This document shows, piece by piece, positions 1 through 51,300 of a stretch of 51,300 nt of DNA. The stretch covers positions 1-51,300 of the forward strand of contig JAFBAP010000015.1 of NCBI GenBank assembly GCA_019247695.1. Reading direction: 5' to 3'. Origin of the DNA: Verrucomicrobiota bacterium (GTDB lineage Bacteria > Verrucomicrobiota > Verrucomicrobiia > Chthoniobacterales > JAFAMB01). Below the pieces are notes generated by a model. The model searched no databases. It saw only the letters and a program-made list of their open reading frames with translations, and had not been told where the DNA came from. The position numbers and the translations under genes are program-made. The first letter of the stretch is position 1. Each line of letters starts with the position of its first letter.

Positions 1-645
1 GCCGACTGCGGCAACGGGTTCGAGGCGGTGAAGGCGGTCGCCGAGTGCAAGCCGGATCTGGTGCTGCTCGACGTGCAGATGCCGAAGCTGGACGGCTTCG
101 AAGTGCTGGAGCTGCTCGGGCGCGATCAGGCGGTGGTGTTCATCACCGCCTACGACCAGTTCGCGCTGCGCGCCTTCGAGGTGCACGCCGTCGATTACCT
201 GCTCAAGCCGTTCAGCGCCGAGCGCTTCCAGGACGCGATCGGCCGGGCCCGCGATCGCCTGCGGGCGCGGACGGCGCTCCCGGTCGAGGCGGTGGTGCGC
301 GACGCGCGGCCGCGGACCGGCTTTGCCGAACGGGTGCTGATCCGCGACGGCGCCGACGTCCACGTGCTGCCGGCCGATGCCATCGACTACGTCGAGGCGC
401 AGGACGATTACGTCGCGTTCAAGTCGGCGGGGAAGCAGTATCTCAAGGACCAGACGCTGGCCGCGGTCGAAGCGACGCTCGATCCGGCGCGCTTCGTGCG
501 GATCCACCGCTCGTTCGTGCTGAACATCGATCGCATCGCCAAGGTCGAGCTCTATGCGAAAGACAGCCGCATGGCGATCCTCCGCGACGGCACGCGCCTG
601 CCCGTGAGCCGGGCCGGCTACGCGCGCCTGTCCCAGCTGCTGTAA
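1..645 (+). CDS. LytTR-family response regulator (5' end missing)
   Basis: The reading frame is open from base 1, so the start lies outside the window; 214 residues are visible. The N-terminal part is a CheY-like receiver domain: the LVLLDVQMP stretch carries the phospho-acceptor aspartate (about residue 25 of the visible part), followed by FITAYD and the conserved YLLKPF lysine. The C-terminal ~100 residues form a LytTR DNA-binding domain (VEAQDDYVAF, FVRIHRSFVLN). Proteins of this build are phosphorylated by a membrane sensor kinase and bind direct-repeat promoter sites; the kinase would be upstream, outside the window. The gene is visibly richer in G+C than the next gene, and the two are separated by a 7-bp tandem array. 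Confidence 0.93.
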   Translation, partial: ADCGNGFEAVKAVAECKPDLVLLDVQMPKLDGFEVLELLGRDQAVVFITAYDQFALRAFEVHAVDYLLKPFSAERFQDAIGRARDRLRARTALPVEAVVRDARPRTGFAERVLIRDGADVHVLPADAIDYVEAQDDYVAFKSAGKQYLKDQTLAAVEATLDPARFVRIHRSFVLNIDRIAKVELYAKDSRMAILRDGTRLPVSRAGYARLSQLL

Positions 646-655
646 CTTCCAGCTT

Positions 656-697
656 CCCGTTACCCGTTACCCGTTACCCGTTACCCGTTACCCATTA
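656..697. repeat. CCCGTTA heptamer tandem array
   Basis: Five perfect copies of CCCGTTA (656-690) are followed by a variant unit CCCATTA at 691-697 whose last A is the first base of the chelatase start codon. The array therefore fills nearly the whole gap between the LytTR gene and cbiX and leaves no room for a Shine-Dalgarno sequence. The same heptamer family occurs at 6271-6373, 11142-11402, 16042 and 40761-40922. Confidence 0.9.
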
Positions 698-1521
698 TGA
701 CCCCTCTCCACAAAAGCGAGAGCGCCTTGATCATTGTCGGCCACGGGTCGACGCAAAACCCGGACTCGAGTGCGCCGAGCTATGCGCATCAGGAAACGCT
801 GCGACGCCGGCGGATTTTTCGCGAGGTGTACTGCGCCTTCTGGAAAGAGGAACCGAGCCTGCGGGAAGTGCTGCAGATGGTTGAGGCCGAAGACATTTAC
901 GTCGTGCCTAACTTCATCAGCGAAGGTTATTTTACCGAAAAGGTGATTCCGCGGGAGCTTGAGCTTGCCGGCCGGATCACGCGGCATGGCGGCCGTACGA
1001 TCAAGTATTGCGAACCCGTGGGTAATGATCCGCGGATGCTTGAGCTGCTGCTTCGCCGGGCCCGGGAGGTCGCGCCCGGCGTTGCGCCTGCGGAAACGTC
1101 GCTAGTCATCGTCGCGCATGGAACCGGGTTGAACGAAAACTCGGCGGTCGCCGCGAAAAAGCAGGTGGCGCTCCTCGAGGAACAACGGCTTTATGCAGAG
1201 GTACTGGCCGCTTATATGGAGGAGGAACCGCTGGTGGCAAACTGGCGGGAGCTCACCAATGAGAAATACGTCGTGGTCGTGCCCTTTTTCATCTCCGACG
1301 GGCTGCACAGTTACCAGGATATCCCGGTGCTGCTGGGCATCGAGCGCGAGCCGACCGCGGCCGCCAGCCGCCAGGAGGTGTTCCGGCGCAACCCGTACCG
1401 CGCCGGCGATCGCGTTTTATACTATGCCAGCGCGATCGGCACTGAACCGGCCTTTGCTGATATCATCCTGGACACCGTCGCCCGTTTCGACGCGGCATAC
1501 GGCGCGGCTGCAGCCGTATGA
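697..1521 (+). CDS. CbiX-type sirohydrochlorin chelatase-like protein
   Basis: The 274-residue protein has two chelatase lobes, each opening with the histidine motif of the family: VGHGST near residue 15 and AHGTG near residue 145. CbiX proteins insert cobalt (or, in SirB, iron) into sirohydrochlorin, using the histidines as metal ligands. The stop codon overlaps the ATG of the next gene (ATGA at 1518-1521), so the two are probably translationally coupled. The neighbour resembles the C-terminal part of Deinococcus DR2241, in which CbiX lobes and an iron-sulfur domain are one polypeptide. No other cobalamin or siroheme gene is nearby and no cobalamin riboswitch is visible, so the true substrate is uncertain. 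Confidence 0.85.
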   Translation: MTPLHKSESALIIVGHGSTQNPDSSAPSYAHQETLRRRRIFREVYCAFWKEEPSLREVLQMVEAEDIYVVPNFISEGYFTEKVIPRELELAGRITRHGGRTIKYCEPVGNDPRMLELLLRRAREVAPGVAPAETSLVIVAHGTGLNENSAVAAKKQVALLEEQRLYAEVLAAYMEEEPLVANWRELTNEKYVVVVPFFISDGLHSYQDIPVLLGIEREPTAAASRQEVFRRNPYRAGDRVLYYASAIGTEPAFADIILDTVARFDAAYGAAAAV

Positions 1522-2168
1522 TCGTAACGGCGCTTGAACAATGCTGCCGGCTAGGTGCCTGGCACCTGGGCGAGCTTCTCGTGTCGGGATCCCCGGAGGG
1601 CATTTTTACCCTGCAACATCATGCAGATGCTCGCGACGGGCTCGGACCCGACGCCGTGCCGAACCGGTTCACCGCTCCGGAAGAACTTCGCGACTGGGTT
1701 CGTCACGATGATGCCGGGAACTATCGTCCCCTGAAAGGCGCCCCCACCCTGCGGCGAGGCTGGTCTTTTCGGACCCGTTCGAGCCAGGATCTCCACCGCG
1801 CCCTGGATTTTGTCTACCCCGGCGCCCTAGCCAACTGGCTGGCGCAGCGCTCCGGCAAGCTGCGGGTGGTGAACCTCAGAGACACCCTGGATCGCCAGAG
1901 CGGCATGTACCGGGTTACCCGGAAGATCACGGATGAAGCGGCGGACCGGATGATCGGCGCATTTTGCCGGTCCGATACGGGGTGCCTCCGGACCATCCTC
2001 TGGCGCATCGGCGCGGAGCGCCCGGTTACGACCCTGCCCGCCGGCAAGTTTGATCTCCGAGGTGATCAACTCGGGCGAGCCGGTGCCTGTGTGCCGATCC
2101 TTTGCGCCGAACCGTGCAACCTGCTCGTGGCTCAAGCCCGGGCGGTCGTAAAGGGGATCCGGAAATGA
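1518..2168 (+). CDS. DR2241-like iron-sulfur protein, partner of the chelatase
   Basis: This 216-residue protein has no membrane segment or signal peptide. It carries five cysteines in its C-terminal third: C150 and C156, then C191, C196 and C200 (C-x4-C-x3-C). That arrangement, directly behind a CbiX gene, matches the accessory and 4Fe-4S portion of the DR2241-type chelatases, so I infer a cluster-binding partner that forms a complex with the upstream protein. The family assignment is from remembered architecture, not a search. It overlaps both neighbours by 4 bp (ATGA on each side). An alternative is an unrelated cysteine-rich redox protein. Confidence 0.6.
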   Translation: MIVTALEQCCRLGAWHLGELLVSGSPEGIFTLQHHADARDGLGPDAVPNRFTAPEELRDWVRHDDAGNYRPLKGAPTLRRGWSFRTRSSQDLHRALDFVYPGALANWLAQRSGKLRVVNLRDTLDRQSGMYRVTRKITDEAADRMIGAFCRSDTGCLRTILWRIGAERPVTTLPAGKFDLRGDQLGRAGACVPILCAEPCNLLVAQARAVVKGIRK

Positions 2169-3394
2169 CCGCGTACCGCTGCCGTTTGCTGATCCGCATG
2201 GACGGCGAACCGATCCGCGACGCGGCATTCGTAGTCGAAGGGAACCGCTTCACGCAGGTGGGCCCCGCTTCCGCCATTCTGGCCGGCAACGATGATCCGG
2301 TCGTTAACCTTGGCGACGTGGTGGTGCTGCCGGGCCTTATCAACGCGCACTGCCACCTCGATTATAGCCTGATGCGAGGTGCAATCCTGCCTTCCCGCAG
2401 CTTTGCGCATTGGGTCGAACGCATTAACGCCCTCAAACGGAGTTTTTCCGATGATGATTACCTTCAGGCCACGCGATCCGGCCTCGCCGAATTGCGACGA
2501 AACGGCACGACGGCCGTACTCGACATTGCCGCCGTCCCGCAGATCCTGCCGCGCCTCGCGCCGCCTCCGATCCGTGTGTACACCTTCCTTGAACTGATCG
2601 ACGTGCGGCCGCGCCCCTGGGAGGACCGGTACGCCTTCGGCTCGTGGTGCGTCTTCGAGCCGGTGGCAAACCGGTTGGGCGGCTTCGGCTTGAGCCCGCA
2701 CTCGCCCTACACCGCTTCCGCACCGTTGTATCAAGTGGCGCGCGAATGCAGCGAACGGTTCCGCCTGCCCGTCACGACCCACGTGGCCGAGTCGGATGAA
2801 GAGTTCAACATGTTCGTTGAGCGGCGCGGCCCGCTGTTCGATCTGCTCCAAAAGATCGGCCGGCCGATGGATGACTGCGGCGGGATCACCCCGTTGAGGC
2901 ACCTGCTCCGGCATTCGTTGATCGGCCCGGAAACCATTCTGGCGCACGTGAACCGGCTCGATGAGCAGGACATCGAATGGCTGAGCCGCCCGGAGTGGGC
3001 ACGCCTAACCGTTGTCCACTGCCCCAAGAGCCACCGCTTTTTACATCACCCGCGCTTCCCGCTGGAGACATTGCTGGAGCGCGGCATCAACCTTGCCCTT
3101 GGCACCGACAGCCTCGCCAGCAACGATTCGCTCAACCTCTTTGCCGAGATGCGAACCCTCCGCCACACTTACCCGTACCTTTCCGCCGAAGATGCGTTGC
3201 GAATGGTCACCGTTAATTCCGCCCGAGCGCTTGGAGCCGGTCATGAACTCGGGCGGATCGCTCCCGGCTACCTGGCCGACGCGATTGGCCTGCCGTGCAC
3301 GGCGGAAATGCTGGATTCTCCCTACGACCTTGTTTTAGAAAATCGGTCTTCAGTACCATGGACGCTCGTAAATGGCTATGCGCATTCCACTTGA
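2165..3394 (+). CDS. Amidohydrolase, aminofutalosine/SAH deaminase-like
   Basis: This 409-residue metal-dependent hydrolase of the amidohydrolase superfamily has the full ligand set: H62-x-H64 (NAHCH), H206 with E209 (HVAES), H261 (ILAHV) and D314 (GTDS). The S/T-PHSPYT segment around H179 is typical of deaminases acting on adenosine derivatives (MtaD/SAH deaminase, MqnX aminodeoxyfutalosine deaminase). The menaquinone route via futalosine is a plausible role but no other mqn gene is here. ATG 2165 was chosen because it overlaps the preceding stop and the conserved fold begins just after it; an in-frame upstream start at 2102 would lie inside the Fe-S gene. The 3' end overlaps the next gene by 37 bp. 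Confidence 0.8.
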   Translation: MTAYRCRLLIRMDGEPIRDAAFVVEGNRFTQVGPASAILAGNDDPVVNLGDVVVLPGLINAHCHLDYSLMRGAILPSRSFAHWVERINALKRSFSDDDYLQATRSGLAELRRNGTTAVLDIAAVPQILPRLAPPPIRVYTFLELIDVRPRPWEDRYAFGSWCVFEPVANRLGGFGLSPHSPYTASAPLYQVARECSERFRLPVTTHVAESDEEFNMFVERRGPLFDLLQKIGRPMDDCGGITPLRHLLRHSLIGPETILAHVNRLDEQDIEWLSRPEWARLTVVHCPKSHRFLHHPRFPLETLLERGINLALGTDSLASNDSLNLFAEMRTLRHTYPYLSAEDALRMVTVNSARALGAGHELGRIAPGYLADAIGLPCTAEMLDSPYDLVLENRSSVPWTLVNGYAHST

Positions 3395-4251
3395 CCCTCG
3401 CTTCGCTGCTTCCGGCCCGACTCGGCGGCGCCGTTGAATCGAATCTGATCCTGGCAGCCAAGAGCGCCGCCCTGCTGGACACTTATTCGGGCGAATTTCT
3501 GTACCTGAAAAACGAGAACGACCGACAGTACCCGGCCAGCTCGACCAAAATCCTGACGGCGCTTTTGGTGATCGAGGCCGGGGACCTTGAACGTCCGGTG
3601 ACCGTGGATGTCGAGGATACAAAGGTCGAACCGAGCAGCCTCGACCTCAAACCGGGTGAACAGTATACCCGCCGCCAGCTGCTGTACGGTCTGCTGCTGA
3701 AAAGCGCGAACGACGTCGCCATGGCGTTGGCCCGGGACAACGCCGGATCGGTGGAGGCGTTCGCCGATAAAATGAACGAGCGCGCCGCCGAACTCGGCGC
3801 AGTCTCCAGTCACTTTGTCAACCCACACGGGTTGCATGACCCCAATCATTACACGACCGCGCATGACCTCGCGCTCATCGCGCGGGCTGCGATGCAGCAG
3901 CCGTTTTTCCGCCAGATCGTCTCGACCGTGTACTACACGTGGCACGCACCAAACGGCCCGATCTCGCAGTTGCGCAATCACAACCGGCTGCTACGCCATT
4001 TTGCCGGGTGCAACGGTCTGAAAACCGGTTATACCCGGGCAGCCCAACAGGTCCTGGTCAGCTCGGCCCTGCGCGAATCCCGTGAGGTGATCTCGGTGGT
4101 GCTCCACACCGATAAACCCGGGATCTGGGTCGACAGCAAGGCGTTGCTCACCTTTGGCCTGTTGAAGCTCGGCTGCTCGCCCGAATCGGTGGTTGATACG
4201 ACGGATCGTCCGGATGAATCGGCCGAGACCGAAGACACCTCGACCCACTGA
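3358..4251 (+). CDS. D-alanyl-D-alanine carboxypeptidase (S11 family)
   Basis: The 297-residue protein is a DacA/DacF-type penicillin-binding protein that trims the terminal D-Ala from peptidoglycan pentapeptides. The three active-site motifs are present in order: S61-S-T-K64, S116-A-N118 and K222-T-G224. A hydrophobic N-terminus ending near residue 25 is a likely signal peptide. The family's C-terminal membrane-anchor domain is not evident; the protein stops soon after the catalytic domain with an acidic tail. ATG 3358 is used, overlapping the amidohydrolase end by 37 bp. The stop is followed six bases later by a very long inverted repeat. Confidence 0.93.
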   Translation: MDARKWLCAFHLTLASLLPARLGGAVESNLILAAKSAALLDTYSGEFLYLKNENDRQYPASSTKILTALLVIEAGDLERPVTVDVEDTKVEPSSLDLKPGEQYTRRQLLYGLLLKSANDVAMALARDNAGSVEAFADKMNERAAELGAVSSHFVNPHGLHDPNHYTTAHDLALIARAAMQQPFFRQIVSTVYYTWHAPNGPISQLRNHNRLLRHFAGCNGLKTGYTRAAQQVLVSSALRESREVISVVLHTDKPGIWVDSKALLTFGLLKLGCSPESVVDTTDRPDESAETEDTSTH

Positions 4252-4257
4252 AAAATG

Positions 4258-4761
4258 CCACAAATGGAGAGTGCCGGTCACACGGCGGGCCCAGCGGGTT
4301 TGGCGGGCACAACGTAAGAGTTCACACGGTCACACGGCGGCCGCAGCGAGGAGGGCGGGCGCAACGTAAGAGTTCACACGGCGAACACGGCGAGCCACGG
4401 CGAACACGGCGGGAAGACAAAATTACCCAGCACCCGATCTTTCGCCCCCGGCAAGGATTACGCCGTCTTTGCCCCGGGGCGGCGGTAGCCTGGAACGTTA
4501 ATGCCGAGTACGCTCGCCGCTCCGGGGCAAAGACGGCGTAGATTCTCGGGGTGCCTGACCAGCCCGCCCTCACTGCCGGCATTCGTCTTCCCACCGTGTT
4601 CGCCGTGGCTCGCCGTGTTCGCCGTGTGAACTCTTACGTTGTGCCCGCCCGATCGCTGCGGCCGCCGTGTTCGCCGTGTGAACCCAGTCGTTGTGCCCGC
4701 CAAACCCGCTGCGGCCGCCGTGTGACCGGGGCCCCTGTTTTGTGCTTTATGGCATTTGTGG
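4258..4761. repeat. Giant ~500-bp intergenic inverted repeat
   Basis: This block fills the gap between the carboxypeptidase and the sigma-54 activator. Its outer ends are CCACAAATG (4258-4266) and CATTTGTGG (4753-4761). Inside, 4276-4314 pairs with 4689-4727, 4363-4416 pairs with 4587-4640 (54 bases, one mismatch), and 4459-4477 pairs perfectly over 19 bases with 4522-4540. The loop would be about 44 bases. The arms consist of the CACGGCGAACACGGCG-type module shared with other intergenic blocks in the window. Confidence 0.93.
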
Positions 4762-4892
4762 TACTCCGATGCCTCGCGAAAAGGCCTATCGTAAAAGCGA
4801 TTCACCACAGAATGTGCTTGGAAATAATTAAAATTTGTCGCAAATAGGCCAGAGGTTCTCAATGAATATAAATTTCATATTGCTCAGATTGC

Positions 4893-6263
4893 ATGGCCCG
4901 GATCTTAATCGTCGATGATGAACCCGCGATGGTCGAGGTGATCTCGAACCTTTGCCGTGAGCGCGGGCACCAACCCTTTCCGTACAGTTCGTCCGAAGAG
5001 GCCCTGGAAGCACTCGCCAAGGTGAATCCCCAGTTGGTCATCGTAGACGTCAAGATGGAGAAAGTTGGCGGCTTCGACATGTTGCGGGAGTGCCGCGAAA
5101 AGCACCCGCAGAGCGCGGTCGTGATGATCACCGCCTATGCCTCGGTTGAGACGGCGGTGGAGGCGATGAAGATGGGGGCTTACGATTACATCACCAAGCC
5201 CTTTAAGGTTGACGAATTGCAGCTTTGCATCCAGCGGGCGCTCGATTACCAAGCGGCCCTGCGCGAGAATACCTATCTCAAAAAGGAACTGCGCGACCGG
5301 TACAAATTCGAGAATCTGGTCGGTACCAGTGAGCGCATGCAGGAGATCTACAAGCTGATCGGGAAAATTGCCGATACCGACAGCACGGTCTTGATCCAGG
5401 GCGAGAGTGGGACCGGCAAAGAACTGGTGGCGCGTGCGCTTCATTACAACAGCGCCCGGCAGCATCAGCCGTTTGTGACGATCAATTGCAGCGCGCTGCC
5501 TGAAAACCTTCTCGAATCAGAGTTGTTCGGCCACAAAAAGGGCGCTTTTCCGGGGGCGGTCGTCGACAAAATCGGCCTGTTCGAAGAGGCGCACAACGGC
5601 AGCCTGTTTCTGGACGAGATCAATTCGATGTCACCTCAGCTCCAGACCAAGCTCCTGCGGGTTCTGCAGGAGCGCCAGCTTCGCCGTGTGGGCGACGCTC
5701 GCAACGTGCCGATCAACGTGCGGGTGATTGCGGCTTCGAATGAACCGCTCAAGGCGCAGATCAAGCTGGGCGGTTTCCGCGAAGACCTGTATTACCGGCT
5801 GGCGGTCATCCCGATCGAGATCCCGCCGCTGCGGGAACGGCTCGAGGACGTGCCTTTGCTGGTGAACCATTTCCTGCAAAAATGCGCCGCCCACAATGGC
5901 ACGGAGCCCAAAAAGATCGACGGCAAGGCCATGGAACGGCTTGGACGCTACACGTGGCCGGGGAACGTGCGCGAATTGGAAAACGCGATCGAACGGGCGT
6001 GCGCCCTTTGCGAGAACGACACCATCAAGACTTCTGATCTGCCGCCGCATGTTCTGCACGACTCTGAGGTCCTTGACGCTCAACCGGAAACCGAATGGCA
6101 GGTCGGGCAACGGCTGGACGAATTTGTCCGAAACCAGGAACGGAAATACATCGAGATGACGTTGCGTTTTAACCAGGGCTCCCGCGAAAAGACGGCCAGT
6201 ATGCTGGGCATCAGCATCGCTACCCTCTATCGCAAGCTCGATTTGAAGCATCACCGGCTGTGA
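4893..6263 (+). CDS. Sigma-54-dependent response regulator (NtrC type)
   Basis: The 456-residue protein has a receiver domain (acidic pair D8-D9, phospho-acceptor D52, T80, K102), a sigma-54 AAA+ domain (Walker A GESGTGKE at 170-177, Walker B FLDEI at 239-243, FREDLYYRL arginine-finger region) and a C-terminal Fis-type helix-turn-helix (KTASMLGIS). It would be activated by a sensor kinase and drive ATP-dependent opening of sigma-54 promoters. The GAFTGA loop that touches sigma-54 reads GAFPGA (217-222), with proline in place of the key threonine. It sits just before rpoN, with no kinase gene adjacent. No convincing Shine-Dalgarno precedes ATG 4893; it lies in an AT-rich leader (4763-4892). 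Confidence 0.95.
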   Translation: MARILIVDDEPAMVEVISNLCRERGHQPFPYSSSEEALEALAKVNPQLVIVDVKMEKVGGFDMLRECREKHPQSAVVMITAYASVETAVEAMKMGAYDYITKPFKVDELQLCIQRALDYQAALRENTYLKKELRDRYKFENLVGTSERMQEIYKLIGKIADTDSTVLIQGESGTGKELVARALHYNSARQHQPFVTINCSALPENLLESELFGHKKGAFPGAVVDKIGLFEEAHNGSLFLDEINSMSPQLQTKLLRVLQERQLRRVGDARNVPINVRVIAASNEPLKAQIKLGGFREDLYYRLAVIPIEIPPLRERLEDVPLLVNHFLQKCAAHNGTEPKKIDGKAMERLGRYTWPGNVRELENAIERACALCENDTIKTSDLPPHVLHDSEVLDAQPETEWQVGQRLDEFVRNQERKYIEMTLRFNQGSREKTASMLGISIATLYRKLDLKHHRL

Positions 6264-6270
6264 ACGGAAG

Positions 6271-6373
6271 CGGATAACGGGTAACGGGTAACGCGTAGCG
6301 GGTAACGGGTTCGGAAAAAGCTGCCGCACCGGACCCGGTACTCGTTACGCGCTGCCCGCTGCCCGTTAGCCGC
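6271..6373. repeat. Inverted repeat of GGGTAAC/CCCGTTA heptamers
   Basis: A left part with units such as GGGTAACGGGTAAC (6278-6312) faces a right part with degenerate CCCGTTA-like units (6340-6370), so the transcript could fold into a hairpin immediately after the activator's stop codon. It separates this gene from rpoN. It belongs to the heptamer repeats seen elsewhere in the window. Confidence 0.75.
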
Positions 6374-6458
6374 AACTTCCTCGTGCCTGCTCCTTGCAGT
6401 CCTTGGGTGGATTATCTACTGTACCGATTGTTCCAGAGTCTTTGTTCAGCTTCCGCCT

Positions 6459-7865
6459 ATGGCCGGTCCCAGCATGCAACAGTTTCAGCACCTCGGTTTG
6501 CAGCAGGTGCTCGCGCCGCAGTTGCAGCAGAGCCTCCATATCCTGCAGGCTCCGACGCTCGAATTGCGCAACATCGTGCAGCAGGAACTGCAGACCAACC
6601 CGGTGATCGAAGAGGAAGTCGCCGAGTACAGGGACGAGGAGCGGAACAGTGAGGACGCAGATTTCGAGAAGGAATTTGAGCGCCTGGCCCGCCTTGACGA
6701 GGAATGGCGGGATTACATGGCCCAGAACGTCAGCTATTCGGCCCGAGGCCAGGAAGACGAGGAACGCCGCCAGTTCTTTTTTGATTCGATCGCGACGCAG
6801 GAGACGCTGCAGCAGCACCTGCTGGACCAGTTGAACACGGCGGACGCCGATCAACCGGAGCGGGAAGCGGCGGAACTGATCATCGGCAACATCGATGACA
6901 CCGGATTTCTGCCGGTCTCGGTGGAAGAGATTGCGAACAGCTCCGGCAAGAGCCTCCAGGAGCTGCAGACGGCGTTGAAACTGGTGCAAACGTTCCACCC
7001 GGTTGGCGTGGGGGCGCGCGATTTGCGCGATTGCCTCCTGATTCAGCTCCGGCGTTTAGGCAAGGAAAACAGCCTCGAATACGTCATCGTCGACCGGTAC
7101 CTGGATGATCTCGGAAAGAGGCGCTTCCCGGAAATCGCCCGAAAACTGGGGGTGAGCGTGAACGACGTACAGGCTGCCGCCCAGTTCATCTCGACCCTTG
7201 ACCCAAAGCCCGGCCAGATCTTTTCTCCGGACCCGAACAATTACGTGCTGCCTGACGTGACGGTGGAGCAGGTGGGCGATGAATTTATCGCCGCACTGAC
7301 CGGCGACCAGATCCCGCACCTGCGGATAAGCAAGACTTATAAAGACCTGATGACCCAAGGGAACAACGGGTCGGAAGTCCGAGACTACATTCGCGATAAG
7401 ATCCGAAGCGGCAAATTTCTAATAAAAAGCATCCACCAGCGGCAACAGACCATCCTGAATATCGCCAACGAGATCGTCCGCCGGCAACACGATTTCCTTA
7501 AGTACGGAACCGCCTATCTGAAGCCGATGACGATGGTGCAGATCGCCGAAGCGGTGGGGGTGCACGAGACTACCGTCAGCCGGGCCATTTCCGGCAAGTA
7601 CATGGCGACGCCTCAAGGGGTGTTTGAGATGAAATATTTCTTCACCCCGGGCTACCAGACCGCCGAAGGCGAGTCGCTCAGCAACACAAGCGTCAAAGAG
7701 GCAATCAATGACCTGGTTCGTAATGAAGATCCGCGCAACCCGCTAAGTGACCGTGAAATCGTGAACATTTTATCCGAACGCGGAATTCCCATTGCGCGCA
7801 GAACCGTGGCGAAGTACCGGTCGGAACTGAACATTCTGCCGAGTAATCTTCGAAAACAGTTCTGA
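6459..7865 (+). CDS. rpoN: RNA polymerase sigma-54 factor
   Basis: The 468-residue protein has the three parts of RpoN: a glutamine/leucine-rich region I (LQQVLAPQLQQSLHILQ), a core-binding domain with acidic linker, and a C-terminal DNA-binding domain ending in the RpoN box ARRTVAKYR (446-454) that reads the -24 element. It directs RNA polymerase to -24/-12 promoters and needs an AAA+ activator such as the one encoded just upstream. ATG 6459 is used; ATG 6474 would remove only five residues. Its stop is followed two bases later by a GTG-started gene, so they are likely co-transcribed. Confidence 0.98.
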   Translation: MAGPSMQQFQHLGLQQVLAPQLQQSLHILQAPTLELRNIVQQELQTNPVIEEEVAEYRDEERNSEDADFEKEFERLARLDEEWRDYMAQNVSYSARGQEDEERRQFFFDSIATQETLQQHLLDQLNTADADQPEREAAELIIGNIDDTGFLPVSVEEIANSSGKSLQELQTALKLVQTFHPVGVGARDLRDCLLIQLRRLGKENSLEYVIVDRYLDDLGKRRFPEIARKLGVSVNDVQAAAQFISTLDPKPGQIFSPDPNNYVLPDVTVEQVGDEFIAALTGDQIPHLRISKTYKDLMTQGNNGSEVRDYIRDKIRSGKFLIKSIHQRQQTILNIANEIVRRQHDFLKYGTAYLKPMTMVQIAEAVGVHETTVSRAISGKYMATPQGVFEMKYFFTPGYQTAEGESLSNTSVKEAINDLVRNEDPRNPLSDREIVNILSERGIPIARRTVAKYRSELNILPSNLRKQF

Positions 7866-7866
7866 A

Positions 7867-8634
7867 GTGGTGCGTTTATTCCTGACCGTTGTCCTGGCCG
7901 GGCTTATCACCGCGGCGCCCGGTGCGCAGCCGGAGTTTGATCCTGCAAAAGACGTTCTCGGGTTCTCAAACGAGACCTACTACGAGTACCATACGGAGCC
8001 GGACGGGCAGGTTACCTTTCATCGACGGAGCGTTAAGGAAGAGGATGCCTATTCCCGCCATTGTTTCGTAATGGCACGTGCGGTGGCCCAATTCCATCAG
8101 TTTGCTGAGTTTCGGCCTGACCTGCCGAAAGCGACGGACGCGCAATATCGCGACCTGATCCGCCGCGTGAGCCGGATTCCGGTCTGGAGCCACGGGCCGG
8201 TGCGGAAGGTGATCATCCCGGGGTACGCCGATTTGGCGGCGTTCTCGGCGGACCACGTGCTCCTGTTTCAAAAAAACCTTGGCCAATGGTGGCCGTCTTT
8301 TTGGCGCTTGGGCAACTGGCGGATGGTTCTGCCCGTGCCCCGCGCCGGGCAGGAGCATACCGCCGAATGGCTACGCAACCGCTTGGATTCCGGCCATATC
8401 CAGACGGTTTACCTGACGCGGTTTCGTCCGCTGAACCATTGCCTGGTCATCTATCGTTACACGGTCCGGCCGAATGGGGACGTGGACTTTGCGGCGTACG
8501 ATTGTAACCAACCCAAGGCGCGGCCCGTCCTCCGATACCAGGCAGCCACGCGAAGTTTTTACTGGCCGAGGAACTGGTACTGGTCCGGGGGACTCGTTAC
8601 CACCCTCAAGCTCTACGTGTCACCTTTACGGTGA
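7867..8634 (+). CDS. Secreted protein of unknown function
   Basis: I do not recognise this 255-residue protein. A hydrophobic N-terminus with an AQP-type end near residue 21 suggests export by signal peptidase I, leaving a soluble domain of about 235 residues. It is rich in tryptophan, tyrosine and arginine and has only two cysteines in the mature part (about residues 46 and 200). It starts with GTG one base after the rpoN stop region, so it may be read from the rpoN transcript. The 149 bases after it hold only a short repeated AGTCCGGACCC motif (8706 and 8774 regions). Confidence 0.75.
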   Translation: MVRLFLTVVLAGLITAAPGAQPEFDPAKDVLGFSNETYYEYHTEPDGQVTFHRRSVKEEDAYSRHCFVMARAVAQFHQFAEFRPDLPKATDAQYRDLIRRVSRIPVWSHGPVRKVIIPGYADLAAFSADHVLLFQKNLGQWWPSFWRLGNWRMVLPVPRAGQEHTAEWLRNRLDSGHIQTVYLTRFRPLNHCLVIYRYTVRPNGDVDFAAYDCNQPKARPVLRYQAATRSFYWPRNWYWSGGLVTTLKLYVSPLR

Positions 8635-8783
8635 GCGTGGCATTGATGCGTTTCTCAGGTCGTTCAGCCTCTTTCCCTTAAATAGGACATAAAAGCCTTG
8701 CGTTAGTCCGGACCCGCTGCATGGAATTAAGTCGGCTGACGCGCTTTGAACCCTGAAATGCAGCCCCGCGGCAGTCCGGACCC

Positions 8784-10487
8784 ATGCCATTATTCAACTG
8801 GATAAAACGAAAGGCGCCCACCGCGCCGAGAACTGGCAGCGACGCTGACCTCGAGACTGCGCCGGAGGCAGGGTTGCTGCCGGCAGCGTCTTTGCCGGCG
8901 CCACCCGGGAATGGGGGGATACCTCCTGCACAGGAGAAAGCTTCGGAGGAGACCGGCCCGGTTTTCGCTCCCGGCGACGCCGGAGCGCCGGCGTCCCCTG
9001 GGCTGGGCATTGAACCGGACGCGATGACAGGCATCGCGGCCGGCGCGGGCCCGGGCGAGTCGGCTCCACCCCCAGCCGATCCACCCCGCTCATCGCCGGC
9101 TGCAACCCACCCGGCGGCAAGAACGGAGCCGGAGGTCTCCCCGCCTGAGGCGGGATCGTCTGCCGCCGCTCCCGCCGGGGCTTTGAATGAAGCTGCATCG
9201 GAGCAGCACGAGAGCCGCTCTCTGCTGCGGCCAGCCGGCGCGCGTCGATCGGCGGCACCGGAACAAGTCTTCCCGCCGACCCCGGTAGCGGCCACCGTAC
9301 GGGCCACCGGCGACGATGGGCGAATGCGCTGGCGGGGAAATCCGGCGCCGGTCAAAACGCGCGAATCCACTGACGGCCTTTTACCGGCAACCGGTGTCCC
9401 TCTCACACCGCCGGTACCGGCGCAGACGGAACCCGTAGGACCGGCGGTCTCCTGGGCGGCCCTGGAAAACCCGGCGGAAGCGCCGGCCGCTCCTGCGGAA
9501 CCTCCCGCTGAAATCCCCGAAGCCATCAGCCTGCGGCTTGAACCGATTCTGAAGCAGCTGCCGCTCGAGCTCGAGTCACCTGAAATCCGGGCGTTACGCG
9601 GCAGCAACACACGGGTAGAGTTGCCGACCCAACTGATTCGCGCGCAACTTGCCCATGGACGAGTCGCCGTTTCCGCCGGCGCGTTTGCGAAGGGGTTGCC
9701 CGAGGCCGAGCGCGCGGTTTTTCAAAGGCTCGATCCTGAGGCCCAGATCCCTGTGCCGTTGCAGGAAATTTTTACCAAGCTGCCGGTCAACATTCTGAAA
9801 CCAAGGAGTGACCAGATCGTGGAACCTCTGGGCGAGCTCATCCTCACCCCGTTTACGGTTCAGGCTCGAGAGGATGCGATGCGCTTCGAGCGGCAACGGA
9901 AGAGTACGCCGCGCCCGCTTCCCCCCGCTGAACTCCCCGGGCCTTACCGGGCCGGGGCGCCGGCCCAAACTGCGCCCGGCAACGCCCCGGCCCCGCCGTC
10001 CCGCACCGGCCAGCCATCGGGGACGGTCCCGCCGGAAGCAACCCCGAATCTCGCCAACGCACTTACCCAGGCCATTGGTCAGGCGCCCGAGGCCTTGCAG
10101 GCCATCTTTTTGCGGGACGACATCGTCGATTTGGCCAGCGCCCTGCAAGCCGTAATCCATTTGCCCGGCGTACACGGAGCAGTTTTGAACAGCACCGAAG
10201 GCGAACCGCTCGCCGGCTACTTCGGTCATCTGCCCAGCTCAGCGCCCGCGATCCGCGTCATCACCGAATTGCTCAGCACCATTTCGCAACGGTTCCTTGA
10301 TACGCAGCCGGCATCCCTGGAGAGCGTTTCGTTTCACCTGGCCGACCAGCAGATCACGGGATTCTTCGACGGCGTGATGTACCTGATTGTCGTCCATTCC
10401 GCTCGGCCGTTCCGGCCTGGGGTGCGGGAGAAAATCCACGCTTTCATGCGAGAATTGATACGCCTGAGTGCGCCCGCCGCGCACTGA
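8784..10487 (+). CDS. Roadblock/LC7-like protein with long Ala/Pro-rich N-terminus (MglB-like)
   Basis: The 567-residue protein has three parts. Residues 1 to about 245 are low-complexity, rich in Ala, Pro, Gly and Glu. A middle region (about 245-380) contains two related segments, LEPILKQLPLELES and LQEIFTKLPVNILKP, each followed by a similar tail, suggesting an internal duplication. The last ~140 residues (LRDDIVDLASALQAV onward) look like a roadblock/LC7 domain, the fold of MglB-type GTPase partners. An MglA-like GTPase gene follows after 8 bp. I infer that the protein regulates or scaffolds that GTPase; the long disordered front may tether it at a cell site. Confidence 0.72.
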   Translation: MPLFNWIKRKAPTAPRTGSDADLETAPEAGLLPAASLPAPPGNGGIPPAQEKASEETGPVFAPGDAGAPASPGLGIEPDAMTGIAAGAGPGESAPPPADPPRSSPAATHPAARTEPEVSPPEAGSSAAAPAGALNEAASEQHESRSLLRPAGARRSAAPEQVFPPTPVAATVRATGDDGRMRWRGNPAPVKTRESTDGLLPATGVPLTPPVPAQTEPVGPAVSWAALENPAEAPAAPAEPPAEIPEAISLRLEPILKQLPLELESPEIRALRGSNTRVELPTQLIRAQLAHGRVAVSAGAFAKGLPEAERAVFQRLDPEAQIPVPLQEIFTKLPVNILKPRSDQIVEPLGELILTPFTVQAREDAMRFERQRKSTPRPLPPAELPGPYRAGAPAQTAPGNAPAPPSRTGQPSGTVPPEATPNLANALTQAIGQAPEALQAIFLRDDIVDLASALQAVIHLPGVHGAVLNSTEGEPLAGYFGHLPSSAPAIRVITELLSTISQRFLDTQPASLESVSFHLADQQITGFFDGVMYLIVVHSARPFRPGVREKIHAFMRELIRLSAPAAH

Positions 10488-10495
10488 CCCTAACC

Positions 10496-11119
10496 ATGCC
10501 GATCATCAATTACGCAAGCAAGGAGATTCAGTTCAAGGTCGTCTATTACGGGCCGGCCCTCTGCGGGAAAACGACCAACCTTGCCTACATTCATTCCCGC
10601 ATCCCGGAAGGTCATCGAGGGGATCTGGTCTCGCTCGCGACGGCTGCGGACCGGACGCTCTTCTTTGATTTTCTGCCGCTTAATTCCGTCATCCTGCAAG
10701 GATTCAAGACGAAATTTCAGCTCTACACAGTCCCCGGCCAGGTGATGTACAATACCACCCGGCAACTGGTTCTTCGAAGCGTTGACGGCGTCGTCTTCGT
10801 TGCCGATTCGCAGTGGGAAAAGGTTGCGGATAACGTCGACACGTTCCGGAATTTCGAGGAAAACCTTTTGAAGCAGAACGTGCCCCTCGATGACCTGCCG
10901 TACGTGCTGCAGTTTAACAAAAGGGACCTGGAGAATGCCGCGCCGGTCGGGTACCTGGAATACTTGTTAAACAACCGCAAACGGCGGGTGCCGAGCTTTG
11001 AAGCCGTCGCCAGTACGGGCCATAACGTTTTTGCTGCCCTGGATGCAGTGACGCAACTGCTGCTGCATCGTTTCGACCGAGAGCACCAACTCATGCACCG
11101 GAACGTGAAGGCCGGTTGA
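10496..11119 (+). CDS. MglA-like small GTPase
   Basis: The 207-residue protein is a Ras-like GTPase of the MglA family, which controls polarity and motility in Myxococcus and is widespread in other phyla. Visible motifs are the P-loop GPALCGKT (19-26), TVPGQ (78-82; MglA proteins have this in place of the Ras DTAGQ) and NKRD for guanine recognition (141-144). It probably cycles between GDP and GTP under control of the roadblock protein encoded immediately upstream. No gliding or pilus gene is in the window, so the process it controls is unknown. Confidence 0.93.
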   Translation: MPIINYASKEIQFKVVYYGPALCGKTTNLAYIHSRIPEGHRGDLVSLATAADRTLFFDFLPLNSVILQGFKTKFQLYTVPGQVMYNTTRQLVLRSVDGVVFVADSQWEKVADNVDTFRNFEENLLKQNVPLDDLPYVLQFNKRDLENAAPVGYLEYLLNNRKRRVPSFEAVASTGHNVFAALDAVTQLLLHRFDREHQLMHRNVKAG

Positions 11120-11141
11120 TCCACCCACCGCGGGAGCCGGA

Positions 11142-11402
11142 GGGTTCGGCGTTCGGCATTCGGCATTCGGAGTTCGGAGCGGCAGAGGATGCCACTAATC
11201 CAGTGGCGCGTGGCGGGTAACGAGTAACGGGTACAAACTCGGAGAGGCCGGGCGGAACGCTGCGAACGAAGCAGCCTCATCTGTGTAATCTGTGGATGTT
11301 TCTCTCTTTTCTGCGTGCTCTGCGGATGATCCTGTCTTTCCGCCGGACATCGGACCCGGTGATACGGCGTCTCCGAACTCCGAACGCCGAACCCCGAACT
11401 CC
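11142..11402. repeat. Composite intergenic repeat block
   Basis: The gap between the GTPase gene and exbB holds GTTCGG-type heptamers (11144-11176), a GGGTAACGAGTAACGGG piece (11214-11232), the module CTGTGTAATCTGTGG ... CTGCGGATGAT (11280-11330) and a closing CTCCGAACTCCGAACGCCG run (11371-11402). The first and last runs are reverse complements of each other, so the block can fold on itself. Modules are shared with the other blocks in the window. Confidence 0.88.
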
Positions 11403-11442
11403 TTCTTCTGGACAGGCGGCGAACCGGCACTTATAAGTGCGC

Positions 11443-12111
11443 ATGCTAGACTACATGCAAAAGGGCGGGCCGCTCATGTGGCTCATCCTGCTGTGTAGCG
11501 TCGTCTCTGTGGCCGTGGTTGCCGAGCGGCTTCTCTACTACCGGCGCGCGTCCATCGATGTGGGTGAGTTTTTGCAGGGGCTATCGAACCTGCTGCGCAA
11601 CCGCCGGTACGCCGAAGCACGCGTGGAGTGCCAGACTGCCGCGATCCCGGTAACCCGGGTGATCCACGCCGCGATTTCCCGGCATCACCTGACCCGATCC
11701 GAACTGCGGGAGATCGTGCAGGAGGCCGGCCAGCTCGAGGTGCCGAAATTGGAACGTAACCTCGGGATACTGGTTGCCATCGGCTACGTGGCGCCGCTGC
11801 TCGGGCTGTTGGGAACGGTGACGGGTTTGATTCAGGCGTTTGTGCAACTTTCCACCAACAACGGCTACGCCACCCTGGCCGAAGTTTCCGGCGGTATTTA
11901 TCAGAGCCTGCTCACTACGGCGGGCGGTCTGGTGGTGGCTATCCCGACCATCCTCGCCTATTGCCACCTCTCAGCCCGGCTCAACGCGTTATTGCACGAA
12001 ATGGAACGTGCCGGCATCGAGGTGGTCAACCTGTTAAGCGAAGCCCAAGGAAGCCCCGAAATTATCCAATTCGGCCAAGCCGCGGCGCCGGCCGCCCGAG
12101 AACGGCGATGA
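11443..12111 (+). CDS. exbB: ExbB/TolQ/MotA-type proton channel subunit
   Basis: The 222-residue inner-membrane protein has one N-terminal membrane segment (about 11-30) and two more around residues 100-125 and 140-165, with the family's GLLGTVTGLI and TTAGGLVVAIP signatures. With ExbD it forms a proton-driven motor that energises a TonB-like arm. It may start at GTG 11437, two codons earlier. The stop overlaps the exbD start (ATGA, 12108-12111). Confidence 0.95.
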   Translation: MLDYMQKGGPLMWLILLCSVVSVAVVAERLLYYRRASIDVGEFLQGLSNLLRNRRYAEARVECQTAAIPVTRVIHAAISRHHLTRSELREIVQEAGQLEVPKLERNLGILVAIGYVAPLLGLLGTVTGLIQAFVQLSTNNGYATLAEVSGGIYQSLLTTAGGLVVAIPTILAYCHLSARLNALLHEMERAGIEVVNLLSEAQGSPEIIQFGQAAAPAARERR

Positions 12112-12512
12112 AGCTGGCCCGCTCCGTCCGGCTGAATCCGTACCTGGTTTTTCTGGTCCCGTTAGTGGACGTCGTTTTGCTGCTGGCCCTGCTCTTTCTG
12201 GTCAGCACCACGTTCCTGCTGCATTCCGGCGTGAGCGTCCGGCTGCCGTACTCGAATTTCACCCTTGGACCGGAGAAAAATCCGCTGATCCTGACGATTA
12301 CGGCCGGCCCGTTTCCCACCATTTTTTATCGTGATCAACCGGTGACGCTGCCGGAGCTGGCCAAGGGGTTGCCGCAGGAGAGCGGGCAGGATGTGGAAGT
12401 GGTCATCCGGGCTGATCGCGACACACCGCAGGGGCTGGTGGTTCAAGTCATGAACGTCTGCCTCGGGCGCGGCTTCAACGTGATGCTGGCGACCTCGTCG
12501 AAGAAGGAATGA
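12108..12512 (+). CDS. exbD: ExbD/TolR-type proton channel subunit
   Basis: This 134-residue protein has one membrane helix (about 13-31) and a small periplasmic domain. The helix contains the PLVDVVLLL segment, whose aspartate is the proton-carrying residue in ExbD/TolR. ATG 12108 was chosen since it overlaps the exbB stop and gives the normal short cytoplasmic leader. The stop overlaps the next start by 4 bp, so exbB, exbD and the TonB-like gene are translationally linked. Confidence 0.95.
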   Translation: MKLARSVRLNPYLVFLVPLVDVVLLLALLFLVSTTFLLHSGVSVRLPYSNFTLGPEKNPLILTITAGPFPTIFYRDQPVTLPELAKGLPQESGQDVEVVIRADRDTPQGLVVQVMNVCLGRGFNVMLATSSKKE

Positions 12513-13222
12513 GACCAGCGGCGGATGAACAACCGGCCTGGGTGTTCGACTGGGAGCGTCCTGCCTGGAGCCTGCGCCTGCCGTTATTCATCCTGATCTC
12601 GTTGATCGGGCACCTCGTTTGTTTTTATCTTTTTCAGGTGGTCTATCCATCGAGCGCTTCCCTGCCGCCCGTCGCGGCCAGCGTGGCGGTCCTGAACCCT
12701 GAGAGCGAACGGGACCGCCCACTTCTTGACTGGGCTGAGCTGAAGGATCCGGCTGCCCTTGCTGCGCCCGGTTTTCAGGCCGAACGGGTCACGAAGCTGG
12801 TGCCACGCTACCAACCGAGCTTCGCCGATCAAGCTCCCGCGTTTGTCGCCGTAACGCCGAATCCGGGCCCGCCGCTCCCGTCCATTTTCGGCGTGGACGG
12901 CGTGCTGTCCAGCAATCCCGCCCCGGCGCCTTCGACACCCGTCATCTTCGCTTCGCACGCGGAATTCGCCGAACCGCTTCAGGACCGCCTGGCAGGACCG
13001 GCGCCGGCCCTGCCGCGCGTCCAGGCTAACGGCGAATCGACCATCCTGCTGCTGGGCGTCGGCCTGAATGGCGCCGTAAGCGACTGTTTACCCTGGCAAT
13101 CGAGCGGCAAGCCGGACCTCGATCGGGCGGCAGAACGGTTTGCGCGGGGCCTGCGCTTCAAGGCTGCCCCCGGCTACAGCTGGGGCAAACTCCGGATTAC
13201 GTGGGGTTACGACGGCCCGTAA
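12509..13222 (+). CDS. TonB-like energy-transducing protein
   Basis: The 237-residue protein has a short cytoplasmic start, one membrane segment (about 25-45) and a Pro/Ala-rich periplasmic stretch. A C-terminal domain begins near residue 175 (TILLLGVGLNGAVSDC) and contains the LDRAAERFARGLRF segment that resembles the TonB C-terminal repeat in position and style. Position directly after exbB and exbD supports a TonB or TolA role, linking the motor to an outer-membrane partner. Sequence similarity is weak, and no TonB-dependent receptor is nearby. Confidence 0.65.
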   Translation: MRPAADEQPAWVFDWERPAWSLRLPLFILISLIGHLVCFYLFQVVYPSSASLPPVAASVAVLNPESERDRPLLDWAELKDPAALAAPGFQAERVTKLVPRYQPSFADQAPAFVAVTPNPGPPLPSIFGVDGVLSSNPAPAPSTPVIFASHAEFAEPLQDRLAGPAPALPRVQANGESTILLLGVGLNGAVSDCLPWQSSGKPDLDRAAERFARGLRFKAAPGYSWGKLRITWGYDGP

Positions 13223-13312
13223 CCGGTCCGGACGGCATACGGGCAGACGCCTTGCTTGCTGCAGAGATGGATTTGCACCATACTGCCGCTTCGAGAAAGC
13301 AGCCGTTGCCTT

Positions 13313-13552
13313 ATGATCCGCGTCGAGCTTTCGATGCTCGTATTCATTTACCTTTTCATGTTCCTCGCGACCCTGTTTTCGCTTTGGATCGCTTACGAAT
13401 GGGGGCGAATCCGGCGCGAAAAAGAGGCCTTGCGCTACCGGGTCCGGTGCACGATCTGTGCCACTATTTTCGAAGACAAGAGCAACGCCACCCTTCCCCG
13501 GTGCCCCCGCTGCGGAAGTTTGAACGAACGACTTGAGATCGGAGGTTTATAA
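13313..13552 (+). CDS. Small membrane protein with zinc ribbon
   Basis: The 79-residue protein has a single N-terminal membrane helix (about 5-27), a basic juxtamembrane stretch (RIRREK) and a C-terminal C46-x2-C49-x14-C64-x2-C67 zinc-ribbon motif. I do not know its function; it could be a membrane-tethered regulator. The start could also be TTG 13256, which would add 19 residues of poor character. It lies between the TonB-like gene and guaB3, 7 bp before the latter. Confidence 0.7.
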   Translation: MIRVELSMLVFIYLFMFLATLFSLWIAYEWGRIRREKEALRYRVRCTICATIFEDKSNATLPRCPRCGSLNERLEIGGL

Positions 13553-13559
13553 GTAATCC

Positions 13560-14744
13560 ATGGGAATGTTTATCGGCCGGAACCGGAAAGCACGGGTGAC
13601 TTACGGTTTCGACGAGATCGCGCTCGTGCCTGGGAGCGTCACGATCAACCCGCGTGAAGTTGACATCACGTTTACGGTTCCGAAACCGGACGGCGGCACC
13701 CTGCAGCTGGCCATTCCGATCCTTGCAAGCGCGATGGATGGAGTGGTTGACGTCAAATTTGCGATCGAGATGGGGCGCTTGGGCGGCCTGGCGGTGCTGA
13801 ACCTGGAGGGTGTGCAAACCCGCTATAAAGCCCCTGAAGAAGTTCTGTACAAGGTGTTGGAGGCGGACAAGGAGAACGTCACGGCCCTGCTGCAAAAGGT
13901 TTACCAGGAACCCGTGCAACCGGGACTCATTGCCGCGCGCATCAAACAGATTAAGGATGCCGGCGCGATCGCCGCGGTGAGCTCCATCCCGCAGCAAGCC
14001 GAGCACTACGGCCGGATCGCTCAGGAAGCCGGCGTGGACGTGTTTGTCGTGCAAAGCACGGTTTCGACCGTCCGTCACATCTCTTCCGAATACAAATCGC
14101 TAGATTTGAAACGGTTCTGCGCCGAGATGCAGTGTCCGGTGATCGTGGGCAACACCGTCGGTTACGACGTTACCCTGGAGATCATGGAATGCGGCGTTGC
14201 CGGGGTCCTGGTGGGCGTCGGTCCCGGCGCAGCCTGCACCTCGCGCGGGGTGCTTGGGCTCGGCGTGCCCCAGGTGACTGCGACGGTCGACTGTGCGGCT
14301 GCGCGCGATCACTTTTTCAAGAAGACCGGCCGCTACGTGCCGATCATTACCGACGGCGGCATGAGCAAGGGCGGCGACGTTTGCAAGGCCCTGGCCTGCG
14401 GGGCCGATGCAGTCATGATCGGAAGCGCGTTCGCCAAGGCCGTCGAGGCGCCCGGCAAGGGCTACCATTGGGGCATGGCCACGCCCCACGCCAACCTCCC
14501 TCGGGGTACCCGCATCCGTGTGGGAACGACCGGTCCGCTCAGACAAATCCTCTTCGGCCCGGCTGAGGTGGACGACGGCAGCCAGAACCTCGTAGGCGCC
14601 ATCACGACCTGCATGGGGAACGTGGGAGCCGCCAACCTGCGGGAATTCCAGGAAACCGAAATCATCATCGCCCCTTCAATCCGTACCGAGGGCAAGTTGT
14701 TTCAACAGGTGCAAATGGTGGGGATGGGATCGCGAAACTCTTAA
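13560..14744 (+). CDS. GuaB3-family IMP dehydrogenase-related protein
   Basis: The 394-residue protein is an IMPDH/GMP reductase barrel that lacks the inserted CBS pair of ordinary GuaB. The catalytic loop GPGAACTSRG carries C226, and the ITDGGMSKGGD phosphate-binding segment and GADAVMIGS follow. The overall length and the GAACTSRGVLGLGVPQ loop match the GuaB3 subfamily known from Actinobacteria and Cyanobacteria. It probably oxidises IMP to XMP in guanine nucleotide synthesis, though GMP reductase activity cannot be excluded from sequence. Confidence 0.88.
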   Translation: MGMFIGRNRKARVTYGFDEIALVPGSVTINPREVDITFTVPKPDGGTLQLAIPILASAMDGVVDVKFAIEMGRLGGLAVLNLEGVQTRYKAPEEVLYKVLEADKENVTALLQKVYQEPVQPGLIAARIKQIKDAGAIAAVSSIPQQAEHYGRIAQEAGVDVFVVQSTVSTVRHISSEYKSLDLKRFCAEMQCPVIVGNTVGYDVTLEIMECGVAGVLVGVGPGAACTSRGVLGLGVPQVTATVDCAAARDHFFKKTGRYVPIITDGGMSKGGDVCKALACGADAVMIGSAFAKAVEAPGKGYHWGMATPHANLPRGTRIRVGTTGPLRQILFGPAEVDDGSQNLVGAITTCMGNVGAANLREFQETEIIIAPSIRTEGKLFQQVQMVGMGSRNS

Positions 14745-14794
14745 TATGAGTTTGCGAAACGTGAAAATGCTGCGTACCCCATAATTTAGGACTC

Positions 14795-16039
14795 ATGAGC
14801 TATCGACGAGTAGTGGTAACCGGCATCGGTGTGGTATCGCCCGTCGGTGACGACCCGAAAACCTTCTGGAACAACCTGGTCGAAGGCCGGAGCGGTATTA
14901 AGCGGATTACCCAGTTCGACGCATCGAGCTTCGACTGCCAGATCGCCGGTGAAGTGACGGATTTTGATCCGGGCGAATACCTGCGCAATCCCAAGGATGT
15001 GCGGCGGACCGACCGGTTTTCCCAGTTTGCGCTGGCTTGCGCCAAGAATGCGCTGGGGGACAGCGGGCTTGACCTTAATCGCGTGGACAAGTCGCGGTGC
15101 GGCGTGCTGGTCGGCAGCGGGATCGGCGGGTTACGGTCGCTCGAAGATCAACACACGGTGCTGATGAATAAGGGCGCCTCCCGGGTTTCTCCGTTCATGG
15201 TTCCGATGATGATCGTGAACATGGGCAGCGGCCTGATCGCGATGGAATACGGCTTTGAAGGCCCCAACTTTGCCATCGTCACGGCATGCGCCACGGCCGC
15301 CAATACCATCGGCGAGGCTTGGCGGATGATCCGCTACGGTGATGCGGACCTCTTCCTGGCCGGAGGGTGCGAAGCCGTGGTTTGCCCGCTCGGCATCGCC
15401 GGGTTCTGCTCGATGCGCGCCATGAGCACGCGAAATGATGAACCCGAAAAGGCCTCGCGGCCCTTCGACCGGGATCGTGACGGGTTCGTCATGGGTGAAG
15501 GCGGCGGTATCCTGGTGCTCGAAGAGTACGAGCATGCGAAGGCCCGCGGCGCGCAAATCTACTGCGAACTCGCCGGGTACGGGCTGACCTGCGATGCTTA
15601 TCATATGACTGCCCCCCGCCCCGAGGGCACGACGGTGGCGCGCGGGATGAAAACCGCTTCGGATCACGCCGGAGTCAATCCGGATCAGGTCGATTACATC
15701 AATGCCCACGCGACCTCGACGCCGGTCGGCGACCTTTGCGAAACCAACGCCATCAAGCTCTACGCCGGTGAACACGCCAAACGCGGGCTGCTGGTAAGCT
15801 CAACCAAGTCGATGACTGGTCATCTGCTGGGCGGCGCCGGCGGCATCGAGAGCGCCGTCTGCGCCCTGGCCATCAAGCACGGCGTGGTGCCTCCGACCAT
15901 CAACCTGGATAACCCCAGCCCGGACTGTGACCTCGACTACGTGCCGAACGTCGCTCGTGAACACCCCGTGCGCGTGGCGCTCAACAATTCATTCGGCTTC
16001 GGCGGTCATAACGCCACCCTCTGTTTCAAGGGCTTGTGA
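14795..16039 (+). CDS. fabF: 3-oxoacyl-[acyl-carrier-protein] synthase II
   Basis: The 414-residue condensing enzyme extends acyl-ACP with malonyl-ACP in fatty acid synthesis. The Cys-His-His triad is present: C165 in TACATAAN, H305 in NAHATSTPVGD and H343 in the KSMTGHLLG segment, with the NSFGFGGHN gate near the C-terminus. No acpP or other fab gene is adjacent, so it may be a stand-alone FabF or serve a specialised pathway. It follows guaB3 after a 50-bp gap without a clear terminator. A repeat block begins directly after its stop. Confidence 0.96.
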   Translation: MSYRRVVVTGIGVVSPVGDDPKTFWNNLVEGRSGIKRITQFDASSFDCQIAGEVTDFDPGEYLRNPKDVRRTDRFSQFALACAKNALGDSGLDLNRVDKSRCGVLVGSGIGGLRSLEDQHTVLMNKGASRVSPFMVPMMIVNMGSGLIAMEYGFEGPNFAIVTACATAANTIGEAWRMIRYGDADLFLAGGCEAVVCPLGIAGFCSMRAMSTRNDEPEKASRPFDRDRDGFVMGEGGGILVLEEYEHAKARGAQIYCELAGYGLTCDAYHMTAPRPEGTTVARGMKTASDHAGVNPDQVDYINAHATSTPVGDLCETNAIKLYAGEHAKRGLLVSSTKSMTGHLLGGAGGIESAVCALAIKHGVVPPTINLDNPSPDCDLDYVPNVAREHPVRVALNNSFGFGGHNATLCFKGL

Positions 16040-16041
16040 GG

Positions 16042-16482
16042 AACGGGTAACGGGTGTCGGGTGTCGGGTCACACGGCGGGCACGGCGATCTGGCGGGCAC
16101 GACGACAGAGGTTCACACGGCGAGCCACGGCGAGCCACGGCGAACACGGCGGGAAGAGGAGAGAGTTCGGGGTTCGGAGTGGCATCCTGGGGGGTGGGTG
16201 CGAGTGCCGGCCTTAGAGTTGCCGCCGGGCCCTCTTAATCTGTGTCAATCCGTGTAATCTGTGGATGATTTCTCTTTTCTGCGTGTTCTGCGGATGATTT
16301 ATCTTCTCGCTGTGGTCGCCGTGGCTCGCCGTGTTCGCCGTGTGAACCTCTGTCGTTGTGCCCGCCACACCCGCTGCGGCCGCCGTGTGCCCTTAATCTG
16401 TGTCAATCTGTGTAATCTGTGGATGATTTCTCTTTTCTGCGTTCTATGCGTGTTCTGCGGATGATTCGGTCTTCCCGCCGTG
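16042..16482. repeat. Composite intergenic repeat, near full-length copy 1
   Basis: This block lies between two converging genes. In plus-strand order it contains GGGTGTCGGGTGTCGGG, a CACGGCGAGCCACGGCG module (to about 16155), GAGTTCGGGGTTCGG, a unique-looking spacer, the module TTAATCTGTGTCAATC ... TTCTGCGGATGAT, an inverted CACGGCG module (16311-16388) and a second copy of the TTAATCTGTG module. Its reverse complement matches 24131-24533 over most of its length. The end of the protease gene lies inside it. Confidence 0.93.
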
Positions 16483-17592
16483 GGTGCGCGGGTTGCGCCA
16501 GGCGGGCCGGCCATCGCGCGGGCGCACCGAATGCACCAGCATCATCTCACCGACATTCTCCGGGGTAACCAGGCCCAGCAACCGTCCGGCCCGGTCCACC
16601 ACCGGCAATGCCGGGCAACTGCATTCCTGCATCTGGCGCAAAGCCGCTTCGAACGGGGTATGCGGCCCGACGACGGGCAGGTCACGCCGCATGACGTTCA
16701 TCACGGGCGCCGCGGGCCCATGACGCCTGAGCGCGGCGATCATGTCGTCGCGGGTGAGCACGCCGAGCACGCGCCCGGTGGCGTCGAGGACCGGAAACTC
16801 ATGTTGGGACGTGCGCAGTAAAGCGTCGACTGCCTCGTCCAGCGTGGCGTGCTCGGGCAGGCTCACCAGGTGCGTCACCATCGCTTCCGAGACCGTCAGG
16901 TTGAGCGCCAGATCTTTCATCTGGGCAGTGGCCGCCTCTTGTTGGGCACCCAGGTAGATGAAGAGCGCAATGAAGATCAGCAAGGGATTGCCGAACAGGC
17001 CGATGAAGCCGAACAGGAACGCCATCGCCTGGCCGACGCGGGCGGCGATCTGGGTCGCCCGTGCATAATCCATGACCATCGCCAGCAGCGCACGCAGCAC
17101 CCGCCCGCCATCCATCGGGAAAGCGGGGATCAGGTTGAAGACCACCAGCGAAACGTTCACCGAAGCAAGCTTGGCCAGCATTCCGATGCCGGGCTGCTGC
17201 AGCCGTCCAAGGTCCTCGACCCCGGCGTGGCGATGCAGGACGAAGATCAGGACGCCCGCAATGACCACGTTGACCAGCGGACCGGCGATCGCCACGACCA
17301 GCTCCTGCCACGGCTTGTCCGGCATGCGTTGGAGGCGGGCCACGCCGCCGATCGGGAGCAACGTGATATCCGGCGTCTGAATGCCGAACTCGCGCGCGGC
17401 CAGCGCGTGACCAAACTCGTGAAGGAGCACGCAGGCGAACAAGGCCGCCATGAATAGCACGCCTTGGATCGCGGCAGTGGTGCCGCCGGTCTGGTAGTAA
17501 CTGAATCCGATCCAGGCCAGAAACAGAAGGAAGGTGATGTGGATCCGAACTTCGGTGCCGGCGAACCGGGCGATTTTGAGAGACCAGCGCAT
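16444..17592 (-). CDS. Site-2 protease family protein with CBS pair
   Basis: The 382-residue multi-pass membrane metalloprotease (M50 family) has the zinc motif H58-E-F-G-H62 and the second ligand motif N-x2-P-x2-P-x-DGGR at 153-164. About 120 residues of paired CBS domains follow the membrane core (DDMIAAL and similar). Such proteins cut substrates within the membrane; CBS domains usually sense adenine nucleotides. ATG 17592 fits the start of the conserved region (MRWSLKIARFAG). The last ~14 residues (THGGKTESSAEHA) and the stop are encoded by the intergenic repeat module, not by family sequence. Confidence 0.92.
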   Translation of the reverse strand: MRWSLKIARFAGTEVRIHITFLLFLAWIGFSYYQTGGTTAAIQGVLFMAALFACVLLHEFGHALAAREFGIQTPDITLLPIGGVARLQRMPDKPWQELVVAIAGPLVNVVIAGVLIFVLHRHAGVEDLGRLQQPGIGMLAKLASVNVSLVVFNLIPAFPMDGGRVLRALLAMVMDYARATQIAARVGQAMAFLFGFIGLFGNPLLIFIALFIYLGAQQEAATAQMKDLALNLTVSEAMVTHLVSLPEHATLDEAVDALLRTSQHEFPVLDATGRVLGVLTRDDMIAALRRHGPAAPVMNVMRRDLPVVGPHTPFEAALRQMQECSCPALPVVDRAGRLLGLVTPENVGEMMLVHSVRPRDGRPAWRNPRTHGGKTESSAEHA

Positions 17593-17776
17593 AAGGTGGT
17601 AGCGGGTTGCGACGGACGTCGTCCTCGAACGATCGCGCGGACCTCCCAAAGTAACAAGCCCTTCCGCACCTCCGAGGAGCCAAGGCGCAAAACGCCGGAC
17701 GTGATTGCGCGCAACCGGCCGGCCGATAACCGCCTGAACCCGTGCGTAAGAAGCCCGGACCGTTCCTCACCTCCGG

Positions 17777-18949
17777 TCAGGCCAGGTCGCCGAGGAACGA
17801 TGAGTCCGGCACGCTGAACAAGCCGTTAAAGACCAACGCCGCTCCACCCAACGCCGCACTATCCCTTCCGAAAGTCGAGACTTCGATTTCCAATTCTTCG
17901 ACGGTTGGAAATTTTCTCTCCTCGAGTCTCTTACGTACCCGTTTTTCGACGAATGGATAGAGTTCAGACAACGGTCCCGCCAGGACGACGAGCTTCGGAT
18001 TAGCGATGTCCGCGAGGTTGCTGATCGTCAGCGCAAGCCATTCCGCCCAGATTTCGACCGCTTTCCGGGCCGTCAACCCGTTCCGTGCAAGATCTTCCAG
18101 CAACCCGGCCAGGTCCTTTGCCTTCCCACCCGCCCGCCGGTAGGAGGCTAGCAGGTTGTTTCGCCCGACGCGGCTTTCCAGAAAACCGATCTCCTCGTCC
18201 GGGTGGCGCTTCGCCGGTTCCAGACAAAGATGGCCGATTTCACCCGCCAGCCCCATGTAACCGCGAAACAGCTTCCGCTCAGAAATGATTCCTGCACCGA
18301 CTCCGGAATCCAACAGGAGAACACAAAGGTCGCTGTATCCGACCCGTCCCCCGAACGATAGCTCCGCCAGCGCGGCTGCATTGGCATCGTTCTCAGCGAA
18401 GGCCGGCAGGGGCAGCTTCACCAGGAGTTCATTCTTCAGGTCAACGTCGTGCCATCCTAACGTCGGCGCTTTACGAATCACCCCTTGGGCGTTGATCAAA
18501 CCCGAAACTGCAAAACCGACTCCGCGTAATCGATCGGAATTCTTCAGTCGCTCAGACCAAACCCGGAGAACGAGGTTGGTCAGATCCTGACAGACGGCTT
18601 CGGGCTTCGTGCTCCGATGCGGAACGGTTTCATGGTGGATGATTGACCCGAATAGATCGATAAGCAACAGATGCACTTCGTCCGCGCCGATCTCGACGCC
18701 GAGAAAATAGGCGCCTGCCCCGTTCAATTTCAGGGCAGCCCCAGGTCGACCGGTAAGCTGCGTCACGAACGCTTCCCCCGTTGCGGCGATGAGACCCTTC
18801 TCTATCAACTCGCCGGTAACCAGGGTCACCGTCGATCGGGTCAGGCCAAGGAAACGCGCTATCTCCGCTCTGGAAAGGACTCCCTTTTCTTTCAGCAGCC
18901 TCAGAACGCGAGCTTGATTTATGTCGCGGAGAAAAGCAGGTCGAGGCAT
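17777..18949 (-). CDS. ROK-family transcriptional regulator
   Basis: The 390-residue protein has an N-terminal winged helix-turn-helix (about 12-60, RAEIARFLGLTRSTV) and a ROK sugar-kinase-like domain. The catalytic-type aspartate is kept (ENDAN, 186-190) and GEIGH is at 236-240, but the C-x-CG-x2-GC zinc cluster expected next is replaced by a segment without those cysteines (PAKRHPDEEIGFLES). It ends the minus-strand sugar locus and probably represses it in response to a sugar. ATG 18949 gives the normal short leader before the HTH; the frame stays open upstream but there it is not conserved-looking. Confidence 0.9.
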   Translation of the reverse strand: MPRPAFLRDINQARVLRLLKEKGVLSRAEIARFLGLTRSTVTLVTGELIEKGLIAATGEAFVTQLTGRPGAALKLNGAGAYFLGVEIGADEVHLLLIDLFGSIIHHETVPHRSTKPEAVCQDLTNLVLRVWSERLKNSDRLRGVGFAVSGLINAQGVIRKAPTLGWHDVDLKNELLVKLPLPAFAENDANAAALAELSFGGRVGYSDLCVLLLDSGVGAGIISERKLFRGYMGLAGEIGHLCLEPAKRHPDEEIGFLESRVGRNNLLASYRRAGGKAKDLAGLLEDLARNGLTARKAVEIWAEWLALTISNLADIANPKLVVLAGPLSELYPFVEKRVRKRLEERKFPTVEELEIEVSTFGRDSAALGGAALVFNGLFSVPDSSFLGDLA

Positions 18950-19082
18950 TGTCGTTTCGCAGGCGTACCCGGATCTGCAGTTGAAGGTTAGAGGCCGCCT
19001 GAACAGCGGGGCAAGTGAAGTGATGAAGGTAGGAGAACGCCCTTGCGTTCCCCTTGACGGCAGCAGGCAACGGATATCTCGG

Positions 19083-19979
19083 CTAACCCTTTCGTACTCG
19101 CCCGGCGAGGTCTTCCTTGCCGGAAACAAGCCTGGCAAGCAGCCGTTTGCCGTGCCCGGACGCTCCGAACGATGAAAGGCGGCTCCGCGCGATTTCACGC
19201 AACTTTCCGCCCACATGCCGCAAGATCTGCTGGTGCCTCGGTTCATGGTCGGGAGGCAGGGCGGCCGCCTCCTCCAAACCGCGTACGAACCCATTGATCA
19301 GGGCAGCCCCGATGTTAATCTTGTAGACATTCAGCATCGCGGCCGCCTTGGTGTCGTCGGGGTGAATTCCGCTGCCGCCGTGCAGGACGAGCGGAATGCC
19401 GGTGCTCCCGGCAATCTCGCCCAGGAGGTTGAGATCAAGGCGCGTCTCCTGGCCGTGCACGGATCCGACCGAAACCGCCAGCGTGTCGGTTCCGCTCTTC
19501 TCGGCCATCTCCGCCGCGTCATGAGCAGCCGCGGTGACAGCCCCTCCGCCCTGGTACTCACCCCCGAACAACCCGACTTCAGATTCGAGAATCGCACCCG
19601 TTTCATGCGCGATTTCAACGAAACGGGCTGTGCCGGCGATGTTATCGGCTAACGGTAGATGCCCGCCGTCATACATAACTGAATAATAGCCGCGGCGTAA
19701 GCTGCGGAAGATGTTGCTGTCTTTTCCGGGGTGATCCTGGTGCATCAGGACCGGTACCGGAGCCTTTTCGGCCAGGGTGCGAATCAGCGCCGAGAGTTCA
19801 TCCATCCCCCCATAGTCGAAATTGATAAAATCGGTCTGAACCATCACGGGCGCGTCTTCAATCTCGGCGGCCTCGATGACCGCGCGCGCCATCTCGAGAT
19901 TGCTGACGTTAAATGATGGCACGGCAAACCTGTTCTCGAAGACGTAAGCGAGAAATAACCGCGGCTTGGTAACAAACAT
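19083..19979 (-). CDS. Class II ketose-bisphosphate aldolase
   Basis: The 298-residue protein is a zinc-dependent aldolase of the FbaA/GatY/KbaY family, which splits phosphorylated ketoses into dihydroxyacetone phosphate and an aldehyde. Visible elements are the HQDHPG segment (80-85) with the catalytic D82 and ligand H83, the YDGGHLP substrate loop, H175 in GSVHG and H200 in LHGGSG. It has a GAAAGGG-like ribosome site before ATG 19979. Its place between the ABC transporter and the ROK regulator suggests it acts on the imported sugar after phosphorylation, but no kinase gene is present in the locus. Confidence 0.9.
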   Translation of the reverse strand: MFVTKPRLFLAYVFENRFAVPSFNVSNLEMARAVIEAAEIEDAPVMVQTDFINFDYGGMDELSALIRTLAEKAPVPVLMHQDHPGKDSNIFRSLRRGYYSVMYDGGHLPLADNIAGTARFVEIAHETGAILESEVGLFGGEYQGGGAVTAAAHDAAEMAEKSGTDTLAVSVGSVHGQETRLDLNLLGEIAGSTGIPLVLHGGSGIHPDDTKAAAMLNVYKINIGAALINGFVRGLEEAAALPPDHEPRHQQILRHVGGKLREIARSRLSSFGASGHGKRLLARLVSGKEDLAGRVRKG

Positions 19980-20029
19980 GAGTTGCCCTTTCGAAAAATG
20001 TAGCGGTGATGCGGCGTCCTGAGTTTCCC

Positions 20030-20782
20030 TTAACCCGCCACCATAAGCCGAACGACCTCGTCATGGTTCGTTTCCGAGATCAGGCGCTCCCCGACTTTTT
20101 CGCCGCGCCGCAAGACCAGGATCCGATCGCTGACCTGGAAGATGTCGATGAGGTTGTGAGAAATGAAAATCACTCCTACCCCGTTCTTCTTGAGTTTCTG
20201 AATTATCTCCATGACTTTCCGTTGCTCGGGCACGCCCAGGGCCGCCGTCGGTTCGTCCATGATCAACACGCGCGCTTTCCAATGGATGGCACGTCCGATC
20301 GCAACCGATTGGCGTTGCCCCCCGGACAGAGACCGGAGGGGATTCTCCGGGTGGTGGATATGGATGTCGAGGTCCTGCAAGGTCACGAGGGCTTCCTGGC
20401 GCATCCGGCGGCGGTCGATGAAGGGCAGTCCCAAGACGCGCCGGACGATCTCCCGGCCGAGAAACACGTTGCCGCCGACGTCCAGGTTGTCCGCAATCGC
20501 CAGATCCTGGTAGATGGTCTCGATCCCCGCGTCCCTCGCCTGGTGCGGCGTTTCGAGGTGGATTGCCTTGCCGCAGTATTTGATGGTCCCCGTATCGGGC
20601 TTGTGCACACCGGAGATGGTCTTGATTAACGTGGATTTGCCTGCGCCGTTGTCGCCCGCCAGGGCAAGCACTTCACCGGGATACAGAGTTAACGAGACGT
20701 CTTTCAGGGCTTGCAAACCCCCGAAGCGTTTCGAGATATGCTCCAGGTCGAGTAACGGTTCCTGGTTGGAAGCATTATTCAT
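20030..20782 (-). CDS. Sugar ABC transporter ATP-binding protein
   Basis: The 250-residue ATPase has Walker A GDNGAGKST (43-51), signature LSGGQ (152-156) and Walker B VLIMDEP (172-178). It is a single-domain member of the RbsA/XylG/FrcA family; the ribose-type enzymes are usually fused doubles of about 500 residues, so this one should work as a homodimer like FrcA. It lies 3 bp behind the permease gene in the same transcript. Confidence 0.95.
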   Translation of the reverse strand: MNNASNQEPLLDLEHISKRFGGLQALKDVSLTLYPGEVLALAGDNGAGKSTLIKTISGVHKPDTGTIKYCGKAIHLETPHQARDAGIETIYQDLAIADNLDVGGNVFLGREIVRRVLGLPFIDRRRMRQEALVTLQDLDIHIHHPENPLRSLSGGQRQSVAIGRAIHWKARVLIMDEPTAALGVPEQRKVMEIIQKLKKNGVGVIFISHNLIDIFQVSDRILVLRRGEKVGERLISETNHDEVVRLMVAG

Positions 20783-20785
20783 CAG

Positions 20786-21823
20786 TTATCGCCTGCCCCC
20801 TTTCTGAATCTGGTCGACCAGTACCGAGATGATGATCACCACCCCGACCGCCACAAATTGCCAGAATGGTTCCACATTCACAAAAACCAGACCATATTGA
20901 ATCACCGCGACGATCAACGCCCCGATGATCGTTCCGATGATCGTTCCGGACCCTCCGAACAGGCTGGCTCCCCCGATCACAACCGCGGCGATGCTGTCGA
21001 GCAGCACCGGTTCGCCCGCCTGGGCCGCGCCGGCGGAAAATTTCGCGGTGTAGAAAATCCCGGCGCAGGCCGCCGACAGTGCGGACAGGATGTAGAGCGC
21101 AAGCGTGGCCGTGCGCACGTTGATGCCCGCGCGCAGAGCAGCATTCACGTTGCCCCCGATGGCATAGATGTGCTGGCCATAGCGCGTCTGAGAAAGCAGA
21201 TAGTGCATGGCCAGGATGATCGCGATCGTCAGGAGCACCAGGTTGGGAAACCCGGCGGTTTCGCCATTCCCGATCGCTCCCAGCAAACCGCCCTGCACCG
21301 GCACGGTGGTCCCCTTCGCCAACAGGAAGGCAACCCCCCTCGCGACGCCGTACATGCCCAGGGTGCCGATAAACGGCGGTACCCGCAGGTCCGCGATCAG
21401 CAGGCCGTTGATCAAGCCGGGCACGACCGCAATGCCGAGCCCGGCCGCAACCGCCACGACGAGGCTTACCCCTGAACCTCCAAACTGTGCCGCCCAATTG
21501 TAAACATGGGCGGTCACAACCGCAGAAAGACCCATCGTGAAGCCTACCGACAAGTCGATCCCGCCGGAGATGATGACGAACGTCTGGCCAAGGGCCAGCA
21601 GGAGCGGCGTCACGGTAAACAGCGCAATCGATTTCACGTTCAGCGGGTTGAACACGAACGTACCGCCATACGCGACGCGAGCCCAGATCTCGAATGCGGC
21701 TAACAGAATCGCCAAAAACAGCCACGCTCGAAAGGCCGCCAAAAGCGCCAGCCAGCGGAACCCCTTCCGGGCTTCACCGCCTGCCAGCGGCACCGGTTTT
21801 GTTAGATTCTTTTCTACCAACAT
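20786..21823 (-). CDS. Sugar ABC transporter permease (RbsC family)
   Basis: The 345-residue integral membrane protein shows about eight to ten hydrophobic segments and the family motifs GGIDLSVG (about residues 69-76) and GGASLFGGSGT near residue 270. It forms the channel of a carbohydrate importer with the ATPase that follows and the binding protein that precedes it in transcription order. Confidence 0.95.
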   Translation of the reverse strand: MLVEKNLTKPVPLAGGEARKGFRWLALLAAFRAWLFLAILLAAFEIWARVAYGGTFVFNPLNVKSIALFTVTPLLLALGQTFVIISGGIDLSVGFTMGLSAVVTAHVYNWAAQFGGSGVSLVVAVAAGLGIAVVPGLINGLLIADLRVPPFIGTLGMYGVARGVAFLLAKGTTVPVQGGLLGAIGNGETAGFPNLVLLTIAIILAMHYLLSQTRYGQHIYAIGGNVNAALRAGINVRTATLALYILSALSAACAGIFYTAKFSAGAAQAGEPVLLDSIAAVVIGGASLFGGSGTIIGTIIGALIVAVIQYGLVFVNVEPFWQFVAVGVVIIISVLVDQIQKGGRR

Positions 21824-21882
21824 TTGATGCGCTCCGTCTAAGTGTCCCGCCTGCCTCCTGAACCAAAGCCGATCGTATGCTG

Positions 21883-22869
21883 CTAATCTGAGTAGATGAA
21901 GCGCTTGACGTTCGGATCGTCGACGTTAGTCTTGTCGATCACGGTAAAGCCGGTGCCGATCAACGGAGGAACCGATTGCCCCGTCAGATGCGCGTAAGCG
22001 GTCAGGACTCCGAAGTACCCGATCTCGGCTGGATGCTGGGCAATGGCGATATCCACGGCGCCCGATTTGATCTCCGGAACAATCGAGGACGGAGCATCAA
22101 AAGCTACCACCCTCACTTTTCCGGTCGTACCGGCCTGTTTCGCTCCATTCGCCGCGCCCATCGCGGAGAAGAGGTTCGCACCGAACACGCCGGCCAGATC
22201 CGAATTGCGCGCCAGGACCGACTGAAACTGCGATGCCGCCTTGTTCGCATCATCATCATTGAACTGGGTCTCCAGAACCGTGACGTTTGGGTGCTTTTTC
22301 ATCTCATCCTTGAACCCCTGCTCGCGCTGATCGGTCGTCGATATCCCGGGTTTCACGTTCGATACGTAGACTTTACCTTTGTCATTGATGGCTTTCGCCA
22401 GTGCGCGCGCGGCGATCTCCCCGCCCAGCACGTTATCGGACGCAACGTAACAGAGCGGAAAATCGGCGTCGCCGGTTCCGGTCTGGTAGTGCCCGTTCCC
22501 GATAAACGTGTCGACCGTGATTACCGGTACTCCGGCCTCAGAGGCCTTCTTCAGCGGCGCGACCAACTGGACCTTGTCCGTCGGCGCGATCAGAATGGCG
22601 CTCGGGTGCCGCGCGGTAACCGCGTTCAACACCGGGACCTGCGTCACCGGATTAAAATCGGGTGCGCCCTGAAATACCAGCTCGACACCCAACGCCTGCG
22701 CGGCCGCCTCCGCACCTTTGTGCATCGTGATGTAGAAAGGGTCCGTCGTAAGCCCGGGGATGAGGGCGATCGTGTACTTGGTGCCGGCCGCCAATGCCGT
22801 TCCGATTGGCGAAAAAGCAACGAGTCCGAGGGTAACAGCTACTGCAACTGTATTTATCCAGCGTTTCAT
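21883..22869 (-). CDS. Sugar ABC transporter substrate-binding protein
   Basis: The 328-residue protein begins with a typical signal peptide (cleavage after ALA, near residue 27) and continues as a type I periplasmic-binding fold (ALIPGLTTDPFY, then GVPVITVDTF). It resembles ribose- and other sugar-binding proteins of the RbsB group. It should capture the ligand in the periplasm and deliver it to the permease. The ligand cannot be read from sequence. Confidence 0.94.
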   Translation of the reverse strand: MKRWINTVAVAVTLGLVAFSPIGTALAAGTKYTIALIPGLTTDPFYITMHKGAEAAAQALGVELVFQGAPDFNPVTQVPVLNAVTARHPSAILIAPTDKVQLVAPLKKASEAGVPVITVDTFIGNGHYQTGTGDADFPLCYVASDNVLGGEIAARALAKAINDKGKVYVSNVKPGISTTDQREQGFKDEMKKHPNVTVLETQFNDDDANKAASQFQSVLARNSDLAGVFGANLFSAMGAANGAKQAGTTGKVRVVAFDAPSSIVPEIKSGAVDIAIAQHPAEIGYFGVLTAYAHLTGQSVPPLIGTGFTVIDKTNVDDPNVKRFIYSD

Positions 22870-22968
22870 ATTGGGGGGTTAAACAGGCCGGGCCGCCGCA
22901 CCATGGATCCAGGATGAAGCCATGGCGTCAGTCACCCGTCCGGTCATGGTTTATGTGAGTTCACCACA

Positions 22969-23988
22969 TCATGGGATGATGGCGATTTTAATGCCTTCGC
23001 GTGCGAAGGCCAAATCCAGCGCTTTTTGGTAGTCTTGTAGTGGAATCTCGTGGGTGACGATTTCGTTCACCTTGATTTTACCGCTCTCCAGATAGTCGAG
23101 CGCTCTGGGGAAACAGTCGATCTGAGCGAAGGAGCCCTTGATCGTGATTTCGCGGCGCATGATGTCGGCCGGCGTGATCCGGGCCATAGCATCGTCGGGA
23201 TAGACGGCATAGACCATGACGGTGCCGCGGCGCCGGGTAAAACGAATCGCATCCTGCAACAACCCGGTGGAACCGGTCGCCTCGATGACGTAATCAAATC
23301 CGTTCGGACTGACCTCCCGGAGACCCTGACGATGAACTTCAGGATTTTTCCGGTCGATCGCCACCACCTCATCGGCAGCCAGGCGCGCGATCAGATCCAG
23401 TTTCGGACCGGCCGGAGCCGCGACGGTTAGATGCGACGCGCCATTCAGTTTGAGCAGTTGCGCCAGTACCTGCCCGGTGGGCCCGGCGCCCAGCAACAGG
23501 ACCCTGCTGCCCGGCTTCATCGCCAGGGTTTGCATGCCGTGTACCGCGCAAGCGGTCGGTTCGACCATGACGGCTTCGCGGGTGGAAAGCTTTTCAATGG
23601 GGAACACCAGGTCGGAGCGAAGCTTGATGTACTCCGCAAAAGCTCCATTAACCTCTACGCCGATGCCGTCAAGGTTTTCGCATTCCAGGAAGTCTCCCCG
23701 TTTACAGTAGAAACACCGGCCGCAGGCCATCGTCGTGCTTGCCGTCGCCCGCTGGCCTTTTTTGAGTCCGGTGACGGCAGAGCCGAGTTCAACGATCTCG
23801 CCCGAAAACTCGTGCCCGGGCGTCAGGGGGAAACGCGGCCCGAACTCGCCTTCGTGGACGTGAAGATCGGTACCGCAGACCCCGCAGGCGTGAACGCGGA
23901 GAAGAATCTCACTGGGTTGGATTTCCGGAACGGGAACGTCTCGGTACGCGAAGTTACGAGGGGCATCGTAAACAATGGCTTTCATCAT
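22969..23988 (-). CDS. Zinc-dependent alcohol/polyol dehydrogenase
   Basis: The 339-residue protein is a medium-chain dehydrogenase. The catalytic zinc ligands C38 (CGVCGTD) and H59-E60 (GHEFSG) and the four structural-zinc cysteines C89, C92, C95 and C103 are present, followed by the LLGAGPTGQV nucleotide-binding turn. It is similar in style to sorbitol and threonine dehydrogenases and probably oxidises a polyol or sugar to a ketose. It is the first gene of the minus-strand sugar locus. ATG 23988 or 23985 matches the usual MKAIVYD start; the open frame further upstream is not family-like. Confidence 0.93.
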   Translation of the reverse strand: MMKAIVYDAPRNFAYRDVPVPEIQPSEILLRVHACGVCGTDLHVHEGEFGPRFPLTPGHEFSGEIVELGSAVTGLKKGQRATASTTMACGRCFYCKRGDFLECENLDGIGVEVNGAFAEYIKLRSDLVFPIEKLSTREAVMVEPTACAVHGMQTLAMKPGSRVLLLGAGPTGQVLAQLLKLNGASHLTVAAPAGPKLDLIARLAADEVVAIDRKNPEVHRQGLREVSPNGFDYVIEATGSTGLLQDAIRFTRRRGTVMVYAVYPDDAMARITPADIMRREITIKGSFAQIDCFPRALDYLESGKIKVNEIVTHEIPLQDYQKALDLAFAREGIKIAIIP

Positions 23989-24036
23989 GGTGAGATTGAG
24001 CGGCGCACAGTCAAGGAGGGAGAAGGATTCGCCAGA

Positions 24037-24055
24037 GTTTGTTGTAAAAACAAAC
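24037..24055. promoter_or_regulatory. Inverted repeat, candidate operator
   Basis: GTTTGTT and AACAAAC, 7-bp arms with a 5-bp spacer, lie about 50 bp upstream of the dehydrogenase start. AT-rich inverted repeats of this sort are typical of ROK repressor sites, and a ROK gene ends this locus. Binding is inference. Confidence 0.4.
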
Positions 24056-24066
24056 GAAGTCAACGG

Positions 24067-24080
24067 GATTTTTAAAAATC
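24067..24080. promoter_or_regulatory. Perfect 14-bp AT-rich palindrome, candidate operator
   Basis: GATTTTTAAAAATC is a perfect palindrome in an otherwise GC-rich region, about 80 bp upstream of the dehydrogenase start and adjacent to a TTGACT (minus strand) that could be a -35 element. It could be a second site for the ROK regulator. Confidence 0.4.
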
Positions 24081-24130
24081 TTCCCACGGTCTCTCAAACG
24101 ACGCTCACCCGGAGAGACCGGATTAACTTA

Positions 24131-24533
24131 AATCATCCGCAGAACACGCAGAGAACGCAGAAAAGAGAAAACATCCACAGATTACACAGATTGACACAGA
24201 TTAAGGGCACACGGCGGCCGCAGCGGGTGTGGCGGGCACAACGACAGAGGTTCACACGGCGAACACGGCGAGCCACGGCGACCACGGCGGGAAGACTAAA
24301 TCATCCGCAGAACACGCAGAAAAGAGGAAAGCATCCACAGATTCCACAGATTGACACAGATTAAGAGGGCCCGGCAGGAACAGGAACTTTAGAATTGATA
24401 TGGGCATCTCGCACCCATGATGCCGCTCCGAACCCCGAACTCTCTCCTCTTCCCGCCATGGTCGCCGTGTTCGCCGTGTGAACTCTTACGTCGTGCCCGC
24501 CAGATCGCCGTGCCCGCCGTGTGACCCGACACC
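24131..24533. repeat. Composite intergenic repeat, near full-length copy 2
   Basis: In plus-strand order: ATCCGCAGAACACGCAG ... CACAGATTAAG (24135-24206), a CACGGCG module (24208-24296), a second ATCCGCAG ... ATTAAG module (24304-24366), a spacer with a CTCCGAACCCCGAACT run, and an inverted CACGGCG module up to a final GTGTGACCCGACACC. It is the reverse complement of 16042-16482 in module order and largely in sequence. It ends a few bases from the murA stop codon. Confidence 0.93.
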
Positions 24534-24537
24534 TGAG

Positions 24538-25797
24538 TCACACCTTCACCCGCTCGATATGAGCGCCGAGGCCGCCGAGTTTTTCATCGATGTGTTCGTA
24601 ACCGCGGTCGATGTGATACACCCGATTGATCTCCGTATAACCGTCAGCGCGCAGTCCGGCCAGGACCAGCGCAGCCGAAGCGCGCAGATCGCTGGCCATG
24701 ACCGGTGCGCCGCTCAGGGCGCCGACCCCTAAAATCCGCGCGGTGGCACCGTCCAGTTCGATGGCGGCGCCCATCCGTTTCAATTCGGACACGTGCATGA
24801 AGCGCTGCGGGAAGATGTTTTCGGTAACGCTGCTCTCTCCGTCGGCCATGGAAAGCAGGGCGCACATCTGGGCCTGCATGTCGGTGGGAAAACCCGGGTA
24901 AGGTTCGGTCTTCAAGTGCAACGGCTTGGGAGTACCGTTGGCCGAAATCGTGACGGACCCGTTATTGCCGGAAATGTGGTATCCTGCGGTCCGGAGCGCA
25001 TCGGTGACCGCAGCGAGGTGGTCAGCCCTGGTACGGGTGACGCTCACCTGTTTGCCCGCCAGCGCACCGGCAATGAGGAAGGTACCGGCCTCAATACGGT
25101 CCGGGATCACTTCGTGTTCGGTCCCGTGAAGCTCGCTGACCCCTTCGATCGTGATGGTCGAGGTACCGGCCCCGTGCACATTTGCACCCATCTTGTTGAG
25201 AAAATCGGCAAGGTCGATCACCTCGGGTTCGCACGCCGCGTCTTCGATCACCGTTACCCCGTCCGCCAGGACCGCGGCCATCATGACGTTATCGGTGCCA
25301 AGCACGCTGGTACCGTACCTTCCCTTCATTGAGACGCGGGCGCCGCGCAGCCGTGGTGCAAACAGTTTCACGTTACCGGCATGCACCCGGACGGCCGCTC
25401 CAAGCGCTTCGAAGCCCCGAAGGTGCAGATCGATAGGCCGGTCGCCGATCACGCAGCCTCCCGGCAGGGACACGGTCGCTTCCTTTTCGCGACCCAGTAA
25501 GGGACCCAGGACGCAGATTGAAGCTCGCATTTTGCGGACGACGTCGTATGGCGCCACCGTCCTGACCGTTTCCGCTTTGACCGTCACGGTGCCGCTGGCC
25601 CGCTCAACGTCGGCCCCGAGGTGCGTGAGGATCTGCAGCAGGTAATGCACATCGCTCAGGTCCGGGACGCGGTGAATGATGCACTCATCGCGGGTGAGCA
25701 AGGTCGCAGCAATGATAGGCAAGGCGGAATTTTTCGAACCGCTGACCTTCACCGTGCCCGCCAATGCGCGACCACCGTGCACGATAATCTTATCCAT
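24538..25797 (-). CDS. murA: UDP-N-acetylglucosamine 1-carboxyvinyltransferase
   Basis: The 419-residue enzyme transfers enolpyruvate from PEP to UDP-GlcNAc, the first committed step of peptidoglycan synthesis. K22-N23 near the start (GSKNSALP) and the catalytic cysteine C115 in LPGGCVIGDRP are present, so fosfomycin sensitivity would be expected. The start overlaps the end of prmC by 8 bp, which makes prfA-prmC-murA one transcription unit. The stop lies directly beside a large repeat block. Confidence 0.98.
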   Translation of the reverse strand: MDKIIVHGGRALAGTVKVSGSKNSALPIIAATLLTRDECIIHRVPDLSDVHYLLQILTHLGADVERASGTVTVKAETVRTVAPYDVVRKMRASICVLGPLLGREKEATVSLPGGCVIGDRPIDLHLRGFEALGAAVRVHAGNVKLFAPRLRGARVSMKGRYGTSVLGTDNVMMAAVLADGVTVIEDAACEPEVIDLADFLNKMGANVHGAGTSTITIEGVSELHGTEHEVIPDRIEAGTFLIAGALAGKQVSVTRTRADHLAAVTDALRTAGYHISGNNGSVTISANGTPKPLHLKTEPYPGFPTDMQAQMCALLSMADGESSVTENIFPQRFMHVSELKRMGAAIELDGATARILGVGALSGAPVMASDLRASAALVLAGLRADGYTEINRVYHIDRGYEHIDEKLGGLGAHIERVKV

Positions 25798-26683
25798 AGC
25801 TTGCGCCGACGACTCGGATGACCCCTTGGTAATCCTTGCGGGTGAAAATGTCTCGATATTTTTCTGCCGCCAACGAATTGCAGACGTCGCTCGCCTGGCC
25901 GGCCCCGATTTCCAAAATCAGAAGCCCACCCGGTCTCAAGTACGACGGGGCATCTCGGATCAGGCGCCGAATCAATTGCAAACCGTCCGGGCCGCCGTCG
26001 AGCGCTGAAATGGGATCCCGCCGTACCTCGGCCGCCAAGGCCGCGATCTGGGTCGTCGGAATGTAAGGCAGATTTGCTGCGATTAGGTCAGCGGCCGGCT
26101 CCGGGGCTGACGCGGAGAGCAGGTCGCCTTCGACGAAACGGACCCGTGAAGTCACCTCGTGAAGGCCGGCATTTTCTGAAGCCAGGTCCAGGGCCTGCAC
26201 AGACCGGTCGATGGCGGTGACGTGGAGCTCGGGACGTTCCAGGGCGAGCGTGATTCCGATCACGCCTGAGCCCGTGCCGACGTCGATCGCGAGCCGGCCC
26301 GAGGCGTCCCGAGGCAAACGGCCCAGCGCTTCTTCCACCAGGAGCTCCGTTTCCGGACGCGGGATCAACGCCCGGGCGTCGGTTTTGAAACGACGCCCGA
26401 AAAAGTCCCAGTAGCCGAGCACGTGTTGCAGGGGTTCGCGTTCGGCCCGCCGGCGCACCTTGGTCCGCAGGACGCTGAGTTCGCGCTCCGAAACGTTGCG
26501 ATCAAACTCGAGGTAAAGATCGAGACGCCGCTTTCCCAGGGCGTCAGCCAGAAGATGCTCAATGTTCAAGCGCGGGCTTTCAATCCCTCGCTGAGCGAAA
26601 TAAGCGGTGGTCGACTGCAGGATTTCAAGGACCGTCACGACCGGATGGAGAGGTGGATGCCTGCGCGTGTGTGCCAGTGCCAA
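25790..26683 (-). CDS. prmC: Release factor glutamine methyltransferase
   Basis: The protein (297 residues from TTG 26683; GTG 26638 would give 282) methylates the glutamine of the GGQ motif of release factors. It has the HemK/PrmC helical N-domain, the IPRPETELLV motif (108-117), the SAM loop DVGTGSG (134-140) and the substrate motif, which reads NLPY (204-207) instead of the usual NPPY. Its substrate gene prfA lies 12 bp upstream, the classic pairing. Which start is used is uncertain. Confidence 0.95.
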   Translation of the reverse strand: MALAHTRRHPPLHPVVTVLEILQSTTAYFAQRGIESPRLNIEHLLADALGKRRLDLYLEFDRNVSERELSVLRTKVRRRAEREPLQHVLGYWDFFGRRFKTDARALIPRPETELLVEEALGRLPRDASGRLAIDVGTGSGVIGITLALERPELHVTAIDRSVQALDLASENAGLHEVTSRVRFVEGDLLSASAPEPAADLIAANLPYIPTTQIAALAAEVRRDPISALDGGPDGLQLIRRLIRDAPSYLRPGGLLILEIGAGQASDVCNSLAAEKYRDIFTRKDYQGVIRVVGASYG

Positions 26684-26695
26684 AGCCTTCCGAAG

Positions 26696-27784
26696 TTAGG
26701 CGGCAGCCGCCTCCAGACCGGCTTCGCGCAACCGTTGTTCGAGATCGCTGGCCTGCAGCGCCGCCACCATCTCGTCCATCTGTCCCTCCATGAAAAGGTC
26801 CAGGTTGTACAAGGTCAGACCGATCCGGTGATCGGTCACCCGGTTTTGTGGAAAATTGTAAGTCCGGATTTTTTCCTCGCGTCCGCCGGAGCCGATCAGG
26901 CTGCGCCGGTGGGCTGAGTATTTTTCCGCTTCCTCCTGCTGTTTCTCCTCAAGCAAGCGGGCGCGCAAAATCGTCAACGCTTTTTCCTTGTTCTTTTGTT
27001 GGCTGCGGCCGTCCTGGCAACGGACGATTCTGCCCGTTGGGATATGCAGGACCTGGACCGCTGAGTCGGTCGTATTAACTCCCTGGCCGCCAGGTCCGCC
27101 TGCCCGGCAAACTTCGATCCGAAGATCTTCCGGCCGTAATTCAACGTCCACCTCTTCCGCTTCGGGCAAGACCGCGACGGTGGCGGTGGAAGTATGGATC
27201 CGGCCCTGCGCTTCGGTCACCGGCACTCGTTGAACCCGATGAACGCCGCTCTCGTAGCGCAAGGCGCGGAACACGGCCTCGCCGCTGACCTTGAAAATGA
27301 TCTCCTTGAACCCGCCGAGCTCCGACGGGCTGCTTTCCAGCTCCTCGATTCTGTAGCCGCGTCCTTCCGCGTACCGGCTGTACATGCGGAAAAGGTCGGC
27401 CGCAAACAGGGCGGCCTCGTTGCCGCCGGTTCCGGCACGAATCTCCATGATCGCGTCCCGATCTTCGTGAGGCTCGGGAGGCAGCAGGGCCACCTGCACC
27501 TCCTTCGACAATCGCTCGACGCGCTGCTCCAGCTCCGGGATCTCGAGTTCGGCCAGTTCGGCCAGTTCAGGATCACCCGAAAGGGCAATCGCGCGATTGT
27601 CGGCCAGCTGCTTCCGGCTCCGCGCAAACTGATCCCACGTATCGAGCATCTGCTTCATGCGCGCGTGTTCGCGCATGATCTCCTTGGCCTGCTTCGGATT
27701 TGCAAACAGGGATCCCGAAGTAATCTGGGATTCCAGCTCCTGATATCGCCTTTTCTTCTGCTCGATGAGTGGCGCGAAGTCCAT
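26696..27784 (-). CDS. prfA: Peptide chain release factor 1
   Basis: The 362-residue protein terminates translation at UAA and UAG. The GGQ motif is at 232-234, the codon-reading P-x-T tripeptide is PVT at 188-190, and the AGTGGNEA segment is typical of the family. It is transcribed behind rpmE and ahead of prmC. A stable hairpin with a short U-run lies between rpmE and the prfA start codon. Confidence 0.98.
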   Translation of the reverse strand: MDFAPLIEQKKRRYQELESQITSGSLFANPKQAKEIMREHARMKQMLDTWDQFARSRKQLADNRAIALSGDPELAELAELEIPELEQRVERLSKEVQVALLPPEPHEDRDAIMEIRAGTGGNEAALFAADLFRMYSRYAEGRGYRIEELESSPSELGGFKEIIFKVSGEAVFRALRYESGVHRVQRVPVTEAQGRIHTSTATVAVLPEAEEVDVELRPEDLRIEVCRAGGPGGQGVNTTDSAVQVLHIPTGRIVRCQDGRSQQKNKEKALTILRARLLEEKQQEEAEKYSAHRRSLIGSGGREEKIRTYNFPQNRVTDHRIGLTLYNLDLFMEGQMDEMVAALQASDLEQRLREAGLEAAAA

Positions 27785-27790
27785 AAATAG

Positions 27791-27824
27791 AAAACGGTGA
27801 TCGCGCTTTCCGCGCGCTCACCGT
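27791..27824 (-). terminator. Hairpin with U-run between rpmE and prfA
   Basis: On the minus strand, 13-base arms (27812-27824 pairing with 27794-27806, one mismatch) enclose a 5-base loop and are followed by TTTTC. It has the form of an intrinsic terminator for rpmE. It ends about 6 bases before the prfA start codon, so it may also lower or tune prfA expression. Confidence 0.65.
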
Positions 27825-27844
27825 CCTCAAACCAAAAAGCGGAT

Positions 27845-28066
27845 TTATTTTCGACCTTTGGCTACCAAAGTTTTGCCGTAACGACGCGCAAATTTTTCTA
27901 CGCGGCCGGCCGTATCTACAAACTTTTGTTCGCCTGTAAAAAACGGGTGACAAGCCGCACAGATACCTATTTTGATGTCGCGACGGGTCGACCTGGTGTG
28001 ATAGTGCGCACCGCAGGCGCACACAATCGTGGTCTCAACGTAATTAGGATGAATGCCGGCCTTCAT
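27845..28066 (-). CDS. rpmE: 50S ribosomal protein L31
   Basis: The 73-residue protein matches the bacterial bL31 pattern: MKAGIHP start, a zinc-binding C-x-C (IVCACG), a later C-x2-C ([10 protein letters not shown]) and the basic C-terminal RRYGK. It is the zinc-containing (C+) form. ATG 28066 gives the canonical start. The opposite-strand ligase gene begins only 28 bp away, so the two promoters must overlap each other or the genes. Confidence 0.96.
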
Positions 28067-28094
28067 TATTAAAAGGACGAAAAGGTACCACAGT

Positions 28095-29498
28095 GTGACT
28101 TCGACGCAAGTGCAACCCGGGCGTTTCAGCGAGGCTTGGGCCCAGGTCCTGGCCAGAAATGGTGAGAGCCCGGCGATTCTCCAGCCGGACGGCGCACCAC
28201 TCCGGACTTTCGCCGGGATCGAGCAGGAACGCCGGACCTGGCGGGACGCACTGGGAGGCTTGCCGCACCGATCCGCCGTCCTTGGACAACTGGGTAACGC
28301 ACCCGGCTGGCCGGCGTTATTCCTGGCCTGCCTCGACCTCGAGCTGGTGCTGGTTCCCGTTGAAAGCAGCATCCCGGAGGACCAGCTATCCAGGGTAGCG
28401 ACCCTGGCCCGGGCTCAGGCGGTGATCAGGCCCGGGGGGACGGTCGAGGTTTTCGAACGGGACCGCCTGGCTTGGGGTGAGCCCGCGCCCGACGTGCTCA
28501 AGATCACTTCCGGGACCACCGGCTTGCCCCGCGCCGTCTGCTGTCGCGAACGCCACCTTGCGGCCGACTGCCGGAACATTTGTGCCACCATGGGCATCAG
28601 GCCTGAGGACATAAATTTCGGCGTAATTCCCTTTTCGCACTCCTATGGGTTCAGCAACCTGGTCACCCCGCTGCTCTGGCAGGGAACCAGGCTGGTCTGC
28701 GCGCACGACCGGTTGCCGCGCGCATTGCACCAGCAGCTTCGGGAATCCGGCAGCACCGTGTTCCCGGGTACGCCGGCCCTCTTCCAGGCCCTGGCGGCGC
28801 TGCCCGGCACGGAAGATCTCGGCCGGGTGCGGCTTTGCATCTCGGCAGGGGCTCCCCTGGCCGCGGAGGTGGTGCGCCAGTTTGTGCGCCGTTACGGCCT
28901 GGTGATTCACAGCTTTTACGGCTCATCGGAGTGCGGCGGCATCGCTTATGACCGGGTAGGTCGTCAGGATCAGCCGACCGGCTTTGCGGGCACCCCGATG
29001 GAAGGGGTAGAAATCCGGCTGGTCGAGGGCGACCGGATCGAAGTCTACGGCCCCAATGTTGCCGACGGTTATCTGCCGATCGCCGAACCGGAAGTGCTGG
29101 ACGGGGCACGATTTCGACCGGGAGATCTGGTAACCTCCACGGAGGCGGGCCTGCGGCTCTACGGCCGCGTGTCCGATTTTATCAACGTGGCCGGCAAGAA
29201 GCTGCATCCCTCGATGATCGAGGAACACCTTCGCCGGTACCCGGGCGTGATTGATGCGATCGTTTTCGGCATTCCCTCGCCAAACCGTAACGAAGAGCTG
29301 ATCGCGTACGTTGTCGCCGGCCCGGCGGTCACGCGCAGCCAGATCGAGGAACACTGCCGCGCCGGGCTCAGCGGATGGCAATTGCCGCGCGACGTCCTCG
29401 TCGTTTCCGAATTACCGGTAAACGACCGCGGCAAGTGCAGCCGCGCAGAACTCGCGCGGTTCTACCTTGAACGGCATCAGGCCGGGCCCGGCGTCTGA
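28095..29498 (+). CDS. Adenylate-forming acyl-CoA synthetase/ligase family protein
   Basis: The 467-residue protein belongs to the AMP-binding superfamily that activates carboxylic acids as acyl-adenylates. The P-loop TSGTTGLP (138-145), the FYGSSECGG motif, the [13 protein letters not shown] hinge and the C-terminal GKCSRAEL with the catalytic lysine are present. Its N-domain is short compared with typical acyl-CoA synthetases (500-550 residues), similar to OSB-CoA or benzoate-type ligases. The substrate is unknown. GTG 28095 is the likely start; ATG 28053 would overlap rpmE. It ends 4 bp from the end of the converging reductase gene. Confidence 0.85.
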
Positions 29499-29502
29499 CC
29501 TT

Positions 29503-30582
29503 CTAAAACGGCAGTTCCTTCGAGGTCGGATAACCGTGCTGCTGCCGGCCGATGTCGGCGTCGTAAAACTTGGTGGTTTTAAAACGCTCGTACCGCCCGT
29601 CAGCCGCGAAGGTGCGGACCCGATCGCGCAAGGCGTCCATCTCGGCAGGCTCCATAGGGTTGAAATCCCGGGCGATGGCGAGGTTTTGCTCGAGCACAGC
29701 CAGCGAATCCATGCCGCTGATGGTAGTCGCGACCGGCAGGCTCATCGCGTAGCGCAACCCTTCCTCCGGAGTAATCATCCCGCTGGTGATCATTTCGCCG
29801 CTTCCCCCCAGGCTCTTCATGCCCAACGCTGCCATGCCCCGCCGGTTTACCTCCGGCAAGACCTGGGTTTCAAAACTGCGGAACGTGGCATCGAAACAGT
29901 TCAAAGGCATCTGGACCGTGTCGAAAGGAAAATCGTGCGCCAGCATCCGTAAATGAATCGCCGGATCTTTATGACCGGTGAAACCCACGAAGCGGACTTT
30001 GCCCTGCTGCTTAGCGAGCATCAGCGCCTCGGCGACCCCGCCGGGCGCAAAGATCAAATCCGGATCGTTGTGGTACACCACTTCGTGAATCTGCCAGATG
30101 TCCAGGTGATCCGTTTTCAGCCTTCGCAACGATTCCTCCAGCATGCGCATGGCAACGTCTTTGCCGCGTCCATGCGTGCAAACTTTGGTCATCAGAATTA
30201 CCTGGTCACGTTTGCCCTGAAGCGCGTTGCCGAGCCGGTTTTCGCTTTCCCCTTCGTGGTACTCCCAGGCGTTATCGAAAAAGTTCACGCCCGCGTCCAG
30301 AGCACGGGCGACGATTTCAGTCGATTCCTGCTGACTCTTGGCCGTGCCCAGGTGGTAGCCCCCCACCCCCAACGCCGAGACGTTGACGCCCGTCCGGCCC
30401 AGCAGTTTCTGCGGAACCTTGCCGGCATCAACCCGTGACTCACCAGGAGGTTGGACAGGCCCGCCGGCCGCCTGCGCCGGACTTTGGCCTCCGATCAATG
30501 ATCCTGCCGTTGCCATGGCCGCTCCTTTCACAAAATCCCGCCGGTTTACCTTCCAGGAATTCTCCAAGGGCGGCCCGCTCAC
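29503..30582 (-). CDS. Tat-exported aldo/keto reductase
   Basis: The 359-residue protein begins with a twin-arginine signal (NRRDFVKG, 13-20, then a hydrophobic stretch and AQA), followed by an aldo/keto reductase barrel. The catalytic tetrad is complete: D103, Y108, K133 and H166. Export by Tat implies the protein folds, with NADP(H) or another cofactor, before transport to the periplasm. It overlaps the next reductase gene by 4 bp and the two share extended blocks (MLEESLRRL, VRFVGFTGHKDP versus VRYVGFTGHKDP), so they look like tandem duplicates. Confidence 0.92.
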   Translation of the reverse strand: MSGPPLENSWKVNRRDFVKGAAMATAGSLIGGQSPAQAAGGPVQPPGESRVDAGKVPQKLLGRTGVNVSALGVGGYHLGTAKSQQESTEIVARALDAGVNFFDNAWEYHEGESENRLGNALQGKRDQVILMTKVCTHGRGKDVAMRMLEESLRRLKTDHLDIWQIHEVVYHNDPDLIFAPGGVAEALMLAKQQGKVRFVGFTGHKDPAIHLRMLAHDFPFDTVQMPLNCFDATFRSFETQVLPEVNRRGMAALGMKSLGGSGEMITSGMITPEEGLRYAMSLPVATTISGMDSLAVLEQNLAIARDFNPMEPAEMDALRDRVRTFAADGRYERFKTTKFYDADIGRQQHGYPTSKELPF

Positions 30583-31562
30583 GATTTCATCTCCGGATAG
30601 GGGCGCCCGGTGTTGTCGCTTTCCTTCAGCATTTCTTTTACCTCCGTTTGCTGCTGGTCAATCGGAAACCCGTGAGCCAGGCGTGCCTCGGGATTATCAT
30701 ATCGCAACGACACCTTGTAATGTTCGAATCGTCCATCAGCGGCAACGGCTCGACAACGCGACCTCAGCGCTTCCATCTCTTCCGGCGCCATGGGCTGGAA
30801 ATTCTGTGCGATCTGCAGGTTCTGATGCAGCACGTCGAGCTTGTCCACCCCTGTGATCGTCGTCACGACCGGCAGACTCATGGCGTACCGAAGGGCTTCC
30901 TCGGCAGTCAGCAGCCCCTTTTTCAGAGGCTCGCCTTTTCCGTTGAACGGTTTCATCCCCAACGCCGCGATCCCGCGCCGGTTCAATTCCGGGATCACCT
31001 GCGTTTCGAAACTGAGGAATGTTGCGTCAAAAGGATTCAGCGGCATCTGCACCGCGTCAAACGGGTATCCCGTCGCCAGCATTTTAAGGTGAATCGTCGG
31101 GTCTTTGTGCCCGGTAAACCCTACGTACCGCACCTTGCCCTGCCGCTTTGCCCGATCCAGGGCCTCAGCCGCACCGTTCGGACGGATGAAAAGGTCCGGA
31201 TCATTATCGAATGAGACCCCATGAATCTGCCATAAATCGAGGTGATCGGTCTGGAGGCGTCGTAACGATTCTTCCAGCATCTGGGTGGCCAGGGAACCGT
31301 CACGGCCATGGGTGCACACCTTGGTCATCAGAAACACGCGCTCGCGGCGGCCCTTCAGGGCCTTGCCCATCCAGTTTTCCGATTTGCCGCGGTTGTACTC
31401 CCAGCAGTTGTCGAAAAAGGTGACGCCGCCGTCGACGGCCTCGTGCACGATGCGGACCGCGGTTTGTTCATCCTCAGCGTCGCCCAGGTGGTGCCCGCCC
31501 AGGCCCAGCGCGGAAATCTGGTCGCCATGTTTGCCGAAATTTCTTAACGGAATCGACGGCAT
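30579..31562 (-). CDS. Cytoplasmic aldo/keto reductase
   Basis: This protein (327 residues from ATG 31562; GTG 31589 would add nine) is the unexported sister of the downstream reductase. With the longer numbering its tetrad is D60, Y65, K90 and H123. I prefer ATG 31562 because a strong AAGGAGG lies just upstream within the nine extra codons, although its spacing (about 14 bases) is long. Substrate is unknown; the repeat block 31605-32011 lies upstream of it. Confidence 0.9.
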   Translation of the reverse strand: MPSIPLRNFGKHGDQISALGLGGHHLGDAEDEQTAVRIVHEAVDGGVTFFDNCWEYNRGKSENWMGKALKGRRERVFLMTKVCTHGRDGSLATQMLEESLRRLQTDHLDLWQIHGVSFDNDPDLFIRPNGAAEALDRAKRQGKVRYVGFTGHKDPTIHLKMLATGYPFDAVQMPLNPFDATFLSFETQVIPELNRRGIAALGMKPFNGKGEPLKKGLLTAEEALRYAMSLPVVTTITGVDKLDVLHQNLQIAQNFQPMAPEEMEALRSRCRAVAADGRFEHYKVSLRYDNPEARLAHGFPIDQQQTEVKEMLKESDNTGRPYPEMKS

Positions 31563-31604
31563 CTTATTCTGATACGCCTCCTTCCTCACTATTACGTCGC
31601 TCGA

Positions 31605-32011
31605 TCACACGGCGGGTGCAGCGGAGAGAGAGAGGAGTTCGGAGTTTGGCGTTCGGAGTTCGGAGACATCATATCACCGGTTCCGATCTCCCCCGAGGGT
31701 CACGCGCACACGGCGGAAAGATCAAGTCATCCGCAGAACACGCAGAGAACGCAGAAAAGAGAAAACATCCACAGATTACACAGATTGACACAGATTAAGG
31801 GGACCGGGCGGCAACTCAAAGGTTGACACGCGCACCCGCTCCCCATGCTGCCGCTCCGAACTCCGAACTCCGAACTCCGAACTCCGAACTCCGAACTCCG
31901 AACTCCGAACCCTTTCCTCCTCTTTCCGCCGTGTTCGCCGTGGCCCGCCGTGTTCGCCGTGTGAACCTCAGTCGTTGTGCCCGCCACACCCGCTGTGCCC
32001 GCCGTGTGACC
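31605..32011. repeat. Composite intergenic repeat block with CTCCGAA array
   Basis: It begins with CACACGGCGGGTGCAG, then GGAGTTCGG heptamers (31630-31664), the module ATCCGCAGAACACGCAG ... CACAGATTAAG (31729-31800), a spacer, eight perfect CTCCGAA units (31854-31909) and an inverted CACGGCG module ending in GCCGTGTGACC. Orientation and module order match the right half of 24131-24533. It ends about 7 bases before the stop codon of the glycosidase-like gene. Confidence 0.93.
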
Positions 32012-32017
32012 GAACTT

Positions 32018-34465
32018 CTACTGGCTCGTTATATCCAGGCGCGTGCCCTGGCCAGAGTTGGTAGTAACGATCACTTCCCGGCCGCGGTGGGTGTCGCGGA
32101 CTTCGTAAGCCGAAGGGCTGCCGTTAAGGGTGACGGAGGTTATGACGCTGGCCGGCGGCAATGCGTAGCCGATCTTCAGCTGAAACCCTCTCGGGGTACT
32201 GGCCTGGGTCGTGTAGTGCGCCCCGTTCTGCGTCGCCGACGCGCTCATCGTCCCGGCGCCGACCCGGATGTTGTCCGCGGATAAAGCAGGCCATTCAGGC
32301 GGAAGCTCCGGCACGACGAGGATTTCGCGGTTCGGGACGTCAGGGCGAACTCCCAAAAAATGATAGATCACGGGCCATTCGATTCCGTACGACGACCAGG
32401 CCTGCATCACCATGGCGCGAGCGGTAAAGTCCTGGAAGTAGGCGTAATCCGGGCTGTCGAACAGTTCCGGCAACGCACCCGGCTGCTCGGTGTCGAGTTC
32501 CGAAGCGATAAAGGTCACGTACCGCAGTGATTCGCTCATCCGGCCGTAGTTCGCCTCGGCGACCGCCATGACTGAGGTGTTCAGGGCAGAGGCTTGGCGG
32601 CTGCCCTTGATTCCCCGGTCAGGATCCTGCCCTTGTTGGTAAAAGCCTGTGTCGCCGGTGAAGATTGGTCCTTCCAGCGTCGGAAAAGCGGTCGCGGCGT
32701 GATCCGGTGGGGCGATGCCGGTTTCCATCGGGGTGGCATTAATCCAATAGAGTTGCTGGAGTTGGGTGATGGGTTGGGTTCCCAACGTCGCGCTCGGATC
32801 CGTCGGCACCGCGTGGTTGAGGGCCAGCGAGTCAGCATAGAGGTTTTGGCTCGGGTCCCACCAGTCGTGGTCAAACTTTGCCGCCAGGGCCTCGGCCTGG
32901 CCTGCGGCCCAGTTGAACGTCGCGAGATCGCCTTTATTCCTGGCCATTTGGGCAAGGTCCCGCAAGGCTCGGATCGTGTAGACGGCGACGTCGAGTTTCT
33001 TCGCCCCCAGTCCCGCGGCTTCCACCATGCCCGCGCCTTCCGGCCAGCCGTCTCCGTTCGAAACCAGCTGCGTCGTGATGTAGTTGAGCCCGTCCTTGAT
33101 AAACTCGTAGTTTTCGTCGCGGAACGCGTTATCGCCCGACCACCGCCATACCGTGGCGACGGCGGTTGCGAACTCCGCCGTCTCGTTGGTGTCGCCGGGC
33201 TGCGCGTTGGTACCGAAGTAGATGTCACCGGTCGTGACGATCTCATGCAGCACTTTGCCGGTTGCACCGTTCACCGCCCGCGAGACTTCGCGGATGGTTC
33301 GCAGATGATCTTCGGCCGCTTCCCATTGCCCGACGGCAACCAGCGGGAAAGTGGTGTACGAACCGTCGGTGCCGAAAAACCAAGGGTAATCCGGGTACCC
33401 GGCCCCGATGCCGCTGAGAAGGAAGAAATAGGCTAGCGGCGAAGGGTACTGCTTTCCTTCGTTGGTATCGCGGATCTGGGCACCGAACACGTTGCGGCGC
33501 ATGTCGGCCAGGTTCAGCTTGGCCCAGTCATAGGCAGCCTGAACGGTGGCGTCGGGGATGCTGGCATTACTCAGCGGCAGGAGGGCCAGGCGTCGGCCGA
33601 GTTTCGCCGCAAGCAAACCATCCGGGTTCCCTAACCCAAGGAAGAGAGCGGCGTACGCTTCGTATTTGTCCAGGTGCGTCCCGGCGACTGCCAGCCAAAG
33701 CTTCACGGTCGAGTTCGGAGCGATAGTAAGCTGCCAACCAAGCTGCCCGGAGGCTTTCTTGCCGAGGTCAGCCGTGTTCGAGGAAAGGTTGGCGCCCACG
33801 AAACGGATGACGTCCTGGGGACCGCGGTCCGTGACCCGCCCTGCAACGAGCGCGTACCACGGTTTACCGGGCTCGGAGAACGACAACCCGGAAATCAGCG
33901 GATCAAAACTGACGTTATCCTTCTGGTCGAGCTGATCCGAAGTCAGCGTGGTGTCGGACCATGGGTAAGCCGGCAGGATCTCGCTGGTAGGTTGGAAGGC
34001 AAGCGTGGTGCTGGCGGGCTGGGCGGTCGTGTTCTGAATCTCCAGCCCTATTAACGCCACCGGCAAACCGTCCGGCGAGAACTCGGTCCGGCTGATTTGC
34101 AGCCCGGACGTAACGCCGGAAACCGGGTAGTCGAGCCGGACAAATCCCGGGGCAGAGGTGAACTTTTGGACGGCCGGCAGCGCGGTCCCCCCAAGCAGGA
34201 ATCGGTAGGAATCGAGCAATTTGATCGGATGCGACCATACGCCGCCCATGTGGCCCTTTATATGCCATCCGATCGCAGGAAAGCCACCATCCTGGGTACC
34301 GACGATGTAGGCGCGATCTCCGGTGACGACGTAGCGCTTCAGGGCCAGGTTCTCGGTCGTTGAGCGGGTAGGATAGCCGGAAGCGGGCGGTGTGGTCTGG
34401 GCCCACGCCGGAACTATCAATGATAGCGTAAGATAAACGAGCGGGAACAAACGTCTGCAGAGCAT
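32018..34465 (-). CDS. Secreted six-hairpin glycosidase-like protein
   Basis: The 815-residue protein has a signal peptide (hydrophobic 5-20, cleavage after AWA near 22), a beta-rich N-terminal half and a helical core (about 300-700) with repeated hydrophobic helices such as ETAEFATAVATVWRW, typical of (alpha/alpha)6 glycoside hydrolases (debranching-enzyme, GH15, GH63, GH78 types). A small beta domain ends the protein. I cannot assign the exact family or catalytic residues. An AAGGAG ribosome site (34474-34479) lies 8 bases before the ATG, one of the few clear ones in this window. Confidence 0.7.
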   Translation of the reverse strand: MLCRRLFPLVYLTLSLIVPAWAQTTPPASGYPTRSTTENLALKRYVVTGDRAYIVGTQDGGFPAIGWHIKGHMGGVWSHPIKLLDSYRFLLGGTALPAVQKFTSAPGFVRLDYPVSGVTSGLQISRTEFSPDGLPVALIGLEIQNTTAQPASTTLAFQPTSEILPAYPWSDTTLTSDQLDQKDNVSFDPLISGLSFSEPGKPWYALVAGRVTDRGPQDVIRFVGANLSSNTADLGKKASGQLGWQLTIAPNSTVKLWLAVAGTHLDKYEAYAALFLGLGNPDGLLAAKLGRRLALLPLSNASIPDATVQAAYDWAKLNLADMRRNVFGAQIRDTNEGKQYPSPLAYFFLLSGIGAGYPDYPWFFGTDGSYTTFPLVAVGQWEAAEDHLRTIREVSRAVNGATGKVLHEIVTTGDIYFGTNAQPGDTNETAEFATAVATVWRWSGDNAFRDENYEFIKDGLNYITTQLVSNGDGWPEGAGMVEAAGLGAKKLDVAVYTIRALRDLAQMARNKGDLATFNWAAGQAEALAAKFDHDWWDPSQNLYADSLALNHAVPTDPSATLGTQPITQLQQLYWINATPMETGIAPPDHAATAFPTLEGPIFTGDTGFYQQGQDPDRGIKGSRQASALNTSVMAVAEANYGRMSESLRYVTFIASELDTEQPGALPELFDSPDYAYFQDFTARAMVMQAWSSYGIEWPVIYHFLGVRPDVPNREILVVPELPPEWPALSADNIRVGAGTMSASATQNGAHYTTQASTPRGFQLKIGYALPPASVITSVTLNGSPSAYEVRDTHRGREVIVTTNSGQGTRLDITSQ

Positions 34466-34473
34466 AGAACCAA

Positions 34474-34479
34474 CTCCTT
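34474..34479 (-). promoter_or_regulatory. Strong Shine-Dalgarno of the glycosidase-like gene
   Basis: AAGGAG on the minus strand, 8 bases before ATG 34465, fixes this start. Most other genes in the window lack a comparable site. Confidence 0.8.
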
Positions 34480-34575
34480 AGTATTTTTCAAAATCGAACT
34501 CCCCCTGGTTTGCATCGCCTGGCATCAACATGCCGGACTCATCCTTCAATCGATCTTTGGTTTAAAGGATTCCAG

Positions 34576-34896
34576 CGGCGGAACACGGCGGGAAGAGGAC
34601 GATCATCCATCGCACACCCTTAGGCAGTGTCGCGCCAGAACATCACCCGCAGCGGATCCGCAGAACACGCAGAAAAGAGGAAACATCCACAGATTACACA
34701 GATTAAGAGGACCTGGGGGCAGCTCAAAGTTGACACTCGCACCCACCCCGCATGCCGCCGCTCCGAACTCCGAACTCCGAACCCCGAACCCCGAACCCCG
34801 AACCCCGAACTCCGAACTCTTTCCTCTTCCCGCCGTGGTCGCCGTGTTCCGTCGTGTTCGCCGTGTGAACTCTTACGTTGTGCCCGCCGTGTGACC
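34576..34896. repeat. Composite intergenic repeat block with variant CTCCGAA array
   Basis: It contains AACACGGCGGGAAGAGG, a 50-base stretch not seen in the other blocks, ATCCGCAGAACACGCAG ... CACAGATTAAG (34659-34708), a spacer, eight heptamers at 34761-34816 in which three CTCCGAA are followed by four CCCCGAA and one CTCCGAA, and an inverted CACGGCG module ending GTGTGACC. Same orientation as the blocks at 24131 and 31605. Confidence 0.92.
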
Positions 34897-34910
34897 AAAC
34901 TCCGAACCCG

Positions 34911-35417
34911 CTACTCCTCCGTCAGTTTGAGTTCGGCGAACCAGAAGGTGCTCTGGTCAACCGAAAGATCGCTGAACGTCAGGCGAGCGGGATCGGCGTT
35001 TTCAGAAGGGGTAAACTCCACGGTGTAAGTCTTCCATTGATCGCCGAGCGCCACGTTGGTCCCCTGAACCAGTGAGGCCTGGTTACCGGTGGCCTTTTCC
35101 GGCACGACGTAGACGTATTCCCGCGAAGAACTCTTGGCGCGAAAGGCACACCGGTAACGTTTGCCCGCCTGAAACTTGAGGGCCGGTACCCGCAGTTCGA
35201 CGCTCCAGAAAAGGGGCCCCGGCTTCGAAACGGTGACGGCCGCGACCTTTGCGCCGCTGGCTTCCTCGACCACGCGCTCCAAACGTGCCTGAGCGCCTCG
35301 TTGCACTTCGAGCTGAAACAGGGCCGGATCCGGCACCACTTCCTGCGCAAACCCGGCAGCGGCCGGCACGAGACAAATCAGGAAAACGCTCCGGACCACC
35401 AAATCAGGGACACGCAT
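34911..35417 (-). CDS. Small secreted protein, carbohydrate-binding-like
   Basis: The 168-residue protein has a signal peptide (hydrophobic 8-24) and a mature beta-rich domain. Segments such as FQAGKRYRCAFRAKSS and DQWKTYTVEFTPSENADPARLTF are in the style of CBM4/9-type jelly-roll modules, which bind polysaccharides. It has no catalytic domain. It lies behind the large glycosidase-like gene on the same strand, separated by a repeat block, so a joint role in polysaccharide handling is possible but not shown. Confidence 0.65.
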   Translation of the reverse strand: MRVPDLVVRSVFLICLVPAAAGFAQEVVPDPALFQLEVQRGAQARLERVVEEASGAKVAAVTVSKPGPLFWSVELRVPALKFQAGKRYRCAFRAKSSSREYVYVVPEKATGNQASLVQGTNVALGDQWKTYTVEFTPSENADPARLTFSDLSVDQSTFWFAELKLTEE

Positions 35418-35429
35418 AGGGTCCTCATT

Positions 35430-36155
35430 TCAGGTCACGCCTGGGTTTTCAAGCCAGATCGCGTGGCGCGCCACAGGAAACCGGCGATACCCGAAATGCT
35501 GCCACCCGGCCTGCCGGGCCAAGGCCCTGAACTCGGCGGCCGCGAACGCCCGGCGCATCGACATCCGCGCGTCGTGCCTGGTCATTCGCTGCCGGAATGC
35601 CAACTCAGTCAGAAGGTAGATCCCGAGGAGGCTGAGATCGGACCGCTCGATATCCGCAATTAATACCGCTTTCCGCGCGAACATCCGAGCGCGGCGCAAG
35701 AGCGCCACGGCCTGAGCATCGCTGAAGTGATGCAACGCCAGGGAGCAAAACACATAATCATAGGCGGCTTCAGGCTGGAAGCGCGTCACGTCCGCACGGA
35801 TCAGTCTGATCTCAGGGTAACAAGCGCATTGGGCTTCCGCCAACGCCAGGGTCGAGGCTTGAAAATCGACGGCATCCACCCGGATGGCGACGGCGCGTGC
35901 CCGTCCCCAATCGACGATGTACCTTGGGATGTCGGCCGTCGCCGTACAAAAATCCAGCAGAGACGCCCGGTGCCCGGGCCGGAACCATCGCCGCAGAAAA
36001 TGTTCAACCAACGCGTAGCTGCCGAACCAGCGGTTTAACCGCTGCAGGTTGTGCAGGTCGCAGATGAGCTCCGGGGAGATCGGCTGATCTTCGTCCATGA
36101 GCTCGCGTTCAGCGGCGTCAAAGCTTCGTTCCGGAAACAGCCAGTTACTGGACAT
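35430..36155 (-). CDS. Class I SAM-dependent methyltransferase-like protein
   Basis: The 241-residue protein resembles small-molecule methyltransferases: motif I region LLDFCTATADIP, acidic VDAVDF at the end of strand 2, and a later YDYVFCSLALHHFSD segment. The glycines of motif I (D-x-G-x-G-x-G) are replaced by Cys, Ala and Ala, so SAM binding may differ or be lost. ATG 36155 is used; a TTG five codons earlier lies in the edge of a repeat block. It ends 12 bp before the small secreted protein gene starts. Confidence 0.75.
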   Translation of the reverse strand: MSSNWLFPERSFDAAERELMDEDQPISPELICDLHNLQRLNRWFGSYALVEHFLRRWFRPGHRASLLDFCTATADIPRYIVDWGRARAVAIRVDAVDFQASTLALAEAQCACYPEIRLIRADVTRFQPEAAYDYVFCSLALHHFSDAQAVALLRRARMFARKAVLIADIERSDLSLLGIYLLTELAFRQRMTRHDARMSMRRAFAAAEFRALARQAGWQHFGYRRFPVARHAIWLENPGVT

Positions 36156-36163
36156 CGTCAAGT

Positions 36164-36399
36164 GCCACAAATGAAGAGCGTGTCGGGTGTCGGGTGTCGG
36201 GTGTCGGGTGTCGGGTGTCGGGTGTCGGGTGAATCGTGGGGGAGCGCTGCCCCTGTCAAGCTTGTAATTCCTCTTTCCGCCGTGGTCGCCGTGGCTCGCC
36301 GTGTTCGCCGTGTGAACTCTTACGTTGTGCCCGCCACACCCGCTGCGGCCACCGTGTGACCGTGTGAACTCTGTCGTTTGCCCGGCACCTCACCATGAC
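36164..36399. repeat. Composite intergenic repeat block with TGTCGGG array
   Basis: It opens with the GCCACAAATG motif shared with the giant inverted repeat at 4258, then seven perfect TGTCGGG units (36181-36229), the segment AAGCTTGTAATTCCTC, and an inverted CACGGCG module through GTGTGACC. A related module order (CACGGCG, TTACAGGCTTGACA, CCGACAC heptamers) is seen on the opposite strand at 51180-51300. Confidence 0.92.
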
Positions 36400-37046
36400 C
36401 GCCGTGTGGCCAGGTACGCAAGCATGCGGCCGGTCCTGCCGCGTTCCTTGCGGTACGAATAGAAGCGCGTCAGGTCGGTGGCCGTGTTTTCCCCGTCGTC
36501 GGCGATCCGGCCCACGCCGGCTGCGGCCAACTGTCGCCGGATTTCAGCGGCAAAGTCGATTTCATACTCCGGCGGGCGAATGCAAGGGCTGAGTTGGGCA
36601 ACCAGGTCCGGCGGGTTTGTGCCGAACGCTTCCGACATCGTCCGGACGCAGCGCCCGGCGATATTCGCTTCGGTACCTTTTTTCCCGGAATGGATCAGCC
36701 CGATCGCCTGGCTTCGAGGGTCAACCAGGTAAACCGCACAACAGTCGGCCACAACAATTCCGAGAGTCACGCCTGGATCGCACGTCAGCAACGCATCGGC
36801 CCGGGCCGCGACCTCGGGAGAACTCGAGTCGATGACCGCGACGTCTCCGCCGTGCACCTGTTCGGCGCTGCGCAGCGGCGGCACCCCTGCCCTGCGCAGC
36901 ACCCGCCGATGAATCTCGACGAGGCGGGCCAGCGCCGTTTCCCGGTCGACGGCCACGTCGAGGCCGGGCACGCGGCACACAAATCCATGCTGCACCCCAG
37001 GGACGGCGGACAGCGCCGGAAACGCGAGCACCACCGGCTCAGTCAT
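36390..37046 (-). CDS. Laccase-domain (YfiH/PgeF-type) protein
   Basis: The 218-residue protein keeps the three metal ligands of the family: H65 (EQVHGGDV), C102 (VADCC) and H119 (LIHSG). E. coli YfiH hydrolyses wrongly built UDP-MurNAc-L-Ser and keeps peptidoglycan precursors clean; relatives act as purine nucleosidases. Here the usual H-A-G-W-R-G is HSGKKG, marking a divergent subgroup. ATG 37046 fits; it overlaps tolC by 8 bp. The last six residues (ATRRSW) and the stop come from the repeat-block sequence ACACGGCGGTCATGG. Confidence 0.85.
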   Translation of the reverse strand: MTEPVVLAFPALSAVPGVQHGFVCRVPGLDVAVDRETALARLVEIHRRVLRRAGVPPLRSAEQVHGGDVAVIDSSSPEVAARADALLTCDPGVTLGIVVADCCAVYLVDPRSQAIGLIHSGKKGTEANIAGRCVRTMSEAFGTNPPDLVAQLSPCIRPPEYEIDFAAEIRRQLAAAGVGRIADDGENTATDLTRFYSYRKERGRTGRMLAYLATRRSW

Positions 37047-38679
37047 TATTCCGCAAGTCAACCTTGCCGGCAGGCGGGGTGAGAGAGATCCGCTTGGCTT
37101 TAGCCGTCGCCGGCTTGTCAGGGTCCAACGGCGAATCGTGGCGGAACTTGGCCGCCTTGCTCGCCTCGCCGGTAGTCAGCGTGGACGGACGCGCCGTCGC
37201 CGAGTCAAACTCATTATTGTACTTGATTTCCGTGGCCGTGGAACGCTGGAACTCGATGACCGCTGAGATGTAGTTGAACTCAGCCTGCACGAAATTGGTC
37301 TCGGCCGTGGTCAACTGGGTCTGGGCATTCAGCACGTCGAGCTGGGTGCCGGTACCGGCCGCCAGGCGTTCATTCGAGAGGCGCAGGGCTTCGCGGGCCT
37401 CCTCGATCGCCTTCTGGGTGCTGACGATGGTTTCCTGGGCGTTCCGCAGATTGCTGACCGCCGTGGCCACTTCGAGCTCGACCTGCCGCACGGCGTCATC
37501 AAAGGTGGCTTTGGCCTGTTCCAGGCTGGCGCGCGCCTCCTTCACATTTCCGTAAGTTCTGAAGCCGTCGAAAATGTTCCAGCTCCCGGACAGACCGAGG
37601 AACCAGCCTTCTCGTGTTTTGGTCAGCTGCGTTGAGCTCGGATCGTTACGTTGTTCGAGGCCCGCCTGGGCCGTGATGGTCGGCTGGAAGCCGGCCGCCT
37701 GGACCGTGACGTTTTCAACCCCCGCCAGAACGTTGGACCGCTGTACCTTGAGGAACGGGCGGTCGGCGCGCGCAATCGCCAGGGCCGAGGCCAGATCAAA
37801 TTGGATCGGGGTGTAGGTCAGCATCCCGGCTACCGGCAAGGGTTCATCCGAGGCGTACTGCTGGTCTGCCGGGATGCCGAGCGTGCGCGCGAGCGTGAGC
37901 TGCGCGATGCGGTAGTTGTTGCGCGCGGTAATCAGGGACGGGATCTGGTTTTCGAGCTGGGTCTCGGCCTGAAGCACGTTGAACTGGGGGACCGTTCCAG
38001 CCTCGAATCGGCTGCGCTGGTCAGCCAGCTGGCTTTGCAGGAGGTTGACCGATTCTTCCTGGACCTGAATGAGCGCTCGGTCGAGGAGGATCTGGTCGAA
38101 CTGGGTGCGAACGTTGGCGACCACCTGGTCAATGGTGTCGCGCAACTGGTAGTACGCCGCATCCTCGCTGATGCGCGCCTGGCGCCGGGCGGCGATGTCC
38201 GCTCCGCCGTTCCACAAGGTCTGCGAAACGTAAAGCTGCACCACCCAGCTGTCAGTCGTTCCGCTGATGGCGCTCGTGACGCCGCCGAAGAGCTGGTTCA
38301 GGGGTACGCTCGCGGTATTGGAAGTGGTCAGCGGGGTACCGGCCGGCAGATTGGCCGGCGCCGCAACCAGGTCGAGGTTTGAGGTCGAGGAAGTATTCCC
38401 GCCGCTCGTGTGCAGCAATGCCGGATCGGTCTTCGAATAGGTGCCGGTCATCGTCAACTGCGGCAGGAGCGTTGATTGCGCCACCAGCACGATGCCGCGC
38501 TGCCGTTTCAGTTCCTGAACCTGCTCCAGAATCGAAGGGTTTTGCCGGAGGGCCAGCTGCACCGCTTCATCGATGGCCAGCGGGTGGCTCCGATAGGTGA
38601 TTCTCCCCGGGGCTTCTCCGGCACCGCAATTCCAAGCAAAGAAAATTCCTGCGGCAAAAACGGCGATAACGGGTCTCAT
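37039..38679 (-). CDS. TolC-family outer membrane efflux protein
   Basis: The 546-residue protein has a signal peptide and two OEP repeats, each with long coiled-coil helices (AIDEAVQLALRQNPSI at the start; ARASLEQAKATFDDAVRQVE later). The ERLAAGTGTQLDVLNAQ segment is a family signature. It forms a trimeric outer-membrane channel for type I secretion or multidrug efflux. No membrane fusion protein or pump gene is next to it. It overlaps the marR stop by 4 bp and the laccase-domain gene by 8 bp, so all three are probably coupled. Confidence 0.94.
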   Translation of the reverse strand: MRPVIAVFAAGIFFAWNCGAGEAPGRITYRSHPLAIDEAVQLALRQNPSILEQVQELKRQRGIVLVAQSTLLPQLTMTGTYSKTDPALLHTSGGNTSSTSNLDLVAAPANLPAGTPLTTSNTASVPLNQLFGGVTSAISGTTDSWVVQLYVSQTLWNGGADIAARRQARISEDAAYYQLRDTIDQVVANVRTQFDQILLDRALIQVQEESVNLLQSQLADQRSRFEAGTVPQFNVLQAETQLENQIPSLITARNNYRIAQLTLARTLGIPADQQYASDEPLPVAGMLTYTPIQFDLASALAIARADRPFLKVQRSNVLAGVENVTVQAAGFQPTITAQAGLEQRNDPSSTQLTKTREGWFLGLSGSWNIFDGFRTYGNVKEARASLEQAKATFDDAVRQVELEVATAVSNLRNAQETIVSTQKAIEEAREALRLSNERLAAGTGTQLDVLNAQTQLTTAETNFVQAEFNYISAVIEFQRSTATEIKYNNEFDSATARPSTLTTGEASKAAKFRHDSPLDPDKPATAKAKRISLTPPAGKVDLRNND

Positions 38680-39152
38680 GCTTTAGTGGGGGATATTTCG
38701 CAAAAGTCGGAAATCTTTCGATAAATTTCGATCCAGGTCTTACTTTCTTCCGGAGTTAGTCTGTCGCGCATCACCAGGCTGATCTTGTTGATCATGTCCT
38801 GGCGGATGCGTGCCACCAGATTCGAACCTTTGCGGGTGATCTTGACGATCACTTTACGACGGTCATCCTGCGCATGGGAACGCTGGACGTAGCCCAGTTT
38901 TTCCAGCCGATCGACCAGACCGGTGGCTGCCGCCGTCGTGTGCCCCATCCTGGCTGCGATCCCGGACATGGTCAGGAACTCATGCCGGACCAGGTACGTC
39001 AGCAGGAAAAACTGCGGAAACGAGACGCTGCCGCGTCCGAGTTCCTCTGAAAGTTGCAGGAGGAACCGACGCTGAAGCTTCATGGCGAGATCCGCCAATT
39101 CCTCCGCGTCCGCATGGAGACGATCGGTAGCGCCAGCCTCAGTCACGAGCAT
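38676..39152 (-). CDS. MarR-family transcriptional regulator
   Basis: The 158-residue protein has a winged helix (about 50-110) with TMSGIAARMGHTTAAATGLVDRL as recognition region (positions about 61-83) and the DDRRKV wing typical of MarR. Such dimers repress efflux genes and release DNA on binding phenolic ligands. It is the first gene ahead of tolC, so it probably controls its own operon. The 252-bp divergent gap to icd contains two AAGGACG copies (39154-39172) that could be part of an operator; this is weak. Confidence 0.93.
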   Translation of the reverse strand: MLVTEAGATDRLHADAEELADLAMKLQRRFLLQLSEELGRGSVSFPQFFLLTYLVRHEFLTMSGIAARMGHTTAAATGLVDRLEKLGYVQRSHAQDDRRKVIVKITRKGSNLVARIRQDMINKISLVMRDRLTPEESKTWIEIYRKISDFCEISPTKA

Positions 39153-39404
39153 AAAGGACGAAATTTAAGGACGTTAACCTTTTGGATGCCCGAGTTAAAC
39201 ATAGCCTGCGCATTTTTCAACCGCCAGCCGAATCGGCTGCAAACCTGAGCACCCTCTCAGGGGCTTCCTGCCCGGCCGCACCAAGCCACCCCGCCGCCGC
39301 CTCCCGGGTCCCGCTTCCATTTCCATTTGCACACCCCGGATTTTTGGGTGACCCATTGTTCTTCCCGGTGCCTCCGCCCCTGTTCCCCTGTTCTCCTGCC
39401 GATT

Positions 39405-40760
39405 ATGTCATACCAACAAGTGCAGCCGCCGGAAGGCGGTAAGGTGTCGATCGTTGACGGAAAACTACATTGCCCGGATAACCCGGTCATCCCGTTCATT
39501 CGCGGTGATGGCACGGGCCCGGACATTTGGGCGGCCAGCGAACGTATTTTCAACGCGGCCGTAGAAAAGGCCTACAAGGGCCAGAAAAAAATTGTGTGGT
39601 TTGAGGTGTTTGCCGGCGAGGCCGCAAAACAGCGGTTTGATAACTGGTTGCCGGATGACACCGTTAACGCCTTCAGGGAATACCTCGTGGGCATCAAGGG
39701 CCCGCTGACCACTCCCGTGGGCGGCGGCATCCGTTCGCTCAACGTGGCGTTGCGCCAGTTGTTGGACCTGTACGTGTGCCTCCGGCCCGTCCAATGGTTC
39801 GAGGGTGTGCCTTCGCCGGTCCGCCGTCCCGAGAAGGTGAACATGGTCATCTTTCGGGAAAACACCGAGGACATTTATGCCGGCATAGAGTTTCCGGCCG
39901 GCAGTCCGGAGGCGGAACGTTTCCTCAAATTTCTTCAAACGGAGTTTCCGAAAGAATTCGGCAAGATCCGGTTCGGCACGGAAGACGCCACAAAGGGGTT
40001 CCTGGCCTACGAATCGCGCCTTGGCGAGCCCAAGATCGAAGTCGGGATCGGCATCAAACCGGTAAGTCGCCTGGGGTCCGACCGGCTGATCGCGGCCGCC
40101 ATCCGTTATGCCATTGCGCAGAAGCGGAAGTCGGTCACGCTCGTGCACAAAGGCAACATCATGAAATTCACGGAAGGCGCATTTCGCGACTGGGGCTACC
40201 AACTGGCTGACACCCTGTTCGCCGACGAGACCTATTCCTGGGCTCGCTGGGAGCGAACGAAAAAGGAAAAGGGCGAGGCGGCCGCCAACGAAGAGCAAAA
40301 ACGCGCGCAGGCCGAAGGCAAAGTGATCATCAAGGACGCCATCGCCGACATTACCCTGCAGCAAGTGCTCACCCGGCCGGACGATTTCGACGTGATCGCC
40401 ACCCTTAACCTGAATGGCGATTACCTGTCGGACGCTTTGGCCGCCCAGGTCGGTGGTATCGGGATCGCCCCCGGGGGCAACATCAATTACCATAGCGGTC
40501 ACGCCATTTTCGAAGCCACCCATGGAACGGCGCCGAAGTACGCCAACCAGGACCGCGTAAACCCTGGATCCGTCGTGCTTTCAGGGGAGATGATGTTTCG
40601 GCATCTGGGCTGGACCGAAGCGGCCGACCTCATCATCAAGGGTCTCAACGGCGCGATCGCCAGCAAACGGGTCACGTATGATTTTGCCCGCCTGATGGAA
40701 GGCGCGACCGAAATCAAGTGCTCGGAGTTCGGCGACAATCTCATCCAGCACATGGGATAA
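39405..40760 (+). CDS. icd: Isocitrate dehydrogenase (NADP-dependent type)
   Basis: The 451-residue enzyme oxidises isocitrate to 2-oxoglutarate in the TCA cycle. Recognisable parts are [14 protein letters not shown] at the start, the [13 protein letters not shown] substrate segment with its phosphorylatable-type loop, [12 protein letters not shown], and the [10 protein letters not shown] coenzyme region. A charged insertion near 305-330 ([16 protein letters not shown]) is like that in other bacterial enzymes of this size. ATG 39405 fits the start of similar enzymes. An inverted heptamer repeat follows the stop directly. Confidence 0.96.
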
Positions 40761-40922
40761 CGGGTTGCGGGTAACTCGTAACTGGTAACTGGTTTTCCCC
40801 GGCGACGGCGAGGAGACGAATCAACGCTGACTTTGACGGCGGCATCCGGTACTGGGAATGCCGCAGCAAAAGCTCCGAACTCGCACCAGCTACCAGTTAC
40901 CCGTTACCAGTTACGCGCTACC
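40761..40922. repeat. Inverted heptamer repeat between converging genes
   Basis: GGGTAAC/GGTAACT-type units (40765-40795) face CCAGTTACCCGTTACCAG-type units (40893-40920) across about 95 bases. It fills the gap between icd and the AI-2E transporter gene, whose ends converge here, and could serve as a two-way terminator. Confidence 0.8.
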
Positions 40923-40923
40923 A

Positions 40924-42186
40924 TCACGTCGCGATTTCGATCTCGGCGTCCGCCTTATCGACATCGTCGAAGAACAGCTTGCGTTGCCGTTCCCACACGT
41001 ACCGCTGCAGCAGGACTTTGAGGGTGGCGGTGAGGGGCACGGCCAGGATCGCGCCCAGGGGGCCGCCGAGCACGAGGGTCCAGAGAAACACGGAAAAGAT
41101 CACCGTCATCGGGTGGAGGCCGACGGAGTTGCCGACGATGCGGGGCGCCACGACGATACCGTCGATCTGCTGCACGATGAAAAAGATGGCGCTCACCCAG
41201 AGCGGGTGAATCCAGTCGTTGAATTGGACCAGCGCGATCAGCACAGCCGGGATGTAACAAACGGCAAACCCCACGATCGGCATCAGGCCGAGAAACGCCA
41301 GCAGCAACCCGATCAGGAAGCCGAACTGCAAGCCGAGGATCGAAAGCCCGGTGGCCGTCAGGCAACCGTCAATCATGCTGACGACCAACTGGCCCCTGAA
41401 GAAGTTAATGAGGTAACGGTTGATGTCCGAGAGGACGATCACAACCTCGTCTCGAAACTCCGATTTGCGCAACGGCAGGTAGTGGGTCCAGGACTGCGCG
41501 ATCCGCGGGCTCTCCATCAGGAAGAAGAACAGGTAAAGCGGCACGGCCAGCATTCCGAACAGAATCCCGAACACGCCGAAGACACCGGTCAGGCTCGACT
41601 GGCCGACGGCCCAGAGTCGCTGGACGAAGCTGGGCAACTGTTCTCTGAGGTACTGCAGTGACTGCTGCACGTACGGATCATCCCGGAGACTTTCCAGGCC
41701 CGCGGATGGCGTCGGACTGGAATTCGCCCCCGGCGGCTCGGGTTGGGGCGCCGGATTTTCGTAATGCCCATGGTTATGCGAGGTCAGTTGCGGCAAGCGG
41801 GCCAGGTTTTCCTCGAGCAGATCGTCAATGAGGTGCCAACCCCGGTCAACGTAGCCGGGCAAAGCCGCGGAGAATTTTACGCTCTCCGAGTAAATGGACG
41901 GCCCGATCACGAGCAGAAGTGAGACTCCGCCGGTCACAAAGCCGGCAAAAACCACGACGACCGCGAACACGCGGGGAAGCCGCCAGCGGGCCAGCCAGCT
42001 CACGAGCGGCTCAAGCAGGTAGGCGAGCACCCCGGCGATGGCTACCGGAAACAGGAACGGCTGCAAAAAAACGAGGATTTTTGTGGTCAGATAGATGACA
42101 AGGGCCACGAGCCCACCGATTACGAGGAGAGAAAGCCCTGTAATCGCGTTCCAAAGTGTCTTCTTCTGCCAGGGCGTAGGGTACAA
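40924..42186 (-). CDS. AI-2E/PerM-family membrane transporter
   Basis: The 420-residue protein has the family's layout: two early hydrophobic segments, a long soluble stretch (about 95-190, with a Pro-rich piece), and a C-terminal set of helices containing GLLLAFLGLMPIVGFAVCYIP and the VAPRIVGNSVGLHP motif. Members include the AI-2 exporter TqsA and sodium/proton antiporters, so the substrate is open. It begins with TTG; the 114 bases before the diverging moxR start must hold both promoters. Confidence 0.9.
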   Translation of the reverse strand: MYPTPWQKKTLWNAITGLSLLVIGGLVALVIYLTTKILVFLQPFLFPVAIAGVLAYLLEPLVSWLARWRLPRVFAVVVVFAGFVTGGVSLLLVIGPSIYSESVKFSAALPGYVDRGWHLIDDLLEENLARLPQLTSHNHGHYENPAPQPEPPGANSSPTPSAGLESLRDDPYVQQSLQYLREQLPSFVQRLWAVGQSSLTGVFGVFGILFGMLAVPLYLFFFLMESPRIAQSWTHYLPLRKSEFRDEVVIVLSDINRYLINFFRGQLVVSMIDGCLTATGLSILGLQFGFLIGLLLAFLGLMPIVGFAVCYIPAVLIALVQFNDWIHPLWVSAIFFIVQQIDGIVVAPRIVGNSVGLHPMTVIFSVFLWTLVLGGPLGAILAVPLTATLKVLLQRYVWERQRKLFFDDVDKADAEIEIAT

Positions 42187-42300
42187 TCCACCTCAGGATG
42201 AACGCTTTTGATAAGCTTTCAACCCAAATCGAAGGGCGGGACGCGGGTTGTGCGGCCCGGCATGTGCGACCCTTCTCAAGTTGTAAATCCGTGCTTAGCT

Positions 42301-43290
42301 ATGTCCATGTCGACTGAGACGATCACCAAGCAGATTCAACAGGCCGGCGAATGGATCGAGCCGTTACAAAACGAACTTCGCCACGTCATCGTCGGCCAGG
42401 ATTATCTGATTGAACGACTTTTAATCGGTCTGCTCTCAAACGGTCATATCCTGCTGGAAGGGGTTCCCGGTCTGGCCAAGACGCTGACGGTCAAGACAAT
42501 GGCCGCGGTCATCGGCACCGAATTCCGGCGTCTCCAGTTTACCCCGGACCTGCTGCCGGCCGACCTGATCGGCACGCTGGTTTATAATCCGCGGGACGGC
42601 GAGTTTCGCCCCAAACTCGGCCCGATTTTCGCCAACCTGATCCTTGCGGACGAGATCAACCGTGCGCCGGCCAAGGTGCAAAGCGCCCTGCTCGAAGCGA
42701 TGCAGGAACACCAGGTCACCATCGGTGAGAACAGTTTTCCGCTGCCGGACCCGTTCCTGGTGATGGCGACTCAAAACCCACTGGAACAGGAGGGCACCTA
42801 CCCGTTGCCGGAGGCGCAGCTTGACCGTTTCATGCTCAAACTCAAGGTGGATTACCCGACGAAAGCCGAAGAACGGAAGATCCTGGATCTCATGGGAACC
42901 TCCTCGCCGAAACTGGACGTCCAGACGGTGGTCGCGGCCGAGCGGATCCTGGCGGCGCGCGAACTGGTGAACCAGATCTACATCGACGACCGGGTCAAGG
43001 ATTACATCGTGGATGTGGTCTGGGCGACCCGGCACCCGGCCCAATACAAGCTGGGCATGGAAGGTTTGATCCGGTACGGCGCCTCACCGCGCGCGACGAT
43101 TTATCTGACCCTGGCGGCACGGGCGCATGCGTTTCTGAACGGACGCGGTTACGTGACGCCGCACGACGTCAAGAGCATCGGGCCTGACGTGCTGCGCCAC
43201 CGGATCGTCGTGAGTTACGAAGCTGAAGCCGAAGAAGTCACCAGCGAGACGGTCGTCGAAAAAATCTTCGCCGGCCTGGCCGTACCCTGA
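42301..43290 (+). CDS. MoxR-family AAA+ ATPase
   Basis: The 329-residue ATPase has Walker A GVPGLAKT and Walker B LILADEINR, with the sensor segment ATQNPLEQEGTYPLPEAQLDRF that defines MoxR proteins. MoxR ATPases act as chaperones that insert metals into, or activate, VWA-domain proteins; the VWA genes batA and batB follow in this operon. ATG 42301 or 42307 fits; a longer frame to 42208 adds unlikely residues. Confidence 0.95.
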   Translation: MSMSTETITKQIQQAGEWIEPLQNELRHVIVGQDYLIERLLIGLLSNGHILLEGVPGLAKTLTVKTMAAVIGTEFRRLQFTPDLLPADLIGTLVYNPRDGEFRPKLGPIFANLILADEINRAPAKVQSALLEAMQEHQVTIGENSFPLPDPFLVMATQNPLEQEGTYPLPEAQLDRFMLKLKVDYPTKAEERKILDLMGTSSPKLDVQTVVAAERILAARELVNQIYIDDRVKDYIVDVVWATRHPAQYKLGMEGLIRYGASPRATIYLTLAARAHAFLNGRGYVTPHDVKSIGPDVLRHRIVVSYEAEAEEVTSETVVEKIFAGLAVP

Positions 43291-43341
43291 ACCGATGCAG
43301 GCCACCCGAGATATCTCCTGGCGGCACCCTTGGATCAATCA

Positions 43342-44229
43342 ATGCAGTCCACGCGAGATATAATTAAGAAAATCCGGCGCCTGGAGCTGCGCACCCGGAG
43401 GTTCGTGGAGAACGCATTCTCAGGCCAGTACCACAGCGTATTCAAAGGCCGGGGCATGAATTTCGACGAATTCCGACCGTATCAGATCGGCGACGAAATC
43501 CGCACCATCGACTGGAACGTCACGGCGCGCACCGGCGAAACTTACGTTCGGAAATACGTGGAAGAACGTGAACTGACGGTGATCCTGCTGGTGGATTTGA
43601 GCGCCTCCGAAGGTTTCGGGAGCCGTCAGGCGAGCAAACGGGAAATTGCCGCCGAAGCGGCTTCGCTGCTGGCTTTCTGCGCCATCCGCAACAACGATAA
43701 AGTCGGTTTGCTGCTGTTTACCGACCGGATCGAACTGTTCGTGCCGCCCCGCAAAGGCAGGACCCACACGCTCCGGCTGATTCGGGAGATCCTCTACTTC
43801 GAGCCGGAAGGTCGCGGAACCAGCCTGCATGGAGCGCTCACCTTTTTGAATCGTGTAACGACGCGGCGGGCCGTCGTCTTTTTATTCTCCGATTTTCAGG
43901 ATCAGGGTTACGAGCGCCCGCTGGCGATCACCAGCCGCCGTCACGACCTGATCGCCGTACCGATGGAAGATCCGGGCGACCTCGAATTACCGAACGTAGG
44001 CATCATCTCGGCCGTCGACCCTGAAACCGGGCGCAGGTTTCAGGTCAATTCCGCGGACCGGCGCGTACGCACCGCTTTTTCGCAGGCAGCAGAGGCGCAG
44101 CGCCGGCAGCGGGATCATTTGTTGCGGCAATACAGCATCGACACGGTTACCTTGCGGACGGACCAGGATTACTTTCCCGCGTTACGTGCTTTCTTTCTCC
44201 GTCGAGAGAAACGCATGAAAACCTCATGA
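43342..44229 (+). CDS. DUF58 protein (VWA-like)
   Basis: The 295-residue protein has the DUF58 signature FDEFRPYQIGDEIRTIDW and a VWA-like fold (VDLSASEGFG as an imperfect metal site). It is the usual second gene of moxR-bat operons and is thought to bridge the ATPase and the membrane VWA proteins. ATG 43342 is preferred to TTG 43330. It overlaps the next gene by 4 bp. Confidence 0.94.
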   Translation: MQSTRDIIKKIRRLELRTRRFVENAFSGQYHSVFKGRGMNFDEFRPYQIGDEIRTIDWNVTARTGETYVRKYVEERELTVILLVDLSASEGFGSRQASKREIAAEAASLLAFCAIRNNDKVGLLLFTDRIELFVPPRKGRTHTLRLIREILYFEPEGRGTSLHGALTFLNRVTTRRAVVFLFSDFQDQGYERPLAITSRRHDLIAVPMEDPGDLELPNVGIISAVDPETGRRFQVNSADRRVRTAFSQAAEAQRRQRDHLLRQYSIDTVTLRTDQDYFPALRAFFLRREKRMKTS

Positions 44230-44729
44230 CGGCTGCGGTTTTCTTGTTTCTGGGGGCCGGCGAGGAGATCGAAGACATCCGTCCTCCCGTGGTTTCTGAC
44301 CCGGTTTGGGTGATTCTTGCCATTCTGACCGGCCTGCTCCTGGCCGTTCTGCTCGCGTACCTGCTGTGGCCGAATCCGAAGCCGGCGGTCATCCCGCCTC
44401 CGGAGCCGACCGCCTGGGCGCGGACCAAACTGGCCGACTTGGAAGGGCGGCTCGCCAAGTTGTCGGCGTATGGAACCAGCATCGAAGCCTCCGATATCCT
44501 GCGCGAGTACGTGATGCGCCGGTACGGCCTGCGCGCCACCCAGCAAACCACCCCTGAATTTCTCGCTTCGATCCTGCCTCATCCAAGCTTCACCCCGCCC
44601 CTGCGGGAGTTGCTCGCGGACTTTTTGGGCGCTTGCGACCAAATCAAATACGCCCGGGTTGATCCGGGAGTGGAAGCGAGCGAAAATCTGCTTGAACAAG
44701 CTCGTGCCTTTATCGATCAGGTTTCGTGA
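44226..44729 (+). CDS. DUF4381-like membrane protein
   Basis: This 167-residue protein has one membrane segment (about 28-48) followed by a proline hinge and a helical cytoplasmic domain (EASDILREYVMRRYGL). Single-pass proteins of this type (DUF4381) sit between DUF58 and batA genes in many operons. Overlaps on both sides (ATGA and GTGA) indicate coupled translation. Its precise role is unknown. Confidence 0.8.
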   Translation: MTAAVFLFLGAGEEIEDIRPPVVSDPVWVILAILTGLLLAVLLAYLLWPNPKPAVIPPPEPTAWARTKLADLEGRLAKLSAYGTSIEASDILREYVMRRYGLRATQQTTPEFLASILPHPSFTPPLRELLADFLGACDQIKYARVDPGVEASENLLEQARAFIDQVS

Positions 44730-45730
44730 ATTCGGATTTTCGCTTTGAGCAACCGTGGTTTCTTTTGCTCCTGCTGGTTTTACCGACCGTGTGGCTGTAC
44801 CACCGACGTTTTCACCGGCCGGCCGGGGTAAGCTTCGCCCCTGTTCGCAACCTGGAGGTGGCCGCCGCCCTGCGTTCGCCGCACCTCTGGTTCCAAACCG
44901 CGTTGATCGGGATGGGGTGCTGCATTTTGATCCTGGCGCTGGCCCGGCCTCAGGCCGGCGAAGAAACGTCCAGCGTGCACGCCAGCGGCATCGATATCAT
45001 GCTGTTGCTCGACGTGTCCCGATCGATGTTGTCTGAGGATTTCCAGATCGGCAGCGAACGGGCGAGCCGGATCGACGTGGTCAAGCAGGTGACCGAACGC
45101 TTCATCCAGGGCCGGCCCAGCGACCGCATCGGAATCATCGCGTTTGCCGGCCGGCCGTACATGGTGAGCCCGCTGACGTTGGATCATGATTGGCTGCTGG
45201 CGAACCTGAAACGGCTTCAGATCGGGCTGACCGAGGATGGCACCGCGATCGGCTCAGCGCTGGTGGCGGGCGCCAACCGCTTGCGCGACCCCAACGTCAA
45301 AAGCCGCGTGATCGTCCTCCTGACGGACGGCGACAATAACGCAGGCAAGGTGCCGCCCCTGACCGCCGCCGAAGCGGCCGCCGCCATCGGCATAAAGATC
45401 TATACGATCGGGACCGGCACCAACGGCCTCGTGCCGTTTCCGACTACCGACCAGTTCGGTAACAAGTTCTACACCCAGGAGTACATGCCGTTCCAGGAAG
45501 ATGCCTGCCGGCAGATTGCCCGGATCGGCAGCGGTAAATTTTACCGGGCAACCGACACCCGCGGGTTGAGCGACATCTTCACGGACATCGACCATCTGGA
45601 AAAGCATGAGATCGCCGTCCAGGAGTACCGCACTTATCGGGATCTGTTTGCCTGGTTCGCAGGTCTGGGCGCCGTCCTGGTGGCCGGTGGATCGGCTTGC
45701 GGTGAAACCCTCTGGAGACAGATCCCATGA
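44726..45730 (+). CDS. batA: BatA-type VWA membrane protein
   Basis: The 334-residue protein has two N-terminal membrane segments (about 11-26 and 57-73), a VWA domain with an intact metal site D96-V-S-R-S100 and LLTDGDNNAG, and a C-terminal membrane helix (about 310-328). Bat proteins were first linked to aerotolerance in Bacteroides. It starts with GTG overlapping the preceding stop. It lies next to a second VWA gene, as usual. Confidence 0.94.
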   Translation: MNSDFRFEQPWFLLLLLVLPTVWLYHRRFHRPAGVSFAPVRNLEVAAALRSPHLWFQTALIGMGCCILILALARPQAGEETSSVHASGIDIMLLLDVSRSMLSEDFQIGSERASRIDVVKQVTERFIQGRPSDRIGIIAFAGRPYMVSPLTLDHDWLLANLKRLQIGLTEDGTAIGSALVAGANRLRDPNVKSRVIVLLTDGDNNAGKVPPLTAAEAAAAIGIKIYTIGTGTNGLVPFPTTDQFGNKFYTQEYMPFQEDACRQIARIGSGKFYRATDTRGLSDIFTDIDHLEKHEIAVQEYRTYRDLFAWFAGLGAVLVAGGSACGETLWRQIP

Positions 45731-47610
45731 CGTTTGCGCAGCCCCTCTGGTTTACAGCGTTGCTGCTGATCCCGCTCCTGTATTTCTGCATGTCGCGCGG
45801 GGATGCCGCCGTTCGCCGGCGCCTGGAACGGCTGGTTGCGCCGCGGCTGCGGAGCCGGCTGGTTGAGGAGGTCTCCCGGACGCGTCGCTGGCTGAAGCGC
45901 ATTTTGCTTTTGATGGGTTTGGCCGGAGCGGTGGTGGCCCTTGCACGGCCGCAGTGGAGTTACACCGAACGGCCGGTTACCCGCCAGGGCCGGGATATCC
46001 TGATTGCCGTCGACACCTCGCGGAGCATGCTCTCCGCCGACATCAGCCCTGACCGGCTGACCCGGGCCAAACTGGCCGCTGAAGATATCATCCGCAGTTC
46101 GCCGACGGACCGGATCGGGCTGATTGCGTTTGCCGGGGAAGCGCAGCTGGAAGCGCCCCTTACGGCCGACCTCACCACCCTGCGATCGACCCTGGCCCGC
46201 TTTGATACCAATACCGTCGAGCGCGGGGGCACCGACTTCGAGGCCGCCATTCGCGCAGGCATGCAGGCCTTCGGCAAAACCGAGCACGGTTACCGCGCCC
46301 TGGTCCTGATCACGGACGGCGAAGAACTGGAGGGAGATGGTCTGGTCGCGGCTCGTGAAGCGGCCAAGCTCGGCATCCGGATCTTCACTGTCGGCGTCGG
46401 CACGCCGGAAGGCGCCAACATCGTCCTGCCGTCCGGTCTCCCCCTTCGGGACCGTTCCGGACGCGTGGTGTTGAGCCGGCTCGATGAGGAGGGCCTCCGG
46501 GCGATCGCCGAGGCGACCGGCGGCTTCTACACCCGCCTGGAAGCAACCGCCGTGCGGCGCCTGATCAATGAGGGCCTCGCCCGCATCACCCAGCACCGGG
46601 GCGACGAACGTGCGTTCCGGGTACCGGTCGAACGTTTCCAGATCCCGCTTGCCGTCGGGCTGGCTTTGTTGCTGGCGTCGTTCCTGATTTCAAATCGTCG
46701 CCCCCCGGCCGATTCATCAATCACAGCCGCCCTGGGTCGGAGAAAACTGCCCGCGGCGGCTCCCGCCCTTGCCCTGCTGATGGCAACGTTGTTGGTGGTC
46801 ATGGCCGCAACGCCGCTCGAATTGTACCAACGCGGCGATTACCAACGGGCTTTCGAGGCGTTCCAGGACGAACTTCAGCGCCGGCCTGACGATCCCCTGC
46901 TTAACTACAATGCAGGCGACGCGGGGTACCGGGTCGGCAAATACGAGCAAGCCTTCGAAAGCTATGCCAAGGCGATGAACAGCCCGGATTCGACCATCCG
47001 GCAGCACGCCTACTACAACGCCGGCAACACGCTTTTCAAACAAGGCGATGCCCAGGAGGATCTCGAAGGCCGGTTGACCCGGTATTACGACGCGCAATAT
47101 CAGTACGAACAGGCGCTTGAACTGGACCCGAGCGACGCGGCGGCAAGAAAGAATCTCGAGATCCTCAAACGCCGGATCAAGGAAACCGAGGAGCAAAAGA
47201 AACGGCAGGAACAGGCCCAGAAAAACGGGGCCCAGCGTCCGGGGCGCAAAGGACAAAACGGCCGCCAGCGCAGCCGTCCCAGTCCTAACGGCGGGCAATC
47301 TCTCGAGCCTTCCGCACCCTCCTCTCCCGATGATTCGGATACCGACCAGGGCGCGGGGCCGGACGATCCGGGGGATACCCAGGGTGACAAGCCCGGACCG
47401 GATTCCACCCCCGCGGATAAAAACGGCGATGTGCGCGAGCGCGGAGAAGGGGATGAGCAAACTCCCCCCACCCCGAATCAGGGCGAAGAAAAACCGGGAC
47501 GAATGTCTGCCGACGAGGCGCGCGGATTGCTGGATTCATTGCGAGGTGACGAGGATCGCGTTGACCTCAATCATCATAAGCGAGACCGGGCCGTAACAAA
47601 AGATTGGTAA
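45727..47610 (+). CDS. BatB-BatC fusion: VWA plus TPR protein
   Basis: The 627-residue protein joins two proteins that are separate in Bacteroides. Residues 1-325 are BatB-like: two membrane segments, a VWA domain with D96-T-S-R-S100 and VLITDGEEL, and another helix (about 306-322). A further membrane segment (about 343-361) precedes TPR repeats (about 365-475; ELYQRGDYQRAFEAF), a long charged disordered stretch and a C-terminal SADEARGLLDSLRGDE motif typical of BatC. The fusion fixes a 1:1 ratio of both parts. Confidence 0.93.
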   Translation: MTFAQPLWFTALLLIPLLYFCMSRGDAAVRRRLERLVAPRLRSRLVEEVSRTRRWLKRILLLMGLAGAVVALARPQWSYTERPVTRQGRDILIAVDTSRSMLSADISPDRLTRAKLAAEDIIRSSPTDRIGLIAFAGEAQLEAPLTADLTTLRSTLARFDTNTVERGGTDFEAAIRAGMQAFGKTEHGYRALVLITDGEELEGDGLVAAREAAKLGIRIFTVGVGTPEGANIVLPSGLPLRDRSGRVVLSRLDEEGLRAIAEATGGFYTRLEATAVRRLINEGLARITQHRGDERAFRVPVERFQIPLAVGLALLLASFLISNRRPPADSSITAALGRRKLPAAAPALALLMATLLVVMAATPLELYQRGDYQRAFEAFQDELQRRPDDPLLNYNAGDAGYRVGKYEQAFESYAKAMNSPDSTIRQHAYYNAGNTLFKQGDAQEDLEGRLTRYYDAQYQYEQALELDPSDAAARKNLEILKRRIKETEEQKKRQEQAQKNGAQRPGRKGQNGRQRSRPSPNGGQSLEPSAPSSPDDSDTDQGAGPDDPGDTQGDKPGPDSTPADKNGDVRERGEGDEQTPPTPNQGEEKPGRMSADEARGLLDSLRGDEDRVDLNHHKRDRAVTKDW

Positions 47611-47611
47611 A

Positions 47612-49396
47612 ATGAAGTGCTGGAACTGGATTTGGTGGTGTTTGCTGGGCTGGTTTGCGGGATGGGCGATGCTGCCGGTCGCGGATTCGGCCCAACCCTT
47701 GCTGCGAGCGTACCTGTCGGATTCCGTCACCGAAGTTAATCAACCCGTTCAGCTGCAGATCGAGGTGGCCAATGGTCACCCGCAAGAGCCGCCGAACTTT
47801 CAGGTGGACGGCCTTTCCATCACCTTCACGGGTCAGGCCACCAAGATTCAGGACTTGAACTTGCAGGCGACCACCAGCGTTATCTTCAGCTACGTGGTTA
47901 CCCCCACCCGGCCCGGGTCGTTCCGCATTCCCTCCGTGCCGCTGATAGTGGACGGCCGGACGTACCAGACGCCGCAATTGGAACTGCAGGCAACGCAGGG
48001 CGGCACGGGCAGTGCCGGCGCCAACGAGCAGCCTTTTTTCGGCGAACTGATCGTGCCTAAAGATTCGGCCTTTGTCGGCGAACAGATCCCGATCGAGTTA
48101 CGATTTTATTTCGATCACCGCATCTCGTTTCAGCCGTACCCGCAGGGGCAGCTGCCGATCATCGACGGCGATGGGTTTGTCACCCGGCGTTACCCGGAAC
48201 CGATCGAAAAGCGGCAGTTTATCAGCGGTAAGGAATTCAGCGTCCTGATTTATAAGACCGCGATCAGCGGCGTAAAAGCCGGCAAACTGGAACTGCACTC
48301 CGCCTACCAGGAGTTTCTGCTCCACCTGCCGCTCACACGCCACCGGCCGAACGGCTTTGATGATTTTTTCGATCAAGCGCCTTTTGCGGACTTGTTTGAT
48401 TCCGGGCCTCGCAAAGACGTGAAGGTGGAAACCAACGGCACCACGCTGGAGATCAAACCGCTTCCCACCGCAGGACGCCCGCCTAACTTCTCGGGTGCGG
48501 TTGGCCAGTTCACGGTCGTCTCCTCCATCCAGCCCCGGCGCGCGAAGGTAGGTGATCCGGTGACGTTACGGATTGAAGTGCGCGGCCTGGGGAACTTCGA
48601 CCGGATGGAGGAGCCGACTCTGACCGAGACCAAGGGTTGGCACAGTTACCATCCGTCTGAAGACCTGACCTTGCTGGATGACGTCGGAGTCAGCGCCGTG
48701 AAGACGTTCAACTTCCCGCTGATGGCGGAGGCGGTGACGACGCGGAGCCCCGAGGTGGTGTTGAGCTATTTCGATCCCGTGGCGGAAACCTACGCTGAAG
48801 CCAAGGCGCCGGCCGTCCCGGTCGAGATCAGTGGTTCACCGCTTAACCACGCTCCACCTTCGGTAAGCACCAGCGACGGCGAATCGGTCGACAAACCTCC
48901 CGGTGGGGAGGACGGAAACGCGGGGTTGCACCCGATCCAGGTGAAGCCGTTGCCGGTCGGCTCTTTCCAGTCAGTGCTTGACCGCCCGGTCTTCTGGTAT
49001 ACGCAACTTATTCCGGCAACCATTTTCCTGCTTTGGTTTCTGCTGAATGTGGCCGGGCGGTTTTATGGGGCTTACGGGCCTGAACTGCGTTACCGGTACG
49101 AACGGCACCAGCGCCTGCGCCAGTTGAATGCCGCCGACCCGAAAACCGCGTTGGATGCCGCCCGGCGTCTCATCGAGTTGCGGGCGTTGATCCGCACCCG
49201 GGGCCGGGGTCCTTACCAGCAAGCCGATTACCTCCTCGACCGCAAAGATGCACCCGAGGAACTGAAGCGGAACCTCAAGCAGGCGTTGCGCCGGCGTGAG
49301 GAAGTTGCGTTCAGCACCGGCACTCAGACCGCCTGGTCAGAAGAAGAACGCCGCAAAATCAAGGAAGCCATTCGCCAATGGGAAGCATTGCCCTGA
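47612..49396 (+). CDS. batD: BatD-like protein
   Basis: The 594-residue protein has an N-terminal signal or anchor (about 5-25), a long periplasmic beta-rich part with repeated FQVDGLSI and VVSSIQPRRAKVGDPVTLRIEV style segments, a membrane helix (about 467-487) and a basic cytoplasmic tail. This is the BatD (oxygen-tolerance) architecture. It begins 1 bp after the batB-batC fusion and overlaps batE by 19 bp. Confidence 0.92.
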   Translation: MKCWNWIWWCLLGWFAGWAMLPVADSAQPLLRAYLSDSVTEVNQPVQLQIEVANGHPQEPPNFQVDGLSITFTGQATKIQDLNLQATTSVIFSYVVTPTRPGSFRIPSVPLIVDGRTYQTPQLELQATQGGTGSAGANEQPFFGELIVPKDSAFVGEQIPIELRFYFDHRISFQPYPQGQLPIIDGDGFVTRRYPEPIEKRQFISGKEFSVLIYKTAISGVKAGKLELHSAYQEFLLHLPLTRHRPNGFDDFFDQAPFADLFDSGPRKDVKVETNGTTLEIKPLPTAGRPPNFSGAVGQFTVVSSIQPRRAKVGDPVTLRIEVRGLGNFDRMEEPTLTETKGWHSYHPSEDLTLLDDVGVSAVKTFNFPLMAEAVTTRSPEVVLSYFDPVAETYAEAKAPAVPVEISGSPLNHAPPSVSTSDGESVDKPPGGEDGNAGLHPIQVKPLPVGSFQSVLDRPVFWYTQLIPATIFLLWFLLNVAGRFYGAYGPELRYRYERHQRLRQLNAADPKTALDAARRLIELRALIRTRGRGPYQQADYLLDRKDAPEELKRNLKQALRRREEVAFSTGTQTAWSEEERRKIKEAIRQWEALP

Positions 49397-50229
49397 CGCC
49401 GCGCCCGAGCCGGAAGCTCCCGGACCCAGGGGTATTATCCGGATGCGCGACGGGCCCGAGGCTCGCGGCCTTGCTCATGCCGCTGTTGGTGTTGGTGTTG
49501 GTGTTGGTGTTGCTGCTGCCGCTCCCGCTCCTCTCCGGCGCAGCGGCCAGAGCTGCATCCACCGAAGATGTGTGGGCGACGGCCAACCAGGCGTATCAAG
49601 CGGGTAAATTTGAGGAGGCCAAGAGCGATTATCTCCAGCTGTTATACGCCCGGACTTACAGCCCCTCGGTTTTCTATAACCTGGGTAACGCCTGGTGGAA
49701 ACTGGGGCAGCGCGGCCGCGCCGTCCTTAATTACCGCCGCGCACTGATTCTGGAACCCACCTCGGCGGATGCGGAAGCCAATTTGCGTTTCGCACTGCAG
49801 CAAACCGGTCAGGATCCGCCTTCCGAGTTGTCCGAAGAGCTTAACCGTCACGCCGATCTGTACCCGTGGATCGACACCGTTGCGCTCTGGGTGGCAATTT
49901 TCGGCACCATCATCTGGTCGAGCGCCCGCGGCGCGTGGCGCGACCTCGCCCGGGTTACGGTCCTGCTCGCAAGCGTCACCTTCATCGTGAGCTTTGGGCT
50001 GACGCTGTGGATCGGCCGCGGTGACAAAGACCTTCAAGGGGCAATCATTTTACCCGGATCCGTTGACCTCAAAATCGGCCCGGCACATAGCGCACGCATT
50101 GCCGAGACGGTTGGCGAGGGCCAGCAAGTCGCAATCTTAAAAGAGCGCGGCGAATGGATGCAATGCCGTTCGCAAGCCGGCGTCGTCGGTTGGATTCAAA
50201 ATTCCGCGGCGGAGAGGATCATCCCGTGA
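49378..50229 (+). CDS. BatE-like TPR and SH3 protein
   Basis: The 283-residue protein has a leader with a Leu/Val tract (LVLVLVLVLLL, about 37-47), TPR repeats (about 63-150; ANQAYQAGKFEEAKSDYLQL), two membrane segments (about 162-178 and 188-210) and a C-terminal SH3b-like domain (VDLKIGPAHSARI onward). That order matches BatE. ATG 49378 lies within the end of batD; ATG 49477, just before the Leu/Val tract, is an alternative. It overlaps the next gene by 4 bp. Confidence 0.88.
   Translation: MGSIALTPRPSRKLPDPGVLSGCATGPRLAALLMPLLVLVLVLVLLLPLPLLSGAAARAASTEDVWATANQAYQAGKFEEAKSDYLQLLYARTYSPSVFYNLGNAWWKLGQRGRAVLNYRRALILEPTSADAEANLRFALQQTGQDPPSELSEELNRHADLYPWIDTVALWVAIFGTIIWSSARGAWRDLARVTVLLASVTFIVSFGLTLWIGRGDKDLQGAIILPGSVDLKIGPAHSARIAETVGEGQQVAILKERGEWMQCRSQAGVVGWIQNSAAERIIP
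49485..49508 (+). repeat. GTTGGT hexamer repeat inside batE
   Basis: Four perfect GTTGGT units encode alternating Leu-Val in the membrane-leader of BatE. The unit is a multiple of three, so slippage would change the hydrophobic length without a frameshift. Confidence 0.85.
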
Positions 50230-51029
50230 TCCGGCTAAGCATCGCGCTGCTCATCTGGGCCGGACTGGTGGCAGGGGCAGCGGAGGGGGCGGAAGGTAAG
50301 CCGGAATGGTTCCAGGATCTGACCTCCCGCCGCCCTCCCGGGAACTTCACGCCTCCGCCTGCCATGCGCATGGTCTACCGCTTCGGGTGGAGCGGGTTCC
50401 CGGCTGCCCGGGCGGAGGTTCAATTCCAGGCCGGACACGGCGTCTATGAGTCTGATGCCACGGGCGGCACCTATGGTTTTCCCCGAACGCTCTTCCGGCT
50501 GGACGTGACCTTTCGAAGCACCACCGATCGCGCCACCTTGCACCCGCTGCACCTTTTCCAGGAAGAACGCTACCGGGCGGAAACGGTCCGGACCAACATC
50601 GATTATAAACCGGATCGCCTGGTTGCGCTGCGCGAGGTTACCCCGGAAAAAAATCCGTCAAAGCCCAACACCTTCGACCTCACGCCGGCATTTGACATTC
50701 AGAGCGCCGTTCTCTGGCTTCGAAGCACGCCGTTGCAGACGGGCCAGAAAGAGACGTTCATCGTCTGGCCCTCAAACGCCCCTTACCTGGCGACCGTCAC
50801 GGTGCTCGGCCGTGAACGGATCCGGGCAGCCGGAGAGGAGCGGCCCGCCATCAAGCTCGACCTCCAGCTCAAACGGATCGACAAGAACCTCCAGCTCAAG
50901 GAGCATAAAAAGTTCAAGAGCGGTCGCGCCTGGCTGTCCGATGATGAGCTGCGAGTTCCGCTGCGCGTGGAAGCGGATATTTTTGTCGGATACGTCTACG
51001 CAGAACTCGAATCGTTCCAACGTGAATAG
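50226..51029 (+). CDS. DUF3108-like secreted protein
   Basis: The 267-residue protein starts with GTG overlapping the batE stop. It has a signal peptide (about 3-20, end AEGAEG) and a beta-strand-rich mature domain with the FRLDVTFRSTTDR and ADIFVGYVYAELESF segments typical of DUF3108 proteins, a periplasmic or outer-membrane-associated family of unknown role. It closes the bat operon; co-transcription suggests a link to that system. Confidence 0.8.
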   Translation: MIRLSIALLIWAGLVAGAAEGAEGKPEWFQDLTSRRPPGNFTPPPAMRMVYRFGWSGFPAARAEVQFQAGHGVYESDATGGTYGFPRTLFRLDVTFRSTTDRATLHPLHLFQEERYRAETVRTNIDYKPDRLVALREVTPEKNPSKPNTFDLTPAFDIQSAVLWLRSTPLQTGQKETFIVWPSNAPYLATVTVLGRERIRAAGEERPAIKLDLQLKRIDKNLQLKEHKKFKSGRAWLSDDELRVPLRVEADIFVGYVYAELESFQRE

Positions 51030-51038
51030 GAAAGAAAT

Positions 51039-51300
51039 GTTCGGAGTTCGGAGCTCGGAGTTCGGCGTTCGGAGGCAGCAATCATCCGCAGAACACGCAG
51101 ACGAACGTAGAAAAGGGAAAACATCCACAGATTACACGGATTGACCCAGCTTAAGGTCACACGGGGGGCACAGCGTAAGAGTTCACACGGCGAACACGGC
51201 GAACACGGCGAACCACGGCGGAAAGAAGAGTTACAGGCTTGACATCCGCGACTCTTCCCCAAGCTCGTGCCCGACACCCGACACCCGACACCCGACACCC
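51039..51300. repeat. Composite intergenic repeat block, cut by window end
   Basis: It begins 10 bases after the DUF3108 stop with GTTCGGAG heptamers (51039-51075), then ATCCGCAGAACACGCAG ... CAGCTTAAG (51082-51153), a CACGGCG module (51186-51220), GAGTTACAGGCTTGACA and a CCCGACA array (51270-51300, four units and running on). The last part matches the reverse complement of the block at 36164-36399. Confidence 0.9.

Follow-up and report, generated by a model that had tools for sequence, protein, structure and literature searches.

An out-of-place block of about 8 kb between facing copies of a dispersed repeat suggests recombinational reshuffling of a Verrucomicrobiota chromosome

How did a protease gene and a sugar operon come to lie between FabF and MurA in this genome, and did the two long repeats that bracket them take part? 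The order GuaB-FabF-EamA-MurA-PrmC is found in four relatives (G003, G005, G006, and G007), with about 1 to 1.35 kb from FabF to MurA; the contiguity of FabF, EamA, and MurA was seen again in named records for three of the four, and FabF and EamA are also adjacent in G004 and G010. In the window (the whole stretch analyzed here, 51,300 nucleotides, which is an entire contig), the position of EamA is taken up by 8.4 kb comprising the protease, the sugar locus, and two repeat elements, e1 and e2, one at each outer junction. The left neighbor, FabF (beta-ketoacyl synthase; 14795 to 16039, plus strand), and the right neighbor, a MurA-type enzyme of the EPSP synthase family (24538 to 25797, minus strand), are the genes that adjoin EamA in relatives. 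Between them lie a site-2 protease (M50 with two CBS domains; 16444 to 17649, minus strand) and a sugar locus encoding ROK, class II aldolase, ABC ATPase, permease, periplasmic binding protein, and zinc dehydrogenase (17777 to 24087, minus strand), and the junction between protease and ROK (17650 to 17776) is free of any repeat module.

The reverse complement of 24131 to 24536 aligns with 16042 to 16482 over about 410 nt, and when e1 was searched against the whole genome, the best other match was this same e2 interval on the minus strand (E = 3.4e-145; 87% identity counting gaps), which bears out the positions and the inverted orientation assigned to the pair in a first-pass annotation of the sequence. 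That annotation had also placed the site-2 protease and the ROK/ABC/aldolase/dehydrogenase genes within the enclosed 7.6 kb, as was confirmed by an inner distance of 7,648 bp and by a Pfam scan. In the local alignment, 372 of 388 columns are identical, with 16 mismatches and 40 gap positions, the longest identical run is 114 nt, and each element has private differences; the best ungapped arms (16302 to 16466 and 24131 to 24295) are 98% complementary over 165 nt. Among the 703 pairs formed by the 38 copies compared, e1 and e2 score highest (512 bits; runner-up, 479), and their identical run compares with a median of 31 nt. The first-pass annotation had allowed that identity might be too low for recombination; the 114-nt run instead exceeds the published minimal efficient segments of 23 to 27 bp for RecBC and 44 to 90 bp for RecF (PMC12074656; see also PMC5378121), and the length and identity of the pair are sufficient for RecA-type recombination.

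Element e1 (16042 to 16482, plus strand) extends from the stop codon of FabF to inside the end of the protease gene, and its modules follow one another as heptamers, left arm, CCGAAC-type heptamers (reverse), core a-u, right arm, and tail a-u. The FabF end consists of the 7-nt tandem units CGGGTAA and CGGGTGT (16042 to 16066, plus strand), and similar units also lie behind FabF in G001, a genome of the same genus. The left inverted arm (GGTCACACGGCGGGCAC...CACGGCGGGAAGA; 16067 to 16157, plus strand) has a degenerate periodicity of 9 to 10 nt and is 86% complementary to the right inverted arm (16302 to 16392, plus strand), and as terminal inverted repeats the two arms score 115 versus a null maximum of 22. 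These arms of about 90 nt enclose a loop of about 145 nt that holds the core module a-u (AATCTGTGTCAATC..GTGGATG - TTCTGCGTG..GCGGATG; 16234 to 16295, plus strand), and an extra a-u tail module follows on the inner side (16394 to 16466, plus strand). Element e2 (24131 to 24536, minus strand) has the same module order reversed, with its inner arm at 24205 to 24295 and its outer arm at 24454 to 24526 (both minus strand) and the inner-side tail in the same place as in e1, and it ends 1 nt before the stop codon of MurA. As single-stranded DNA, e1 folds far more strongly than its shuffled versions (z = -11.8). We attribute no regulatory function to the strong hairpins that the elements form. A structured RNA family was considered and rejected, as Rfam at the gathering score gave no structured-RNA match anywhere in the window.

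The two elements are not a private pair: they are ordinary members of a dispersed, high-copy family of intergenic inverted repeats in this genus of Chthoniobacterales. With e1 as the query, at least 43 places in the 5.19-Mb assembly were recovered, which together hold at least 126 matches. Allowing two mismatches at most, we counted the core motif AATCTGTGTAATCTGTGGATG 101 times on the forward strand and 100 times on the reverse strand of this genome, 66 times in G001, and 23 to 54 times in G004, G008, and G010, with almost none in the rest of the order; the reversed motif, used as a control, gave zero matches in every genome. Across the loci compared, the common plan is an arm, a core of heptamers and a-u, and the same arm inverted, although other members have different cores between their arms. 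The window contains about eight clusters of the family, six of them besides e1 and e2: a member with an unrelated core, itself a hairpin, between family arms in the DacD/NtrC gap (4259 to 4745); heptamers, core a-u, and heptamers without arms in the MglA-like/ExbB gap (11142 to 11404); a member with core, heptamer arrays, and right arm (31602 to 32012); a partial member (34574 to 34920); heptamers with one arm (36180 to 36380); and a member at the contig end (51037 to 51284). The palindromes of the DacD/NtrC member are concentric, with the hairpin core TACGCCGTCTTTGCCCCGG / CCGGGGCAAAGACGGCGTA nested within the family arms, and at this site G001 has only a short run of different repeat sequence. 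Arrays of the 7-nt units CCCGTTA / CGGGTAA, tandem and inverted and distinct from the arm family, were also observed (649 to 699, 6274 to 6348, and 40872 to 40922).

Like the heptameric intergenic repeats of Xanthomonas and Nostoc (GGGAATC type; PMC4692102), the family forms arrays of short units that are mostly intergenic, lie on both strands, include many inverted pairs, and vary in length and sequence between close species while the gap is kept; unlike those repeats, its arms are built mainly of degenerate 9- to 10-nt units over about 90 nt, and several 7-nt families and a core are present. With bacterial miniature elements of the MITE type (RUP, NEMIS, ERIC, and Nezha) it shares small size, the absence of coding capacity, inverted ends, and strong folding, but its arms of about 90 nt compare with 15 to 30 nt in the MITE definition (PMC3733652) and its cores are unrelated among some copies. 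Moreover, target-site duplications are absent from 35 of 38 arm-to-arm intervals and only 2 to 3 nt long in the other three, these intervals being loosely called, with variable ends, and including some that are not true elements. REP/BIME and TIR families with RAYT/TIRYT transposases are likewise high-copy extragenic palindromes in clusters, and some TIR families are described as having long and occasionally double inverted repeats (PMC3733652, PMC2817692); the units here are far longer than the 20- to 40-nt palindromes of REP/BIME, however, and no GTAG or CGTC tag was seen at the arm ends. The TAACTGA repeats of Beggiatoaceae (PMC4679880) are also numerous intergenic 7-nt tandem units, but they are direct and of one unit sequence, whereas the family described here is inverted. 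A limited literature search, including one with the core 20-mer, found no description of the family.

What happened at the locus can be read in part from the same-genus G001, one contig of which carries the 3' end of FabF, an orthologous element, EamA, and an IlvD-like gene. The element shares its heptamers and left arm with e1 and has a different core. The position of this orthologous element between FabF and EamA shows that an element already stood behind FabF when this species and G001 split, so that e1 predates the rearrangement and the breakpoint lies either within e1 or on its inner border. The stop codon and last 11 or so codons of the protease gene (16444 to 16480) are supplied by e1, and the homologues of the protease in the order end near its residue 387, whereas the frame here continues into the element. 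Judged by sequence, the DNA beyond the FabF-side element changed in this genome from EamA to the protease and sugar operon. On the dehydrogenase side, homology to G001 stops at position 24076 and is followed in G001 by esterase and cupin genes; on the ROK side, it ends at about 17715, without the protease. Continuity with G001 is therefore broken inside the e1-e2 segment as well. Nine element sites allowed a comparison with G001; breaks coincide with just two of them, e1 and e2, and the other seven are colinear, which indicates that the elements are not breakpoints by default. The absence of a synteny break in relatives, which would have spoken against the first-pass reading, was thus not what we observed, since relatives show a break at both e1 and e2.

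A search of this 97%-complete assembly found no EamA of the G001 type. The best candidates, two EamA homologues located at C49 and C94, share only 48 to 49% identity with the G001 protein, and no arm-type element adjoins them, for which reasons we treat them as paralogues; relocation of EamA within the genome was accordingly rejected.

We consider recombination between dispersed copies, with e1 and e2 as members of the family, to be the best explanation of the rearrangement and a somewhat probable one. RecA-dependent ectopic crossover, with or without gene conversion, would have involved the FabF-side element and a second copy adjoining the protease or the operon, giving the observed joins; recombination through the repeats would thereby have joined formerly separate blocks, with the loss of EamA. 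Conversion between neighboring inverted copies could have kept e1 and e2 highly similar or made them so, and their rank as the top pair fits either such conversion or a shared origin in the event. In favor of this explanation we count the contiguity in relatives, the FabF-element-EamA arrangement of G001, the esterase and cupin genes that follow the dehydrogenase end of the operon there, the lack of a G001-type EamA in this genome, the protease frame that enters e1, the rank of the pair, and the colinearity of the seven other readable element sites. Against it, neither the protease/ROK junction nor the EamA/IlvD junction of G001 holds an element, so breaks also happen without one; the reciprocal product and donor sites were not found, the IlvD segment of G001 being absent from this genome; the 3' end of MurA is missing in G001; and both genomes are draft MAGs. 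The first-pass proposal that the pair could invert or mobilize the segment is partly upheld, in its premises of recombination-grade identity and synteny breaks. With genes foreign to the locus inside the segment, EamA lost from that locus, and no element at the third junction, the break does not look like that of a simple inversion. Mobilization as a unit is unsupported because the segment has neither a transposase nor a target-site duplication, and we found no direct evidence that the segment was inverted or mobilized.

Alternatively, the locus may have been rearranged by another route and the elements may have spread later into the new gaps, the bracketing being coincidental, given that a considerable fraction of the gaps in this genome contain elements. 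This history is possible but unlikely. It gains from the density of about eight family clusters per 51 kb, from the two breakpoints without elements, and from the repeat content of one and the same gap, which differs between this genome and G001 and therefore implies fast turnover; it loses from the FabF-side element, which predates the split, from the extension of the protease frame into e1, and from the colinearity of most element sites but not those of e1 and e2. None of five sites compared in G001 is cleanly empty, several holding other repeat material, so no insertion boundary can be read.

The present order might also not exist in the cell, if a short-read assembler joined unrelated blocks via repeat copies. 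Repeats limit this assembly. Elements are over-represented at contig ends, with 5 of 29 element matches less than 400 nt away from one, the window itself terminates beside an element, and contigs of G001 break near repeats too; for this reason misassembly remains a live rival. We nevertheless judge it rather improbable, since the longest run shared by e1 and e2 is limited to 114 nt and both have private differences, other elements on this and other contigs sit in conserved colinear gaps, and the rest of the nearly complete assembly contains no EamA of the type expected.

A composite-transposon-like unit, in which the inverted elements serve as ends for a transposase acting in trans and the segment moves whole, would suit the inverted orientation, the near-identical ends, and the foreign cargo. 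It is very unlikely and was rejected, as a Pfam scan found no transposase among the enclosed genes, the arm-to-arm intervals show no convincing target-site duplication, and continuity with G001 is broken within the segment. Phase-variable inversion between e1 and e2 is scarcely credible, because, although inverted copies 7.6 kb apart are sufficiently identical, no recombinase gene adjoins them, none of the genomes compared has the alternative orientation, and the gene content gives no apparent hint of selection for switching.

The FabF-EamA gap (here, 16040 to 16482; L095, L117, L118, L119, and L279) holds long hairpins whose arms are unrelated between lineages. Long inverted repeats are present in G001, G003, G004, G006, and G007. 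Their arms are unrelated, save that G004 and G006 have GGCGTTC-type heptamers in common; the inverted repeat of G010 is weak, and G005 is nearly gapless. Other gaps have hairpins in some genomes only. Sister-genus elements of 150 to 250 nt (L244 to L263; G004, G008, and G010) share arms of about 30 to 45 nt, ATCCGCAGATTACACAGATTACGCAGATT, around mostly unrelated cores, and their inverted repeat often reaches into the AT-rich flank; in one orthologous pair, the arms are kept and the core has diverged. We tentatively raise the possibility that some gaps in the order keep a long hairpin while, lineage by lineage, whichever repeat family is abundant at the time supplies new arms, much as gaps with Xanthomonas heptamer arrays are kept while length and sequence vary (PMC4692102). 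If true, this would imply that both arms are replaced or regrown together, by nested insertion into hairpins or by template switching, and a shared gap with exchanged arms offers a testable case for the origin of palindromes.

As far as a limited literature search goes, little seems to have been written on the high-copy spacer repeats of uncultured soil Verrucomicrobiota, which break MAG assemblies. Here, one repeat pair sits exactly at lineage-specific breakpoints. The out-of-place block of about 8 kb between facing repeats suggests, without proving it, that the chromosome was reshuffled by repeat recombination; if confirmed by reads, this would tie a specific noncoding repeat family to a change in gene order.
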